NCBI RefSeq assembly: GCF_028737205.1
Contig: NZ_JAQZAL010000008.1
Location: forward strand, 124,001-188,000
Source of the DNA: Actinomycetospora lutea
GTDB lineage: Bacteria > Actinomycetota > Actinomycetes > Mycobacteriales > Pseudonocardiaceae
DNA length: 64,000 bases
Reading direction: 5' to 3'
Each line of letters begins with the position of its first letter. Within the stretch, counting starts at the first letter, position 1. Positions 1 to 64,000 of this stretch are shown here, piece by piece. The notes beneath the pieces were generated by a model. The model had not been told where the DNA came from and searched no databases. It saw nothing but the letters and a program-made list of their open reading frames with translations. The position numbers and the translations under genes were made by a program.

Positions 1-296
1 GGGCGGTCGCCGCGCAGCAGCAGGACCTCGTGCACGCCGAGCGCGAGCAGGCCGAGCAGGTCGCGGCGCAGGCCGAGGGTGTTGCGGTCCCGGGCGTTGA
101 GCACCGCGACCGTCTCGTGGCCCCGACCGCGCACCTCCCCGGCGACCACGAGCCCGGCCACCGCCGCGCGGGCCGTCGCGTTGTCGGGCACGAGGAAGCG
201 GGCCGCGACCGGCGCGAGCGCGTCGAGCTGGCGGCGGACCGGGGCGAGGTCCGGGCGGTGCGGGACGTCCAGTTCAGCGGTGACGTCGAGGCTCAT
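1..296 (-). CDS. Methylenetetrahydrofolate reductase-like protein (N-terminal part)
   Basis: Only the first 98 codons are in the window; the gene runs off the left edge. The readable protein starts MSLDVTAELD and contains a NARDRN-x2-GLRRDL segment followed by GVHEVLLLRGDR. This matches the TIM-barrel region of MetF/MTHFR-type flavoproteins, where a conserved R-D-R-N is followed by a helix and the L-x-x-x-G-D strand. Its ATG overlaps the stop of the upstream carbonic anhydrase as ATGA, so the two are probably translated from one message. The family reduces methylene-THF, but the C-terminal half needed to separate true MetF from MTHFR-like paralogues is missing, so I give no symbol. Confidence 0.65.
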   Translation of the reverse strand, partial: MSLDVTAELDVPHRPDLAPVRRQLDALAPVAARFLVPDNATARAAVAGLVVAGEVRGRGHETVAVLNARDRNTLGLRRDLLGLLALGVHEVLLLRGDR

Positions 297-784
297 GCGA
301 CCTCGGTCAGGGCTCCGGTGTCGACGTCGTAGACGAAGCCGCGCACGTCGTCGGTGTGGACGAGGAACGGGCTGGAGCGCACCGCGGCGAGCGAGTCGCG
401 GACGTCCTGCTCGGTGTCGCGGAACGTGCCCGGCGCCCAGCTGGGCCGCCGGCCGGTCTCCGACTCGAGCTCGGCGACGAAGTCGTCGTCGGTGAAGGTC
501 GCCATGCCGCACCGGGTGTGGTGCAGCAGGACCACCTCGCGGGTCGCCAGCTTGCGCTGGCTGACCGCGAGCGAGCGCAGCACGTCGTCGGTCACCACGC
601 CGCCGGCGTTGCGGATGACGTGCGCCTCGCCGTCGCCCAGCCCCAGGACGCGGTAGACGTCCAGGCGCGCGTCCATGCAGGCCACGACCGCCACGCCACG
701 TGAGGGCGGCCCGGGCAGGCCGGGCTTGTCGAAGCCCGCCGCGAAGCTCTCGTTGGCCGCCAGCATCTCGTCGGTCGCCGTCAT
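293..784 (-). CDS. Beta-carbonic anhydrase (CanA/Rv1284 type)
   Basis: 163 aa, the usual length of small actinobacterial beta-class enzymes that hydrate CO2 to bicarbonate. The zinc site is visible as C36-x-D38-x-R40 (CMDAR) and H89-x2-C92 (HHTRCG), with HVIRNAGG at 55-62. The sequence closely resembles what I recall of M. tuberculosis Rv1284. An in-frame reading continues far upstream, but the ATG at 784 gives the expected MTATDEML N-terminus. The stop overlaps the ATG of the MTHFR-like gene (ATGA), suggesting coupling. Confidence 0.9.
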   Translation of the reverse strand: MTATDEMLAANESFAAGFDKPGLPGPPSRGVAVVACMDARLDVYRVLGLGDGEAHVIRNAGGVVTDDVLRSLAVSQRKLATREVVLLHHTRCGMATFTDDDFVAELESETGRRPSWAPGTFRDTEQDVRDSLAAVRSSPFLVHTDDVRGFVYDVDTGALTEVA

Positions 785-853
785 GCCCCTGATCCTGGCG
801 AGGCCGACCCCGGCGCGCACCGCGGGGTGATCCGGATCCCTAGGCTCGGGGGC

Positions 854-1447
854 ATGGCGCTCGCCTCCGTCCGCCTCGCCACCGCCGAGGACGCCGCCGC
901 CGTCGCGCACGTCCAGCGCACGGTGTGGACCTCGGCCTACGCCGAGATGCTCCCGCCCGGCGCGGTGGCGGGCTTCGACACGGACGCGGTCGCCGCGGGA
1001 TGGGCGGACCCGATCGCCGCGGGCGCGGTGTGGGTCGCGACCGAGGGCGACGCGCTGGTCGGCTTCTGCGCGGCCGGGCCGGCGGCCCCCGACGACCTCG
1101 CCGACGCCGCCGGCGCCGTCCCGGACGACGCGTCCTCGGTGGCCGCGGTGGCCGCGCTGCTCGTCGAGCCCCGGTGGGGACGACGCGGGCACGGGGGCCG
1201 TCTGCTGGTCGAGGCGGCGACCGGGCTGCGGGCGGCCGGCGCGACACGCGCGATCGCCTGGGTGCCCGAGCGCGACACCGCCTCGCGGCGCTTCTACGAG
1301 CGCGCCGGCTGGGACCCCGACGGCACCGTGCGCACCCTCGACGCCGGCGGGCGGCCGCTGCGCGAGATCCGGGTGGGCGGCCCGCTGGACCTGGAGTTCC
1401 GCCCCGAGCCGTCGCTCGACGACCTGGACCTTCCCCTGCTGTCCTGA
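854..1447 (+). CDS. GNAT family N-acetyltransferase
   Basis: 197 aa. A GNAT fold transfers an acyl group from acyl-CoA to an amine. Motif A is seen at about residues 102-118, where R-R-G-H-G provides the CoA pyrophosphate-binding turn, and motif B at RFYERAGW (146-153). The substrate cannot be told. I chose the ATG at 854 because TAGGCT (841-846) lies 7 nt upstream with no ribosome binding site, the arrangement expected of a leaderless mRNA. The next gene follows 9 bp after the stop, so the two probably form an operon. Confidence 0.85.
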   Translation: MALASVRLATAEDAAAVAHVQRTVWTSAYAEMLPPGAVAGFDTDAVAAGWADPIAAGAVWVATEGDALVGFCAAGPAAPDDLADAAGAVPDDASSVAAVAALLVEPRWGRRGHGGRLLVEAATGLRAAGATRAIAWVPERDTASRRFYERAGWDPDGTVRTLDAGGRPLREIRVGGPLDLEFRPEPSLDDLDLPLLS

Positions 1448-1456
1448 GGAGCGCCC

Positions 1457-2041
1457 GTGCTGGTCGTGTACGGCTTCACCCGCGTCGCCGTGGTGGTGCG
1501 CCGGTGGTTCGAGATCTCGCCCCAGGCGGTGATGGAGCACGGCGCCCGCGTCGAGCTGCGCCTGCTCACCCCGCAGGAGCACCGGGGCAGCGAGTCGGCC
1601 GCCCAGCGCACGGTCATCGACGAGGCCTTCTGGCGCGCCGACCTGTTCAACCGCCTCGACCGGCCCGCCGACGCGTTCTCGGCCGCCCACTTCCACCCGT
1701 TCTTCGACGGCGACGAGCCCTCCGAGCGCGTCTGGTCGCCGTCGCTCACGGCCGACCCGTGGGGCTGGCTCGCCGCGCAGCTCGACGACGTCGGCGCCCG
1801 GCTCGAGGGCGCCGGCCTGGATCCGGCGCTCGCCGCGGACGACGCCGAGGAGATCCGGGCGGCCGTCCCGGCGATCGTGGCCACGGCCCGCACGTTCGGC
1901 CCGGAGGACCCGATGTCGCGCGACGAGGACTTCCGCCTGACGAAGGACGCCGCGGAACGGGTGCGCCGGATGATCGCCCTGATCCCCGACGGCGTCGAGG
2001 TCGACCGCGAGTACCTGCGGCCGTGGATCGAGCAGGTCTAG
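1457..2041 (+). CDS. Unknown protein (194 aa)
   Basis: GTG start preceded by GAGGAG seven nt upstream, 9 bp after the GNAT gene. It is soluble, with no signal peptide or membrane segment. It has an aromatic N-terminal strand region (LVVYGFTRVAVVVRRWFE), a central HFHPFFDGDEPSERVWSPS stretch and an acidic helical C-terminus. Three-base periodicity and codon use match its neighbours, so the gene looks real. I recognise no family. It ends 6 bp from the convergent dapB stop. Confidence 0.7.
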   Translation: MLVVYGFTRVAVVVRRWFEISPQAVMEHGARVELRLLTPQEHRGSESAAQRTVIDEAFWRADLFNRLDRPADAFSAAHFHPFFDGDEPSERVWSPSLTADPWGWLAAQLDDVGARLEGAGLDPALAADDAEEIRAAVPAIVATARTFGPEDPMSRDEDFRLTKDAAERVRRMIALIPDGVEVDREYLRPWIEQV

Positions 2042-2047
2042 GCCCGA

Positions 2048-4163
<2,116 letters not shown>

Positions 4164-4167
<4 letters not shown>

Positions 4168-6470
4168 TCCGGCGACGAGCCCCCGATGGCGCCGGTCACC
4201 GCGCCCGAGGTGGCCGCCGCCGGGGCCGCCTCGGCGGGCGCCTCGCCGTCGGACGGGGCGGCGTCGGCGGCGTCCTCCTCCTTGACCGGAATGAGGCTGA
4301 TCTTGCCCCGGTTGTCGATGTCGGTGATCTCGACGCGCAGCTTGTCGCCGACGTTGACGACGTCCTCGACCTTGCCGATGCGCTTGCCGCCGCCCAGCTT
4401 CGAGATGTGGACGAGGCCGTCGCGGCCCGGCAGCAGCGAGACGAAGGCGCCGAAGGCGGCGGTCTTGACGACCGTGCCCAGGAACCGCTCGCCGATCTTC
4501 GGCAGCTGCGGGTTGGCGATGGCGTTGATCCGGTCGATCGCGGCCTGGGCGCTCGGCCCGTCGGCGGCACCGACGTAGATCGTGCCGTCGTCCTCGATGG
4601 AGATGTCGGCGCCGGTCTCCTCGGTGATCGAGTTGATCATCTTGCCCTTCGGGCCGATGACCTCGCCGATCTTGTCGACCGGCACCTTCACCGTGGTGAT
4701 GCGCGGCGCGAACTCGCTCATCTCGTCGGGCGCGTCGATGGCCTCGGCCATGACGTCGAGGATCGCGAGGCGGGCCCCGCGGGCCTGGGTCAGCGCCCGC
4801 CCGAGCACCTCGGACGGGATGCCGTCGAGCTTGGTGTCGAGCTGCAGGGCCGTCACGAAGTCCTTGGTGCCGGCGACCTTGAAGTCCATGTCACCGAACG
4901 CGTCCTCGGCGCCGAGGATGTCGGTCAGCGCGACGAAGGTCTCCTTGCCGTCGACCTCGCCCGAGACGAGGCCCATGGCGATCCCGGCCACCGGTGCCTT
5001 GAGCGGCACACCGGCGTTGAGCAGCGACATCGTCGAGGCGCAGACCGAGCCCATCGACGTCGAGCCGTTGGAGCCGAGCGCCTCGGAGACCTGGCGGATG
5101 GCGTAGGGGAACTCCTCGCGCGTCGGCAGCACCGGCACGAGCGCCCGCTCGGCCAGCGCGCCGTGGCCGATCTCGCGGCGCTTCGGCGAGCCCACGCGGC
5201 CGGTCTCACCGGTGGAGAACGGCGGGAAGTTGTAGTGGTGCATGTACCGCTTGGTCGTCTCCGGGCCGAGCGAGTCGATCGTCTGCTCGAGCCGGAGCAT
5301 GTTCAGCGTGGTGACGCCCAGGATCTGGGTCTCGCCGCGCTCGAACAGCGCCGAGCCGTGCGCCCGCGGGATGACCTCGACCTCGGCGGCCAGCGGACGG
5401 ATGTCCGTGGTGCCGCGGCCGTCGATGCGGAAGCCGTCGGAGAGGATCCGCTGGCGGACGGTCTTCTTGGTCAGCGAGCGGAAGGCCTCGCCGATCTCCT
5501 TCTCGCGGCCCTCGAACTTGCCGGACAGCTCGGCGACCAGGCGGTCCTTGATCGCGTCCTGGGCCTCGTCGCGGTCCTGCTTGCCGGTGATCGTGAACGT
5601 CTCGTCGAGGTCGGAGCCGACCGCGCTCTCGACCGCCGAGTAGACGTCGTCCTGGTACGGCGGGAAGGTCGGGTAGTCCTTCGTCGTCGTGCCGGTGGCG
5701 GTGTAGAGCTCCTTCTGCGCCTCGCAGAGGGTGCGGATGAACGGCTTGGCCGCCTCCATGCCCGCGGCGACGATCTCCTCGGTGGGCGCCTGGGCGCCCT
5801 CGCCGATGAGCGTCCACGCGTGGTCGGTGGCCTCGGCCTCGACCATCGCGATGGCGACGTCGGAGCCGTCGGCGGTCACCGAGCCGGCGATCACCATGTC
5901 GAAGACGGCGCTCTGGAGCTGCTCCCACGTCGGGAAGGCGACCCACTGGCCGTTGATCAACGCCACGCGGGTGGCGCCGATCGGGCCGTCGAAGGGCAGC
6001 CCGGAGATCTGCGTCGACGCCGAGGCCGCGTTGATCGCGAGGACGTCGTAGGGGTCCTTCGGGTCCAGGCTCTGGACCGTGATGACGACCTGGACCTCGT
6101 TGCGCAGGCCGCTGGTGAAGGTCGGGCGCAGCGGGCGGTCGATGAGCCGGCAGGTGAGGATCGCGTCGGTCGACGGGCGGCCCTCGCGGCGGAAGAACGA
6201 GCCGGGGATCCGGCCCGCGGCGTACATGCGCTCCTCGACGTCGACCGTCAGCGGGAAGAAGTCGAAGTTGTCCTTCGGCCGCTTCGAGGCGGTCGTCGCG
6301 GAGAGCAGCATCGTGTCGTCGTCCAGGTAGGCGACGACGGCGCCGGCCGCCTGACGGGCCAGGCGGCCCGTCTCAAAGCGGACGGTGCGGGTGCCGTAGG
6401 CACCGTTGTCCAGGACCGCGGTGGTCTCGTGGACGGCCCCGTCGTTGACGGCGGCGTGTGTCTCGGTCAT
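4164..6470 (-). CDS. pnp: Polyribonucleotide nucleotidyltransferase (PNPase)
   Basis: 768 aa, the length of actinobacterial PNPase/GpsI. It degrades RNA 3'-5' phosphorolytically. Two RNase PH-like domains (about 15-250 and 330-560) are separated by an all-helical linker. A KH domain ([16 protein letters not shown]) and an S1 domain ([20 protein letters not shown]) follow at the C-terminus. The tail after S1 is Ala/Pro/Asp-rich. The ATG at 6470 has GAGGAG about 9 nt upstream. The gene lies downstream of rpsO, with a hairpin-rich spacer between them. Confidence 0.97.
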
Positions 6471-6555
6471 GGGGGGTTCTCCTCTGCGAGGCCCCTACCG
6501 CGTCCCGACCAGGTCTCCCAGGGCTCCCCCGGCGACGAGGCGGTCTTCGATCGAA

Positions 6556-6580
6556 GCCCACGGAGCGTGTGTCCGTGGGC
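6556..6580 (-). other. Perfect 9-bp stem-loop in the rpsO-pnp spacer
   Basis: GCCCACGGA (6556-6564), a 7-nt loop, then TCCGTGGGC (6572-6580). A 12-bp palindrome CTTCGATCGAAG (6545-6556) abuts it. It lies in the leader of pnp. In Streptomyces the rpsO-pnp intergenic hairpin is cleaved by RNase III, so this is a plausible processing or autoregulatory site for PNPase. That role is inferred from position only. Confidence 0.5.
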
Positions 6581-6654
6581 CACTACCGAGGACCGGCCGA
6601 CGCGCGGGCGTCCCGGGTGCGTGGACGATGGCGGCGGGGCCGGATGGGGGTCTG

Positions 6655-6706
6655 CGCACGCCACCGCGCCGGCCGGCGTCGCGGCCGGTCGGCGCGGTGC
6701 GTGCGC
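6655..6706 (-). terminator. Long GC-rich hairpin after rpsO
   Basis: GCACGCCACCGCGCCGGCCG pairs, with small bulges, with the downstream arm ending GGCGCGGTGCGTGC. It starts 20 nt after the rpsO stop. There is no U-tract, so it could be an actinobacterial I-shaped terminator, a partial terminator allowing read-through into pnp, or an RNase III target. Confidence 0.5.
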
Positions 6707-6725
6707 GGGGTTCAGCGGAGCCTCG

Positions 6726-6995
6726 TCAGCGGCGCAGCCCCAGCCGCTCGATGAGCGAGCGGTAGCGGGCCACGTCGACGGAGGCGACGTACTTCAGCAG
6801 GCGACGACGACGCCCGACCAGCAGCAGCAGTCCGCGGCGGGAGTGGTGGTCGTGCTTGTGCATCTTGAGGTGCTCGGTGAGCCGCACGATGCGCTGCGTG
6901 AGCAGCGCGACCTGCGCCTCGGGCGACCCGGTGTCCGTCTCATGGACCCCGTACTCGGTGAGGGTCGCCTTCTTCTGCTCGGTGGTCAGTGCCAC
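6726..6995 (-). CDS. rpsO: 30S ribosomal protein S15
   Basis: 89 aa, exactly the family length. S15 binds 16S rRNA early in 30S assembly. The sequence has the family N-terminus [15 protein letters not shown], the conserved [13 protein letters not shown] and the basic [12 protein letters not shown] core. The reading frame is open further upstream, but GTG 6995 gives the canonical start and has GGAG about 7 nt before it. It is followed by pnp, the order seen across bacteria. Confidence 0.97.
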
Positions 6996-7172
6996 GGGGT
7001 GGTGCTCCAGTCTGCTGTCGTCGGTGCCGTGAGCATGGACGACGCCCGTCGCGACCGGCTGTCGCCGTCGGTGGACGTCGTACTCGCGGGGGCGAACCAC
7101 CCGCCGCCCGGCCACCACGGACCGCAGCCAGGCGAAACAACTCCCAGTGTACCGACGGGTCCGCACACCCCG

Positions 7173-7667
7173 TCAGCGCCCCGGCCCGGGCGCCTCGACA
7201 CCCGCCGCACGCCTCAGCAGGCCCGCGAGCGAGGGGAAGCCGCGGTCGAGGGTGTCGGCCGCCCGGGCCAGCTCGTCGGGCCCGGCGACCGTGCGGAGCA
7301 GGTCGTAGGAGCCCGTCGCGCTCGTCGGCGCGCGCGGCTCGGTGGCCCGGACGCCGGCGAGGAGGCGCTTCACCGCCGCGGGGTCCGCGGCGGGGTCGGC
7401 GTGCTGCGTCACGGCCTGCTCGAGCAGCACGAGGCGGCCGAGCACCGCCGGCGTCCCGATCTTCACCCGCCGCCCGCTCATGAGCTGGGAGAGCATCGGC
7501 GAGCTGACGCCCAGCGCCGCCGCCAGCGCTGCCTGCGACACGTCGAGGGCGGCCAGGAGGCGCCGCAGCCGGTCGCCCAGGGGCTCGCCGTAGAACCGGC
7601 GCTGCAGCTCGCGGTTGCGCCGCACCGTCCCTGCCGCATCCGACCCCGCGGCGTCCGATCGGCCCAC
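7173..7667 (-). CDS. XRE-type helix-turn-helix DNA-binding protein
   Basis: 164 aa. A clear helix-turn-helix occupies about residues 43-65 (SQAALAAALGVSSPMLSQLM). It is flanked by a basic N-terminal stretch and a C-terminal helical region rich in Arg and Leu with no recognisable ligand domain. The GTG start at 7667 is my choice. It sits between ribF and rpsO on the same strand, with 78 bp to ribF and a longer leader before rpsO. Its targets are unknown. Confidence 0.75.
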   Translation of the reverse strand: MGRSDAAGSDAAGTVRRNRELQRRFYGEPLGDRLRRLLAALDVSQAALAAALGVSSPMLSQLMSGRRVKIGTPAVLGRLVLLEQAVTQHADPAADPAAVKRLLAGVRATEPRAPTSATGSYDLLRTVAGPDELARAADTLDRGFPSLAGLLRRAAGVEAPGPGR

Positions 7668-7745
7668 GCCACCTCCCGCCGCCCGTCCTGCCCTCGTGGC
7701 GAGCGTGGCAGCCGGGCGGGAGCCGTGGTGGCCGTTCGGGGGAAG

Positions 7746-8696
7746 TCAGAGGCCGAGGACCTCGCGGGTGCGCAGGACGTCCTTGTCCATCGCGGCGATG
7801 AGTTCCTCGACGCCGTCGAAGCGGTCCATCCCGCGCAGCCGCTCGACGAAGTCGACTCCCACGCGGGCGCCGTAGAGGTCCTCGTCGGTGTCGAGCACGT
7901 ACGCCTCGACGGTGCGCTGGCGGCCCGAGAACGTCGGGTTGGTGCCCACCGAGGTCGCGGCGGGCCGGACCTCGCCGCGGTGGTGGAACCAGCACGCGTA
8001 CACCCCGTCGGCGGGGATCGCGGCGTGCTCGCCGCAGTCGACGTTGGCCGTGGGGTAGCCCAGCTCGCGGCCGCGCTGGTCGCCGCGGACGACGACCCCC
8101 TCGAGGCGGTGCGGCCGGCCCAGGGCCTCGGCGGCCGCGCGGACGTCGCCGGCGGCGATGCTCGCGCGGATGTAGGTCGACGAGAACGTCACGGTCGAGC
8201 CCGCCGCGGCACCGCCCAGCGGCTCGGTGACCAGGTCCACGCCCTCGGCGGCGAAGCCGAAGCGCTGGCCGAGCCGTTCGAGCTCGGCGACGTCGCCGGC
8301 GGCCTTGTGGCCGAACGTGAAGTTCCGCCCGACGACCACCATCGCCGCGTGCAGCCGGTCGACGAGCAGCTCGTGGACGAACTCGTCGGGCGCCACCCGG
8401 GCGAGGTCGGTGGTGAACGGCAGCACCCAGAACGCGTCGACGCCGAGCTCGGCGACGAGCTCGGCGCGGCGGGTCAGCGTCGTCAGCCGCACCGGGTGCG
8501 TGCCGGGACGCAGGACCGAGGCCGGGTGCGGGTCGAAGGTGATGAGCACGGTGGGCAGGCCGAGCTCGCGCCCGTGGGCGACGGCCCGGGCGATGAGCTG
8601 CTGGTGGCCGCGGTGCACGCCGTCGAACACGCCGATCGTCACGACGCACCGACCCCAGCCCGACGGCACGCCGTCGGGTCCCCGCCAGGTTTGCAC
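7746..8696 (-). CDS. ribF: Bifunctional riboflavin kinase / FAD synthetase
   Basis: 316 aa, the normal length. It makes FMN and then FAD. The N-terminal nucleotidyltransferase shows GVFDGVHRGHQQLI and the FDPHPA motif. The C-terminal kinase shows GRELGYPTANV and a TxVEAYVLD-type strand. GTG 8696 gives VQTWRGPDGVP, typical of actinobacterial RibF; an in-frame extension to 9521 is the opposite side of truB and is not used. It is probably co-transcribed behind truB (76 bp gap). Confidence 0.95.
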   Translation of the reverse strand: MQTWRGPDGVPSGWGRCVVTIGVFDGVHRGHQQLIARAVAHGRELGLPTVLITFDPHPASVLRPGTHPVRLTTLTRRAELVAELGVDAFWVLPFTTDLARVAPDEFVHELLVDRLHAAMVVVGRNFTFGHKAAGDVAELERLGQRFGFAAEGVDLVTEPLGGAAAGSTVTFSSTYIRASIAAGDVRAAAEALGRPHRLEGVVVRGDQRGRELGYPTANVDCGEHAAIPADGVYACWFHHRGEVRPAATSVGTNPTFSGRQRTVEAYVLDTDEDLYGARVGVDFVERLRGMDRFDGVEELIAAMDKDVLRTREVLGL

Positions 8697-8772
8697 GGCC
8701 GGGAGCGTACGGCCGGTCGCCGGGGTCACGCCGTGTCGGTGGGGGTGATCAGGTCGGGCGTCACCCCGGAGC

Positions 8773-9696
8773 TCACGCCGGTGCGAGGACGAGCACCGGG
8801 CGGGCGGCGCCGCGGTCGTCGGCGACGAGCCCGACGACGTGGCCGTCCGGGCCGAACACGCCGACCGTCCCGGCACGGCCCCCGGCAGGCAGCGGGCGGC
8901 CGTGGGCGAGCCCGGCGGCCTCGTCGGCGTCGGCGTCGCGGCGGGGGAAGGCCGTGGCGACCGCCGCGTCGAGGTCGAGCGACAGCGACGCGCGCCCCGC
9001 CGTCTCCTCCTCCTCGGCGAGGACCTCGATCGTGCGGGCCTGCGCGAGCGTGAACGGCCCGACCCGCGTGCGGCGCAGCGCGGTGAGGTGGCCGCCGACG
9101 CCGAGCCCGGCGCCGAGGTCGCGGGCCAGCGCCCGCACGTAGGTGCCCGAGGAGCAGTCGACGAGGACGTCGAGGTCGCGGAATGGCCCGTCCTGCCGGG
9201 TCGCGAGCACGTCGAGACGGCGCACGGTGACGGGGCGGGCCTCGAGCCGGACGTCCTCGCCGGCGCGGGCGCGCTCGTAGGCACGCCGGCCGTCCACCTT
9301 GATCGCCGACACGCTGCTCGGGACCTGGGCGATGTCGCCGGTGAGGTCCCGGATCCCCGCGGCGATCGCGGACTCCGTGACCCGGCCCGTGTCGACCGGG
9401 TCGCCGAGCGGCTCCCCCTCGGCGTCGTCGGTGCTGGTCGCGAGCCCGAGACGGACGGTGGCGAGGTAGCTCTTGGTGTCCAGGGCGAGGTGGCCGAGGA
9501 GCTTCGTCGCCCGCTCGACACCCAGCACGAGCACGCCGGTCGCCATCGGGTCGAGCGTGCCCGCGTGCCCCACCTTGCGGGTGCCCATCAGCCGCCGGGC
9601 GCGCCCGACGACGTCGTGCGACGTCCACCCCGCCGGCTTGTCGACCACGAGCAGCCCCGGCGGCGGGGGCTCCCGCCGCTCACCACGTCCGGCCAT
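8773..9696 (-). CDS. truB: tRNA pseudouridine(55) synthase
   Basis: 307 aa. It makes pseudouridine 55 in the T-loop of tRNAs. The catalytic aspartate is D49 in HAGTLDPMATGVL. LLVVDKPAGWTSHDVV at the N-terminus and the KVDGRRAYERAR segment are family hallmarks, and the C-terminus carries the PUA-like extension of actinobacterial TruB. ATG 9696 is used although the frame stays open upstream. A plus-strand oxidoreductase starts divergently 65 bp away. Confidence 0.95.
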   Translation of the reverse strand: MAGRGERREPPPPGLLVVDKPAGWTSHDVVGRARRLMGTRKVGHAGTLDPMATGVLVLGVERATKLLGHLALDTKSYLATVRLGLATSTDDAEGEPLGDPVDTGRVTESAIAAGIRDLTGDIAQVPSSVSAIKVDGRRAYERARAGEDVRLEARPVTVRRLDVLATRQDGPFRDLDVLVDCSSGTYVRALARDLGAGLGVGGHLTALRRTRVGPFTLAQARTIEVLAEEEETAGRASLSLDLDAAVATAFPRRDADADEAAGLAHGRPLPAGGRAGTVGVFGPDGHVVGLVADDRGAARPVLVLAPA

Positions 9697-9760
9697 GGGC
9701 GACCATGATGCCTGCCTCTCCCACCCCGCCCGGCACCGTCCCGGCAGGCATGCTGGGGAG

Positions 9761-11041
9761 GTGACCATCCCGACGCGCACCGACGTCCTCGTCGTGGGCG
9801 CCGGCCCCGCCGGGTCGGCCGCCGCGGCCTGGGCCGCCGACGCCGGCCACGACGTCGTCCTCGCCGACGCCGCCGTCTTCCCCCGCGACAAGGCCTGCGG
9901 CGACGGGCTGACACCGCGGGCGATCGCGGAGCTCGAGCACCTCGGGCTCGGCGAGTGGGTGCGCGGGCGCGGCACCAACCGCGGCCTGCGCGCCGCCGGC
10001 TTCGGCCAGCTGCTGGAGCTGCCCTGGCCCGGCGGGTCGCTGCCCGCGCACGGCGGGGCGGTGGCGCGCACCGAGCTCGACGCCCGCATCCGCGCGGTCG
10101 CGCTGTCCCGGGGCGCGCAGCCGGTGGAGGGCGCCCGCGCCGTGGACGTCGAGCGCTCCGGGAACGGGGTCTCCGGCGTCGTGTTCAGCACCGCCGACGG
10201 CGGGACGACGACCATCGGGTGCCGCCGCCTCGTCGTCGCCGACGGGGCCCGGTCGACGCTGGGGCGCGTGCTCGGGCGCGAGTGGCATCGCGAGACCGCC
10301 TACGGCGTCGCCGCCCGCGGGTACGTGCGCTCGGGGCGCCACGACGACGGGTGGATCTCGTCGCACCTGGAGCTGCGGGGCACCGAGGATGAGGTGCTCT
10401 CGGGCTACGGCTGGGTGTTCCCGCTGCACGACGGGCACGTGAACATCGGCGTCGGGACCCTGGCCACCGAGGCCCGGCCCGCGAACGTGCGGCTGCGCTC
10501 GCTGATCGCGCACTACGCCGCCCGGCGCCGCGACGACTGGCAGCTCGACGGCGAGGTGCGCGACGTCGCCTCCGCCCTGCTGCCGATGGGCGGCGCGGTG
10601 TCGGGTGTGGCGGGACGCAACTGGGCGCTGGTGGGCGACGCCGCCGGGCTCGTGAACCCGCTCAACGGCGAGGGCATCGACTACGGCCTGGAGAGCGGGC
10701 GGACGATCGCGGGCCTGCTCGACGCCGACGGTGCCGACGGGGACCTCTCGCTGGCCTGGCCCGCCACCCTGCGCCGGCACTACGGCTCGGCGTTCTCGAT
10801 CGCGCGGCGCCTGGCCACGCTGCTGACGATGCCGCGCCTGCTCCCGATCGCCGGACCGATCGGCATGCGCTCGCGGGCCCTGATGACCGTGGCCCTGCGG
10901 GTCATGGGCAACCTCGTCACCGAGGAGGACGCCGACCTCGTGGCCCGCGCCTGGCGCGTGGCCGGGCGCGCCTCGCTGCGCGCCGACGACCGGCCGCCCT
11001 TCCCCGCCGCCGACCTGCGCCGGCCCGTCGCCGCGGGCTGA
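9761..11041 (+). CDS. Geranylgeranyl reductase family FAD-dependent oxidoreductase
   Basis: 426 aa. The Rossmann fingerprint GAGPAGSAAA is at 13-22, the KACGDGLTPRA segment typical of GGR-type enzymes follows, and the second FAD motif is WALVGDAAGLVNPLNGEGI. The family saturates isoprenoid double bonds; mycobacterial MenJ reduces menaquinone, so a quinone or lipid substrate is plausible but not shown. The GTG at 9761 has CATGCT (9749-9754) six nt before it, consistent with a leaderless start. The gene interrupts an otherwise minus-strand housekeeping block. Confidence 0.85.
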   Translation: MTIPTRTDVLVVGAGPAGSAAAAWAADAGHDVVLADAAVFPRDKACGDGLTPRAIAELEHLGLGEWVRGRGTNRGLRAAGFGQLLELPWPGGSLPAHGGAVARTELDARIRAVALSRGAQPVEGARAVDVERSGNGVSGVVFSTADGGTTTIGCRRLVVADGARSTLGRVLGREWHRETAYGVAARGYVRSGRHDDGWISSHLELRGTEDEVLSGYGWVFPLHDGHVNIGVGTLATEARPANVRLRSLIAHYAARRRDDWQLDGEVRDVASALLPMGGAVSGVAGRNWALVGDAAGLVNPLNGEGIDYGLESGRTIAGLLDADGADGDLSLAWPATLRRHYGSAFSIARRLATLLTMPRLLPIAGPIGMRSRALMTVALRVMGNLVTEEDADLVARAWRVAGRASLRADDRPPFPAADLRRPVAAG

Positions 11042-11060
11042 GGCGCTCGCGTGCGGTTCG

Positions 11061-11083
11061 ACCCGTGTCCCCGGGACACGGGT
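11061..11083. terminator. Perfect 11-bp inverted repeat between convergent genes
   Basis: ACCCGTGTCCC, one central base, then GGGACACGGGT. It lies 20 bp after the reductase stop and 27 bp before the end of the convergent MATE gene, so it can act as a bidirectional terminator without a U-tract. Confidence 0.65.
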
Positions 11084-11109
11084 TCGCCCGGGAGCACGGC
11101 GGGCGGCCC

Positions 11110-12531
11110 TCACGTGCCCGTGACCGCCCAGGCGTCGCCCCGCACGCGCAGGCCCACCGCGACCGCGCGCGCCGCGACGAACAGCGCCAGCCCGGCCCAG
11201 ATGCCGACCAGACCCCACCGGAACACCAGGGAGAGCCAGATGGTCGGCAGGAACACGCCCACCGCCGAGCCGACGGTGATCCGCCGCAGGTAGGCGGCGT
11301 CGCCGGCCCCGAGCAGCACCCCGTCGAGCGCGAAGACGTAGGCCGCGAGGGGCTGGAGCGCGACGAAGAACCACCACGCCTGCGGCACGACCTCGCGCAC
11401 GCCCGGGTCGGGCGTGAAGACGCCGGGGAGCACGCCGGCGGTCACCGCGAACACGACCCCCGCGAGGCAGCCCAGGACGAGGCCGTAGCGGGTCACCCGG
11501 CCGCTGACCCGCCGCGCGGTCCCGACCGACGCCGCCCCGAGCGCCGCGCCGACCAGCGACTGCGCGGCGATCGCCAGCGCATCCAGCACGGTGACCATGA
11601 ACGTCCAGAGCTGCAGGACGATCTGGTGCGCGGCCACCGACTCGGCTCCGAAGCGGGCCGCCACCGCCGTCGCCGACAGGAAGCAGGCCTGGAACGCGGC
11701 GCTGCGCAGCAGCAGGTCGCGGCCGAGCCCGAACTGCGCGCGCATGTCGGCGGCCACCGGGCGCAGCGACCGGATTACGCCTTCGGCGCGGCAGCTCCGC
11801 TCCGCTTCGTGCCGCAGCTCGCGCACCAGCGCGCCGACGAACAGCAGGCCGACCACCGCCTGCGCGCCGACATTGGCCCACGCCGAGCCCTCAAGGCCCA
11901 GCGCCGGGAGATGCAGCGATGAGGGGAGCACGCCGATAGGGGAACCCGACCATGGAAGGGGGAAGGGCCCGACGCCGTACACCAGCAACGGGCACACGAT
12001 CGCCGAGAGCCCGTTGCCGGCGAGCACGACGACGATCGGGCGCCGCGTGTCCTGCACCCCGCGCATCCACCCGTGGCCGGCGAGCGCGACGAGGATGCCC
12101 GGCGCGCCCCACACGGCGATGCGCAGCCAGCCGGTGGCGGCGTCGGCGACCGCTCCCCCGCCGCCGAGCAGGTCGGCGAGCCAGGGCGCGAGCAGCCACA
12201 GGGTCGCGATGACGATCGCCCCGACGCCCAGCGCGATCCACGTGGCGGCGACGCCCTCGCGGACGGCGGCCGCGCGGTCGCCGGCGCCGTGGTGGCGGGC
12301 GGCGCGGGCGGTGGTGCCGTAGGCGAGGAAGGTGCCGAGCCCCGCGACCTGCGCGAGTACCACCCCGCCCACCGCGAGACCGGCCAGCGGCACGGCGCCG
12401 AGGTGCCCGACGACGGCGGTGTCGACGAGCAGGTAGAGCGGCTCGGCGACGAGGACGACGAGCGCCGACGAGGCCAGGGCGAGGACGCGGCGGGCCCCGG
12501 GGTCGGTGTCGGCGGTGGCGCCCGCCGTCAT
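11110..12531 (-). CDS. MATE family efflux transporter (DinF-like)
   Basis: 473 aa integral membrane protein with about 12 hydrophobic segments. The N-terminal VAEPLYLLVDTAVVGHLGAVPLAGL matches the first helix pair of MATE/DinF cation-drug antiporters, and a second repeat with EPVAAHQIVLQLW-type sequence begins around residue 275 (here ESVAAHQIVLQLW). The ATG at 12531 lies 10 bp after the nrnA stop. The order rbfA-nrnA-dinF is also found in M. tuberculosis. Confidence 0.9.
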   Translation of the reverse strand: MTAGATADTDPGARRVLALASSALVVLVAEPLYLLVDTAVVGHLGAVPLAGLAVGGVVLAQVAGLGTFLAYGTTARAARHHGAGDRAAAVREGVAATWIALGVGAIVIATLWLLAPWLADLLGGGGAVADAATGWLRIAVWGAPGILVALAGHGWMRGVQDTRRPIVVVLAGNGLSAIVCPLLVYGVGPFPLPWSGSPIGVLPSSLHLPALGLEGSAWANVGAQAVVGLLFVGALVRELRHEAERSCRAEGVIRSLRPVAADMRAQFGLGRDLLLRSAAFQACFLSATAVAARFGAESVAAHQIVLQLWTFMVTVLDALAIAAQSLVGAALGAASVGTARRVSGRVTRYGLVLGCLAGVVFAVTAGVLPGVFTPDPGVREVVPQAWWFFVALQPLAAYVFALDGVLLGAGDAAYLRRITVGSAVGVFLPTIWLSLVFRWGLVGIWAGLALFVAARAVAVGLRVRGDAWAVTGT

Positions 12532-12541
12532 CCGAGCGGTG

Positions 12542-13570
12542 TCATCCGAGAAGGGGCGCGTCGGCCAGCGCGTGGCGGACGCGGTCGAGGATGTCCGGGG
12601 CGTCGCCGTCGACGGTGAAGCCCGAGGCGTGCCGGTGTCCCCCGCCGCCGAGCGCCGAGGCCGCGGCGGCGACGTCGAGGCGGCCCTTGGAGCGCATGTT
12701 CGCAGTCCACCGCCGGTCGCCGACCTGCTTGAGCACGACGGCCACCTCGGCCTCCGCGGTGGTGCGCAGGACGTCGATGACGCTCTCGATCTCCTCCTGG
12801 CGCCCGACGTCGGTGTGGTCGCGGGTGACCAGGGCGTGCACGAGCCCCAGCCCGCGGGCCTCGTCGACCTCGAGGCGCGCCGTCGCGAGCACCGCCGAGA
12901 GCATCGCCAGCCAGGAGAACGGGTGGGTGTCGAGCAGCGGGCGGGTCACGGCCTCGGCGTCGACGCCGGCCACGAGCAGGCGCGCGGCCATCGCGTGGGT
13001 GTCCGGCGACGCGGCGCGGAAGTTGCGGGTGTCGGTGACGAGCCCGGCGTAGAGGCAGCGGGCCGTCGGGAGGTCGACCGACGCGCCCATCGCGTCGAGC
13101 AGGTGCAGCACCATGACCGCGGTGGCCTCGGCCCGCGGGTCGACGTAGTAGTACGTGCCGAAGCCGGAGTTCGAGACGTGGTGGTCGATGACCAGCGTCG
13201 TGTCCGCGGTCTCCGCGCGGTCGGCGAGCGATCCGAGACGGTCCACGCTGCCGGTGTCGAGCACGACGAGCAGCTCGGGGACGTGCACCACTCGGTGGTG
13301 GGGCACGACGAGGCCGGCGACGTCGAGGTCGCGCAGCGACTCGGCGGGGTGCTCCGGCGCCCCGAACGACACCTGCACCTGGGCGCCGCGGCGGTGCAGG
13401 GCGAGCCCGAGCGCCAGCGCGCTGCCCAGCGCGTCGGCGTCCGGGTTCACGTGGGCGAGCAGCACGACCTGACGCGCGCCGGTGAGCACCCCGACCGCCT
13501 CGTCGAGGGTGACCGGGCGGCTCGCCAGGCCGTGATCCCCCGGGGCCGGGCTCTCCTCGGCCGCCACCAT
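12542..13570 (-). CDS. nrnA: DHH-family phosphoesterase (NrnA-like nanoRNase / pAp phosphatase)
   Basis: 342 aa. Metal ligands of the DHH domain are visible: H40, D44 and D46 in HVNPDADALGS, D105 in LVVLDTGS, and the DHH motif at 129-131. The DHHA1 domain ends with GGGGHRHASGF. The family hydrolyses 2-5-mer RNAs and 3'-phosphoadenosine-5'-phosphate; the Mtb orthologue also cleaves cyclic dinucleotides. It lies between rbfA and the MATE exporter on the same strand. Confidence 0.92.
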   Translation of the reverse strand: MVAAEESPAPGDHGLASRPVTLDEAVGVLTGARQVVLLAHVNPDADALGSALALGLALHRRGAQVQVSFGAPEHPAESLRDLDVAGLVVPHHRVVHVPELLVVLDTGSVDRLGSLADRAETADTTLVIDHHVSNSGFGTYYYVDPRAEATAVMVLHLLDAMGASVDLPTARCLYAGLVTDTRNFRAASPDTHAMAARLLVAGVDAEAVTRPLLDTHPFSWLAMLSAVLATARLEVDEARGLGLVHALVTRDHTDVGRQEEIESVIDVLRTTAEAEVAVVLKQVGDRRWTANMRSKGRLDVAAAASALGGGGHRHASGFTVDGDAPDILDRVRHALADAPLLG

Positions 13571-13644
13571 CGCGGGTGCGCTCCCCTCGTGCCGTCCACC
13601 GACCGTGGCGGCCGACGTGACGGCGTCACGGTACGGAGTCGGGG

Positions 13645-14190
13645 TCAGCCCGTCGACCGCGCGCCGTGACCGGGCTCGGCGTCCAGGGTCGAGCTCCCCT
13701 CCCGGCGTGCTCCCCGGGATGCGTCGTCTCCCTCGTCCCCGACCGGCACGTCGTCGAGGTCCTCGTCGTCCTCGCGCGGCTTGCGGTACGGGTCGGCCTC
13801 GCCGGCGTAGGCGGCGCCGACGGCCAGCGTCGCGACCTCCGCGTCGGCGCGCCGCACGCCCTCGAGCAGCTCGTCGAGACGGGCGGCGCCCTCGGGCACC
13901 GCGTCCGGGACGAACGCGAGGCTCGGGGTGAACCGCACCCCGGTCTGGCGTCCGACGGCCGTGCGCAGCACGCCGCGGGCACTGGCCAGCGCCGCGGCCG
14001 AGCCGGCGCGCTCGGCGTCGTCGCCGTAGACGGTGTAGAAGACCGTCGCCTCGCGGAGATCGGCGGTCACGCGGGTGTCGGTGATCGTCACCATCGCCAG
14101 GCGCGGGTCCTTGACCTCGTGCTCCAGCGTCGAGGCGACGATCTGGGAGATCCGCTTGGCGAGCCTGCGGGCCCGTGGCGCGTCGGCCAT
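13645..14190 (-). CDS. rbfA: Ribosome-binding factor A
   Basis: 181 aa. The core KH-like domain (about 1-125) starts with [25 protein letters not shown] sequence and contains [12 protein letters not shown] and [10 protein letters not shown]. RbfA assists 30S maturation and cold adaptation. The C-terminal ~55 residues are acidic and low-complexity ([18 protein letters not shown]), longer than in E. coli but common in actinobacteria. ATG 14190 has AGGAGG eight nt upstream. Confidence 0.95.
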
Positions 14191-14224
14191 GGCGCGGTTC
14201 CTCCTGGTCGGGAAGGGGTGGGGA

Positions 14225-14521
14225 CTAGTCGTCGTGCGGGCCCAGCCAGCGGGTCCGCGCCGACAGCAGCTGGAACTCCGGGTGGGAGGCCACCAGCCGC
14301 TCGCAGTGGTCGAGCACGTCGGTGACGTGCTCCGGGTCGGCCGCGACCGCAGCGACCCCGATGAGGGCGCGCCGGTGCAGGTCGAGGTGGCCGGCCTCGG
14401 CGACCGACACCGCGTACTTGCGCTTCAGCTCCGCCACGACGTGACGGACCACCGAGCGCTTCTGCTTGATCGAGCCGACCTCCCCGAGGAGCAGGTCGAG
14501 CTCGAGCGCACCGACGTACAT
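14225..14521 (-). CDS. DUF503 family protein
   Basis: 98 aa, the usual size of this family of unknown function found between infB and rbfA in many Gram-positive bacteria. Recognisable features are the start [14 protein letters not shown], the [19 protein letters not shown] helix and the [10 protein letters not shown] strand. An upstream in-frame GTG (14530) is possible. A strong hairpin separates it from infB. Confidence 0.85.
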
Positions 14522-14546
14522 GGGCTTCACGGGGCCGGATCGACGG

Positions 14547-14579
14547 GCCCCGGGGGCGGCGGCCCGCCGCCCCCGGGGC
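14547..14579 (-). terminator. Perfect 16-bp GC hairpin between infB and DUF503
   Basis: GCCCCGGGGGCGGCGG, one central base, and its exact complement. It begins about 10 nt after the infB stop and ends 26 nt before the DUF503 start. There is no U-tract. It may be a partial terminator that lowers expression of the DUF503-rbfA genes relative to infB, or an mRNA-stability element. Confidence 0.6.
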
Positions 14580-14588
14580 AACCACGAC

Positions 14589-17500
14589 TCACTCGCGGGG
14601 CTTCTCCCGCATCTCGTAGGTCATGATCTTGTCGTCGACCTTGATGTCGTTGAACGACCCGAGCGTCAGACCGCACTCGTAGCCGTCGCGGACCTCGGTC
14701 GCGTCGTCCTTGAACCTCTTCAGCGAGTTCACCGTGAGGCTCTCGGCGACGACCGCACCGTCGCGGACCAGGCGCGCCTTGGCGTTGCGCCGGATGATCC
14801 CGTCGGTGACCAGGCAACCGGCGATCGTGCCGACCCGCGAGGAGCGGAAGACCTCGCGCACCTCCGCGGTGCCGAGCTCCACCTCCTCGTAGATCGGCTT
14901 GAGCATGCCCTTGAGGGCCTGCTCGATCTCGTCGATCGCCTGGTAGATGACCGAGTAGTAGCGGATGTCGATGCCCTCGCGGGTGGCCAGCTCCGTGGCC
15001 TTGCCCTCGGCCCGGACGTTGAAGCCCAGGACGATGACGTCGGAGGCGATCGCGAGGTTGATGTCGCCCTCGGTGATCGCACCGACGCCGCGGTGCAGCA
15101 CCCGCAGCTGGACCTCCTCGCCCACGTCGATCTTCATGAGCGCGTCCTCGAGAGCCTCGACGGTTCCCGAGTTGTCACCCTTGATGATCAGGTTGAGCTC
15201 GTTGGTCTCCTTCAGCGCGGCGTCGAGGTCCTCGAGGCTGACGCGCTTGCGACGGCTCGCCAGCTGGGCGTTGCGCTCGCGCGCCCGCCGCCGGTCGGCG
15301 ATCTGCCGGGCCACGCGGTCCTCGTCGACGACCAGGAACGTGTCGCCCGCGCCGGGCACCGAGGTGAACCCGATGACCTGCACCGGACGGGAGGGCAGCG
15401 CCTCCTTCACGTCCTCGCCGAACTCGTCGAGCATCCGCCGGACGCGGCCCGACGCGTCGCCCGCGACGACCGAGTCGCCGACGCGCAGCGTGCCGCGCTG
15501 GACCAGCACCGTGGCCACCGGGCCGCGGCCGCGGTCGAGGTGTGCCTCGATCGCGACACCCTGGGCCTCCATGTCCGGGTTGGCCCGGAGGTCCAGGGAG
15601 GCGTCCGCGGTGAGCAGGACGGCCTCGAGCAGCCCTTCGATGTTGATGTTCTGGCGTGCGGAGATGTCGACGAACATCGTGTCGCCGCCGTACTCCTCCG
15701 CGACCAGCCCGTACTCGGTGAGCTGCTGGCGGATCTTCTGAGGGTTCGCGCCCTCCTTGTCGATCTTGTTGACCGCCACGACGATCGGCACGTCGGCCGC
15801 CTGCGCGTGGTTGATCGCCTCGATCGTCTGGGGCATCACGCCGTCGTCGGCCGCGACCACGATCACCGCGATGTCCGTGGACTTCGCCCCACGGGCACGC
15901 ATGGCGGTGAACGCCTCGTGACCCGGGGTGTCGATGAAGGTGATCTTCCGGTCGACGCCCTCGAGCTCGGTGTCGACCTGGTAGGCGCCGATGTGCTGGG
16001 TGATGCCGCCGGCCTCGGCCTCGGCCACCTTCGTCTTGCGGATGGTGTCCAGCAGGCGCGTCTTGCCGTGGTCGACGTGACCCATGACGGTGACGACCGG
16101 CGGGCGGGCCGCGAGGTCGTCGTCGTCGCCCTCGTCGGAGCCGTAGCTGATCGAGAACGACTCGAGCAGCTCGCGGTCCTCCTCCTCGGGGGAGACGACC
16201 TGGACGTCGTAGTTCATCTCGCCGCCGAGCAGCTCGAGGACGTCGTCGGACACCGACTGGGTGGCCGTGACCATCTCACCGAGGTGGAACAGCACCTGCA
16301 CGAGCGAGGCGGGGTTCGCGTCGATCTTCTCCGCGAAGTCGGTCAGCGAGGCGCCGCGGGGCAGCCGGACGGTCTCGCCCTTGCCCTTCGGGAGGCGGAC
16401 GCCGCCGACCGACGGCGCCTGCATGTTGTCGAACTCCTGGCGCTTCTGCCGCTTCGACTTGCGACCACGGCGCGCGGGACCGCCCGGACGCCCGAAGGCA
16501 CCCGCGGCACCGCCGCCACGACCGCGGCCACCGGGACCGCCGGGACGACCACCGCCGCCACGGAAGCCGCCGCCGCCCGCGGGGGCGCCGCCGCCACCGG
16601 GACCACCGCGACCCCCACCGGGACCGCCGGGGCCACCCCGGCCCGCACCGGGACCACCGCGACCGGCACCGGGGCCGCCGCGACCGCCACCGGGACCACC
16701 GGGGCCCCCGCGTCCGGGCGGACCGGACGGGCGGGACGGCATCATGCCGGGGTTCGGACGCGGGGGCATGTTGCCCGGCGAGGCGCCACCGGTGCCGCCG
16801 GGACGCGGCGGCCGGTCGCCGGCCGCGGCCGGACGCTCGCCGTCACGCGGCGGGCGCGGCGCGGGGGCCTCGCCGTCACGCGGCGGACGCGGGCCGCCCT
16901 GGCCCTGGCCCTGACCGGGCTGGGGCCGCTGCGGACGCGGCGGGGCGCCCGAACCGACACCGAACGGGTTGTTGCCGACGCGCGGCGCCTTCGGGCCGGG
17001 CTTGGGCGCCTGCGGGCGCGGCGCGACGGTCGACGCATCGCTGCTCGCCGCCGCGGCCTGGCCGTCGGACGCGGCCGCCGGACGCTGCTGCGGACCGGGG
17101 CGCGGGCCGCCGCCCTGACCACCCTGGCCACCGCCCTGGCGCTGGTCGCCCTGGCCGCCCTGGCCACCGCCCTGGCCGCCCTGGCCACCCTGGCCACCGC
17201 CCTGGCGCTGGTCGCCGCCACGCTCGGCCGGGCGGTCGCCGCCGGGACGGGGGATGCCGCCCGGGCGGGGCCGGTCGCCACCGGGACGAGGACGGTCGCC
17301 ACCGGGACGCTGGCCCTGCGGGGCCGGACGCTCGGTCGACGGGGCCGCCGGCGCGGCGGAGGCCGCCGCGGGCGCGGACTGGTCCTGGCGGTCGCCGGGC
17401 CGGGCGCCGGGGCGCGGGCCGGGACGCGGCGCGCCGCCCGACGGGGCGGACGAGCCGTTGCCGCCGCCCGGCGTCGCGCCGGGGCGCGGGCCGGGGGTCG

Positions 17501-17777
17501 CGCCGGGACGCGGGGCCCCACCGGACGAGCCGGACGGGCCGGGCTTGGGTCCACCACCGGGGCGCGGACCGGGCGTGGCGCCCGGACGCGGACGGCGGTC
17601 GGAACCGCCGCCGTTGCCGCCGGCCATGGAGTCGCGCAGCTTGCGCGCGACGGGGGCCTCCACCGTCGAGGACGCCGACTTGACGAACTCGCCGAGGGAC
17701 TCCAGCTGCGTGAGTACTTGCTTGCTGGTGACGCCGAGCTCCTTGGCGAGCTCGTGCACCCGGGCCTTACCTGGCAC
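14589..17777 (-). CDS. infB: Translation initiation factor IF-2
   Basis: 1062 aa, long because of a ~370-residue Gly/Pro/Arg-rich spacer, as is usual in actinobacteria. Domains in order: IF2_N helix bundle ([19 protein letters not shown]), low-complexity spacer (about 55-440), a second IF2_N, a GTPase domain with [16 protein letters not shown] and NKID, then the beta-barrel and C-terminal fMet-tRNA-binding domains. I chose GTG 17777 because AGGAG lies 5 nt upstream; the in-frame ATG 17789 would contain that site. It is in the rimP-nusA-ylxR-infB operon. Confidence 0.96.
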
Positions 17778-17836
17778 TGATCTCCTCATTCTCGAGGTCA
17801 GCGGGGGCCCGCGACCTCGTGTCTACGCCTGCGCCT

Positions 17837-18244
17837 TCATCGTGAGGGCTTCACGGCTGGCTCATGGGGGTCGACCTGCTTCCTCGTACGCACGCGACGG
17901 TCGTCGCGCCTGTCGTGCCCGGTGGGTGGGGTGTCGGCCGGATCGAGCAGTGCGTGCAGGGCACCGGTGTCCAGCGGCCCCGGGACGCGCAGCGCCCGGG
18001 GGAACGCCGACCGGCGCTCCGCGCGATCCAGACAGTCCGGATCGGGGTGCACCCACGCACCGCGACCGGGCTTCCGGTGCCGTGGATCGGGATCGACGAT
18101 CCCGTCCGCGGCCACCACTCGCAGGAGTTCCGACGCCGAGGCCCGCGAACGACAGCCGATGCAGGTGCGCACCGGGCCGTGGACGTCGTCGCGACCGTCA
18201 CGATCCGGAGCCACCCCACGACCTGGCTCGCGGGTTCGGGCCAC
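17837..18244 (-). CDS. ylxR: YlxR (DUF448) family RNA-binding protein
   Basis: 135 aa. The family signature is G-P-V-R-TCIGCR at about 23-32, followed by a basic RKPGRGAWVHPDPDCL stretch. YlxR proteins bind RNA and are reported to act as RNase P activators or nucleoid-associated regulators. The GTG at 18244 leaves only 3 bp after nusA, so it belongs to the nusA-infB operon. The Arg/Lys-rich C-terminal tail has no clear domain. Confidence 0.88.
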   Translation of the reverse strand: MARTREPGRGVAPDRDGRDDVHGPVRTCIGCRSRASASELLRVVAADGIVDPDPRHRKPGRGAWVHPDPDCLDRAERRSAFPRALRVPGPLDTGALHALLDPADTPPTGHDRRDDRRVRTRKQVDPHEPAVKPSR

Positions 18245-18247
18245 CGG

Positions 18248-19306
18248 TCACTCTACCGCGCCGCTCGAGCGGTCCTCGACCCCGCCACCGGGGACCTCGA
18301 TCCCGGCGGGCTCCGGCGCCTCCGGCGGGGGCGGCTCGGCATCCGAGCGGATGTCGATCCGCCATCCGGTGAGTCGTGCGGCGAGCCGGGCGTTCTGGCC
18401 CTCCTTGCCGATGGCCAGCGAGAGCTGGAAGTCGGGCACCACCACCCGGGCCGTGCGCGCCTTCGGGTCGACGACCGTGACCGAGACGACCTTCGACGGC
18501 GAGAGCGCGTTGCCGACGTACTCGGCGGGGTCGTCGGCCCAGTCGATGATGTCGATCTTCTCGCCGTTGAGCTCGCTCATCACGCCCCGCACCCGCGCGC
18601 CCATCGGGCCGATGCACGCCCCCTTGGCCCCGAGCCCCGCGACCTTGGAGCGCACGGCGATCTTGGTGCGGTGCCCGGCCTCCCGGGCCACCGAGACGAT
18701 CTCGACGTGGCCCGCGGCGATCTCGGGGACCTCGAAGGCGAACAGGCGCCGGACGAGGTTCGGGTGGGTCCGCGAGAGCGTGACCTGCACGCCGCGCGGC
18801 CCGCGGTGGACCCCGACGACGTAGCAGCGGATGCGGGCGCCGTGCTCGTAGCGCTCGCCCGGCACCTGCTCGGCGGCCGGGAGCACGCCCTCGATGGAGC
18901 CGATCTCGACGACGACCACGCCGCGGGCGTTGGCCCGCGCGTCGCGCTGGACGACGCCGGCGACGACCTCGCCCTCCTTGGCCGAGAACTCGCCGTAGGT
19001 GCGCTCGTGCTCCGCGTCGCGCAGCCGCTGCACCACGATCTGCCGCGCCGTCGCCGCGGCGATGCGTCCGAAACCCTCGGGCGTGTCGTCGTATTCCCCG
19101 ATCACCTCGCCGTGCTCGTCCGTCTCCGGCACGAGCACGGTCACCTCGCCGCTCTTGCGGTCGACCTCGACCCGGGCGCGGGGGTTCTCGCCGCCGTTCT
19201 GCTTGTAGGCGGTGAGCAGCGCGGTCTCGATCGCGGAGAGCACGGTCTCGAACGGGATCTCCTTGTCCCGCTCGATGGCGCGCAGCGCGGCGATGTCGAC
19301 CTTCAC
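18248..19306 (-). CDS. nusA: Transcription termination/antitermination protein NusA
   Basis: 352 aa, the short actinobacterial form without the C-terminal acidic repeats. The order is an N-terminal RNAP-binding domain (about 1-100), S1 (about 108-180) and tandem KH domains (about 185-330) with [21 protein letters not shown] and [21 protein letters not shown]. The GTG start has AGGAGG upstream and overlaps the rimP stop (GTGA), showing translational coupling. Confidence 0.96.
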
Positions 19307-19971
19307 GACCGTTCCTCCTGTCCGTTCGTGCCCCGCTCGCCCGCGGCGGCGGCCACGAGGGCCTCGACCTCGGTGGGCGGGGCCGGCTTGAACTCGACCT
19401 CGACCACGGCCGACGCCACCTCGGCCAGCGGGACGTGGTGCAGCACCGGCCCGCGCGGGGTGCCCTCCGCCAGCGTCACCGTCGCGCCGCCGTCCCCGCC
19501 GTCGCCGGGCTCCCCCGCGGCGCCGACCGGACCGACGCGCGCGGTGAGCGTGCTGCCGTCGGTGCGCGTGAGCGCGACCCGGCGCAGCCACGCCCGCCGC
19601 CAGTGGTGCGGGCGGGTGAGCGGTCGGTCGGTGCCCGGGGTGGTGACCTCGAGGGTGTACTCGCCCTCGGGGGTGGCGGCACCGGTCCCGCTCGTCGCGT
19701 CCGCCTCGTCCCGGGCGTCGAACGTCCTCGAGAGCTCGCGGCTCACCCCGGCGACGGCGTCGAGGTCCGGGCCCGGTGCCGGCGGGTCGTGCGGTCCGGG
19801 CACCTCGGCGGTGTCCACCACGACGCGCACCACCTGGCGGCGCCCGGCCGGGCGCACCTCGAGGTCGTCGAGCACGAAGCCGGCGGCCTCGACGATCTCG
19901 ACGACGGTCGGGCGCAGGCGGTCGGCGGCACCACCGTCGGGACCGGCGTGCGCGGACGTCCCACGGGACAA
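19303..19971 (-). CDS. rimP: Ribosome maturation factor RimP
   Basis: 222 aa, somewhat long. It is needed for 30S maturation. The N-terminal domain shows a [17 protein letters not shown] strand-helix and [10 protein letters not shown]. The [21 protein letters not shown] signature at about 107-127 is diagnostic. The only start with a good ribosome binding site is TTG 19971 (GAGGAG 5-7 nt upstream). It is the first gene of the rimP-nusA-ylxR-infB operon. Confidence 0.93.
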
Positions 19972-20086
19972 CGGAGCTCCTCACGGGCGGGCCCGCCGCG
20001 GGCGGCGCGGGGCGCTCGGGTGGCGGTCACCGGGGCGCGGGACGGGCGGGACGGGCTGGCGCCGGGATGCCGGCGCGCAGTGGTCC

Positions 20087-20092
20087 AGCGTA
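20087..20092 (-). promoter_or_regulatory. Candidate -10 box of the rimP-nusA-infB operon
   Basis: TACGCT on the minus strand, about 115 nt upstream of the TTG start, in the 199-bp divergent spacer between rimP and the lipoprotein gene. It fits TANNNT, but no convincing -35 hexamer is visible. Confidence 0.3.
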
Positions 20093-20170
20093 GCGCTCGC
20101 CCCCCGCGCGTCCGCCGTGCCGCCGCGTCCCGCGGCCCGCCCGGTCGGGCGGCTGGCAGACTGGCCGGTC

Positions 20171-20746
20171 GTGGTCGCCGAGCTCGCCCAGCACGAGGAC
20201 ACCCAGCACGAGGACACCCAGCGCGAGGACACCCAGCACGAGGACACCCAGCACGAGGACATCCAGTGCGGGGGCACGCCGCGACGCGCCGTCCTGCGGG
20301 GCGCCGCCGGGCTGGCCGTCACGGGTCTCGTCGCCGGCACGGGGGTCCTCGCCGCCGGGTGCGCCCGTGACGAGGGTCCCGACGAGCTCGAGGCCCCGCT
20401 CGCGGCGGCCCGCTCCGACGCCGCCGCGGCGACGGCGGCGGTCGCGGCGTTCCCCGACCTCGGCGACCGCCTGACCCCGCTCGCCGACACCCGGCGCGCC
20501 CACGCCGACGCGCTCGCCGCCGAGATCCGCCGCGCCCGCCCGGACCGCGCGCCCGCGGTGGACACCGCCGCCCCGCCCGCGGGTCCCCCGGCGAGCGCCG
20601 CGGCCGCGGTGAGCGCGCTGCGGGGCTCGCTGGGCGCCGCCCGCGACCGGGCCGGCACGCTGGCGATGACCACCGCCCCGTACCGCTGCGGCCTGCTCAC
20701 CTCGGTCGCGGCGAGCTGCGCGGGTCAGGCGACGGTGCTCGCGTGA
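20171..20746 (+). CDS. Tat-exported putative lipoprotein with QHEDT repeats
   Basis: 191 aa. After a hydrophilic N-terminal extension with five QHEDT-type repeats (residues 7-31) there is a twin-arginine region (TPRRAVLRG, RR at 38-39), a hydrophobic segment and a lipobox ending L-A-A-G-C64. The mature part is Ala-rich and helical. Position and context (upstream of a DUF4439 gene, next to rimP/nusA) match M. tuberculosis Rv2843. GTG 20171 follows CAGACT by 8 nt. The function is unknown. Confidence 0.7.
   Translation: MVAELAQHEDTQHEDTQREDTQHEDTQHEDIQCGGTPRRAVLRGAAGLAVTGLVAGTGVLAAGCARDEGPDELEAPLAAARSDAAAATAAVAAFPDLGDRLTPLADTRRAHADALAAEIRRARPDRAPAVDTAAPPAGPPASAAAAVSALRGSLGAARDRAGTLAMTTAPYRCGLLTSVAASCAGQATVLA
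20189..20263 (+). repeat. Five tandem 15-bp repeats (QHEDT)
   Basis: Consecutive copies of CAGCACGAGGACACC with single-base changes, ending with a degenerate CAGTGCGGG. They encode Q-[HR]-E-D-[TI] units in front of a Tat signal. Such repeats can vary in copy number by slippage. Confidence 0.9.
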
Positions 20747-21234
20747 CGACCCCGTCGACACCGTCGACACCGCCGCCCGCGCTGTCGGACGACCTGCGCG
20801 CCGCCGTCGTCGCCGCCCTCGGCACCGAGCACGCCGCGGTGTGGAGCTACGGGCTCGTGTCGGCGTTCCTGCCCGCCGCGAACGCCGCCGCGATCACGGC
20901 CGCCTCGCTCGCCCACCGCGAGCGCCGCGACGCCGTGGTGGCCCTGCTCGCCCGCGAGGGCGTCATTCCGCCGACCGCCGCCGCGGCCTACCGCCCGCCG
21001 TCGCCGGTGACGGACGCGACCTCGGCCGCGCTGCTCGCGACGGTCGCCGAGGACGACGTCGCCGCCGCCTGGCGCGCGGTCGCCGAACGCACCGAGGCCG
21101 ACACCGGCGGCGAGCTGCGCCGTCTCGCGCTCGACGCCGTCACCGCGGCCGCGACGACGTCGGTGACGTGGCGGCGCATCGCCGGGCGCACGCCGCTGGT
21201 CCCCGCCTTCCCGGGGGACGGCTCCGCGTCGTGA
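20743..21234 (+). CDS. DUF4439 ferritin-like domain protein
   Basis: 163 aa, mostly alpha-helical. The helices carry spaced Glu/His residues (GTEHAAVWSYGLVSAFL, LAHRERRDAVVALL) as expected of a ferritin-like four-helix bundle, and match Rv2844-type proteins. The GTG overlaps the lipoprotein stop (GTGA), so the two are translationally coupled and may act together at the envelope. The metal and substrate are not known. Confidence 0.8.
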   Translation: MTTPSTPSTPPPALSDDLRAAVVAALGTEHAAVWSYGLVSAFLPAANAAAITAASLAHRERRDAVVALLAREGVIPPTAAAAYRPPSPVTDATSAALLATVAEDDVAAAWRAVAERTEADTGGELRRLALDAVTAAATTSVTWRRIAGRTPLVPAFPGDGSAS

Positions 21235-21260
21235 GTGGTGCGGTCGCCCGGACGACCCGA

Positions 21261-21277
21261 GAGGGGCGGCGCCCCTC
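21261..21277. terminator. Hairpin between convergent genes
   Basis: GAGGGGC-GGC-GCCCCTC, a perfect 7-bp stem, between the DUF4439 gene and the convergent membrane-protein gene; usable in both directions. Confidence 0.5.
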
Positions 21278-21310
21278 GGCGCCCCCTCACCGCCCCCTCA
21301 CGGCCCCCCC

Positions 21311-22729
21311 TCACCGCAGGGCGAGCCCCGCGCGGGAGATGCGGTCGAGGGCCTCGCCGTCGGTGAAGTCGGGGTCGATGCCGTCGGCCTCGGACACGAC
21401 GACGCGGTCGCCGAGCTGCGCCGAGGCGTAGCCCTGGCCGCTGAGCGCGGGCGGCGCGCCGGGGTAGCCCCGCCCCTCGCGCAGGAGGTCCGAGACGTTG
21501 CCGGTGCCGTTGCTGTCGACCAGCGACCGGAACGCCGTCGCGGTGGTCGTGTCGGCCAGCTGCACGGTCGCGACGGCGATGACCACCTCCTGGCCCTCGG
21601 CGTTGCCCGACCACAGGGACCGGTCGAGGTGCAGGCACCCGCGCTCGCGCAGGAAGGAGGCCGCCTCGTTGTAGGCGTGGCCCTCGCAGGAGGTGTCGGT
21701 GGTGGCGACCTGGCGCGTGTACGTCACGCCGTCGACCACGCGGGTCGCGGCGGGATCGACGGGCGGGTCGGTCCCCACGGCCGCGCGGCCGACGAGGACC
21801 GCCAGACCGAGGGCGACGAGGAAGGCCGCCACCGCGGCGACGGTGAGGCCACGCCAGCCCCAGACCCACTCGGGCAGGCGACGCCCGTAGCGCCCGCGCG
21901 CGGCCTGCGCCGCCCGCCCGGCCCGGGCGAGCCCGCCGATCCCGACGGAGGCGGCGCCGGCCGGGGGCCCGGAGGACTCGGGCGCGGAGGACGGGAGACG
22001 CCCGGTGCGCGGGAGCGGGGCGGCTCCGGGCTGGGAGCCCGGCTGTGACTCCGGATGGGACCCCGGCTGTGACGCCGGCTGTGACCCCGGCTGCGACCCC
22101 GGCTCCTGGACCGGCACCGGGGTGGTCTCGGGGGCCGCGCCGGCCCGGAGCGCCGGGGTGTCCGGCGCGAGGAAGCCGGCCTCGGCGAGGCGGTCGTCGT
22201 CGGGCACGTGGTCGCCGAGGCGGAAGGCGTGCAGGAGGCGCCGCAGGTCGGCGACGTCGATGACGCGGAACGAGCCCACCGGCGCGGTCAGCGCGGCGCG
22301 GGCGTCGTCGTCCTCCCCGACGCTGGGCAGCACGCGACGGGGCGCGGCGCACGCCGGGTCGGGGAGGCGCAGCAGGCGGTCGAGCTCGTCGAGCACGGCC
22401 TGGACGGTGGGGCCGCCGCCCGCGGAGCCGAGGAGGGCGCCCGGGCTGCTCCCCGACGGGACCTCCGGGGCGCGTCCCCCGCCGGCCGCGACCGTCTCCC
22501 GGGCCCGCTCGCGCTCGCCGGCGGGCAGCGCGGCGAGGCCGATGACGCCGTCGGGGCGCAGCATGACCGCGTCGAGGGGGCCGTCGGGACCGCCCGGCAG
22601 CGCGACGGCGACACCGGGCACCGGGGCACCGCGCTCCGCCTCCTCGAGCAGGGCGCGCACCGTCGCCACCCGCTCCGGAGCGATACCGAGACGGGGATCG
22701 GGGGCCAGCACCAGCATCCGATCCTCCAC
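21311..22729 (-). CDS. Unknown single-pass membrane protein with QPGS repeats
   Basis: 472 aa. The N-terminal half (1-205) is a soluble alpha/beta region with no family I recognise. Next comes a Pro/Gln/Ser linker of 4-residue repeats (QPGS, about 207-234), a basic Arg-rich patch, one membrane helix (about 297-318, AVAAFLVALGLAVLVG) and a ~150-residue extracytoplasmic domain with two cysteines (DTSCEGHAYN and RERGCLHLD) that may form a disulphide. This looks like a cytoplasmic sensor tethered to an external domain. ATG 22729 or 22717 could be the start. Confidence 0.75.
   Translation of the reverse strand: MEDRMLVLAPDPRLGIAPERVATVRALLEEAERGAPVPGVAVALPGGPDGPLDAVMLRPDGVIGLAALPAGERERARETVAAGGGRAPEVPSGSSPGALLGSAGGGPTVQAVLDELDRLLRLPDPACAAPRRVLPSVGEDDDARAALTAPVGSFRVIDVADLRRLLHAFRLGDHVPDDDRLAEAGFLAPDTPALRAGAAPETTPVPVQEPGSQPGSQPASQPGSHPESQPGSQPGAAPLPRTGRLPSSAPESSGPPAGAASVGIGGLARAGRAAQAARGRYGRRLPEWVWGWRGLTVAAVAAFLVALGLAVLVGRAAVGTDPPVDPAATRVVDGVTYTRQVATTDTSCEGHAYNEAASFLRERGCLHLDRSLWSGNAEGQEVVIAVATVQLADTTTATAFRSLVDSNGTGNVSDLLREGRGYPGAPPALSGQGYASAQLGDRVVVSEADGIDPDFTDGEALDRISRAGLALR
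22031..22109 (-). repeat. Tandem 12-bp repeats (QPGS linker)
   Basis: About six copies of a 12-bp unit similar to GGCTGTGACCCC on the plus strand, encoding QPGS/QPAS/HPES units in the linker of the membrane protein. Confidence 0.85.
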
Positions 22730-22816
22730 GTTCGGGGGACATGGACCGTGCTCAAGGTAACCGAGCGGGTCACGAACCGATCACGGCCCCCGCCCGGCGG
22801 GTCGTGGTCGCCCTGC

Positions 22817-23626
22817 TCACCGCGACAGGCGCCGCCGCTCCCCCATGCGGGCGACCAGCGGGACCGCGACCCTCGCGACCCCCGGCAGCGCCGCCGAGGT
22901 CCGTTGGAGCGCCGCGCGCCAGCCCGGCACGGTACGCAGTGCCCGGCGGGAGCCGAGCATCCCCATGCCCGCGTCGACGACCTCGTCCACCGAGAGCAGC
23001 CGGGTGCCGGTGAACAGCAGCGCGGCGCTCGGGCGGTGGGCGACCTTGCTGACGAGCGAGGTGTCGACGACGTCCGGGCACAGGGCCCGCACCCGGATCG
23101 GCCGGCGCACCGAGGCCAGCTCGATGTCGAGGGCCTGCGAGTAGCTCAGCGCCGCGGCCTTGCTGGCCCCGTAGGTCGCGAAGCCCGGCGTCGGGCCGAG
23201 ACCGGAGAGCGAGACGACGTTGAGGACGTCGCCGCGCCGCATGACCTCCACCGCCGCGCGGCAGCCGTGCACCACGCCGAGAGTGTTGACCTCGAAGGTC
23301 GCCGCGACCTCCTCGTCGGTGGACTCCCACACCGAGGCCGTCGTGAGCACCCCGGCGTTGTTGACCCACACCGTGACGTCGCCGATCCCGGCGGCGGCCA
23401 GCGCCACCGCGCGGTGCGCCGAGGGGTCGCGCACGTCGAGCGGCATCGCCGTCGCGGGGCCGTCGAGCGCGTCCGCGGTGGCCTGCGCGGCGGCGGCGTC
23501 GACGTCGGTGACGACGAGGTGGTGGCCGCGGGCCGAGAGCGCGGCGGCGAGACCGGCGCCGATGCCGCGGCCCGCGCCGGTGACGACCGCGACGGCCACG
23601 CGTCCCTGTCCTGGATCGGGGTGCAC
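22817..23626 (-). CDS. SDR family oxidoreductase
   Basis: 269 aa classical short-chain dehydrogenase. The cofactor loop TGAGRGIG is at 16-23, VNNAG follows strand 4, and the active-site Ser and Y-x-x-x-K are in SLSGLGPTPGFATYGASKAA. The C-terminus is basic and hydrophobic, as in membrane-associated lipid-active SDRs. GTG 23626 has CAGAAT six nt upstream, a leaderless pattern; an internal GTG (23599) behind AGGGA is the alternative. The substrate is unknown. It is divergent from the YjbQ gene. Confidence 0.88.
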   Translation of the reverse strand: MHPDPGQGRVAVAVVTGAGRGIGAGLAAALSARGHHLVVTDVDAAAAQATADALDGPATAMPLDVRDPSAHRAVALAAAGIGDVTVWVNNAGVLTTASVWESTDEEVAATFEVNTLGVVHGCRAAVEVMRRGDVLNVVSLSGLGPTPGFATYGASKAAALSYSQALDIELASVRRPIRVRALCPDVVDTSLVSKVAHRPSAALLFTGTRLLSVDEVVDAGMGMLGSRRALRTVPGWRAALQRTSAALPGVARVAVPLVARMGERRRLSR

Positions 23627-23679
23627 GGCGGCATTCTGGACCGTCCGGCCCAGCACGGCTCCGCCTACCCTCGGCTCCC

Positions 23680-24090
23680 GTGTACAGCGAGGAGATCGAG
23701 GTCCGCACCGGCGAGCGGGAGACCGTCCGGGACATCACGCAGGACTGCGCGCGGTTCGCCGCGGACGCCGGGACGCCCGACGGCCTGCTGCACGTGTTCG
23801 TGCCCCACGCGACGGCCGGCGTGGCCATCATCGAGACCGGCGCGGGCAGCGACGGCGACCTGCTGACCCAGCTGCGCGAGCTGCTGCCCGCCGACGACCG
23901 GTGGTCGCACCGCCACGGCTCGCCCGGCCACGGCCGCGACCACGTCCTGCCCGCGCTCGTGGCGCCCTCGATGTCGGTGCCGGTGCTCGGCGGGCGGCTG
24001 GCGCTGGGCACCTGGCAGTCGGTGTGCCTCGTCGACACGAACGGCGACAACCCGAGCCGCAAGGTACGGCTGAGCTTCCTCGCTGGTTAG
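23680..24090 (+). CDS. YjbQ / UPF0047 family protein (secondary thiamine-phosphate synthase-like)
   Basis: 136 aa, typical length. The conserved core is visible: FVPHATAGVAIIETG, then WSHRHGSPGHGRDHVLPAL, with the invariant histidines, and LGTWQSVCLVDTNG near the C-terminus. The family shows weak thiamine-phosphate synthase activity in vitro and its true role is unclear. The GTG at 23680 is preceded by TACCCT (23666-23671) with 8 nt spacing. Confidence 0.9.
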   Translation: MYSEEIEVRTGERETVRDITQDCARFAADAGTPDGLLHVFVPHATAGVAIIETGAGSDGDLLTQLRELLPADDRWSHRHGSPGHGRDHVLPALVAPSMSVPVLGGRLALGTWQSVCLVDTNGDNPSRKVRLSFLAG

Positions 24091-24120
24091 GGGCTGGTTA
24101 GGGCCCGGTCAGGGGGCCGG

Positions 24121-25323
24121 TCAGGCGGGTCCGCACGAGTCGGCGAGCCCTTCGGGGCTCGTGGCGTGGTCGAGCGCCAGGGCCGCGGCCCCGTGCAGCG
24201 CCCCGTCGTCGCCGTGCACCGCGTCGAGCACGGGCACCGGCTGCGCGCGGCGGAAGGCCATGAGCCCGCGGACGTAGGCCTCGTCGAACCCCGGCGCCGC
24301 CCGCAGGCCGCGGGCGAGGCCGCCGAGCACGACGACGTCCGGGTCGTGGACGTGCACCAGGCCGGCGACGCCCCGGGCGAGCACGGCTGCGACCCGGCAC
24401 ACGGCGTCCGCGGCGGCCGCGTCCCCGCCGGCGGCGCGCTCGAGCACGGCGACGGCGTACGAGCGGGGGTCGTCCGGCTCCGGCTCGCCCAGGTACCGGG
24501 CCAGCGCGCGCCCGTCGACCTCGGGACCCCAGCAGCCCCGCGCCCCGCAGGAGCAGGGCCGTGCCGGGTCGCCGAAGGGCAGGTGGCCGTACTCGCCCGC
24601 CTGCCCGTGCGCGCCGAGGTGCGGGCGGCCGTCGAGCAGCAGCGCGCCGCCCAGGCCGACCTCGACGGTGAGAAAGACCGCGGTCGCCGCCCCGGCCGCG
24701 GCGCCCGTGCGGGCCTCGGCGACGCCGGCGAGCGTCGCGTCGTTGCCCACGCGCAGCGCCACGGGGTCGGGGCCGCAGCCCGCGTCGAGCGCCGCGGTGA
24801 TCGGCGCGAGGTCGACGGCGTCCCAGGCCAGCTCGGTGGCGCGCACCAGGCCGTCGTCGGAGACGGGCGCGGGGGCGGCCAGGCCGACGGCGACCGTGCG
24901 GTGCCCGGCCGCGACCTCGCCGACGACGGTGCGCAGGGCGGCGGCGACGTGCTGGGGGTCGCGGTCGTGGCGCTCGCTGACGACGTCGGTGACGTGGCCG
25001 TCGAGGCCCGCGAGGCCGACGCGCCAGTCCTCGTGGCGCACGTCGACCGCGACCACCCGGGGCCCGTCGGGGGCGGGCAGCAGGGTGGTCGTCGGTCGCC
25101 CGCGGCCCTGCACCGGCGCGCGGTGCTCGCAGATCCAGCCCGCCTCGCGCAGGCGCGTGACCGTCTCGGTCACGGTGGCGCTCGACAGCGCGAGGCGCCG
25201 GGCCAGCTCGACGCGCGTCAGCCCGGGGCGCCGCCGGACCTCCGCGAGGACCTCCGCCTTGGTGCGCCAGCGGTCCACGCGGGCGCGACCGGGCTCACGT
25301 CCGGTCTCCGTTGACGCGGTCAT
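24121..25323 (-). CDS. ROK family transcriptional regulator
   Basis: 400 aa. An N-terminal winged helix (about 18-60, LTRVELARRLALSSATVTETV) is fused to a ROK sugar-kinase-like domain with GEYGHLPFG and the zinc cluster C-x-CGARGCWGPE. The ATP-binding DxGxT motif is degenerate (VDVRHEDW), so it is more likely a sugar-sensing repressor of the NagC/XylR type than a kinase. It is divergent from the HAD-MFS operon, its probable target. ATG 25323 follows CATAAT by 7 nt. Confidence 0.88.
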   Translation of the reverse strand: MTASTETGREPGRARVDRWRTKAEVLAEVRRRPGLTRVELARRLALSSATVTETVTRLREAGWICEHRAPVQGRGRPTTTLLPAPDGPRVVAVDVRHEDWRVGLAGLDGHVTDVVSERHDRDPQHVAAALRTVVGEVAAGHRTVAVGLAAPAPVSDDGLVRATELAWDAVDLAPITAALDAGCGPDPVALRVGNDATLAGVAEARTGAAAGAATAVFLTVEVGLGGALLLDGRPHLGAHGQAGEYGHLPFGDPARPCSCGARGCWGPEVDGRALARYLGEPEPDDPRSYAVAVLERAAGGDAAAADAVCRVAAVLARGVAGLVHVHDPDVVVLGGLARGLRAAPGFDEAYVRGLMAFRRAQPVPVLDAVHGDDGALHGAAALALDHATSPEGLADSCGPA

Positions 25324-25330
25324 GGCACTG

Positions 25331-25358
25331 ATTATGCTCGGACAACGAGAATATTCAA
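25331..25358 (-). promoter_or_regulatory. Promoter of the ROK regulator
   Basis: On the minus strand, TTGAAT (25358-25353), a 16-bp spacer and CATAAT (25336-25331) sit 7 nt before the ATG. The -35 overlaps the palindrome GAATATTC (25349-25356), an AT-rich island in GC-rich DNA that could be the regulator's own operator. Confidence 0.5.
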
Positions 25359-25394
25359 CCTCCGCCACTCCCCGCCGTATCGGAAGGACCTGCC

Positions 25395-26054
25395 GTGACA
25401 CTGCACGCCGAGGCACCCGCCCGCCGGGTGGCCTGCGGGTTCACCGCCGTGCTCCTGGACATGGACGGCACCCTGGTCGACTCCGACGCCGCCGTCGAGC
25501 GGTCCTGGCGCACGTGGGCGCACCGCTGGGGCGCCGACCCCGCCGCCGTGCTCGCCGTCATGACCGGGCACCCCGCCGAGAGCACCGTGCGCCGCGTGCG
25601 CCCCGACCTCGACGAGGCCCTGGTCGCCGCCGCGACGCGCGACCACCTCGAGCACGAGTACGTCGACCTCGCCGACGTCGTCGCCGCGCCCGGCGCCCAC
25701 GACCTCGTCGCGCACCTCGACGCCACCCACACGCCCTGGGCGGTCGTGACCAGCGCCGACACCCGCCTCGCGCGGGCCCGGCTCGGCGCCGCCGGCATCG
25801 ACGCGCCGGTGATCGTGCCCCGCGACATGGTCGTCGAGGGCAAGCCCGCCCCGGACGGCTACCTCATGGCCGCCGAGTTCCTCGCGGTCGACCCGGGCGA
25901 CTGCCTCGTCGTCGAGGACTCCGCCGTCGGCGTCGCCGCCGGGCGCGCCGCGGGCGCCACCGTCGCCGGCCTGCGCGGCGAGCCCGCCGACGTCCCGGTC
26001 GACTCCCTCGCCGACGTCGTCCCGACCCTGCTCGCCCAGGAGGTGGCCGCGTGA
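25395..26054 (+). CDS. HAD-IA family sugar-phosphatase-like hydrolase
   Basis: 219 aa. All four HAD motifs are present: LLDMDGTLVDSD (nucleophile and acid Asp), VTSAD, KPAPDGYL and VVEDSAVGV. The helical cap between motifs I and II is of the C1 type, as in beta-phosphoglucomutase and glycerol- or deoxyglucose-6-phosphatases. GTG 25395 has AAGGA upstream. It is the first gene of an operon with an MFS transporter and is divergent from the ROK regulator, pointing to a sugar-phosphate substrate. Confidence 0.85.
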   Translation: MTLHAEAPARRVACGFTAVLLDMDGTLVDSDAAVERSWRTWAHRWGADPAAVLAVMTGHPAESTVRRVRPDLDEALVAAATRDHLEHEYVDLADVVAAPGAHDLVAHLDATHTPWAVVTSADTRLARARLGAAGIDAPVIVPRDMVVEGKPAPDGYLMAAEFLAVDPGDCLVVEDSAVGVAAGRAAGATVAGLRGEPADVPVDSLADVVPTLLAQEVAA

Positions 26055-27283
26055 CCCCGCCCACCGCCACCGAGACGCCCACCCCGGTCCGGCCGCCGGA
26101 GCGCACCACGCCGCGGTCGCGCGTCCCCGCCGGGGTGAGCCTCGCCGCCCTCTCGCTCGGCGGCCTCGCCATCGGCACCACCGAGTTCGCCAGCATGGGC
26201 GTGCTGCCCGGCTTCGCGAGCGACCTCGGGGTCTCGGTGCCCACCGCCGGTATCGCGATCAGCGCCTACGCCATCGGCGTCGTCGTCGGTGCCCCGCTGA
26301 TCGCCATGGTCGGCGCCCGCTGGCCGCGCAAGAAGCTCGTCGTGGCCCTGGCCGTCTCCCTCGTCGTCGCCAACGCGCTGTCGGCGATCGCGCCGTCGTT
26401 CGTGCCGTTCGTCGGCCTGCGCTTCCTCGCGGGGCTGCCGCACGGCGCCTACTTCGGCACCGCCGCGGTGCTCGGGGCGGCCCTGGTGCCCCCGGAGCGC
26501 CGCGCCCGCGCCCTCGCGACGGTGATGCTCGGGCTGACCGTCGCGAACATCGTCGGCGTCCCTGCCGCCACGTGGCTGGGCGAGACCTTCGGGTGGCGCA
26601 GCGCCTACGTCGCCGTCACGGTGATCGCCCTGATCACGGTGCTCGCCGTCGTCACGCTCGTCCCGAGCCCGAAGGAGGCCGGCGGCGGCAGCCTGCGCAG
26701 CGAGCTCACCGCCCTGACCCGTCCCCAGGTCTGGCTCACCCTCGGCGTGATCGCCGCCGGGTTCGGCGGGCTCTTCGCGGTCTACAGCTACATCAACCCG
26801 ATCCTGACCAACCAGGCCGGGGTCCCGGCGACGACCATCCCGCTGCTGCTCGGCGCGCTCGGCGTGGGCATGACGGTCGGCAACGTCGCCGGCGGCCGCT
26901 TCGCCGAGAGGGCCCCGCGGGCCACGATCGCGATCGCGCTGGTGGTCTACGCCGCCGTGCTCCTGGCGTTCACCGTGGCCGCGCACGACGCGATCGCGGC
27001 GACCGCGGGCCTGTTCGCGCTGGGCTTCGTCGGCATGTCGGCCGGCCCCGCCCTCATGGGCCGGCTGATCGACTTCGCCGCCGAGGGCCCGTCGCTGGCC
27101 GCCGCGAGCTTCCACTCGGCGTTCAACGTGGCCAACGCGGTGGGCGCCGCGCTCGGCGGGCTCGTGCTCGCCGCGGGCCTGGGCTACGACGCGCCGGCCG
27201 CGGTCGGCGCGGTGCTGCCGCTGCTGGGTCTCGGCGTCCTCGCGGTGTCGGTGGGCCTGGAGCGGCGCAGCACGCACCCGTAG
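26051..27283 (+). CDS. MFS transporter (AraJ-like, 12 TM)
   Basis: 410 aa with about 12 hydrophobic helices. It belongs to the DHA1/AraJ-type group: GTTEFASMGVLPGFASDLGVS at helix 1, then motif A-like GARWPRKKLV after helix 2. The GTG overlaps the HAD gene stop (GTGA), so the two are coupled. The likely role is export of a sugar or drug-like compound under ROK control; the substrate is not readable from sequence. Confidence 0.85.
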   Translation: MTPPTATETPTPVRPPERTTPRSRVPAGVSLAALSLGGLAIGTTEFASMGVLPGFASDLGVSVPTAGIAISAYAIGVVVGAPLIAMVGARWPRKKLVVALAVSLVVANALSAIAPSFVPFVGLRFLAGLPHGAYFGTAAVLGAALVPPERRARALATVMLGLTVANIVGVPAATWLGETFGWRSAYVAVTVIALITVLAVVTLVPSPKEAGGGSLRSELTALTRPQVWLTLGVIAAGFGGLFAVYSYINPILTNQAGVPATTIPLLLGALGVGMTVGNVAGGRFAERAPRATIAIALVVYAAVLLAFTVAAHDAIAATAGLFALGFVGMSAGPALMGRLIDFAAEGPSLAAASFHSAFNVANAVGAALGGLVLAAGLGYDAPAAVGAVLPLLGLGVLAVSVGLERRSTHP

Positions 27284-27320
27284 GCCGCCCGCTCCCGCCC
27301 GCTCCCACTGGCTCCCGTCC

Positions 27321-27340
27321 GCTCCCGCCGGCGCGGGAGC
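27321..27340 (+). terminator. Hairpin after the MFS gene
   Basis: GCTCCCGC-CGGC-GCGGGAGC, perfect 8-bp stem, 37 bp after the MFS stop. It is preceded by several direct copies of CGCTCCC. No U-tract follows. Confidence 0.5.
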
Positions 27341-27372
27341 GCGGCGGGAGCGCCGCGGCGCAGCCTGCCGGC

Positions 27373-28572
27373 ATGACCACCGGGACCGTCCACGACCTCG
27401 CCGACGACCTCAGCCTCATCGAGGGCCATCACCCGCAGTCGCTGTGGGAGGACCCCGACCTGCCCACGATCGGGGTGTACCGCCGCGGCCCCCGGCTCTA
27501 CCTGCTCGACACCGGGGTGGGCCCCGAGCAGCGGGACGCCATCCGCAAGGTCGCGGCGCGCCACGACGGGCTGCAGGAGGTCGTCCTGCTCAACAGCCAC
27601 GGGCACATGGACCACCTGGGCAACAACGACGTGGTGACCGAGCTCGGGGTGGGCACCGTGCGCCACTACGTCCCGCGCGACGCCCGCGCCGCCCTGGACT
27701 TCGCGGAGTTCTTCCGCTCGATGTACGCCCGCGGCCTGCCCTACTTCGACTACCTGCGCGGCCTGCACCTCGACCCCGACCGCGTCGCCGCGCTGCTGCG
27801 CGCTCTCGGCGCCGGCCCGCAGCTGGGCACCGACGACGTCGCGGCCCTCGGTGCCCGCCTCGACGAGCTCGGCCTCGCCCCCGCGATCAGCCCCTTCGTG
27901 CCCTCACTGGTCGTGGACATCCTGCTCAACACCTATCCCCCGGTCTTCCCGAACATCGCGCAGATGGTCGACTACGAGTCCCTCGGCCCGGCCTCGGAGA
28001 TCCGGATCGGCGACACCACCTGGACCGGGTGGACGTTCACCGACGAGCAGGGGCGCCCGGAGGTCCATGCGCTGCAGTCGTGCGGCCACGCGGCCGGTGG
28101 CCTGGTCTTCCACATCCCCGACCACCGGGTCCTGCTGCTCGCCGACGAGACCAGCTCGGTGCCGATCTGGTCGGACACCGTGCCCGCCAACACGATCGCC
28201 ACCGTGCGGCGCGCGCTCTCCCTCATGGACAGCGGCCACGTCACGACCGTGTGCGCGGGGCACCGCCCGATGCTGCCGGCCGAGGGCGACCAGGCCCGCC
28301 AGGCCCTGCAGGGCGTGATCTCGTCGGGCGAGGAGTTCGCGACGACCGTCGATGCCGCCGTCGCCCGGCATCCCGACGGCGTCACGATCGACGACCTCTA
28401 CGACGAGCTCGTGGCCTCGGCGGACCCCCGCTCGACGATCGCCCTGCTGGTGGGCCTGCAGTTCCCGGTGTTCTCCACCTTCCTCAAGCTCACCCTGCTC
28501 AACCACTGCCTGCTGAGCGGCTTCACCGAGGGCGTCGGCGCGAACGGCCGCCCGACGTTCCGCGCGGGTTGA
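27373..28572 (+). CDS. Metallo-beta-lactamase fold hydrolase
   Basis: 399 aa. The zinc motif H-x-H-x-D-H is NSHGHMDHLGNN at about residues 75-86. Later ligands are probably the His in QSCGHAAGG, the Asp in LLLADETS and the His in VCAGHRP. The C-terminal ~90 residues form an extra helical region. It is likely a lactonase or thioesterase-type enzyme, but the substrate is unknown. ATG 27373 has CAGCCT six nt upstream. Confidence 0.82.
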   Translation: MTTGTVHDLADDLSLIEGHHPQSLWEDPDLPTIGVYRRGPRLYLLDTGVGPEQRDAIRKVAARHDGLQEVVLLNSHGHMDHLGNNDVVTELGVGTVRHYVPRDARAALDFAEFFRSMYARGLPYFDYLRGLHLDPDRVAALLRALGAGPQLGTDDVAALGARLDELGLAPAISPFVPSLVVDILLNTYPPVFPNIAQMVDYESLGPASEIRIGDTTWTGWTFTDEQGRPEVHALQSCGHAAGGLVFHIPDHRVLLLADETSSVPIWSDTVPANTIATVRRALSLMDSGHVTTVCAGHRPMLPAEGDQARQALQGVISSGEEFATTVDAAVARHPDGVTIDDLYDELVASADPRSTIALLVGLQFPVFSTFLKLTLLNHCLLSGFTEGVGANGRPTFRAG

Positions 28573-28577
28573 GCGCC

Positions 28578-30005
28578 GTGCAGGCCTCCCGGCACAGCTG
28601 GCTCGTCCTCGTGGCGATGACCGGCTCGCTGTCCATGGTGATGCTCGACCAGACGGTGGTGTCGGTCGCGCTGCCCGCCATGACCCGCGAGCTGCCCCTC
28701 ACCCCCACGGGCCAGCAGTGGGTCGTCAACGCCTACGTGCTCGCCATGGCGGCGCTCGTCGCCCTCGGCGGCAAACTGGGCGACCGGTGGGGCGGGGTGA
28801 CGGCGTTCCGCGCCGGGGTGACCGTCTTCTTCCTCGCCTCGCTGGCCTGCGGGCTCGCGCCGGCGGGCGAGCTCGGCGAGCCGTGGCTCATCGCCGCCCG
28901 CGCGGTGCAGGGCGCGGGTGCGGCGCTGATGATGCCGGTGTCGGCCGCGATCGTCACCGACACCTTCGCCCCCGGGGACCGGGGCCGGGCGATGGCGATC
29001 TACGTCGGCATCGGCCAGGTCTTCCTCGCGGTGGGACCGCTGATCGGCGGCGTGCTCACCGAGTCGGTCTCGTGGCGTCTCGTGTTCTGGCTCAACGTTC
29101 CGGTCGGCCTGGCCGCGCTGGCCCTGGTCCACCTCGCGCGGCCGGCCGACGTCCGGAGACCGGGCGGATCGGTGCGGGCGACGTCGGTCGCCCTCCTCGT
29201 CGGCGGCGTGGGCGCGTCCGTGCTCGCGGTGCAGCAGGCCTCGCGCTGGGGCTGGGGCGCCCCCGCCACGCTGCTGACGCTCGGGGCGGGCCTGGCCCTG
29301 ACCGCCTGGTTCGTGCGCCGGCAGCTGCGCGAGGAGGTCCCGCTGGTCGACGTGCGGCTGTTCGCGGGCCGGGCGTTCCTCGGCGACGTCGCCGTGCTGG
29401 GGCTGGTGCAGTTCGGGCTGCTCGCGGTGGTGCTGTACGCCTCGCTCTACCAGCAGGACCTGCTCGGGCTGAGCCCGATCGCCGCCGGCGCCGGGGTGCT
29501 CCCGCTCGTGCTCTCCCTGGCGGTCGCCGCGCAGCTCGGCGGCCGCTGGTACGACCGCGCCGGGGTGCGCGCGCCCGTGCTCACCGGGCTCGCCGTGAGC
29601 GCCGTCGGCCTCGCCGCCTGGGCGGTCTCCCTGCCGGCCCTGACCTACGGGCTGCAGGTCCCCGGCATGGTGCTCACCGGCCTCGGCCTCGGCCTGGTCA
29701 TGTCCCCGACCAACACCGACGCGCTCGGACGCGTCGCCGCGGACGAGCGCAGCCAGGCCTCCGGTCTCGTCCAGACCGTGCGCCAGCTCGGCGGCACCCT
29801 GGGCGTCGCCGTGATCGGCGCCGTCGTCCTGGGGCTCGAGGCCGCCGGGACCGGCTCGCCGTCGCCGCAGGGGGCGGCGGACGCGATCACCGTCGGCTTC
29901 GCCTGCGCCGCCGCGGTCTTCGTCCTCGCGTTCGGAGCGGGCCTTCGGCTCCTGCCCCGCGCCCGGGTCGGCGGCACGGATCCCTCCCCGGCGCCCGTCC
30001 CCTGA
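28578..30005 (+). CDS. MFS exporter, DHA2 / EmrB-QacA type (EfpA-like)
   Basis: 475 aa with about 14 membrane helices. The N-terminal MLDQTVVSVALPAMTRELP and GKLGDRWGGV (motif A) are typical of DHA2 drug exporters, and QASGLVQTVRQLGGTLGVAV is the conserved late-helix motif. In M. tuberculosis the EfpA exporter lies next to proS, as here apart from the intervening regulator, so orthology is plausible. GTG 28578 is used; TTG 28569 overlapping the previous stop is the alternative. Confidence 0.87.
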   Translation: MQASRHSWLVLVAMTGSLSMVMLDQTVVSVALPAMTRELPLTPTGQQWVVNAYVLAMAALVALGGKLGDRWGGVTAFRAGVTVFFLASLACGLAPAGELGEPWLIAARAVQGAGAALMMPVSAAIVTDTFAPGDRGRAMAIYVGIGQVFLAVGPLIGGVLTESVSWRLVFWLNVPVGLAALALVHLARPADVRRPGGSVRATSVALLVGGVGASVLAVQQASRWGWGAPATLLTLGAGLALTAWFVRRQLREEVPLVDVRLFAGRAFLGDVAVLGLVQFGLLAVVLYASLYQQDLLGLSPIAAGAGVLPLVLSLAVAAQLGGRWYDRAGVRAPVLTGLAVSAVGLAAWAVSLPALTYGLQVPGMVLTGLGLGLVMSPTNTDALGRVAADERSQASGLVQTVRQLGGTLGVAVIGAVVLGLEAAGTGSPSPQGAADAITVGFACAAAVFVLAFGAGLRLLPRARVGGTDPSPAPVP

Positions 30006-30014
30006 TCGACGCCG

Positions 30015-30030
30015 GTGGCCGGACGGCCAC
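30015..30030 (+). terminator. Short hairpin after the DHA2 exporter
   Basis: GTGGCC-GGAC-GGCCAC, 10 bp after the stop codon. Confidence 0.4.
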
Positions 30031-30105
30031 ACGCGGTTCCGCGACGAGTCACTCACGGTGAGCGATACAGCCGATCAGGTGGTGCACGACCGGGGGTCCC
30101 GGATC

Positions 30106-30111
30106 TAGGGT
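30106..30111 (+). promoter_or_regulatory. -10 box of the SARP-type regulator
   Basis: TAGGGT ends 6 nt before the GTG at 30118, leaving no room for a ribosome binding site, so the transcript is probably leaderless. Confidence 0.55.
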
Positions 30112-30117
30112 CGGCCG

Positions 30118-30399
30118 GTGCGGGTGCGCGATCTGGGACCGGTGCTCGTGGAGTCCGACGGCGTCGAGCGCTCGTGCCCGGGCGTCAAGCAGGCGGCGAT
30201 CCTCGCGACCCTGGCCATGCACGCCAACCACCGGGTGCCGGTCGAGGACCTGGTGGTCGCGGGGTGGGGCTACGACGCGGCCACGAGCACGTCCAGCGTC
30301 GAGAACCACCTGTGGCGGCTGCGCCGGATCCTCGAACCGACGCGAGCGGGCCGGCGCGGGTCGTGCCTCGTCAGCGACGCCGGGGGGACCGGCTGGTGA
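30118..30399 (+). CDS. AfsR/SARP-type regulator, N-terminal DNA-binding part (split)
   Basis: 93 aa. It carries the winged-helix domain of the OmpR/SARP type (VKQAAILATLAMHANHRVPV, then VENHLWRLRRILEP) but stops after LVSDAGGTGW. Full-length relatives continue directly into the BTAD domain. Adding one G to the G6 run at 30382-30387 would give LVSDAGGDRLVIPPDDVDS and restore one frame. The stop TGA overlaps a GTG of the next frame (GTGA), so a coupled two-protein arrangement is also possible. Confidence 0.7.
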   Translation: MRVRDLGPVLVESDGVERSCPGVKQAAILATLAMHANHRVPVEDLVVAGWGYDAATSTSSVENHLWRLRRILEPTRAGRRGSCLVSDAGGTGW

Positions 30400-32936
30400 T
30401 CCCGCCCGACGACGTCGACTCCGCGCGCTTCGAACGTCTCGCGGTGGCGGCGCGGGACGCCGCCGGGGACGGGGACCCGGCCGAGACCTGGCGGCGGTGC
30501 GACGAGGCGCTGGACCTGTGGCGCGGCCCGCCCTACGAGGTCGTCGCGCACGCCACGGCCACCGCCGCGGTCGTCGCCCGCCTCGCCGAGCTGCGCGGCC
30601 AGGTCGCCGAGCGCCGCCTCGACGCGCTGCTCGCCCTCGGCCATCCCGACCGCGTCCTGCTCGACCTCGAACCGCTCCAGCGCGACCACCCGTTCCGCGA
30701 GCCGCTCTGGGCCCGGCGGATGGCCGCGCTGGACGCCCTCGGCCGCACCGAGGAGGCCCTCGCGACCTTCCACCGGGCCCGGACCCTGCTCTGCGACGAG
30801 CTCGGCCTCGAGCCCGGGCGCGAGCTGCAGGAGCAGCAGCGCGCGGTGATGACCCGCGATCCCGCACCGGCCGTCCCGATCGCCCCGAGCGCCCCCGTCC
30901 ACCTGCCCGCCCGGCCCGGGCCCCTCGTCGGCCGGGAGCGGGAGCTCGGCGAGATCGCCGACGTGCTCGCCACGTCGCCGCTGACGACCATCACCGGGCC
31001 CGGCGGGTGCGGCAAGACGCGGCTGGCGATCCAGTCGGCCCGCGACGGCGTGTCCCGGTTCCCGGACGGGATCTGGTTCGTCGACCTCACCGAGGTCCTC
31101 GCGGGCGGCGCCGTCGCGGACATGGTGGTCACCCGGCTGGGGCTGCTGCCCGGCGGCAGCGGCCCCACCGCCGCCCTGCGGGCCTTCGTGCGCGACCGCC
31201 GGGCGCTGGTGGTGCTCGACAACTGCGAGCACGTGATCGACGAGGTGGCCGCGCTCGTCGAGGAACTCCTCACCGAGGAGCCGCGGACCACGCTGCTCGC
31301 GACCAGCCGGGAGCCGCTCGACGTCGAGGGGGAGGTCGTCCGTCTGCTCGGCCCGCTCGCCCTGACCCCCGGGCCCGCCGGCCCGTCCCCGGCGGCCGAG
31401 CTGTTCCTCGCCCGGGCCCGCGGACGGGTGGACGACCTCCCGCTGATCGAACGCATCTGCGCCGGCGTCGACGGGCTGCCGCTGGCCGTCGAGCTGGCGG
31501 CGGCGCGGACCCGGTCGTTCACGCCGGCCGAGATCGCCGAGCAGGTCGCGAGCGATCCGGGAGGGCTCGGCCGCGTCGGGCGCGGGCCGGCCGACCACCG
31601 CCGCACCGTCCGCGAGGCCATCGAGTGGAGCCACCGGCTGCTCGACACCGACGAACGGACCGTGCACCGCGCCCTCTCGGTGCTCCCGGGGCCCTTCACG
31701 CTGCCCGCGGCCGCCGCGGTCGTCGGCCCGGCCCTCGACGTCGCCGACGTCCCGACGCTGCTCGCCCGCCTCGCGCACCGGTCCCTGCTCTCCGCCACGC
31801 CGCCCGACCGTCCGGGGCGGCCCACCGTGTTCCGCCAGCTCGACACGGTGCGTGCCCACGGCCGGCACCACCTGGCCGCGTCGGGCGAGGAGGCACGCAC
31901 CCTCGCGCGGCGGGACGCCTGGGTCCGCGGCGTGCTCGCGGCGCGGCCCCGCCTCGGACGGGCCGAGGAGGCCGACTGGTACGACCTGCTCGAGGAGAAC
32001 TGGCCGGTCGTGCGGGCGACGCTGGACGACCTCCTCGTGGACGACCCGGACCCCGGCTCGCTGCGCCTCGGCGCGGAGCTGCTGTGGTTCGGCTACTACC
32101 GCACGCGCGTGCACGAGGTCAGCCGGTGGCTCGAGCGGGCCGTCCGGTCGGCGGGGACCGACGCGGACGGGCTCACCGTCCGGCTCGTCCGCGCGGGCGC
32201 CCGCATCCTGCTCGGCGACCTCGAGGGCGGCGGCCCGCTGCTCCGCGACGTCCTGCCGCTGCTCGACACCCTCGACCTCGCCGTCGAGGGGCGCGAGGGG
32301 CTCCGGGCCCTGGTCGAGGTCGGCGTGGGCGCCGTCGGCTCCGCCTGGACGCACAACGCCTACGACCTCGTCGCCCGTGGGTGCGTGAGCCTCTCCCGGG
32401 TGGCCGCCGCCCTCGGCGAGCCCGACCTCGACCTGGTGCTCGACGCGATGGCGTGCGCCGAAGGGCTCGGGAGCACCGATCACCGCGAGCTCGCCGACCT
32501 CGCCGAGCGGGCCACCGCGATCCACGACCGGGCCGTCGGCCGGGACCACATCTGCGCGACCTGGGTCGTCAGCGCGGTCAACAACATCGTGGCCCAGCTG
32601 CTCGAGGATCCGGAGGCGGGCATCCCGTGGACCGAGCGGCTGATCGTGAGCCAGAGCCGCCTGGGCACCGGCGGCACCGGGGTCTACGTCGAGGCGATGG
32701 CGAACCTCCTGGTGATGCGCGGCGAGCTCGCCGAGGCCGTCACCTGGTTCTCCTGCGCCTACGCCCAGACCCGGCGCGCCGGCATGGTCTGGCCGGCGCG
32801 CCCGCACACCCAGGCCCTCATCGACCGCGCGAGCGCGGGCCTGACCCCGGACGCCCACCGCACCGCGTGGCAGGAGGGCGCTCCCCTGTCCACGACCGAG
32901 ATCATGGCCCGCCGGACGAGGAGCCTGGTCTGCTGA
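30396..32936 (+). CDS. AfsR/SARP-type regulator, BTAD + NB-ARC ATPase part (split)
   Basis: 846 aa counted from GTG 30396. It begins inside the BTAD domain (VIPPDDVDSARFERL to about residue 155). An NB-ARC/STAND ATPase follows with P-loop GPGGCGKT at 201-208, Walker B LVVLDNCEHV, and ATSREPLDV and GLPLAVELAAA sensor motifs, then a helical TPR-like C-terminus. Intact family members control secondary metabolism. The DNA-binding domain is encoded in another frame just upstream, so this is a frameshifted gene, a slippage-controlled gene or a true split. Confidence 0.8.
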   Translation: MIPPDDVDSARFERLAVAARDAAGDGDPAETWRRCDEALDLWRGPPYEVVAHATATAAVVARLAELRGQVAERRLDALLALGHPDRVLLDLEPLQRDHPFREPLWARRMAALDALGRTEEALATFHRARTLLCDELGLEPGRELQEQQRAVMTRDPAPAVPIAPSAPVHLPARPGPLVGRERELGEIADVLATSPLTTITGPGGCGKTRLAIQSARDGVSRFPDGIWFVDLTEVLAGGAVADMVVTRLGLLPGGSGPTAALRAFVRDRRALVVLDNCEHVIDEVAALVEELLTEEPRTTLLATSREPLDVEGEVVRLLGPLALTPGPAGPSPAAELFLARARGRVDDLPLIERICAGVDGLPLAVELAAARTRSFTPAEIAEQVASDPGGLGRVGRGPADHRRTVREAIEWSHRLLDTDERTVHRALSVLPGPFTLPAAAAVVGPALDVADVPTLLARLAHRSLLSATPPDRPGRPTVFRQLDTVRAHGRHHLAASGEEARTLARRDAWVRGVLAARPRLGRAEEADWYDLLEENWPVVRATLDDLLVDDPDPGSLRLGAELLWFGYYRTRVHEVSRWLERAVRSAGTDADGLTVRLVRAGARILLGDLEGGGPLLRDVLPLLDTLDLAVEGREGLRALVEVGVGAVGSAWTHNAYDLVARGCVSLSRVAAALGEPDLDLVLDAMACAEGLGSTDHRELADLAERATAIHDRAVGRDHICATWVVSAVNNIVAQLLEDPEAGIPWTERLIVSQSRLGTGGTGVYVEAMANLLVMRGELAEAVTWFSCAYAQTRRAGMVWPARPHTQALIDRASAGLTPDAHRTAWQEGAPLSTTEIMARRTRSLVC

Positions 32937-32975
32937 CGACGGTCGGCGTCTGCTCGTCGCGGACCCGCGTGTGGA

Positions 32976-34721
32976 TCAGCGGCCGAGCTCGGCGACGACG
33001 TCGTCCAGCGGGACCTCGCGGCGCTCGCCGGAGGCGCGGTCGGTGACCTCGACGACGCCGTTCGCCAGCCCGCGCCCGACGGTGACCGTGGTCGGCATGC
33101 CGAGCAGCTCGGCGTCGGCGAACTTGACGCCCGGCGAGGCCTTGCGGTCGTCGAGCAGGACGTCCAGCCCCGCGGCGGCGAGCCCGTCGGCGATGCCCGT
33201 CGCCGCCTCGGCCTGGGCGGGGTCCTTGCCGGCGATGACGATGTGCACCGCGTACGGCGCCACCTCGGCCGGCCACACCAGGCCCTTGGCGTCGGCGTGC
33301 TGCTCGGTGATCGCGGCGACCGCGCGCGTCACGCCGACGCCGTAGGAGCCCATCGTGACGGTGGCGGGCTTGCCGTCGGCGCCCAGCGCGGTCAGCCCCA
33401 GCGCCTCGGCGTACTTGCGCCCGAGCTGGAAGATGTGGCCCATCTCGATGCCCCGAGCGGCGACCAGGGGCCCGCCGCCGTCGGGCGACGGGTCGCCCTC
33501 GCGGACCTCGGCGGCCTCGATCGTCCCGTCGGGGGTGAAGTCGCGGCCCGCGACGAGGTCGACGACGTGCCGGCCGTCCTCGTCGGCACCGGTGACCCAG
33601 GCCGTCCCGGTGACGATGCGGGGGTCGACGAGGTAGCGCACGCCGTTCTTGGCGAGCCCCACCGGACCGATGTAGCCCTTGGTCAGGAAGCGGTTCGCGG
33701 CGAAGTCGGCGTCCTCGAGCAGCGCGACCTCGGCGGGCGCGAGCGCCGCCTCGAGGCGCTTCATGTCGACCTCGCGGTCGCCGGGGACACCGACGCCGAG
33801 CAGCGTCCACTCGCTCGCTCCGGGCAGCCGGGTCTTGACCATGACGTTCTTCAGGGTGTCGGCGGCGGTGAACGTGCGACCCAGGCCCAGGGTGTTGACG
33901 TGGTCGACGAGCGTCTCGATCGTCGGCGTGTCCGGGGTGTCGTACACGACGGCCTCGGGCTTGTCCTCGACCGGCTGCTCGGGCGGCGCGGGCGTCGTCA
34001 CGGCCTCGACGTTGGCGGCGAAGCCGGTCGCGGGGCAGCGCACGTAGGTGTCCTCGCCGGCGTCGCAGGGGGCGAGGAACTCCTCGGAGGCCGAGCCGCC
34101 CATGGCGCCCGACATCGCCGAGACGATCTGCACCTCGAGCCCGAGGCGCGCGAAGATCCGCTGGTAGGCCTCGCGGTGCTTCGCGTAGGACTCGCGCAGG
34201 CCCTCGTCGGTGAGGTCGAACGAGTACGAGTCCTTCATGACGAACTCGCGTCCGCGCAGGATGCCCGCGCGCGGGCGCTCCTCGTCGCGGTACTTGTTCT
34301 GGACCTGGTAGAGCGTCACCGGGAAGTCGCGGTAGGAGCTGGTCTCCCCCTTGACCATGAGGGTGAACAGCTCCTCGTGCGTGGGCCCGAGCAGGTAGTC
34401 GGCCTTCTTGCGGTCCTTGAGGCGGAACAGCGTGTCGCCGTACTCGGTCCAGCGGCCGGTCGCCTCGTAGGGCTCGCGGGGCAGCAGGGCCGGGAAGTGC
34501 ACCTCCTGGCCGCCGATCGCGTCCATCTCGTCGCGGATGATCTTCTCGACGCGGCGCAGGACCTTCATGCCCAGCGGCAGCCACGAGTAGATGCCCGGCG
34601 CGACCCGGCGGACGTAGCCCGCGCGCACGAGGAGCTTGTGGCTGATCACCTCGGCGTCGGCCGGGTCCTCGCGCAGCGTGCGCAGGAACAGACCGGACAT
34701 GCGCGTGACCCCTCGTGCCAT
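32976..34721 (-). CDS. proS: Prolyl-tRNA synthetase
   Basis: 581 aa, bacterial-type class II enzyme with the inserted editing domain. Motif 1 lies in the N-terminal region around [17 protein letters not shown], motif 2 is [18 protein letters not shown], the editing (INS) domain spans about 220-400, and motif 3 is [18 protein letters not shown] 34721 follows TAGGCT by 6 nt on the minus strand, a leaderless start; the internal MSGLFLRT (34700) is less likely. It converges with the SARP regulator. Confidence 0.96.
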
Positions 34722-34727
34722 GTTCCG

Positions 34728-34733
34728 AGCCTA
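34728..34733 (-). promoter_or_regulatory. -10 box of proS
   Basis: TAGGCT (minus strand) six nt before the ATG at 34721; the mRNA is probably leaderless. Confidence 0.6.
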
Positions 34734-34772
34734 ACGACGGGCGTGGAGCGGATTGCGCCTACCGTGCTCCGC

Positions 34773-34864
34773 GTGGACCCCGACCGGGCCCGCAGGCTCG
34801 GCGCCGACGAACCCCCCTCCGGGTGGGGCTTCCGGGAGGGCCGGTCCCGCTCGCCCGGGCGGCG
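34773..34864 (+). pseudogene. Possible remnant of a plus-strand gene start
   Basis: TACCGT (34760-34765) lies 7 nt before GTG 34773, the same leaderless signature as the real genes here. The following codons (VDPDRARRLGADEPPS...) have strongly G/C third positions. The frame then runs antisense through the SorC gene, so no intact gene fits. It may be the stub of a deleted gene; no homology is recognised. Confidence 0.25.
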
Positions 34865-35845
34865 CTACGACCCCGCGCGGCGCTCGACGACCTGGCCGGG
34901 CCGAGCCGTCTCCCGGAGCGCCGTGGTGGTGGCCGCGTCGGTGACGAGCGTGCTCGCCAGCCCCGAGCGCAGCAGCGCGTCGGCGGCCCGGGCCCGCGCG
35001 GGCTCGGAGACCAGCACGATCACCTCCGGCACCGCCCGCAGCGCCGCCTCGTCGATGGCGAGCACGCGGCGCGCGAGGTCGACGTCGAGCACCCGGCCGT
35101 CGGCGTCGAACGGGAGCGCCACCACCTCGCCGACCACGCCGCGCTCCCCCAGCGCGGTGCGCTCCTCCTCGTCCAGGACGTCGTGGACGGTGGAGTGCTC
35201 CGGGCTCCAGGCGCCGACGGAGATCACCGCGACCGTCAGGTCGGCGAAGCGGCCGAACGCGTCCGCGACCCCCGGTTGCTCCCGCAGCGTCCGCGCGGTC
35301 TGGTCGTCGGGCAGCACCAGCGGGGCGTAGATCGGGAAGGTCGGTCCCCCGCACAGCGCGCCGACGCGCGCGACCGTCTCCGCCGACGTGTCCGACCGCC
35401 AGGGCAGCGAGTAGGCGCCGCAGAGCTGCACGACCGTGCACGGCGGCAGGGACGTCAGCGCGTCGACCGCCTCGTTGATCGTCCGCGACCACGCGAGCCC
35501 GAGGACGTCGTCGGGACCCACGATCTCGGTGAGCAGCTCCGCGGTGAGGCTGGCGACCCGGGGCCGGCCTGCTCCGGGGGCGACTAGGGCCCGGCGCAGG
35601 CCGTAGGCCGCCGCGAGCTCCTCGGAGGCCCGGTGGTCGAGGTCGTCGCCCGCGGTGACCTCGATGCGCACGAGGCCCTGCTCCTGCGCCGCGTCGAGCA
35701 GGCGAGCCACCGCGAAGCGGCTCATGCCGAGCTCCCGGGCGATCTCGACCTTGGTGCGTCCGAGCACGTGGAAGCGGTGGGCCGCCCCGGCCGCGAGCAG
35801 GCGGCGACCGGGCCCCCAGGCAACGCCGTCGGCGCCAACGCTCAT
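34865..35845 (-). CDS. SorC/DeoR family sugar-binding transcriptional regulator
   Basis: 326 aa. An N-terminal HTH (about 30-53, TKVEIARELGMSRFAVARLL) is joined to a SorC-type effector domain with LGLAWSRTINEAVDAL, TVVQLCGAYS and VGEVVALPFDADGRVLD, related to phosphosugar-binding CggR and DeoR. It is divergent from a cupin gene across 155 bp. ATG 35845 lies in a 12-bp palindrome and has TAGGAT six nt upstream, suggesting leaderless, autoregulated expression. Confidence 0.88.
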   Translation of the reverse strand: MSVGADGVAWGPGRRLLAAGAAHRFHVLGRTKVEIARELGMSRFAVARLLDAAQEQGLVRIEVTAGDDLDHRASEELAAAYGLRRALVAPGAGRPRVASLTAELLTEIVGPDDVLGLAWSRTINEAVDALTSLPPCTVVQLCGAYSLPWRSDTSAETVARVGALCGGPTFPIYAPLVLPDDQTARTLREQPGVADAFGRFADLTVAVISVGAWSPEHSTVHDVLDEEERTALGERGVVGEVVALPFDADGRVLDVDLARRVLAIDEAALRAVPEVIVLVSEPARARAADALLRSGLASTLVTDAATTTALRETARPGQVVERRAGS

Positions 35846-35857
35846 ATGAGCATCCTA
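35840..35857 (-). promoter_or_regulatory. SorC gene -10 box overlapping a start-codon palindrome
   Basis: GCTCATATGAGC (35840-35851) is a perfect 12-bp palindrome containing the start codon. It is followed on the minus strand by TAGGAT (35857-35852), 6 nt from the ATG. The palindrome would cover about +1 to +9 and could be an autoregulatory operator. Confidence 0.5.
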
Positions 35858-35874
35858 GAGTCTCGGCCAGGTCC

Positions 35875-35904
35875 TTGACGAGGTTGATACTAACGTTCTG
35901 TACT
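35875..35904 (+). promoter_or_regulatory. Candidate promoter of the cupin gene
   Basis: TTGACG (35875-35880), 18-bp spacer, TGTACT (35899-35904) on the plus strand. The spacer holds TTGATACTAACGTTC, an AT-richer stretch where SorC may bind. It leaves a leader of about 90 nt before ATG 36001. Confidence 0.35.
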
Positions 35905-36000
35905 GCAGTGCGAATAGCCCAGTGGCTGCTCAGGTGAGCCTGCGTCCGAGACTCGTCTCCGGAGGCCGCTCATCTGGGCGGCCCGTCGAGGAGGAGACGC

Positions 36001-36369
36001 ATGAGCACCACCGCTCCGGGCCCCACGTCGACCACCGGGAGCGGGCTCGCCCTCGATGCGGTCGACGCGCACCTGGTGGTGGGTCCGGACGACGGCTACG
36101 GCGGCGTCTCGCTGGTGCGGATCTCGCTGGCCCCGCACGCCCGCACCGAGCCGCGGCGCTACGACGACGCGGACCGGCTCGTGATCGTCCTGGACGGCCA
36201 CACCCGCGTCGAGGTCGAGGGCCGTCCGGCCGTCACGCTCGGACCGAACGAGGTCCTCCACGTGCCGCGGGACACCTGGCACCGCGTCGAGGCGCTCGGC
36301 GGGACGTCGGACCAGCTGGGGCTCGGCGCGGCGGAGCTGCTCGTGCTCGCCGCGGACCCTCAGCGGTAG
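36001..36369 (+). CDS. Small cupin domain protein
   Basis: 122 aa, a single double-stranded beta-helix. The second cupin motif is recognisable in VLHVPRDTWHRVEAL; the first is degenerate (DADRLVIVLDGHTRVEVEG), lacking the usual H-x-H, so metal binding is uncertain. GAGGAG lies before ATG 36001. It is divergent from the SorC regulator, probably its target. Its end overlaps the convergent repeat-protein gene by 10 bp. Confidence 0.75.
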   Translation: MSTTAPGPTSTTGSGLALDAVDAHLVVGPDDGYGGVSLVRISLAPHARTEPRRYDDADRLVIVLDGHTRVEVEGRPAVTLGPNEVLHVPRDTWHRVEALGGTSDQLGLGAAELLVLAADPQR

Positions 36370-37775
36370 AGCACGACGTCCGGCGCCGGTGGGGTCGCGA
36401 GGACCTCGCGGGCGCCCGGCCCGCCGAGCGGCAGGACGGTCCCGCGCAGGGCCGGCGGCCCCGCCTCGCCGATGGCCACGACGGCGAGCTCGGCCGGCAC
36501 GGCGGAGATCGGGCCCGTGACCACCAGGAGCTTCTGGGGCAGGTCGGCCGACCGGACCACGTCGGCGAGCCAGCCCGTCACGGCGCCCAGCTCCTCGGGC
36601 GGCAGGGGCATCGCCGTGTCGAGGGCGAGACCCACGTCGGGCTCGCGCAGCAGGCGCTCCCACGGCGCGACGGCCTCGACCACGCGGGTCGGGCCGGTCG
36701 GGACGGCGAGCACGAGCAGCTGACGGTGCGCGCGGGTCAGGGCGAGCTGCTGCCACGCGGCGCCACCACGCCCCCCGTCCGCGACCGGTAGCTCGACCGC
36801 CGGCAGCGCGTCCCGGTCGCTGGTGCCGAACGCCGTCGCGGTGGCCTCGACCCGGTCGGCCGTCTCCTCCGCGGACACCCCGGGGGTCGCCCGCAGCACG
36901 ACCACCCGGTGTTCGGGCGCGATCGTCGTCCCGCCCCGGGGCAGCTCCTGGCGCGGCGCCGGCGCCGCGGCCAGGTCCGCCCCCGCGGCCGACGCCGCGG
37001 CCACCGGTGTCGTGGGGTCGTCGGCCGGGACCACGACCGAGCCGCCGCCCAACGCCGTCACGACGGCGAGCGCGAGCGCGATCAGTCGCGGCACGATCCA
37101 CACCGCGGCCACCGCCAGCAGCGCGACCAGGAAGATCAGGAGAACGCGCCGGCGACGACGCCGCCGGTCCGCCTTCGCGGCCTTGCGCGCGGCCTCGTCG
37201 CGCGTCGCGGCCGCGCGCGCCACCGACGGCGACACCGCCTCGCCGGGCAACGTCGCGACACGTTCCTGCTCGGCCTTTTCCCGCGCCTCGCGCTCGGCCT
37301 CTTCGCGGGCTTCCTGCTCGGCTCGTTCGCGGGCTTCGCGCTCGGCTCGTTCGCGGGCTTCGCGCTCGGCCTGTTCGCGGGCTTCGCGCTCGGCCTGTTC
37401 GCGGGCTTCGCGCTCGGCGTGTTCGCGGGCTTCGCGCTCGGCGTGTTCGCGGGCTTCGCGCTCGGCGTGTTCGCGGGCTTCGCGCTCGGCGTGTTCGCGG
37501 GCTTCGCGCTCGGCCTGTTCGCGAGCTTCGCGCTCGGCCTGTTCGCGGGCTTCCTGCTCGGCCTGCTCGCGGGCTTCCTGCTCGGCCTGCTCGCGCGATT
37601 CGCGGTCGGCGTGCTCGCGCGCTTGACGCTCAGCTTGCTCGCGCGTCGGGCGCTCGGTGTCATCGGGTGAGTCGCGCGGGGCCGGCGCGAGGGTCACCTC
37701 GTCCGGTCCGCCCCACACGTCCTCGGCGTCGATCTCGGCGTCGGTGCGACGCCACCACCGGGTGCCCGCCACCAC
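36360..37775 (-). CDS. Membrane protein with 16 charged octapeptide repeats
   Basis: 471 aa. The order is: a short N-terminus; residues 45-172 as sixteen tandem octads of the form R-E-[QHR]-A-E-[RQ]-E-A; a basic run (DRRRRRRR); one membrane segment (about 211-243); and an extracytoplasmic domain of ~225 residues without a recognised fold. The alternating acidic/basic octad pattern predicts a long single alpha-helix or coiled coil of about 19 nm on the cytoplasmic side. I chose GTG 37775 because GGGAGG lies 7 nt upstream. The function is unknown. Confidence 0.8.
   Translation of the reverse strand: MVAGTRWWRRTDAEIDAEDVWGGPDEVTLAPAPRDSPDDTERPTREQAERQAREHADRESREQAEQEAREQAEQEAREQAEREAREQAEREAREHAEREAREHAEREAREHAEREAREHAEREAREQAEREAREQAEREARERAEREARERAEQEAREEAEREAREKAEQERVATLPGEAVSPSVARAAATRDEAARKAAKADRRRRRRRVLLIFLVALLAVAAVWIVPRLIALALAVVTALGGGSVVVPADDPTTPVAAASAAGADLAAAPAPRQELPRGGTTIAPEHRVVVLRATPGVSAEETADRVEATATAFGTSDRDALPAVELPVADGGRGGAAWQQLALTRAHRQLLVLAVPTGPTRVVEAVAPWERLLREPDVGLALDTAMPLPPEELGAVTGWLADVVRSADLPQKLLVVTGPISAVPAELAVVAIGEAGPPALRGTVLPLGGPGAREVLATPPAPDVVLYR
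37260..37643 (-). repeat. Sixteen tandem 24-bp repeats
   Basis: Period-24 DNA repeat (plus-strand unit similar to TTCGCGGGCTTCGCGCTCGG plus 4 nt) encoding the REQAEREA octads. Copies in the middle are nearly identical at DNA level, implying recent expansion or gene conversion. Confidence 0.9.
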
Positions 37776-37988
37776 GAGGCCACCTCCCCTCCGCCGCCGC
37801 CAGACACTCGGCCTCCCACGGCGCCCCGGCCCACGGTAGGGGGACGTTCGACGAGATCCGGCGCGCCGCGCCATGACACGCGGAGAGGTGTTCGACGCGC
37901 CACGCCCACGACCGGGCAGAGACCACGCAGCCTCGGCGACGCGGGGACACACCACCCGCGACGCGGACGCGCCGGGGAGCGATACACC

Positions 37989-39341
37989 TCAGGTGGGGAT
38001 GCGTGGTCGTCCGCCGGGTCGGGGTCGTTGGTCGGGGTCGAGGATCCAGGGTGGGGTGAACCAGGGTCGGCCCTGGTTCATATGGATGGTCCAGTGCCCG
38101 TGGTGGATCAGGTGGTGGTGGTAGCGGCAGAGCAGGCACATGTTCTGCAGGCAGGTGTCGCCGCCGTCGAGCCAGGCCTGGATGTGGTGGGCCTGGCAGC
38201 GCCGGGGTGGGCGGGTGCAGCCGGGGAACGCGCAGCCACCGTCGCGCAGGGTGAGCGCGCGGCGCAGGGCGTCGGGGGCGGTGCGTCGGCGGCGCCCGAC
38301 GTCGAGGGGCTCGGACGCGCTGCCCAGGACGACCGGGACGATGTCGGCGTCGCAGGCCCAGCGGCGCACGGTGCCGGGGTGGACCCGCAGCCCGGACTCC
38401 AGCACCCCGTAGCCGCCCTGGTCGGTCAGCGCCTGGCGCAGCCACCGGTGATCGATGGTGATCGTGAGCAACGCCCGCCCCGGGCGCTCGGGCACCGACC
38501 GGCGCTGAGCCGACCCGGCCGGCTCGGCCGGTTCGGGGCGGCGCGGCTCGGGGAGCAAGGCTTCCTCGGGCTCGGGCTCGGAGTCGACGTCGGGTTCGGG
38601 TCGGGTGCTGGTGGCCGCGCTGATCGAGTGGGCGTCGCCGACGAGGTCTTTGAGGGCCTCGATGCGGCGCAGGGCGAGGTCGCGGGTGTCGTCGGGCCCG
38701 TACGGGGCGGCGAGGTCGTCGATCACCCCCAGGAAGGCCTCGCCGTCGACGGGGTCGGACATCCGCCCGCGGAACAGCAGCGCCCCGTGGCGACGGCGGG
38801 TGACCAGCAGTTCGTCGTCTCGCCCGGCGTTCTCCTCGAGCGGTTGCTCACCGTCGGGGTCGAGGTGGGCCAGCAGCCGGTCGGCGACCGCCTGCAGCCC
38901 GCGCGGGCCCAGCCGGGTCGCCTCGTCGGCCAGGCGGCGTTCGGCCTCCAGCCACTGCTCGAGCGGCAGGCCCTCGACCCGGTCCAGGCGGCGCATCGCG
39001 GCCCGGATGATCGCCAGGTGGGCCGGGCCGATCTCCCCGCCCGCGGCGACCGTGGCGGTGCAGGCCAGCCGCGCGGGCAGCACTTCCCCGGTGAGCGAAC
39101 GGCGGAGGCACAGGTCGCGGGCCTCGCCGACCAGCCGCCTGGCCTCGACCGCGGTGATGAGCCACAGCTCTTCGAGCAGCCGCTCGGTCGACCGGTCCCC
39201 GGTGGCCTCGGCCAGCTTGCCCTGGTCGATCTCGGCGACCTGCTCCAGGCGCCGATAGGCCTCGCGGCGGCGGGTGATCTCGCCGAGGCGGGCGCGGCCC
39301 AGCACGTCCCGCTCCACCGGCCCGAGCACCCGTTCGCTCAT
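37989..39341 (-). CDS. DUF222 / HNH endonuclease domain protein
   Basis: 450 aa. The helical DUF222 domain spans about 30-270, followed by an acidic Pro-rich linker. The C-terminal HNH module has CAFPGC, a C-x2-HHIQAWLDGGDT core, N, LC-x2-HH and a final H. This is the '13E12-repeat' family, multicopy in many actinobacteria and of unclear function, possibly linked to mobile DNA. ATG 39341 follows TAGAAT (39354-39349) by 7 nt. Confidence 0.9.
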   Translation of the reverse strand: MSERVLGPVERDVLGRARLGEITRRREAYRRLEQVAEIDQGKLAEATGDRSTERLLEELWLITAVEARRLVGEARDLCLRRSLTGEVLPARLACTATVAAGGEIGPAHLAIIRAAMRRLDRVEGLPLEQWLEAERRLADEATRLGPRGLQAVADRLLAHLDPDGEQPLEENAGRDDELLVTRRRHGALLFRGRMSDPVDGEAFLGVIDDLAAPYGPDDTRDLALRRIEALKDLVGDAHSISAATSTRPEPDVDSEPEPEEALLPEPRRPEPAEPAGSAQRRSVPERPGRALLTITIDHRWLRQALTDQGGYGVLESGLRVHPGTVRRWACDADIVPVVLGSASEPLDVGRRRRTAPDALRRALTLRDGGCAFPGCTRPPRRCQAHHIQAWLDGGDTCLQNMCLLCRYHHHLIHHGHWTIHMNQGRPWFTPPWILDPDQRPRPGGRPRIPT

Positions 39342-39852
39342 GTGTTCGATTCTAGGAGGCACCCCTGACAACCCGGCCCCGTCCGCTGACCCCACCCCAG
39401 CAGATCCGCGAGGAGCCGCGTCGACCGTGGCGACCTGCCGCTCACCGCCGTCGTTCGACCACGGGCACCCCTCGCCCCTCTAGCAAGGAGCGCTAGGACC
39501 CTTTGGCAGCGGGAACCCGTTAACCACGTTGGCGATCGCGGCGAACCCGACCTCGTTCTGCAACCGCAACGAAACCTTCGCCGATTGTGCCGTCAGGTGA
39601 TGTCGCCGTCCCCCCGTGCAGTACGACATGCCCGTGGGCGTGCCCGGTGGGTCTGCACACCACCGCTACCGGGTCGGTGTCGACCGAGGACGCCGCAGCG
39701 CTCCACGGTCCGCCTCGGACGCCCGAGGTTCGGTGATGCCGTGGCCCTCGTCGAGGTCGGACCCGTGCAGTGGCCCCAACGGGCCCACGACGGGACCCGG
39801 CCGGGTCACCGTCGGGTGGATGCCGTGCTTGTGCCCTCTGTCTCGTCGCCAG
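39342..39852. other. Gene-poor stretch of 511 bp
   Basis: Apart from the -10 box of the DUF222/HNH gene (39349-39354), I find no convincing gene. The section 39480-39600 is noticeably less GC-rich. A minus-strand frame of about 47 codons near 39700-39840 could be the frame-shifted tail of the HTH remnant next door. No tRNA or repeat was recognised. Confidence 0.5.
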
Positions 39853-40017
39853 TCACCTGCGCCGCCCTCGGAGCTGCTCGCGGAGCCGCTCGACGTCCCA
39901 CCGCAGGTGACCGCCTGGCGTGATCAGGTCCGGCTGCAGAGTGCCCTCCTGGGCCCAGCGGGCCAACGAGCGCGCCGACACCCCGACCGCCTTTGCGGCC
40001 GGGACGCGGTGACGCAA
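39853..40017 (-). pseudogene. Short MerR/BldC-like HTH (probable remnant)
   Basis: A 54-codon frame from TTG 40017. It contains AAKAVGVSARSLARWAQEG followed by LITPGGHLRWDVERLREQL, a convincing MerR/BldC-type winged helix-turn-helix with its recognition helix and G-G-H wing. There is no ATG/GTG start or ribosome binding site, and a shifted frame after REQL continues as a plausible tail (EGGAGDWRRDRGHKH). It is probably a decayed or truncated DNA-binding gene; a TTG-started microprotein is the alternative. Confidence 0.45.
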
Positions 40018-40058
40018 CCACCGGCCGGGGCCTTGATCGACCCCTGGGAGGTCGACCC

Positions 40059-40181
40059 ATGTCGGAGGCTATCGCCGCCCTGATCACGGCCATGCTCGTC
40101 GGACCAGCGTGCTACTCGTGGGGCTACCGGCGGGGGCGCAAGCGGCGACCACCGACGCGACAGCGGATGACCATGCGCTGA
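40059..40181 (+). CDS. Tiny membrane protein (40 aa), RxGx(K/R)RRPP type
   Basis: ATG with GGGAGG 6 nt upstream, a strong site for so short a gene. It consists of a hydrophobic helix (about 4-21, AIAALITAMLVGPACYSW) followed by a strongly basic tail GYRRGRKRRPPTRQ. Predicted topology is N-out with the tail in the cytoplasm. It shares A-x-Y-x2-G-x-R-x-G-x-[KR]-RRPP-x-R with the protein at 42898, beyond chance for such short sequences, so the pair looks paralogous. No known family is recognised. Confidence 0.6.
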   Translation: MSEAIAALITAMLVGPACYSWGYRRGRKRRPPTRQRMTMR

Positions 40182-40348
40182 GCCGTAACGCACGCTCGGT
40201 TGCCGGGTCGAGGAGCCTCGGCGAAGCGCTCAGCTGTTGCGGCGAATAGGGCGGCTTGAACCTCGCGGGCGGGAGCTACGGGTCGGTGCGCGTGCCCGTC
40301 GTTGGCGACCCGGGATCGTCCGTGGTCATGGCGGCTCCCCCAACGACG

Positions 40349-42271
40349 TCACGTCGCTCGGTGGCGGCCGGTGCCTGCGGCGAGGTGATCGAGGCCGGTG
40401 AGGTTGAGGACCTGGCGGGCGGTCGCTCCGGGAGGCGCGATGATCCGGAGGGGATGGTGGTCCACGGTGGTCTGTTCGGCGAGCTCGTGCAGGAGCAGGA
40501 CGGCGGCGCTGCCGAGCTGGTCGACGGCGGTGAGGTCGAGGGTGACGGGAACGGCTCCGCCGCGGGTGGCGTGGTCGAGGTGGCGGCGCAGAGTTGGTGT
40601 CGTGGCCACGTCGAGGGCGCCGGTGACCCTGATCTGTAGAGGGTCGGAGCTGGTGGTCTCGATGGAGCACGGTTGCTCGGGGTCGGTGCTGTCGGACGAT
40701 GTTGGGCTGCTGACGGCGAGCACGGGGAAGCGACGCAGGGTGCGTTCCATCAGCACGACGGTTCCCGGGCCGCTGATGTCGACCTCGACGCTGTCCATGA
40801 ACTGTCGCAGCATGACCAGGCCTCGGCCGCGGACGCCGGGGTCGGCCGGTGGTGGTCGCCAGGTTCCGGTGTCGGTGACGGTGAGGCAGACGCGGCCGGC
40901 GTCGTCGAGGTAGCCGTCGACGGTGACCTTGCCGCGCCCGGCGGGGTAGGCGTGCTCGATGCAGTTGGCCACTGCTTCACCGAGGGCGAGGTGCAGGCAT
41001 TCGACGTCGTCGACGCTGGCGCCGAGGGTGTCCAGCCACACAGCGGTCTCGCGGCGCAGGGTCGCAAGCGCGCGGGCTTCGGCGGGCAGCGTGCTGTGGA
41101 AGGGCTCGAGGGCGGTAGTGGTCAGCTGACAGCCGAGCAGGCTGACGTCGTCGGTGTAGTCCTCGCGGGTCATCGCTTCGATGACCGATTCGCATACCCG
41201 GTCGACCGTCGCCCCGCCGACCGTGCTGGTGTCGCCGGCGGCGAGCGCCTCGTCGGCGCTCTGCCGCAGCTGTGCGAGCCCCGCGTCCACGCTGCGGTCG
41301 CGACGCTCGATGAGGCCGTCGGTGTAGAACAACAGCATGTCGCCGGGGGCCAGCCGGACCGTCTGCGCTGGCGGGGGTGGGCTGGCGGTACCCAGTGGGC
41401 CACCGGAGCTCTCCGGGAGGTAGTGGGCCTTGCCGCGGGCGGGCAGCAGCAACGGTGGCGGGTGGCCGCAGCAGGCGTAGGACAGCTCGCCGCTGCGGGG
41501 CTCGAGCACGGCGAGGCAGACCGTGGTCGCCGTCGCCGCGGGCCGGCGGGCCACGAACCGATCCAGCCGGGCCAGCGCCTCGGCCACGGTGGCCCCTTCG
41601 ATGAGGTAGCCGGTCAGGACCGCCCGGAGCTGGCCCATGGTGGCCGAGGCCCGCGCCCCGTGGCCCACCACGTCCCCGACGATCAGCCCCACCCGTCCCT
41701 CGAGCTGGGGGATCGCGTCGAACCAGTCCCCGCCGGCGGCGAGCTCGCTGCCGGCGACCAGGTACCGCGCCGCCAGCTGCGTGCCGGGCAGCACCGGGAG
41801 AGCGTCAGGCAGCAGGCTGCGCTGCAGGGCCACCACGACGTCCCGGGCCTGTTCGTAGTGGTGCTCGGCCTCTCGCGTGCGGGACTGCTCGGTGCGCCGT
41901 TCGGCCACCTCACGGGTCGGGTCCGTGATGTGGGCGGTGACCCCGACGACCGTGGCGTCGGTGCCGAAGTTGGGTGTGACGGTGAAGGTCCGGACGTACT
42001 CGACGGGTGACCCGCCCACGTCCTGATCGATCAGCACCTGCCGTTCGCGGACGATGACCGGCTGCGTGGTGTGGAAGGCTCGGTCGAGCAGCTCGGTCAT
42101 CCGCTGGCTCTCCACGTCGGGCACGGCCTCGCGGTACTTCCGCCCCACTATCGAGCGGTCGCCGACCATCCGGCGGGCGGCGGCGTTCGCGGCCGCCACC
42201 ACGTGCTCGGGACCGGTGAACACGAACACCGGATCGGGCTGCTGCTCGAAGCTCGCCACGACCGCGTCCAC
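40349..42271 (-). CDS. PAS - PP2C (SpoIIE/RsbU) phosphatase - RsbW-like kinase - STAS regulator
   Basis: 640 aa. Domains: PAS (about 8-115), PP2C/SpoIIE phosphatase (145-385) with GGDW (180-183), GDVVGHG (199-205) and DD (374-375), HATPase_c anti-sigma kinase (390-510) with N-box E432-x3-N436-x3-H440, DTGTW and RGRGLVML, then STAS (545-635) with candidate phospho-Ser S588 (LGSAAV). The architecture equals M. tuberculosis Rv1364c, a single-chain partner-switching stress regulator of a SigF-type factor. The GTG 42271 start lacks a good RBS. It is flanked by two tiny membrane-protein genes on the other strand. Confidence 0.9.
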   Translation of the reverse strand: MDAVVASFEQQPDPVFVFTGPEHVVAAANAAARRMVGDRSIVGRKYREAVPDVESQRMTELLDRAFHTTQPVIVRERQVLIDQDVGGSPVEYVRTFTVTPNFGTDATVVGVTAHITDPTREVAERRTEQSRTREAEHHYEQARDVVVALQRSLLPDALPVLPGTQLAARYLVAGSELAAGGDWFDAIPQLEGRVGLIVGDVVGHGARASATMGQLRAVLTGYLIEGATVAEALARLDRFVARRPAATATTVCLAVLEPRSGELSYACCGHPPPLLLPARGKAHYLPESSGGPLGTASPPPPAQTVRLAPGDMLLFYTDGLIERRDRSVDAGLAQLRQSADEALAAGDTSTVGGATVDRVCESVIEAMTREDYTDDVSLLGCQLTTTALEPFHSTLPAEARALATLRRETAVWLDTLGASVDDVECLHLALGEAVANCIEHAYPAGRGKVTVDGYLDDAGRVCLTVTDTGTWRPPPADPGVRGRGLVMLRQFMDSVEVDISGPGTVVLMERTLRRFPVLAVSSPTSSDSTDPEQPCSIETTSSDPLQIRVTGALDVATTPTLRRHLDHATRGGAVPVTLDLTAVDQLGSAAVLLLHELAEQTTVDHHPLRIIAPPGATARQVLNLTGLDHLAAGTGRHRAT

Positions 42272-42897
42272 ATCGCCGAACGCGTCCGCATCGACAGACG
42301 CCGCGCGGGCGGGCGGGGCCTCCCGCTGAGGTCTCCGGTACTCAGTGATGACCAGCCCCCCGGCTCGGCCTGCTGTGTGACGTCGAGCACGCTACCCGAA
42401 CCACGGAAGGACCGCGGCCGAGCCGAGCCGCACACCGGCACTGTTGGGATTGCGGGTTCTACGCCGGTCGACCGCCGCCCTCCACAGAACACGGAACCAC
42501 CACGGACCGTTCGGCCAGAGTGACCGCGACCGACTCGGGTCCGCGCACGAGGCACGTCCCCCGTCGAGAGGCAGGTACTCAAGAAGGGACCCTCGCGCTC
42601 GGGGAGAGAGCGGCCGAGGGCCCTCAGTTCGTGGCGTCCACGTGCGCCCAGTGGTCGTGGTACGACGTCGAGCGGTCGACCGGTGACGGTCACTCCACTC
42701 TCCGGGACCAGCGGGCTGGCGACGTGACCGCTTGCCGTGCGCGTCGAACTCGTCCGCGCCGGGGGTCTCCGAGCCCTGTCCGGGCGGCGTTACCCTCCAT
42801 CGCGACGTACCTGCGGGCCGCCTCGACTCACCGGGCACCGGCCGCAGCCGCGACTCCGACCAATGGCGCGAACGACGCCGGACGAACGGGGGACGCC
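42272..42897. other. 626-bp region without a recognised gene
   Basis: It holds the upstream regions of the phosphatase-kinase gene (minus) and of the tiny membrane-protein gene (plus). A GGGTAG on the minus strand (near 42392-42397) resembles the -10 of SigF/SigB-type promoters, but no GTTT-like -35 is found at the right distance. Codon periodicity is poor in all frames. Confidence 0.4.
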
Positions 42898-43083
42898 ATG
42901 CTTCTTGCAGCCGCTGCAGCCCTCTCGCACGCGATCTTGGGGGCGGCGCTCTACCTGATCGGTCGCCGCCACGGCGCTCGCCGACGACCACCCCAGCGTG
43001 TACGGGTCGAGCTGCCGCGCGGTCAGCATTCCCGGGCTCCCGGCCACCAGGACACGCCTCTCCTCGCACACCACGTGCGCTGA
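42898..43083 (+). CDS. Tiny membrane protein (61 aa), RxGx(K/R)RRPP type
   Basis: ATG with GGGGGA 6 nt upstream. A hydrophobic segment (MLLAAAAALSHAILGAALYL) is followed by IGRRHGARRRPPQRVRVEL and a ~25-residue His/Arg-containing tail. Its membrane helix and basic motif align without gaps to the 40-aa protein at 40059 (10 identities in the 18 positions from A-x-Y to P-x-R). The two genes bracket the PAS-phosphatase-kinase-STAS gene, suggesting a shared role. No family is known to me. Confidence 0.6.
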   Translation: MLLAAAAALSHAILGAALYLIGRRHGARRRPPQRVRVELPRGQHSRAPGHQDTPLLAHHVR

Positions 43084-43197
43084 CTGGGCGTCGCGGTCAC
43101 CGCCAAAGGGTCCCACGGTCGCCACCGCTCTATCCGGACCAAGGTGCCCTTCGCTCAGAACTCCCGAGGCTGCTCGCGCCCGCGACACCCCGCCGGC

Positions 43198-44280
43198 TCA
43201 GGCCAGTCCCAGCACCGCGAGCGTCGTGCGGGCCGCGTCGCCGCCCTCGCTCTCGGCGAGGTCGAGCGCGCCGGGCACGTCGAGGTCGTCGAGCAGCCGC
43301 TCGAGCACCGCGCCGCCGGCCACCTCCGACCCGTCGCGCCGGGCCGCCGCGGCGTAGAGCCGTTCCAGGCGCGCGGCGGCCTCGTCGAGCGCTCCCACGG
43401 TGACGTCCCACGGCTGCGCCCAGGGCCGGTCGAGCAGGAGCAGGCGCACGGCGGCGGCCGGGTGGGTCTCGAGCAGCTCGCCGACGAGCAGCAGGTTCCC
43501 CGCCGACTTGGCCATCTTCTCGCCGTCCACGCGCACCGTCCCGACGTGCAGGCGGGCGCGGGCGAACGGCGCGACCCCGGTCAGCGCCTCGACCATCGCG
43601 GCCTGCGTGGTGTGGTGCGGGTGGCGCAGGTCGGCGCCCCCGATGTGCAGGTCGACCGAGGAGCCCAGGACGGTGAGCGCCATCGCGGCGCACTCCGCGT
43701 GCCAGCCGGGGCGCCCGGCGCCCCACGGGCTGGGCCACGCGGCCTCACCCGGGGTGGCGGGTCGCCAGACGAGGGCGTCGGCGGGGTCGTCGGCGTCGGG
43801 CCAGGGCGCCTCGCTGGAGGTCTCGTCGCCGGCGAGGTCGACGGCGGGCAGGTGGGACGACCGGAACAGCACCGCCCCGTCCCGCTCGTACGCCGCGTCC
43901 CGCTCCAGCAGGCCCGCGGCGAGCGCCACGACGCCGTCGACGTGGTTGTGGGCGCGCGGCTCGTGGGTCGGCGGGCGCACCCCGAGGGCGGCCATGTCGC
44001 GGTCGAAGCGGAACTGCCCCACCGCGGCGAAGCTGTCGAACCGCGCCCCGGCCCGCTCGGCGGCGGCGTCGAGGACGTCGTCGACGTCGGTGACGTTGCG
44101 GCAGCTGATCACCTCGATGCCGATGCGCCGCAGCACGCGGGCGGCGACGTCCGCCCACACGAAGGTGGAGGCGTGACCGAGGTGGGTGGTGTCGTAGGGC
44201 GTGATCCCGCAGATGTAGGCGCGGGCGCGCCCCACCAGTGGCAGCGGTGCGCCGGCCAGGCGCAGCGACGGGATCGTCAC
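43198..44280 (-). CDS. MshC-like cysteine ligase (CysRS-type fold)
   Basis: 360 aa. Class I synthetase core: YICGITPYDTTHLGHASTFV (HIGH region), GWHAECAAMAL and HIGGADLRHPHH zinc/substrate motifs, and KMAKSAGN (KMSKS). It lacks the tRNA-binding C-terminus of CysRS, as in MshC, which joins Cys to GlcN-Ins in mycothiol synthesis. It is about 50 residues shorter than typical MshC, so it could be a divergent paralogue. GTG 44280 has GGAGG 6 nt upstream and overlaps the LapA-like stop. Confidence 0.7.
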   Translation of the reverse strand: MTIPSLRLAGAPLPLVGRARAYICGITPYDTTHLGHASTFVWADVAARVLRRIGIEVISCRNVTDVDDVLDAAAERAGARFDSFAAVGQFRFDRDMAALGVRPPTHEPRAHNHVDGVVALAAGLLERDAAYERDGAVLFRSSHLPAVDLAGDETSSEAPWPDADDPADALVWRPATPGEAAWPSPWGAGRPGWHAECAAMALTVLGSSVDLHIGGADLRHPHHTTQAAMVEALTGVAPFARARLHVGTVRVDGEKMAKSAGNLLLVGELLETHPAAAVRLLLLDRPWAQPWDVTVGALDEAAARLERLYAAAARRDGSEVAGGAVLERLLDDLDVPGALDLAESEGGDAARTTLAVLGLA

Positions 44281-44705
44281 CGGGTCCTCCCCGTACGCCG
44301 GGCCGCCCGGCGCCACTGCACCATCCGCCCGAGTCCGGGGATGGCGAGCAGGAGCACCCCGGCGATCGCGGCGAACAGCAGCCAGATGCCGAGCGGCAGG
44401 GTGGCCTCCAGGCCGAGGAACACGACGCGGGCCGGGTCGAGGTTCTGGAGGATGAAGACCAGCAGGAACACGAGCACCACGGCGCCGAGGATCAGCCCGA
44501 TCCAGGCGCCCCCGATCCGCGTGCGGCCCGGCGACGTCCGGACCCGCGGGCGCGCGGCGGCCGCCCCGTCCGGGATCGTCACGGGCTCCGAGGGCGGCCC
44601 GGACGGACGATCACCGGCCAGCTCGGCCCGCGTCACCGCGCCGGTGCCGGGCGTGGTGGGCCCGTCGGCGGGCGACGGCGCGCCGTACCGGGACTGCTCG
44701 CTCAT
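44277..44705 (-). CDS. LapA/DUF1049 domain membrane protein
   Basis: 142 aa. A disordered Pro/Gly-rich N-terminus (1-65) precedes two membrane helices (IGLILGAVVLVFLLVFILQN and LPLGIWLLFAAIAGVLLLAI), with the short ARVVFLGLEAT link typical of LapA-domain proteins and a basic C-terminus. Its stop overlaps the ligase GTG. The role is unknown. Confidence 0.75.
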   Translation of the reverse strand: MSEQSRYGAPSPADGPTTPGTGAVTRAELAGDRPSGPPSEPVTIPDGAAAARPRVRTSPGRTRIGGAWIGLILGAVVLVFLLVFILQNLDPARVVFLGLEATLPLGIWLLFAAIAGVLLLAIPGLGRMVQWRRAARRTGRTR

Positions 44706-44854
44706 ACCCGCCATCTTCGCGCGTCCCGGCGCCGGGCGTGAGCCCGGGCGAGCGCCGTCCTCGACCAGAAGCGTTGATGATCGCAACACGACTCATCATG
44801 TCGTCGACATATGGCTCCGGCCCGCCCACCCGCGTCTGGCGGCCGCCGGCTGCC

Positions 44855-45772
44855 TCACACCGCCACGGCCTCCATGAGGTGGCGCGTCGCGCCCACCGGG
44901 ACCGTGTCGACGAGACGCAACCCCGCGCGCTCGAACACGACCCGCCACTCGGGCGCCGTCCGCTCACGCCCCCCGTTCGACACCAGCATCATGAGGTCGA
45001 GGAACTTCGTGAGCGGGTCCTCGCCGGGTGGCCCGACGACCGCGTCGACGACGAGCACGCGGCCCTCCGGCCCGAGCGCGTCCCGGGCCGTGTGCAGGAT
45101 CCGGACGGCGTCGTCGTCCGGCCAGTCGTGCAGCACCGCCGGGGCGCCGGCCACCACGTGTTCCTGGTCGGCGAGCACCCCCCGCACCCCGGGGTACGCG
45201 GCGAGCACGGCGGCGAGGACCGCGCCCGTGCCGCCGCCGACGTCGGCCAGGCACCCGTACCGCCCGAAGTCGTGGCCCACGACGAGGCGCGCGGAGTCGG
45301 CGCGGGAGAAGGTGCGCATCGCGGCGTCGAAGAGCTCGCCCTGCTCCGGGTGCTGCCGGCGGTACTCCCAGACGTCCATGCCGAGGGCGTGCTCGGCCGC
45401 CGTCTCGCCGGTCCGCACGGTGTGCGGGAGGTCGCCCCAGGCCCGCCACTCGTCGTCGGCGCCGAACATGCGGGCCGCCGGGTCGACCGAGAGCGGGTGG
45501 TCGCGGCGCAGGTACTCGCCCATCGCCGTCAGGGCGAACCGCCCGTCGTCGTCCTCGGCGAACACCCCGATCGCGGCCAGCGCGCGCAGGAGCCGGTAGA
45601 GCGTCGGGCCGTGGCTGCCCGTCGCCGCCGCGAGGCTCGCGACGTCACGCGGTCCGTCACGCAGCAGGTCGGCGACACCGAGCTGCGCCGCGACCGTGAC
45701 GGCGCGCGAGCGCTCGTAGCCGCGCACGATGCCCAGCAGGTCCAGGTACTCCTGCGACGTCACCTCGGACAC
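44855..45772 (-). CDS. SAM-dependent O-methyltransferase (family 2), internally shortened
   Basis: 305 aa. It has the N-terminal winged-helix dimerisation domain (YERSRAVTVAAQLGVADLL...TLYRLLRALAAIGVF) and the SAM-binding LADVGGGTGAVLAAVL. After HVVAGA it jumps directly to VLHDWPDDDAVRIL; relatives have about 45 residues here, including the second SAM motif (GDFF region). So the fold probably lacks two strands and may be inactive. GTG 45772 has GGGGGAAG upstream. No pathway neighbours are seen. Confidence 0.75.
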   Translation of the reverse strand: MSEVTSQEYLDLLGIVRGYERSRAVTVAAQLGVADLLRDGPRDVASLAAATGSHGPTLYRLLRALAAIGVFAEDDDGRFALTAMGEYLRRDHPLSVDPAARMFGADDEWRAWGDLPHTVRTGETAAEHALGMDVWEYRRQHPEQGELFDAAMRTFSRADSARLVVGHDFGRYGCLADVGGGTGAVLAAVLAAYPGVRGVLADQEHVVAGAPAVLHDWPDDDAVRILHTARDALGPEGRVLVVDAVVGPPGEDPLTKFLDLMMLVSNGGRERTAPEWRVVFERAGLRLVDTVPVGATRHLMEAVAV

Positions 45773-45860
45773 GGCTTCCCCCCGTCCTCGCGGCGACCAG
45801 CATCCACCCGGGGCTCGCGCAACGACAGGGTCGATCAGCAGGGTCGATCAGCAGGGTCGG

Positions 45861-46211
45861 TCAGCGCGCCACGGCCACCGTCACCCCGCGTCCGCGGCGC
45901 TTGGGCGTCACGAGCACACCGTCGCCGCCCTGGTCGCGGGCCGCGAGCAGGGCGGCCGCCTCGGCGACGCTGCCGGTGCCGGTGAGGCGGCGGACGACGG
46001 CCGAGGGGCTGGGGACGTCGACGGTGTCGAGCACGCTCGCGGGGTAGGTCCGCAGCAGGCGCCCGGACGCGAGGGCCACGACCGCCGGCTCCGCACCCCG
46101 CGTGTCGATCGTCGCGAGCACGTCGAACCCGGGCAGCGCGAGCGCCGAGACCGCCTCCTGCAGGTGCGCCGGCGGCGTGCCCGGCTCGATCCCGACACCC
46201 AGGACCAGCAT
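45861..46211 (-). CDS. CbiG/CobE C-terminal domain-like cobalamin protein
   Basis: 116 aa. The sequence LVLGVGIEPGTPPAHLQEAV and the ATIDTRGAEPAVVALA strand-helix match the CobE/CbiG_C fold used in cobalamin ring chemistry. It follows the hydrolase by 14 bp and lies at the end of the chelatase-cobO-cobB operon, supporting a cobalamin role. GTG 46214 directly before the ATG is an alternative start. Confidence 0.7.
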   Translation of the reverse strand: MLVLGVGIEPGTPPAHLQEAVSALALPGFDVLATIDTRGAEPAVVALASGRLLRTYPASVLDTVDVPSPSAVVRRLTGTGSVAEAAALLAARDQGGDGVLVTPKRRGRGVTVAVAR

Positions 46212-46225
46212 CACGGGACCGGCAT

Positions 46226-47083
46226 CTACGGCGTCACCAGGGCGTCGAGCACGTCGGCGACGTGGTCCTGGATCGAGAGGTGTCCGGTGCCGGGCAGGCG
46301 GTGCAGGCGCCCGACGCCGGCCGGCAGACGGGAGGCGATGTCCTCGGCGTGGTGCATCGGCACCATGGCGTCGTCCTCGCCCTGGAAGATCTCGACCGGC
46401 GCCGTGATCGCCGCCCAGTCGAGGTGCCACGGGCTCGCCCAGAGCCGGTACTCCTCCATGACGCCCGCGGGGCCCTGGCGCAGCGACTCCACGAAGAACG
46501 ACATCTCCTCGTGGGGCGAGCGGCGGGCGAGGAACTCGCGGTCGGGCTCCGTGAGCTCCGCGGAGATCTGCGAGATCGCGGTCGTGGGCGCCACCCGTGA
46601 CGCCCACTTCTGCAGGCGCAGCATCATCGCCTCGCGCCGGGGGTGGTCGTCGAGGCCGTCGAGCATCTCGAGGTCGGACGGCGCGAGACCCTCGCGTGCA
46701 CCCGGACGGTCGTCGATCGGGCCCGCGCCCGCCATGAGCGCCGTGCCCGTGAGCCGGGGCCCGCAGCCGGCGGCGCAGGACAGCGCGAACGGGCCGCCCG
46801 CGGAGTAGCCGACGGTCGCGAAGCGGTCGATGCCGAGGGCGTCGGCCAGCGCGAGGATCTCCGCCGCGTAGCCCGCGATCGTGCGGCCGGGCACCGGGTC
46901 GGAGCGCCCGATGCCGCCGCGGTCGGGGCAGAGGACCCGCAGCCCACGCTCGCGCGCAGGCCCGTCGGTGAACTCCTTGCCCAGGCGGCTGTCGGGCGTG
47001 CCGTGGAAGAAGAAGACCGGCGCGCCCGCCGGATCGCCGTGCTCCGCGAGGGCGACGGTGCGCCCGTGGACGGTGACGGTCAC
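46226..47083 (-). CDS. Alpha/beta hydrolase
   Basis: 285 aa. The nucleophile elbow GYSAGG, an oxyanion-hole FHGTPDSR loop, a late acid region (FQGEDDAMVP) and catalytic His in GTGHLSIQDH are all visible, so the triad is complete. The GTG overlaps the cobB stop (GTGA), placing it in the cob operon, but nothing known in cobalamin synthesis needs such an enzyme. The substrate is unknown. Confidence 0.85.
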   Translation of the reverse strand: MTVTVHGRTVALAEHGDPAGAPVFFFHGTPDSRLGKEFTDGPARERGLRVLCPDRGGIGRSDPVPGRTIAGYAAEILALADALGIDRFATVGYSAGGPFALSCAAGCGPRLTGTALMAGAGPIDDRPGAREGLAPSDLEMLDGLDDHPRREAMMLRLQKWASRVAPTTAISQISAELTEPDREFLARRSPHEEMSFFVESLRQGPAGVMEEYRLWASPWHLDWAAITAPVEIFQGEDDAMVPMHHAEDIASRLPAGVGRLHRLPGTGHLSIQDHVADVLDALVTP

Positions 47084-48483
47084 GAGGGCCTCCGGCCGGG
47101 TGACTGGTTCGGGTCGTCGGGACGAGCCCTACCACTCAGGTGGCTCAGCCATCGAGCGACACCGCCGGGTCGGCCCGCCGGGTGCGTGTGCAGGTAGGAG
47201 GCGTGGACGCCCCCGGCCACGAACCCCTCGGGCTCGGCGCCGTCCCAGCGCCAGGCGGGTGCCGCGCCGGCCCGCGGGGTGGTCACGGTGCGGTGGAACT
47301 CGTGGCCGGTGACGGTCTCACCGGCCGCGGCGAGCGGGGAGTCGGCGCACGCGGTGGCGGTCCGGTAGCCCAGCGCCAGGCGCGGTCCCATGGCGGCGTC
47401 GGCGTCGAGCACCCCGCACATCGGCGCGCCGTCCAGGGAGCGGGCGAGGTAGAGCAGCCCGCCGCACTCGGCGTGCACCGCGCCGCCCGCGGCCGCGAAC
47501 GCGCGGACGTCCTCGCGCAGGGCGGAGTTGGCGCCGAGGGCCTCGGCGTGCTCCTCGGGGAAGCCGCCCGGCAGCACGAGCCCGGCCGTGCCCGGGGGCA
47601 GGGCGGTGTCGTGGACGGGGTCGACGGTGACGACCTCCGCCCCGCCGGCGGCCAGGAGCTCGACGTGCTCGGGGTAGCCGAAGGTGAACGCCGCTCCCCC
47701 GGCGACGGCGACCACCGGGTCCCCGGGGACGACCGGACCGACCGCCGCGGCCGCGTCCCACGCCGCCGTCCACGTGGCCGGGGCCGACCGGGCGAGGGCG
47801 GCGACGGCGTCGAGGTCGACGTGGTCGGCGACGAGGCCCGCCATCGCGTCGACGGCCGACCGCGCCGCGGCGCCGTGCTCGGCCGCGGTGACCAGCCCGA
47901 GGTGCCGCGACGGCACCGCCAGCTCGGCGTGGCGGGGCAGGACGCCGAGCACGGGCAGGGCGACCTCGGCGCACGCGGCGCGGAGGATCTCCTCGTGGCG
48001 GTGCGAGCCGACGCGGTTGAGGATCACCCCGCCCAGGCGCAGGCGCGGGTCGAAGTCCCGGAACCCGGCGAGCAGCGCGGCGACCGAGCGGGACTGCCCG
48101 CGCGCGTCCACCACGAGCACGACGGGGGCGCCGAGCATGCGGGCGACGTGCGCCGTCGAGCCGTCGCCGTCCGGAGACGCGTCGATCCGCCCGTCGAACA
48201 GCCCCATCACGCCCTCGATCACGGCCAGCTCGGCGCCGCGCGCGCCGTGGACGACGAGACCGGGCAGCGTCGCGGGGTCGACGAGGACGGGGTCGAGGTT
48301 GCGGCCGGGGCGCCCGGCGGCGAGGGCGTGGTAGCCGGGGTCGACGTAGTCGGGACCGACCTTGAACGGGGCGACGGCGCTGCCGCGGGCGGCGAGGGCG
48401 CCGAGCAGCCCGGTCGCGACGGTGGTCTTGCCGCTGCCCGACGACGGCGCCGCGACGACGACCCGGGGCGGAAGCGCTCTCAC
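47080..48483 (-). CDS. cobB: Cobyrinate a,c-diamide synthase (CobB/CbiA)
   Basis: 467 aa. An N-terminal ATP-dependent amidoligase with P-loop SSGSGKTT (about 14-21) and KVGPDYVDPGYH is followed by a glutamine amidotransferase domain with the active Cys in HAECGGLLYL and a late H-x-S-Y-L-H motif. It amidates side chains a and c of (hydrogeno)cobyrinate. The GTG start is 28 bp after cobO, in the same operon. Confidence 0.93.
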   Translation of the reverse strand: MRALPPRVVVAAPSSGSGKTTVATGLLGALAARGSAVAPFKVGPDYVDPGYHALAAGRPGRNLDPVLVDPATLPGLVVHGARGAELAVIEGVMGLFDGRIDASPDGDGSTAHVARMLGAPVVLVVDARGQSRSVAALLAGFRDFDPRLRLGGVILNRVGSHRHEEILRAACAEVALPVLGVLPRHAELAVPSRHLGLVTAAEHGAAARSAVDAMAGLVADHVDLDAVAALARSAPATWTAAWDAAAAVGPVVPGDPVVAVAGGAAFTFGYPEHVELLAAGGAEVVTVDPVHDTALPPGTAGLVLPGGFPEEHAEALGANSALREDVRAFAAAGGAVHAECGGLLYLARSLDGAPMCGVLDADAAMGPRLALGYRTATACADSPLAAAGETVTGHEFHRTVTTPRAGAAPAWRWDGAEPEGFVAGGVHASYLHTHPAGRPGGVARWLSHLSGRARPDDPNQSPGRRPS

Positions 48484-48511
48484 GGGGTCGAGCTCCGCTC
48501 CGCTTCGTCTC

Positions 48512-49126
48512 TCACCACTCGATCCCCTTCTGCCCCTTCTGCCCCGCGTCCATCGGGTGCTTGATCTTGGTCATCTCGGTGACGAGGTCGGCGGCGTCGA
48601 TCAGGGCCGGCGGGGCGTCGCGGCCGGTGACGACGACGTGCTGGTGGCCGGGACGCTCGGTGAACGTGGCGACCACCTCGTCGACGTCGATCCAGCCCCA
48701 CTTCAGCGGGTAGGTGAACTCGTCGAGCACGTAGAAGTCGTGCGCGCCCGCCTCGAGCCGGCGCCGGATCTCCGCCCAGCCCTCCCGCGCGGCCGCGGCG
48801 TGGTCCTCCTCGGACCCCTGCTTGCGCGACCAGGACCAGCCCTCGCCCATCTTGTGCCACTCGACCGGCCCGCCCTGACCGGTGTCGCGGTGCAGGTCAC
48901 CGAGGGCGCGCAGGGCGGTCTCCTCGCCCACGCGCCACTTCGCCGACTTGACGAACTGGAACACCGCGATCGACGACCCGGCGGTCCACTGCCGCAGCGC
49001 GAGGCCGAACGCGGCGGTGGACTTGCCCTTGTTCACGCCCGTGTGCACGACGAGCAGCGGCCGACGGCGGCGCTGGCGCGTCGTCAGCCCGTCGTTCGGG
49101 ACGGTGCTCGGAACCCCCTGCGGCAC
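48512..49126 (-). CDS. cobO: Cob(I)yrinic acid a,c-diamide adenosyltransferase
   Basis: 204 aa, CobA/CobO family length. P-loop GVNKGKST at about 30-37, the VFQFVKSAKWRVGEE segment and VLDEFTYPLKWGWID (Walker B region) identify it. It adds the 5'-deoxyadenosyl group to reduced corrinoids. GTG 49126 is used. It sits between the chelatase and cobB, with a strong hairpin just upstream. Confidence 0.94.
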   Translation of the reverse strand: MPQGVPSTVPNDGLTTRQRRRRPLLVVHTGVNKGKSTAAFGLALRQWTAGSSIAVFQFVKSAKWRVGEETALRALGDLHRDTGQGGPVEWHKMGEGWSWSRKQGSEEDHAAAAREGWAEIRRRLEAGAHDFYVLDEFTYPLKWGWIDVDEVVATFTERPGHQHVVVTGRDAPPALIDAADLVTEMTKIKHPMDAGQKGQKGIEW

Positions 49127-49145
49127 GGCAACCCTCCTTCTCCGT

Positions 49146-49185
49146 GTGAGCGGAATTCACGGCCATCGCCGTGAATTCCGCTCAC
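49146..49185. terminator. Perfect 18-bp inverted repeat between chelatase and cobO
   Basis: GTGAGCGGAATTCACGGC (49146-49163), loop CATC, and its exact complement (49168-49185). It covers the chelatase stop codon and ends 20 nt before cobO. No U-tract follows. It may be an attenuating terminator, an mRNA-protecting hairpin, or an intergenic repeat element. Confidence 0.65.
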
Positions 49186-51260
49186 GAGGCCCGGAACTGC
49201 TCCACGACGCCGGCGACCGACTCGCCGGTCAGCTCGTCGAGGGTCACGACGATGCCGCCGGCGACGCGCGCCACCCGGCCGGCGAGCCCGAGGCGCACGG
49301 GCCCGGACTCGCAGTCGACGACGACCGTGCTCATGCTCGCGCCCCGCCCGGCCGCCCCGGCGTCCCGCGCCAGCCCCCGCGCCGCGTCGAGGGCCGCGTC
49401 CAGCCCGCCGGAGCTCGTCGCACGCCCGTCGGTGAGCACCACGAGCAGCCCCCGTCGGCGCGGGTCGCGGGTGCGCTCGGTGCGCAGCACGGCGCGGGCG
49501 GTGCGCAGCCCGTCGGCGAGCGGGGTGCGCCCGCCGGTGCGCAGGTCGTGCAGGCGGGCGTGGGCCGTGTGCACGGAGGTGGTCGGCGGGAGCGCCACGC
49601 TCGCCGCCGTGCCCCGGAACGTGACGACGCCGACGCGGTCGCGGCGCTGGTAGGCGTCGCGGAGCAGGGCGGCGACGGCCCCGGTCACCGCCGACATCCG
49701 CCGCCGCGCCGCCATCGATCCCGACGCGTCGACGCAGAACAGCACGAGGTTGCCCTCGCGGCCCTCGCGCACGGCGTGCCGCAGGTCCTCGCGCGCCACG
49801 CGCGCGCCCCGCCCGGCGGCCGCGAGCACGGTGGCGGGCACGTGCAGGGTGGTGTCGTCGCGGGCGTCCGGCACCGCGCGCACCGTCCGGCCCTGCCGCC
49901 CGCGGGCGCGCGAGCGACGGCCCGGCGCGCCCTCCCCGGTGCCGCGGACCTCGAACCGGCGCGCCGCGAGCCGCGTCCGGGTGGGCGCGCCGACGGGGAC
50001 GCCCGCGGGCTCGGGCTCGGGCTCCGCGGATCCGGGCGAGGACGAGGGCGGCGGCGACGGCGACGGCGGCGGCGACCCCTCCGCGGGCGGGCTCGTGGGC
50101 GCCTCGCCCGACGACGGCCGCGGCGCGCCCCCGCCGCCCGGTCCGCTCCCGCCGTCGTCCGGGCCGCCGCCGTCGTCGTCGGGGCCGCCCTCGGGTCCCT
50201 CCGGCGGCTCGGGGGGCGCCGGTGGCTCCGGTGGCTCCGGCTCCTGGGAGGCCGCCTCGTCCGCCCGGTCCATCGCCTCGTCGAGCTCGTCCTCGCCGAG
50301 GTGCGGCTCGTCGAACGGGTCGCGGCGGCGCCGGTGCGGCAGGGCGAGGCGGGCCGCGGCGCGGACGTCGGCGGCGTCGACCGCGTCGGCCCCGCGCCAG
50401 GCGGCGTGGGCGACCGCGGTGCGGGCCAGCACGACGTCGGCGCGCATCCCGTCGACCTCGACCTCCGCGCACAGCGCCGAGATCCGCACGAGCTCGGCGT
50501 CCGGCAGCGCGATCGAGCCGAGGCGCGCGCGGGCGTCGACGAGCCGGGAGCGCAGGGCGTCCTCGTCGCCGGCGAAGCGGGCGGCGAAGGCGTCGGGGTC
50601 GGCGTCGTGCGCCAGCCGGCGCCGCACGACCTCGGTGCGCTCGGCGACGTCGCGCGAGGCGGTGACGTGCACGGTGAGCCCGAAGCGGTCGAGCAGCTGC
50701 GGGCGCAGCTCGCCCTCCTCCGGGTTCATGGTCCCGACCAGCAGGAACGCCGCCGGGTGGGTCAGCGAGACGCCGTCGCGCTCGACGGTGGCGCGCCCGG
50801 TGGCGGCGGCGTCGAGGAGCAGGTCGACGAGGTGGTCGTGGAGCAGGTTGACCTCGTCGACGTAGAGCACGCCGCGGTGGGCGGCGGCGAGCAGCCCGGG
50901 CCGCACGGTCGTGCGCCCGTGGGCGAGGACCTCCTCGAGGTCGAGCGACCCGATGACGCGGTCCTCGGACGCCCCGACGGGCAGCTCCACCAGGCGCACC
51001 GGCCGGCGCTCGCGGGGCGCGTCGGCGGCGAAGGGGCCGTCGGGGCTCTCCTCGCCCGCCTCGGTGTCGACGGAGAAGCGGTCGGCGGTGACGACCTCGA
51101 CCGGCGGCAGCAGCGTGGCGAGCGCGCGCACGATCGTCGTCTTCGCGGTGCCCTTCTCCCCGCGCACCAGCACGCCGCCGATGCCCGGGTCGACCGCGGT
51201 GAGCATGAGGGCGGTTCGCAGGTCCTCGTGGCCGACGACGGCCGAGAACGGGAAGCCCAA
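49182..51260 (-). CDS. Magnesium/cobalt chelatase-type AAA+ - vWA protein (ChlI-ChlD fusion)
   Basis: 692 aa. N-terminal AAA+ ATPase (about 1-330) with [14 protein letters not shown] and [21 protein letters not shown]; a Pro/Glu/Gly-rich linker (about 345-440); and a C-terminal von Willebrand A domain with [13 protein letters not shown]. Such fusions (Rv2850c type) lie beside cobO in actinobacteria and are thought to drive cobalt chelation. TTG 51260 has GAGGA 6 nt upstream. It is the first gene of the operon. Confidence 0.9.
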
Positions 51261-51311
51261 GGGGTGTCCTCGCAGGGGGTGGGAGACGGAGTGGGGCGGG
51301 AGCGACGGCCG

Positions 51312-51347
51312 ACCCTAACCCACGACATCTGAGCGCCCGCTGAGATG
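51312..51347 (-). promoter_or_regulatory. Candidate promoter and operator of the chelatase-cob operon
   Basis: On the minus strand TAGGGT (51317-51312) is a good -10, about 50 nt before TTG 51260. Upstream of it, 51326-51347 is an imperfect 22-bp palindrome (CATCTGAGCG / CGCTGAGATG arms, one mismatch) covering the -35 area, a likely regulator site. I could not find the conserved boxes of a cobalamin riboswitch. Confidence 0.4.
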
Positions 51348-51375
51348 ACTGCGACAGGGATGTGCCTCCGCGGAG

Positions 51376-51410
51376 CGGGACCCGGACCGGGGGCAGGGGC
51401 CCGGGTCCCG
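51376..51410 (-). terminator. 10-bp stem hairpin downstream of the protease
   Basis: CGGGACCCGG (51376-51385), 15-nt loop, CCGGGTCCCG (51401-51410); second of two hairpins after the protease gene. Confidence 0.45.
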
Positions 51411-51422
51411 TCTCCGTGTCGT

Positions 51423-51446
51423 CGGACCGGTCTGCCCTCCGGTCCG
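51423..51446 (-). terminator. 8-bp stem hairpin just after the protease
   Basis: CGGACCGG (51423-51430), 8-nt loop, CCGGTCCG (51439-51446), 9 nt past the protease stop. Confidence 0.5.
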
Positions 51447-51454
51447 GACGTCCC

Positions 51455-52318
51455 TCAGGACAGCTGGGGCATCAACCGGGTGCTCACCGCGGCGACCCGC
51501 ACGTAGTAGCCCGGCTTGCCGGCGCGGGCGCAGCCGTCGCCGAACGACGTGACGCCGATGAGCTTGCCGGCGGCCACCAGCGGCCCGCCGGAGTCGCCCT
51601 GGCAGGAGTCCACGCCGCCCTGGTCGAACCCCGCGCACGTCAGCCGGCGCGCGTCGAACGACCGGTCGCCCGAGCGGCAGTAGTCGTCGCCGCGCATCGG
51701 CACGGTCGCGGTCAGCAGGTACCGCGAGGGTGCGCCGCTCTCGGCGGTGGTGCCCCAGCCGAGGATCTGGGCGGCGCGCCCGTCCTGGTACAGCGTCTCG
51801 TCGCCCGGCCCGGCCAGCGGCAGGGGCGTGCGCGTGCTGGGGGTCTCGAGCGTGAGCACCGCGAGGTCGGTGCCCCGCCCGACACCCTCGAACTCCGGGC
51901 TGACCCAGACCGAGCGCACGCCCGAGGTCTCGCCGACGGCGGACTGCTTGTCGTCGCGGCCGGTGACCACCCGGGTCTGCGCGGCGGTCGTGCTGGCCAT
52001 GCAGTGGGCCGCGGTGAGCACCTTGGTCGGCGTGACCAGCGTGCCGCCGCAGAACTGGAAGCCCGCGGCGTCGGTGAGGAACACCGCCCACGGGTTCTCG
52101 TCGGTGGTCGTGCGCGCGCCCCCGACGACGCGGACGCCGGCGTCGACGACGAGCCCCGAGCCGCCGGAGTCCCCGCCGTCGCCCGGGGGAGGCGGCGTCC
52201 CGTCCGCCGCCCGGGCACCGGCGGCCCCGGCCAGCGCGAGGAGGAGGGTCACCCCGGCGAGCACGAGCGCACGGCCCGTCCAGCCCGTGACCCGCCCACC
52301 GCGCACGCCGTTCGACAT
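51455..52318 (-). CDS. Secreted trypsin-like serine protease (S1 family)
   Basis: 287 aa. A signal peptide (about 1-38, hydrophobic LVLAGVTLLLALAGAAGARA) and a short Gly/Pro-rich propeptide lead to VVGG at 64-67, the usual activation site. The catalytic triad is H105 (TAAHC), D151 (TDLAVL) and S243 (GDSGGP). D237, six residues before the Ser, predicts cleavage after Arg/Lys. Paired cysteines fit S1 disulphides. ATG 52318 has AAGGGG upstream. The target is unknown. Confidence 0.92.
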   Translation of the reverse strand: MSNGVRGGRVTGWTGRALVLAGVTLLLALAGAAGARAADGTPPPPGDGGDSGGSGLVVDAGVRVVGGARTTTDENPWAVFLTDAAGFQFCGGTLVTPTKVLTAAHCMASTTAAQTRVVTGRDDKQSAVGETSGVRSVWVSPEFEGVGRGTDLAVLTLETPSTRTPLPLAGPGDETLYQDGRAAQILGWGTTAESGAPSRYLLTATVPMRGDDYCRSGDRSFDARRLTCAGFDQGGVDSCQGDSGGPLVAAGKLIGVTSFGDGCARAGKPGYYVRVAAVSTRLMPQLS

Positions 52319-52637
52319 CCGGTCCGCCCCTTCGCCCAGGTCCGTCCGGCGGCTCGCTACTGCGCTGATCGACCCAGTAGGAGCTGCCGTTGGCCGCAGA
52401 CCACAGCAGCCGCCCGGACGCCGGACAAGGCGCCGAGAGGAAGGTTCGCTCCGCCGAGCGACGACGAACGGTCGATCTCCGTCGGTAAACGACCCCGACG
52501 GGTGGCGATCGGCCGTCGAGCGGTCATCGTTCGTCGACGAACGGAGCGTCGACCGACCGTTCGTCGCGGCCGTCCCGCGCGGGTGACCCTCGTCGGCCGG
52601 ACCGCACCGACATCGGTGGCGCACTACCGTGGGGTCC
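52319..52637. promoter_or_regulatory. Divergent protease/mtr regulatory region with GACGAACG motifs
   Basis: 319 bp without a gene. Four copies of GACGAACG or its complement lie at 52463-52470, 52528-52535, 52536-52543 and 52558-52565; the middle pair forms the 16-bp palindrome CGTTCGTCGACGAACG. TACCGT (52625-52630) is the -10 of mtr, 7 nt before its GTG. Confidence 0.5.
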
Positions 52638-54038
52638 GTGCCCCACCACGACCTGGTCATCATCGGCACCGGCTCCGGCAACACGATCCCGGACGAACGG
52701 TTCGCCGACATGGACGTGGCGATCATCGAGCACGGCGTCTACGGCGGGACCTGCCTCAACGTGGGCTGCATCCCGACCAAGATGTACGTGTACGCCGCGG
52801 ACGTCGCCGAGACGATCCGGCGCGCGGGCACCCTCGGCGTCGACGCCTCGATCGACAAGATCCGGTGGGCGGACATCCGCGACCGCGTGTTCGGGCGGAT
52901 CGACCCGATCTCGGCGGGCGGGCAGCGCTACCGGCAGGGCCAGGAGGGCACCACGGTCTACCTGGGCCACGCCCGCTTCGCCGCGGAGCGCACGCTGGCG
53001 GTGACGCCCACCGAGGGCCCCACCGGCAACAGAGCGCCGGTGGAGGTCACCGGCGAGCGCGTCGTCGTCGCCGCCGGCGCCCGGCCGGCGATCCCCGAGG
53101 TCATCGCCTCGAGCGGCGTGCCGTTCCACACCTCGGACACCGTCATGCGCCTCGACGAGGTCCCGCGCCGCCTGACGATCATCGGTGGCGGCTACATCGC
53201 GGCCGAGTTCGCGCACGTGTTCTCCGCCCTCGGTTCCGAGGTCACCCTCGCCACCCGCGGGCCCGCGCTGCTGCGCGAGCAGGACGAGGAGGTCTCGGCG
53301 CGGTTCACCGAGCTCGCCGCCGGCCGCTGGAACGTCCTGCTCGAGGCCGCCCCCACCGCGCCGCCCGAGCAGCGCGGCGACGGCACGATCGTCGTGCACA
53401 CCCACCAGGGCCCGATCGAGGGCGACGCGCTGCTCGTGGCCACCGGGCGCATCCCCAACAGCGACCGCCTCGACGCCGCCGCCGGCGGGCTCGCGCTGCA
53501 CAGCGACGGCCGGATCGTCGTCGACGACCAGCAGCGCACCACCGCCCCCGGCGTCTGGGCGCTCGGCGACGTGAGCTCGGAGTTCCAGCTCAAGCACGTC
53601 GCCAACCACGAGGCCGCGGTCGTGCGGCACAACCTGCTCCACCCCGACGAGCCGCGTGCGACCAACAACGCGCACGTGCCGGCGGCGGTGTTCACCGAGC
53701 CGCAGATCGCCTCGATCGGCCTGCGCGAGCAGGACTGCCGCGACCGCGGCATCCCCTACGTCACCAAGGTCCAGCGCTACGGCGACGTCGCCTTCGGCTG
53801 GGCGATGGAGGACACCACCGGCATCGTCAAGATCGTCGCCGCGCCGGACGGCACCCTGCTCGGCGCCCACCTCATGGGCCCGGAGGCCTCGTCGCTCGTC
53901 CAGCCGCTCATCCAGGCGATCACGTTCGGCCTCGACGCGCGGACCATGGCCGAGAAGCAGTACTGGATCCACCCGGCGCTGCCCGAGGTGATCGAGAACG
54001 CCCTGCTCGGGCTCCCGCTCGATCCCGAGCAGGAGTGA
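52638..54038 (+). CDS. mtr: Mycothione reductase
   Basis: 466 aa flavoprotein disulphide reductase that regenerates mycothiol from mycothione using NADPH. FAD motif GTGSGN at 10-15, redox-active pair C39-x4-C44 in GGTCLNVGCIPTK, NADPH motif IIGGGYIAAEFAH, and the dimer-interface H-P-x-x-P-E near the C-terminus (IHPALPEVIEN). The short G-x-G-x-x-N opening and lack of lipoamide-type features favour Mtr over Lpd. The leaderless GTG 52638 follows TACCGT. Confidence 0.93.
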   Translation: MPHHDLVIIGTGSGNTIPDERFADMDVAIIEHGVYGGTCLNVGCIPTKMYVYAADVAETIRRAGTLGVDASIDKIRWADIRDRVFGRIDPISAGGQRYRQGQEGTTVYLGHARFAAERTLAVTPTEGPTGNRAPVEVTGERVVVAAGARPAIPEVIASSGVPFHTSDTVMRLDEVPRRLTIIGGGYIAAEFAHVFSALGSEVTLATRGPALLREQDEEVSARFTELAAGRWNVLLEAAPTAPPEQRGDGTIVVHTHQGPIEGDALLVATGRIPNSDRLDAAAGGLALHSDGRIVVDDQQRTTAPGVWALGDVSSEFQLKHVANHEAAVVRHNLLHPDEPRATNNAHVPAAVFTEPQIASIGLREQDCRDRGIPYVTKVQRYGDVAFGWAMEDTTGIVKIVAAPDGTLLGAHLMGPEASSLVQPLIQAITFGLDARTMAEKQYWIHPALPEVIENALLGLPLDPEQE

Positions 54039-54041
54039 CCG

Positions 54042-54905
54042 TCACTCGGTCCGCCGGAACCGCCACACGGCCAGCGCCAGCAGGAGCACGCAGCACGCGA
54101 GCGTGATGAGGATCTGCACGCCCACCGGCACCGGCCAGGTCCCCCAGACGATGCCCGGGTCGAACCGGGCGCGGGTGGCGGCGTCGACGTCGAGGTGGTC
54201 GAACACCACCGAGCGCAGGGGCTCGACGGCGTAGGTCATCGGGTTGACGTGGGTCAGCACCGCGAGCCACGTCGGCAGTCCCGAGAGCGGGAAGAGCGCG
54301 CCGGACAGGAACATCAGCGGTGTGATCACGAGCTGGACCAGCGGCATCGCCGACTGGACCTGGCGCACCCGCGCCGCCAGCACGAGCCCCAGCGAGGTGA
54401 TCATGAAGCCCATCAGGAAGATCAGCCCGATCATCGCCAGCAGCATGAGCGGGTCGTAGGGCACGCCGACGAGCCCGGCCAGCGCGAGCAGCACGAGGCA
54501 CTGCAGGGTCGCGACGGTCGCGCCGCCGAGCGCCTTCCCGACGAGGATCGACGCCGTGGACACCGGCGCGACGAGCATCTCGCGCAGGAACCCGAACTCG
54601 CGGTCCCAGACGATCGAGATGCCGGCGAACGCCGCGGTGAACAGCACCGAGATCGCCATGACCCCGGGGAACAGGAACGTCGTGAACCCCACGGAGCCGC
54701 CGGCGCTGCTGTTGAGCAGGGAGCCCAGGCCGGTCCCGAGCACGAACAGGAACAGCAGCGGCTGGGCGAGCGAGGACAGGATGCGCGAGCGGTCCTTGAC
54801 GAACCGGATCATCTCGCGCTGCCACACCACGGTCGCGGCGCGCGCCTCGGTGGCGAGGCCGCTCTCGGGGACGTGCAGGGCCTCGGGTCGCAGCGTGGTG
54901 GTCAT
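54042..54905 (-). CDS. ABC-2 type transporter permease (DrrB-like)
   Basis: 287 aa with six predicted membrane helices. The conserved REFGFLREMLVAPVS loop and the late HVNPMTYAVEPLR motif place it with DrrB-type drug/antibiotic exporters. Its ATG overlaps the stop of the ATPase gene by one base (TGATG), so the two are coupled. It ends 3 bp from mtr on the other strand. Confidence 0.9.
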   Translation of the reverse strand: MTTTLRPEALHVPESGLATEARAATVVWQREMIRFVKDRSRILSSLAQPLLFLFVLGTGLGSLLNSSAGGSVGFTTFLFPGVMAISVLFTAAFAGISIVWDREFGFLREMLVAPVSTASILVGKALGGATVATLQCLVLLALAGLVGVPYDPLMLLAMIGLIFLMGFMITSLGLVLAARVRQVQSAMPLVQLVITPLMFLSGALFPLSGLPTWLAVLTHVNPMTYAVEPLRSVVFDHLDVDAATRARFDPGIVWGTWPVPVGVQILITLACCVLLLALAVWRFRRTE

Positions 54906-55903
54906 CAGCGCCTCATCCGCATCGCCGTGGGGTGCATCGACGGGCCCGCCTCGGCGTCGCGGATCGTCGTGCCGGTGTGGGCCAGGAACACGTCGTCGAG
55001 GCTGGGCCGGGTGACGGTGACCGAGCGGATGGCGACCCCGTGGGCCCCGAGCCGGTCGAACAGCCGCGGGACGAAGCCGGCGCCGTCGGGCACCGCGATC
55101 GTCACCGCGCCCTCGCGCACCGCCGGATCGAGCCCGAGCTCGGTGCGCAGCGTCCGCTGCGCCGCCTCGTCGTCGTCGGTGGTGATCGTGACCCGGTCGG
55201 CCCCGACCTGCGCCTTGAGGGCGTCCGGGGTGTCGAGGGCGACGATCCGGCCCTCGTTCATGATCGCGATCCGGTCGCAGTGCTCGGCCTCGTCCATGTA
55301 GTGGGTGGTGACGAAGACCGTGATCTCCTCCCGGCCGAGATCCCTGTCGTTGCGGTGGAGCTCGGCGACGTAGTCCCAGATCGTGCCGCGCGTCTGCGGG
55401 TCGAGCCCGATCGTCGGCTCGTCGAGGAAGAGCACCTGCGGCGAGTGCAGCAGCCCGCGGGCGATCTCGAGGCGCCGGCGCATGCCGCCGGAGTAGGTGC
55501 GCACCTCGTCGCCGCGGCGCTCCCAGAGCCCGACCATGCGCAGGACCTCCTCGCGGCGGGCCGGCGCGCGGCGCCGGTCGACGCCGTAGAGCTCCTGGTG
55601 GAAGCGCAGGTTCTGCTCACCCGACATCGGGGCGTCGAGGGTCGGGTCCTGGAAGACCAGGCCGATCCGCCGGCGCACCGCGGCGCGATCGCGCACGACG
55701 TCGAGCCCCACGACCTCGGCGTGGCCCTCGGTCGGCTCGACGAGGGTGCACAGGATGTTGATCGTCGTCGACTTGCCCGCGCCGTTCGGCCCGAGGAAGC
55801 CGAACGTCTCCCCGCGCGCGACCTCCAGGTCGATGCCACGGACGGCCTCGACGTTCCCGTAGCGCTTCACCAGGCCGCGGACCGCGACCGCCGGTGCGTC
55901 CAT
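54905..55903 (-). CDS. ABC transporter ATP-binding protein (DrrA-like)
   Basis: 332 aa. Walker A GPNGAGKST at 38-46, signature YSGGMRRRL near 137-145, Walker B VLFLDEPTIGLD near 157-168, and an extended C-terminal regulatory domain as in DrrA. It powers export with the downstream permease. It is divergent from a TetR gene with twin operators in the 67-bp gap, so it is almost certainly repressed by that regulator. Confidence 0.93.
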   Translation of the reverse strand: MDAPAVAVRGLVKRYGNVEAVRGIDLEVARGETFGFLGPNGAGKSTTINILCTLVEPTEGHAEVVGLDVVRDRAAVRRRIGLVFQDPTLDAPMSGEQNLRFHQELYGVDRRRAPARREEVLRMVGLWERRGDEVRTYSGGMRRRLEIARGLLHSPQVLFLDEPTIGLDPQTRGTIWDYVAELHRNDRDLGREEITVFVTTHYMDEAEHCDRIAIMNEGRIVALDTPDALKAQVGADRVTITTDDDEAAQRTLRTELGLDPAVREGAVTIAVPDGAGFVPRLFDRLGAHGVAIRSVTVTRPSLDDVFLAHTGTTIRDAEAGPSMHPTAMRMRR

Positions 55904-55914
55904 CCCCTGCCCTC

Positions 55915-55931
55915 CTCTAACGGTGTTAGAG
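55915..55931. promoter_or_regulatory. TetR operator 1 (drrA-tetR spacer)
   Basis: CTCTAAC-GGT-GTTAGAG, a perfect 7-3-7 palindrome. Confidence 0.75.
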
Positions 55932-55937
55932 ACGCTA

Positions 55938-55954
55938 CTCTGACGGTGTTAGAG
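55938..55954. promoter_or_regulatory. TetR operator 2 (drrA-tetR spacer)
   Basis: CTCTGAC-GGT-GTTAGAG, same sequence as operator 1 with one mismatch in an arm; centres are 23 bp apart, about two helical turns. Confidence 0.72.
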
Positions 55955-55970
55955 ACGGCAAGGAGGTTCC

Positions 55971-56642
55971 GTGGCCGCACGCAAGGCCCTCACCCGCGAC
56001 GACGTCGTCGACGCCGCCGTCCACCTCCTGGCCGAGGTCGGCCTCGAGGGCCTGTCCCTGCGCCGCCTCGCCCGCGACCTGGGGGTGAGCGCGCCGACCC
56101 TCTACTGGCACGTCACCGACAAGCGCACGCTGCTCGACCACGTCGCCGAGCGCCTGCTCCTCGACCAGTGGCGGGTGACGCCGCTGACGCCGGGCGAGGA
56201 CTGGGCGGAGTGGCTGCGCGAGCGCGCGACGGTGCAGTACCGCGCGCTGATCGCCCACCGCGACGCCGCGCGGGTGCTCGCCGGCAACCGGCCGACCGAG
56301 GCGGCGATGCCGGCCGTCGAGGAGGTGCTCGGCACGCTCGTGGGCGCCGGGTTCACCCCGGCACAGGCGTTCGCGTCGATCCAGGCCGTCGGCAACCTCG
56401 TCATCGGCTCGGCGCTGGAGTACCAGGCGGAGCGCGAGCGGGACGCCACCACGGACCGCACCGCGGGGGACGGCCCCGCCCACGACCCGGACCGCTTCCC
56501 CCACCACTCCGCGCTCGCCGCGCTGCTCGCCGACCGCCCGGACCACGGCGCCGACCACGACGCGCTGTTCCGCCACGGCCTCGACCTCATGATCGCCGGG
56601 CTGCGGGTGCAGCAGGCGGGCACCGTCACGCACGCCGGCTAG
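55971..56642 (+). CDS. TetR family repressor of the DrrAB-type exporter
   Basis: 223 aa. The HTH is at about 22-46 (LSLRRLARDLGVSAPTLYWHV), with the T-L-Y-W-H-V recognition helix shared with classical tetracycline repressors. The C-terminal domain is of the TetR_C type (LIAHRDAARVLAGNRPT). GTG 55971 has AAGGAGG upstream. Two matching operators in the 67-bp divergent spacer imply that it represses itself and drrA; the inducer is probably the exported compound. Confidence 0.92.
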   Translation: MAARKALTRDDVVDAAVHLLAEVGLEGLSLRRLARDLGVSAPTLYWHVTDKRTLLDHVAERLLLDQWRVTPLTPGEDWAEWLRERATVQYRALIAHRDAARVLAGNRPTEAAMPAVEEVLGTLVGAGFTPAQAFASIQAVGNLVIGSALEYQAERERDATTDRTAGDGPAHDPDRFPHHSALAALLADRPDHGADHDALFRHGLDLMIAGLRVQQAGTVTHAG

Positions 56643-56647
56643 CCACC

Positions 56648-56914
56648 TCAGTCGCGCTTGCGGTGCTCCTCGCCGGGGATCGGGCGCGGGTCCTCCTGCG
56701 CCTCCTCGGCGTCGGCGCGCTCGGCCTCGTCCCGCTCGCGACGCTCGGTGCCCGGCAGCGAGGTGTCCCGATCGGCGTCGGCCACCCGGCCGCGCCGCTC
56801 CGTCGCGGCCAGCGAGTCGTCGCGCTCCGCGGTCTCCTCGGCCGCGCGCTCGCGCTGGACGGCCTCGGGGAGCGAGGGCTCACCCTCCGTGTCGGACCGC
56901 CTGTGCTCCGCCAT
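56648..56914 (-). CDS. Small highly charged protein (88 aa)
   Basis: Almost entirely Glu, Arg, Asp and Ala with repeated SLP-x-[AT]-[EV] motifs (EPSLPEAVQRE, DTSLPGTERRE) and DDSLAATERRG, predicted disordered or helical. ATG 56914 has GGGAGG 4-5 nt upstream. No family is recognised. Its stop is 6 bp from the convergent TetR gene. It could be a stress-related disordered protein, but nothing in the context shows it. Confidence 0.6.
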   Translation of the reverse strand: MAEHRRSDTEGEPSLPEAVQRERAAEETAERDDSLAATERRGRVADADRDTSLPGTERRERDEAERADAEEAQEDPRPIPGEEHRKRD

Positions 56915-57029
56915 CGGGCCTCCCGTCGACGTCGGTGTCCTCGCTACCGTCCGGCGCCGGACGCACCACGTCAAGAGGCCGGACGGTCCACCCCGCGGAT
57001 CTCCGCACCCCTGCAGGCCCGGCCGCAGC

Positions 57030-57172
57030 ACACAGCGTCCCGCGGCCCGGGAGGATCAGCTCGCCGAGCTCCCGCCCGATCTCCTCGGCCGCGAGCCGGC
57101 CGTCGGGACGGAGCCGGCGGTACGCCGAGCCGGCCGTGCCGACGATCGCGGAGGTCGGCGGCGCGTCCGGGC
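57030..57172 (-). pseudogene. Possible decayed TetR C-terminus
   Basis: In one minus-strand frame the spacer reads AIVGTAGSAYRRLRPDGRLA followed by AEEIGRELGELILPG, resembling the last helices of TetR proteins, but no start or HTH is attached. It directly follows the TetR gene at 57177, so it may be a leftover of a duplication. Similarity is judged by eye only. Confidence 0.25.
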
Positions 57173-57176
57173 GGGG

Positions 57177-57833
57177 TCAGGGCAGGCCGACCGCGGTCGC
57201 CGCGGCGTCGGCGACCGCGTCGAAGTAGGCGTCGCGGTCGACGACGACGTTCTCGTACTGCCCGAACAGCTCGAACCCGACGGTGCCGTAGAGCTGCGTC
57301 CAGGCCACGACGGCGGGCACCGCGAGCGCGGGCGACAGGCCGGGCAGCACGTCCGCACGGAGCACCTCCGGCCAGCCCGCGCCCGCCCCCGGGTCGCCGT
57401 GCTCGGCGACGATCGCGGCGAGCACGAGGCCGACGCGCCCGGCGGCCGGGATCGTCTCGGCCGGCGCGGCGTACCCGGGCACCGGCGAGCCGTAGATCAG
57501 CGCGTACTCCGCGGGATGCTCGCGCGCCCAGGTCCGCACGGCCCGCCACACCGCGCGCCACTGATCCCGCGGCGGCGCGTCGGTGTCGCGGGCGGCCTCG
57601 GCGCGCTCCCCCACCGCGTCGTAGGCCTCGACGATGAGCAGGGTCAGCAGCTCGTCGCGGCTGGCGACGTACCGGTAGACCGCCGACGACACCATGCCGA
57701 CCTCGCGCGCCACCGAGCGCAGCGAGAGCGCGGCCGCGCCCTGCTCGGCGAGCTGGCGGTGCGCCTCGTCGAGGATCGCGCGACTGGTCTCGGCGCGCGC
57801 CCGCGCGCGGGTCCCGGAGGGCATGGCCGGCAT
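57177..57833 (-). CDS. TetR/AcrR family regulator of the deazaflavin oxidoreductase
   Basis: 218 aa. HTH at about 26-50 (ALSLRSVAREVGMVSSAVYRYV). The C-terminal domain (TetR_C of the WHG type, EHPAEYALIYGSPVPGY) is common in actinobacteria. Start ATG 57833 (or 57824); CACTTT lies 8 nt upstream. The divergent spacer to the oxidoreductase holds two related palindromes, so autorepression and control of that gene are likely. Confidence 0.9.
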   Translation of the reverse strand: MPAMPSGTRARARAETSRAILDEAHRQLAEQGAAALSLRSVAREVGMVSSAVYRYVASRDELLTLLIVEAYDAVGERAEAARDTDAPPRDQWRAVWRAVRTWAREHPAEYALIYGSPVPGYAAPAETIPAAGRVGLVLAAIVAEHGDPGAGAGWPEVLRADVLPGLSPALAVPAVVAWTQLYGTVGFELFGQYENVVVDRDAYFDAVADAAATAVGLP

Positions 57834-57847
57834 CGTGCCACAAAGTG

Positions 57848-57860
57848 AGAGCACCGCTCT
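57848..57860. promoter_or_regulatory. TetR operator A
   Basis: AGAGC-ACC-GCTCT, overlapping the -35 TTGACG (57860-57865) of the oxidoreductase promoter. Confidence 0.65.
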
Positions 57861-57888
57861 TGACGTGGCGCCGCGACGGGAGAACACT
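57860..57888 (+). promoter_or_regulatory. Promoter of the deazaflavin oxidoreductase
   Basis: TTGACG (57860-57865), 17-bp spacer, AACACT (57883-57888). It lies between the two TetR operators. Confidence 0.45.
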
Positions 57889-57897
57889 CGTCAGCGA

Positions 57898-57916
57898 GCG
57901 AGAGCACTGCTCTCGC
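57898..57916. promoter_or_regulatory. TetR operator B
   Basis: GCGAGAGCACTGCTCTCGC, a perfect 8-3-8 palindrome sharing its core with operator A, located at the expected transcription start of the oxidoreductase. Confidence 0.75.
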
Positions 57917-57935
57917 CATCGACGAGGAGGACCTC

Positions 57936-58397
57936 ATGGCCGCCACCCACTACCGCGCCCCCGGCGCGATCACCCGTCGCGTCATGAACCCGATCGTCGC
58001 CGGACTGACGCGCCTCGGCCTGCCGCTGGCGGGTTCCGCGGTCCTCGGCGTCCGCGGGCGCACGAGCGGCGAGGTGCGCACCACCCCGGTCAACCCGCTG
58101 ACCCTCGAGGGCCGCCGCTACCTCGTCGCCGCCCGGGGCCACACCCAGTGGGTCCGCAACCTGCGCGTGGCCGGCGAGGCCGAGCTCACGGTCGGCCGGC
58201 GCACCGAGACCGTGCGCGCCACCGAGCTGGCCGACCCGGACGCCGCGGCCGAGAAGGTGCGGGTCCTGCGCGCCTACCTGCGCGCCTGGGCCTGGGAGGT
58301 CGGGGCGTTCTTCGACGGCGTCGACGCGGACGCGAGCGACGAGGAGCTCGCGGCGATCGCCGACCGCCACCCCGTGTTCGTGATCACGTCCCGGTGA
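57936..58397 (+). CDS. Deazaflavin (F420)-dependent nitroreductase family protein
   Basis: 153 aa, the size of Ddn/FDOR-A split-barrel proteins. Recognisable: an N-terminal amphipathic region, LGVRGRTSGEVRTTPVNPL, and RGHTQWVRNLRVAGEAELTV. The family uses reduced F420 on quinones, nitroaromatics or other xenobiotics. GAGGAG precedes ATG 57936. It is tightly framed by TetR operators, so it is probably induced by a substrate-like compound. Confidence 0.88.
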   Translation: MAATHYRAPGAITRRVMNPIVAGLTRLGLPLAGSAVLGVRGRTSGEVRTTPVNPLTLEGRRYLVAARGHTQWVRNLRVAGEAELTVGRRTETVRATELADPDAAAEKVRVLRAYLRAWAWEVGAFFDGVDADASDEELAAIADRHPVFVITSR

Positions 58398-58452
58398 TAC
58401 CAGCCGGTAACCACCGCCTCGCGCCCCCGCCCGGACCGATATCGTCGCGGGC

Positions 58453-59676
58453 ATGTCCGGTGAGCGTGAGCACGAGCTGGTCCTGTTCGGCGCGACGAGC
58501 TTCGTCGGGGAGCTGACGGCCGCCTACCTCGCCCGCAGCGCCCCCGCCGGCACGCGGATCGCGCTGGCCGGACGCTCGCGCGAGCGCCTGGAGAAGGTCC
58601 GCGACCGGCTTCCCGCGCCCGGCGGCGACTGGCCGATCATCGTGGCCGACACCGGCGACGCCGACGCCCTCGCCCGGATGGCCGCGTCCACGACCGCGCT
58701 CGCCACGACGGTCGGCCCCTACGCCAAGTACGGCCTGCCCGTGGTCGAGGCGTGCGCCGCGGCCGGCACCCACTACGCCGACCTCACCGGCGAGGTCCAG
58801 TTCGCCCGCGAGGCCATCGACCGCTGCGACGAGACGGCGCGCGCGAACGGCGCGCGGATCGTGCACTCGTGCGGCTACGACTCGATCCCCTCGGACCTCG
58901 CCGTGCTGCTGCTGCACAGCCGCGTGCAGGCCGACGGGGAGGGCGAGCTCACCGACGTCACCGCCATCGTCCGGGTCCGCGGCGGCGTCTCCGGGGGCAC
59001 GATCGACTCGATGAAGGGGCTCGCCGACGGCGCGCGCGCCGACCGGTCGCTGTTCACGCTCATGCGTGACCCGTTCGGCCTCTCCCCCGAGCGCGACGCC
59101 GAGCCCGACACCCGCCAGCCCAGCGACAACCCCACCCCGCACCGGGTCGACGGCCGCTGGGTGGCCCCGTTCGTCATGGCCTCGTACAACACCCGCATCG
59201 TGCGCCGGTCCAACGCCATCGCGGGCTACGCCTACGGCAAGGGCCTGCGCTACGGCGAGGTGATGGGCGCCGGCAGCGGCCCCGTCGGCGCCGTCACCGC
59301 GGGCGCGATCACCGCCGGGCTGGGCGCGCTGCTGGCGGGGCTGTCCACGCCGGGCGTGCGCCAGGTCCTCGACCGCGTGCTGCCCAAGCCCGGCGAGGGC
59401 CCGAGCGAGAAGACCCGCGAGAACGGGTGGTTCCGCCACGACGTCGAGGCGACGACGACTACCGGCGCCCGCTACACCGCGCGGGTCTCGGGCTCGGGCG
59501 ACCCGGGCTACGCCGCCACCGCGGTGATGCTCGGCGAGAGCGGGCTCTGCCTCGCCCTCGACGGCGACCGCCTGCCCGAGCGCGCCGGCTCGCTCACCCC
59601 CGCGACGGCGATGGGGCCGGCGCTGGTCGAGCGCCTGCGCACCGCCGGGCACGTCTACGACGTGGCGCGCGCCTGA
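58453..59676 (+). CDS. Saccharopine dehydrogenase-like (trans-acting enoyl reductase family) oxidoreductase
   Basis: 407 aa. The Rossmann loop [11 protein letters not shown] is at about 13-22, with [15 protein letters not shown] after strand 2, [20 protein letters not shown] and [12 protein letters not shown]. This matches the mycobacterial Rv2449c/Rv2953 family, one member of which acts in trans with a polyketide synthase; others are uncharacterised. Leaderless ATG 58453 follows TATCGT by 7 nt. Its end overlaps cobQ by 22 bp on the other strand. Confidence 0.88.
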
Positions 59677-61208
59677 CCGGTCGTCGTCCGGACGCCGGGC
59701 AGCCCCGCCGGCGCGCCGTCGGTGATCAGCCGCTCCAGCGCGTCGGTGTCGAGGTTCTTCTCGACCAGGTCGCCGAGCAGGTCGAGCTGGGCGGCGCGCA
59801 CGGCGGCGTAGGACACACCGGGCGCGGCGGCGAACTCCCGCCCGGCGGCCGCGGCGGCGCGGGCGAGCAGGCGCCGGCGCAGGGCGTCGTTCTCGAGCAG
59901 GCCGTGGGCGTGGGTGCCGAGCACGTGCCCGGCGTCCATGCCCTCCGGTCGGCCCTCGGGCGTCCCGTCGGCCAGGGTGACCAGCGGCGGACCGCTCCCC
60001 CGCAGCTCGCGCCCGTGGTGGATCTCGTAGAACGCCACCGGCTCGCCGAGCGCGGTGCCGCGCGGGGTGCCGAGGTGCTTGGCGACGTCGAAGGTCACCT
60101 CGACGTCGAGCAGCCCCAGCCCGTCGACCGTGCCGGGCGCGGCCTCGACCCCGTGCGGGTCGTGGATGCGCCGGCCCAGCATCTGGTAGCCGCCGCAGAC
60201 CCCGAGCACGGGCCGGCCCGCGCGGGCGTGCGCCACGACGGCGTCGGCCAGCCCGCTCGCGCGCAGCCAGGCCAGGTCGGCGACGGTCGTCTTGGAGCCG
60301 GGCAGCACGACGAGGTCGGCGTCGGCCAGGCGCGAGGGCTCGGTCACCCACCGCACGGCCACCCCGGGCTCGCTGCTCAGCGCGTCGACGTCGGTGCCGT
60401 TGGAGACCCGCGGCAGGCGCACGACGGCGACGCGCAGCCAGTCCCGCCCGCGCGGCGGGGCCGGGCGCCCGACGACGCCGTCGGCGACGTGGCCCAGCGA
60501 GTCCTCGGCGTCGAGCCAGAGCTCGGGGCTCCAGGGCAGCACCCCGAGTGTCGGGCGCCCGGTCAGCGCGCGCAGCTGCTCGAGGCCGGGGGCGAGCAGG
60601 GCGGGGTCGCCGCGGAACTTGTTGACGATCCAGCCCGCGACCAGCGCCTGGTCGGCCGGCTCGAGGACGGCGAGCGTGCCGAACAGGTGCGCGAGCACCC
60701 CGCCGCGGTCGATGTCGCCGACCACGACCACCGGGAGGTCGGCCGCGCGCGCGAGGCCCATGTTGGCGATGTCGCTGGCCCGCAGGTTGATCTCCGCGGG
60801 CGACCCGGCGCCCTCGCAGACCACGACGTCGTGCGCCGCGCGCAGCTCGGCGAGGGTGTCGACGACGACCTCGAGCAGCGCCGCCTTGCGCTCCCGGTAG
60901 CTCGCCGCCGACACCGTCCCGTCGACGACCCCGCGCACCACCACCTGCGAGCTGCGGTCGCTGCCCGGCTTGAGCAGCACGGGGTTGAACAGCACGCTCG
61001 GGGCGAGCCCGCACGCCGCGGCCTGCAGCGCCTGCGCGCGCCCGATCTCCCCGCCGTCGGCGGTGACCACGCTGTTGTTGGACATGTTCTGCGCCTTGAA
61101 CGGCGCCACGTCGACGCCGCGGCGGTGCAGCCAGCGGCAGATCCCGGCGACCAGGACGCTCTTGCCCGCGTCCGACGTCGTGCCCGCGACGAGCAGGGCG
61201 CCGGTCAT
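59655..61208 (-). CDS. cobQ: Cobyric acid synthase
   Basis: 517 aa, family length. An ATP-dependent amidoligase ([17 protein letters not shown] and [11 protein letters not shown] at the N-terminus) is followed by a glutamine amidotransferase with active Cys in [13 protein letters not shown] and C-terminal His in [10 protein letters not shown]. It amidates side chains b, d, e and g of adenosylcobyrinic acid diamide. ATG 61208 gives [10 protein letters not shown]. It lies apart from the cobO/cobB operon. Confidence 0.94.
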
Positions 61209-61240
61209 CGATGGTCCGGCTCCGCTCCGCTCCGCGTCCG

Positions 61241-61720
61241 TCACCAGTCGGGGAGCCCCGCGAGCCCCGGCAGACCGTCGAGGGAGTGCTGGTTCTTCTC
61301 GGCGCGGTAGGTCCGCAGCCACTCCGGGCTGCGGCGCTCGGCCCACGAGTCGAGCAGCTCGCGGTCGCCCTCGAGCTCCATGCGCGGCACCGCGTACCCG
61401 CAGGCGTCGGCGACGCGGGTGACGTCGACGGTGACGACGCCGCGGGCCTCGGTGCGCCGGGACGCGAGCCCCATCGCGAACGGCTCGAGCGCCGCGTCGA
61501 ACCCCGGCTCGCCGCGGGTCACCACCCGCCCGCGGCCGTGCAGGCGCACGACGTTCGGCGTGCCGTCGAACGAGCAGAACATGACGCAGATGCGGCCGTT
61601 CTCGCGCAGGTGGGCGATCGTCTCCACACCGCTCGCGGTCATGTCCGTGCCGACGAAGAACACCGGCTGCGCGCCGATCCAGCGCGCCAGGCGGGGCTCG
61701 ATGCGCTCGTCGACCGTGGC
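61241..61720 (-). CDS. PNPOx-like split-barrel flavin-binding protein, internally shortened
   Basis: 159 aa from GTG 61720 ([15 protein letters not shown]); GTG 61756 is an upstream alternative. It belongs to the pyridoxamine-phosphate-oxidase-like family: QPVFFVGT, then [20 protein letters not shown] and [17 protein letters not shown]. Relatives have about 30 residues (the HVNVSPKG segment) between FFVGT and SGVETIAHL, which are missing here, so cofactor binding may be lost or changed. Confidence 0.75.
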
Positions 61721-61745
61721 CACGTCCGCAGTCTCGCAGCCCTGG

Positions 61746-62228
61746 TCACGCGACACCGAGCTCCGGCCCGATCTCCAGGTCCACCAGCACGCCGCGGTCG
61801 CGGCCCTCGTCGACCGTCTTCGGGACCGCCGAGAGGTCCCGCGCGGTCAGCGCCACCACCCGCTCCCCCGGTGCGCGCTCGCGCACGGTCTCGGTGAGCA
61901 GCCGCAGCCGGTGGATGCGCCCGGTGGTCTCGAGGCCGTCGAGCGGGTCGACGACCAGCTCCCCGCGCAGGCGCACGGGACCCTCGACCGCGTGCGGGGC
62001 GTCCCACACGGCGCGGAAGCCGTCGCCGGCCAGCTCGACCGCGGGCCCGCGCGGGACGGCGCGCGCGGCGACGACGTCGGACCAGCCGGCGGGGCGCGGG
62101 AGGCGCTCGGCGCCGGCGGTGTGCTCGACGAACCGCAGGCGCCAGGTGCGGATCTGGCGGATCGACGCGAGCGGGCAGGCGCGGGCCCGGATCACCGCGG
62201 CGGGCAGCAGGATCGGCAGCGAGCGCAC
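61746..62228 (-). CDS. Unknown protein (160 aa)
   Basis: GTG 62228 with AGGG 7 nt upstream. It is a soluble alpha/beta protein with an IRQIRTWRLRFVEH strand near the start and LRGELVVDPLDGLETTGRIH in the middle. No family is recognised. It follows the RibD-like gene by 23 bp on the same strand, so it may be co-transcribed with it. Confidence 0.65.
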   Translation of the reverse strand: MRSLPILLPAAVIRARACPLASIRQIRTWRLRFVEHTAGAERLPRPAGWSDVVAARAVPRGPAVELAGDGFRAVWDAPHAVEGPVRLRGELVVDPLDGLETTGRIHRLRLLTETVRERAPGERVVALTARDLSAVPKTVDEGRDRGVLVDLEIGPELGVA

Positions 62229-62251
62229 GGTGACACCCTGACCGACGGGCC

Positions 62252-63262
62252 TCAGCGGTGCCGGTTGGGCCGCCGCGCGAGCTCGGCGAACCCGGGGCAC
62301 TCGACGACCTCCGCCCCGGCGGCCTCGAGGCGGGCGGCCCCCGACGGCGTCCCGACGAACAGCGGCGGCTCGCGCCACGCCATGACGACCCGGCCGATGC
62401 CGGCGTCGAGGATGTGCTGGGCGCACGTGACCGGCCGCGACGCCCGCTGGCCGCAGGGCTCCAGCGAGGTGTAGACCGTCGCGCCGGGGAGCCGCGGGTC
62501 GTCGCGGTCGACGTCGCGCAGGGCGACCTCCTCGGCGTGGTCGAGGACGTCGTCGCGGCGGCTGTGCCCGGTCGCGAGCACGGTGCCGTCGGCGGCCACC
62601 ACCACGCAGCCCACCGAGAACGCCGACGGCGAGGGCGGGCAGCGCTCGGCGAGCGAGCAGGCCTCCGCGAGCCACCGGGCGTCGGCGTCGCCGAAGCGGT
62701 AGCGCAGCAGCACGTCGGGGCCGACCGGGCGGGTCTCGACCAGGTGCGCCTCGTCCGGCGCGCCGGTGAAGCGCGGGCCGGCGCCGACGAGGCGCGGGGC
62801 CACCACGAGCTGCAGCTCGTCGACCACCCCGGCGCCGAGGAACTCCCGGTGCACGCCCGCCCCGCCCTCGACCATGAGGCGCACGACGCCGTGGCCCGCG
62901 AGCTGGTCGAGCACCTCGTGCGGGGTGCCGGCGAGCACCACGGTGTCGGCGACGTCACGCCCCTCGGTGAGCACGCGCGCAGCGGGGTCGAGGTCGTGCG
63001 CGGAGAGCACCACCCGCAGCGGCGAGGGCCCCAGGCCGCGGGCCACGCGGTCGGCGCGGCGGTCGTCCGAGCGCACGAGCAGGCGGGGGTCGTCGGCGCG
63101 CACGGTGCCCGCGCCGACGAGGATCGCGTCCACGCCGGCGCGTTCGGCGTCGACGCGGTCGAGGTCGGCGGGCCCGGAGAGCACGAGCCGCCGGGGCGAC
63201 GCGTCGTCGAGGAAACCGTCGATCGACACCGCCGCCGAGGCGAGCACGTGCGGGCGCTTCAT
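62252..63262 (-). CDS. RibD-like deaminase/reductase with reversed domain order
   Basis: 336 aa. The N-terminal half is the RibD_C/DHFR-like reductase (VSIDGFLDD at 12-20, DAILVGAGTVRADDPRL, MVEGGAGVHREFL). The C-terminal half is a cytidine-deaminase-like zinc domain with H242-A-E244 and C270-x9-C280. Canonical RibD has the deaminase first. Both active sites look complete, so it may do both RibD steps of riboflavin synthesis or act on another pyrimidine. ATG 63262 lies one base before the map stop region. Confidence 0.88.
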   Translation of the reverse strand: MKRPHVLASAAVSIDGFLDDASPRRLVLSGPADLDRVDAERAGVDAILVGAGTVRADDPRLLVRSDDRRADRVARGLGPSPLRVVLSAHDLDPAARVLTEGRDVADTVVLAGTPHEVLDQLAGHGVVRLMVEGGAGVHREFLGAGVVDELQLVVAPRLVGAGPRFTGAPDEAHLVETRPVGPDVLLRYRFGDADARWLAEACSLAERCPPSPSAFSVGCVVVAADGTVLATGHSRRDDVLDHAEEVALRDVDRDDPRLPGATVYTSLEPCGQRASRPVTCAQHILDAGIGRVVMAWREPPLFVGTPSGAARLEAAGAEVVECPGFAELARRPNRHR

Positions 63263-63266
63263 CCGC

Positions 63267-64000
63267 TCACGGCAGCGTGAGGATCTCGCTGCCGGTGTCG
63301 GTGACGAGGATCGTGTGCTCGAACTGGGCGGTGTGGGACTTGTCCTTCGTCGTCACCGTCCACCCGTCGTCCCAGACGTCGTAGTCGACCGTGCCGCGGG
63401 TGATCATCGGTTCGATCGTGAAGGTCATCCCGGGCTCGAGCACCTCGTGCCGGTCCGGGTCGTCGTAGTGGACGACGACGAGCCCGGAGTGGAACGCCCG
63501 GCCGATGCCGTGGCCGGTGAAGTCGCGCACGACGCCGTAGCCGAAGCGGTTGGCGTAGGACTCGATGACCCGGCCGACGACGTTGAGCTCGCGGCCCGGC
63601 TTCACCGCCCGGATCGCGCGCATCGTCGCCTCGCGGGTGCGCTCGACGAGCAAGCGGTCCTCCTCGTCGACGTCGCCGGCGAGGAACGTCGCGTTGGTGT
63701 CGCCGTGCACGCCGCCGACGAAGGCGGTGACGTCGATGTTGACGATGTCCCCGTCCTCGATGACCGTCGAGTCGGGGATGCCGTGGCAGATCACCTCGTT
63801 GATCGAGGTGCAGCACGACTTCGGGAAGCCGCGGTACCCCAGCGTCGAGGGGTACGCGTCGTGGTCGACGAGGAACTCGTGGATCACCCGGTCGACCTCG
63901 TCGGTGGTCGCGCCCGGCTCGACGGCCTCGCCGCCGACCTGCAGCGCCTGCGCGCCGATCCGGCCGGCGTACCGCATCGCCTCGATGGTCTCCGGCGTCT
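63267..64000 (-). CDS. map: Methionine aminopeptidase, type I (5' end outside the window)
   Basis: 244 codons are visible; the gene enters from the right edge. Metal ligands can be followed: [20 protein letters not shown] (two Asp), GHGIGRAFH (His), FTIEPMI (Glu) and [10 protein letters not shown] (Glu). The His in ICHGIPDST is the substrate-binding histidine. It removes N-terminal Met from nascent proteins. The extreme N-terminus, which would show whether it has the SH3-binding extension of Mtb MapB-type enzymes, is missing. Confidence 0.95.

Follow-up and report, generated by a model that had tools for sequence, protein, structure and literature searches.

The membrane peptide that feeds back on PhoQ is MgrB. 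Feedback of this kind (described in the available portion of PMC2789325) is the model for the idea that a very small membrane protein may act as accessory to a regulator; the domain make-up PAS-PP2C-kinase-STAS, for its part, is given for Rv1364c in the available portion of PMC7693655. Among actinobacterial prophages, membrane proteins of exclusion systems are represented by Sbash gp31 and Butters gp31 (RexB-like), according to the accessible sections of PMC6426596 and PMC7542560, and both integration-dependent immunity and divergent gene pairs are described for some mycobacteriophages (PMC4557955, accessible sections).

Here we analyse two tiny proteins, A and B, encoded in a window of 64,000 nucleotides (the whole stretch of DNA under study), which belongs to a 6.5-Mb draft genome of the genus Actinomycetospora (G000). 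The initial annotation had described A and B as flanking a minus-strand PAS-phosphatase-kinase-STAS gene, and both the arrangement and the domains of that gene were confirmed (Table 1). It had also known of no described family: this still holds, there being no match above cut-off to A or B in Pfam, PHROGs, NCBIfam or PADLOC, and no description of the family in the accessible parts of the open-access literature on Actinomycetospora small proteins and on tiny prophage or toxin membrane proteins. The family itself is undescribed; the kind of protein is already known. We think it rather probable that A and B belong to an undescribed family whose members, tiny membrane proteins with a single pass, are carried within Actinomycetospora as mobile or prophage cargo, and that the regulator between them is a bystander.

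Table 1. Features of the locus (positions in the window)
Feature	Position	Strand	Remarks
DUF222 gene, left flank	37989-39395	-	common to G011 at the same place
Block missing in relatives	~39412-43124		boundaries approximate; 3.7 kb
HTH remnant, MerR/excisionase-like	39853-40017	-	truncated; divergent to A
Peptide A, 40 aa	40059-40181	+	ATG start; GGGAGG upstream
PAS-SpoIIE-HATPase-STAS regulator, 640 aa	40349-42271	-	domains PAS_4, SpoIIE, HATPase_c_2, STAS_2
Peptide B, 61 aa	42898-43083	+	ATG start; GGGGGA upstream, a weaker site than that of A
CysS/MshC-like ligase gene, conserved right flank	43198-44316	-	matches both NCBIfam models, below both cut-offs

Relatedness and coding signal of A and B

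Both reading frames lie where the initial annotation had placed them, on the same strand and with an upstream site each. A consists of a single hydrophobic stretch followed by GYRRGRKRRPPTRQRMTMR, and B of a helix (residues 2-27 in the AlphaFold2 model) followed by GRRHGARRRPPQRVRVEL. The best 19-residue Kyte-Doolittle mean is 1.48 for A and 1.93 for B, the net charge is +8 for each, and AlphaFold2 applied to seven B sequences returned one helix (2-27) and then a low-confidence coil, with a mean pLDDT of 74. The picture of two tiny, single-helix, basic-tailed proteins is borne out. Their proposed relationship is upheld too. The two align without gaps and in register over positions 1-40, matching at 10 of the 18 positions of A17-R34; identical residues (one-to-one numbering) are M1, A4, A6, A7 and G15 plus the ten of the motif.

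In DNA with a GC content of 70-80%, long open frames and RRRPP-like strings are both common, and it might be asked whether A and B are chance ORFs whose likeness reflects nothing other than Arg/Pro/Ala composition. When A was used as a single query against its own genome, the matches in order were A itself, a fragment of the A type (G000:C30), a copy of B (C70) and, at rank 4, the B of the window (E 8.9e-4); the next match had an E-value of 0.078. A six-member B profile run against six-frame ORFs of the fetched loci recovered A at 7.8e-6 and the A relative in genome G015 at 3.2e-6, while the best match outside members and relics stood at E 0.012. A two-sequence A profile in turn recovered the intact copies of B with E-values between 3.8e-8 and 1.3e-3; this result is less clean than that of the B profile, because one unrelated ORF (L029, 7.4e-4) outscored the G008 copy of B (1.3e-3), a point that favors chance. 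Given the genome-wide rank of B and the profile results, the likeness of A and B exceeds chance. Further against a purely compositional origin, the G015 A relative, which ends RRRPPRRVQLTLR, carries RRRPPRRVQLTL where the G005 copy of B has RRRPPRRVRVQL (9/12 identical), and this terminus bridges the A and B groups. A short hydrophobic helix with GxxxGxxRRPxxR is the common design, the motif being invariant in ten sequences; the fuller motif GxRxGxRRRPxxRVR is present in the seven B copies and not in the G015 A relative. One of the ten sequences with GxxxGxxRRPxxR, the metagenome protein P0004, is without the usual helix start.

Outside the window six intact relatives of B were found (G000 C70, G002, G005, G008, G010 and G017), which with the window copy makes seven in 6 of 18 genomes of the genus. 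Two copies in G006 and one in G002 (C13) are decayed and were left out of the intact count, as was the A-type fragment G000:C30. Over a 38-codon core of B, differences at codon positions 1, 2 and 3 number 168, 130 and 373 (21 pairs from seven sequences, the related pairs being non-independent), and permutation of columns in six sequences produced 0 of 100,000 arrangements as extreme at codon position 3. Values of dN/dS range from 0.18 to 0.41 in 20 of the 21 pairs, and the near-identical G017-G002 pair shows synonymous changes only. B is therefore a real protein-coding gene, with a core (the helix and GxRxGxRRRPxxRVRxxL) under purifying selection, and chance is refuted for B. Residues invariant in all seven copies (window numbering) are L2, L3, A6, S10, H11, G15, A16, Y19, G22, R24, G26, R28, R29, R30, P31, R34, V35, R36 and L39, and they occupy 11 of 18 positions of the tail (22-39) vs 8 of 20 in the helix (2-21). 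Beyond the core the sequence is variable: the G005 copy ends early, and the last ~20 residues of the window copy are out of frame with most of the family owing to a 2-nt length difference.

The case for A as a gene is weaker. Its one full relative among the matches listed, in G015, is 55% identical over the same 40 codons with an aligned stop, past which similarity fades. In this one pair the differences at positions 1, 2 and 3 are 13, 14 and 18, an excess at the third position is not evident, and dN/dS is ~0.58. Conservation in close relatives, on which the initial annotation had staked its reading, thus stands for B with its six further intact copies, and for A comes down to that single relative. 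The weak codon signal of A is what chance would predict; taking both peptides together, with the rank of the A-B match and the selection on B on the other side, we regard chance ORFs as very unlikely. The match G015:C12 and the other weak ones to A, among the matches listed, were dropped as chance.

Strong family matches in genome contigs were confined to Actinomycetospora, among the matches listed (390 family genomes, 17 candidates scored per genome). Matches outside the genus were weak, at E 1.6e-4 to 7.8e-4 in four genomes; these and one further weak match, in G009 (E 9.5e-4), fall in open frames of 162-2765 aa. Single-sequence searches of the protein database with A and with B returned nothing, whereas a search with the B profile brought up two relatives, both short proteins from metagenomes named hypothetical protein, with 80% and 62% identity to the first query sequence. 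In Pfam, B drew a sub-cut-off match to TraL_transposon only (E 0.11).

The regulator and the block

The gene between A and B is a neighbour and stands outside the peptide family. The initial annotation had suggested that the peptides could recruit or sense for this partner-switching regulator, or be stress effectors controlled by it; as its accessory membrane peptides or effectors they would resemble the peptide of PhoQ. Their placement on both sides of the gene invites such a reading, as does the presence of signalling genes near three B loci: that of the window, that of G008 (response regulator, Ser/Thr kinase) and that of G010 (ECF sigma factor). The genomic record speaks otherwise. Besides the window, 31 regulator matches were obtained at E <= 1e-60, and 29 of these had loci to examine: neither A nor B occurs within ~1.5 kb at any of the 29, where the contig reached that far, so that, in this set, co-occurrence with Rv1364c-like genes does not extend beyond the window. 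Conversely, at E 1e-5 the regulator was absent from the A and B loci fetched elsewhere, which amount to 11 stretches of 6.6-15 kb, some of them reaching the end of a contig. The closest relative of the regulator (70% amino acid identity) is in G015, ~1.6 Mb from the A gene of that genome, and no A or B lies beside it. Regulators of the type are present in G011 and G009, from which a credible copy of A or B is absent; in G010 an intact B is accompanied by no more than partial matches to the regulator; and G006, with its two decayed B copies, has no regulator match at E 1e-60. The signalling neighbours, moreover, differ in kind, none was recognised at the other B loci among the genes scanned, and the G015 relative of A sits within a prophage-like region. 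A functional tie to the regulator is on this evidence highly improbable, and the regulator is best taken as a bystander that shares the hotspot. At one regulator locus, L068, the match to A or B was at chance level (E 0.6-0.8).

Synteny with relatives breaks on each side of the block that contains A, the regulator and B. Five of the six aligned relatives have no block, and their flanks join within 8-100 nt: ~55 nt separate the DUF222 gene from the ligase gene in G011, and in G005, G006, G009 and G017, where DUF222 is missing from this place, the ligase gene is joined by the next gene within 8-100 nt. In the sixth, G015, the corresponding stretch does not align. Matches to the right-flank gene mark 16 further loci in 15 genomes, none of which has A, B or the regulator within ~1.5 kb. 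We infer from this comparison that the block is probably an insertion. A search around the 3.7 kb turned up neither element ends nor an integrase nor attachment repeats, its ends have no convincing pair of repeats, no tRNA lies within 36000-47000, and a promoter and terminator scan gave nothing beyond shuffles. The name mshC was withdrawn for the right-flank gene, which falls below the NCBIfam cut-offs for MshC and CysS.

With a site that is empty in relatives, a regulator that does not co-occur, and B neighbours that differ and are also found without B, the best account of the bracket is that A, the regulator and B arrived separately in one hotspot. An order as tidy as that of two paralogues on either side of a regulator can arise from separate arrivals in an insertion hotspot.

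Neighbourhoods of B and the prophage-like region of G015

Copies of B in different species occupy different, mostly unrelated neighbourhoods. The G002 and G017 loci have an 812-bp block in common (95% identity) and the two G006 copies a 1.2-kb block; otherwise what the B loci share, besides the gene, is 5' DNA of up to ~110 bp and a scatter of short matches. B is accompanied by a response regulator and a Ser/Thr kinase in G008 and by a patatin and an ECF sigma factor in G010 (neighbour genes that occur elsewhere in other genomes, by position away from any B), and the neighbours at the remaining loci are mixed or unrecognised. No partner gene is common to the B loci.

One conjecture, which we hold to be doubtful, is a nomadic one-gene module: the gene of a tiny membrane protein, together with ~100 bp of its own 5' DNA, would spread alone from locus to locus within one genus, sometimes in prophages, and act through the conserved cationic tail in single-gene phage exclusion or as a self-acting membrane effector. 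If true, such a module would constitute a compact class of conflict gene in actinobacteria, one that very short frames make easy to overlook. Stand-alone spread would also be a feature of a type I toxin-like family, in which the peptide would depolarise the producing cell and be restrained by an antisense RNA. Size, single helix and cationic tail fit a toxin, as do the several stand-alone and decayed copies and the 5' DNA that some pairs have conserved over ~95-110 nt. Yet a shared RNA fold is unsupported (the covariation term, +1.38, is unfavourable), and the greater density of invariant residues in the tail than in the helix suggests a specific binding partner; we consider a toxin unlikely.

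In G015 the relative of A is encoded by the minus strand, and the gene divergent to it specifies a MerR-like protein of 61 aa with a helix-turn-helix (HTH). The region reads terminase, portal, major head protein, connectors, tail sheath, tail tube, tape measure, baseplate wedge, endolysin (with an Rv2525c glycoside-hydrolase-like domain), A, HTH, resolvase-family recombinase and FtsK-like gene: by gene content, the G015 relative resides in a prophage-like region. Phage relatives of the HTH protein are mostly annotated as excise, excisionase, HTH, DNA-binding or MerR-like protein, and four in phage records as transposase. Window and G015 DNA show 85% identity across 148 nt of the HTH gene; across 152 nt comprising the upstream region and first part of A the identity is 74%. 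The HTH remnant of the window lacks the 13 N-terminal residues that the G015 protein has; ~139 nt of G015 DNA, including the corresponding 13 codons, are absent. In this two-sequence comparison, loss in the window appears likelier than gain in G015. The HTH remnant and A of the window are a decayed copy of this gene pair. The own genome has one more relative of the HTH gene (L016), and the A-profile match near it is at chance level (E 0.09).

Prophage residence is seen for the G015 relative of A only and for none of the B loci. Phage records (searched for A and B), plasmid records (for B) and IMG/VR contigs held no family members, and phage matches to G015 A, at E 0.6 or worse, were judged chance. 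That gene follows the endolysin gene at ~1.3 kb and is on the other strand, which raises the further question of whether these are real mobile membrane peptides that serve lysis (as a helper by the G015 endolysin, for example) or the upkeep of mobile DNA, and not defence; this is quite unlikely, since A in G015 is divergent to the excisionase-like HTH and not in line with the lysis gene, and no lysis gene was recognised among the scanned neighbours of the B copies.

According to the reading we favor – cargo in the company of a bystander – the A and B genes would travel within the genus as mobile or prophage cargo. The N-terminal helix is predicted to span the cytoplasmic membrane, with the arginine-rich tail (by the positive-inside rule) staying cytoplasmic, where it may bind a target and so alter a membrane process; that the partner would be a specific one is suggested by the density of invariant residues, which is highest in the tail. 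As a single step, a part in phage-host conflict (superinfection exclusion, or some other membrane-active effect) is the likeliest role, in view of prophage residence and mobility, and is put forward tentatively. These data add to a little-studied genus a selection-supported, undescribed family of very small membrane proteins, tie one member to a prophage and supply a concrete list of copies.

Likeness to described systems

Rv1364c, as far as the available text goes, resembles the central gene of the window in domain make-up, a likeness that concerns the neighbour and not A or B. The case of the PhoQ peptide differs in that A and B do not co-occur with the PAS-SpoIIE-HATPase-STAS regulator. DinQ, LdrA and TimP, from among type I toxins and other toxic membrane peptides, are, in the available descriptions, tiny single-helix proteins like A and B; they differ in that no RNA fold is supported for A and B.

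The actinophages Brujita, Babsiella and Popper encode a MerR-like excisionase related to the HTH protein of G015 (45-54% identity over ~41-49 residues), and in Popper and Babsiella the excisionase is divergent to a leftward gene, as the HTH is to A in G015. In those actinophages, however, the divergent gene is a Cro or repressor and not a tiny membrane peptide, and A has no convincing relative in phage records (best E 0.6). By context and analogy, A and B may perhaps take part in phage exclusion. Sbash and Butters gp31 are, like the G015 relative of A, membrane proteins carried by an actinobacterial prophage (or prophage-like region), and differ, as far as the accessible accounts describe them, in having four membrane-spanning segments, together with a partner protein in the cytoplasm, where A and B have one segment.

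A box upstream of B

Copies of the gene for the tiny membrane peptide B in five other Actinomycetospora genomes (G002, G005, G008, G010 and G017) share the sequence TTCG-N8-GGTAAC[GA], located ~57-77 nt upstream of the start; in the window copy this box has diverged. It is possibly a promoter or operator.

Features and their coordinates
Feature	Location	Strand	Remarks
Box, example	L057:8061-8080		upstream of B copy
61-aa ORF	L063:5659-5844	-	hydrophobic stretch at C-terminal end
Repeat protein	window 36360-37955	-	long EQAEREAREHAEREARE-type repeat, then hydrophobic stretch
AAGGTGCCCTTCGCT	window 43141-43155		adjoins CysS/MshC-like gene
CysS/MshC-like ligase	window 43198-44316	-	below both CysS and MshC cut-offs

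Left side of the block and loci in G015

The region encoding the repeat protein, left of the block, gives numerous overlapping self-similar DNA matches in relatives. In G015, the relative of the PAS-SpoIIE-HATPase-STAS regulator adjoins a second PAS-SpoIIE-STAS-type paralogue (L137; G015:C9:222000-235000). The 61-aa ORF lies downstream of the relative of A, on the same strand and within the prophage-like region of that genome; a search of this ORF against PHROGs returned no match.

Motif and ligase gene on the right

The AAGGTGCCCTTCGCT/CAAGGTGCCCTTCGCTC sequence is a recurring motif: CAAGGTGCCCTTCGCTC, allowing at most one mismatch, matches nine times across the own genome (reversed control, 0), and G011 also carries AAGGTGCCCTTCGCT at the equivalent place. 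The adjoining ligase gene, present in 16 of the 18 genus genomes, scores 242.9 bits against the CysS model (cut-off 340) and 242.4 bits against the MshC model (cut-off 485.1).
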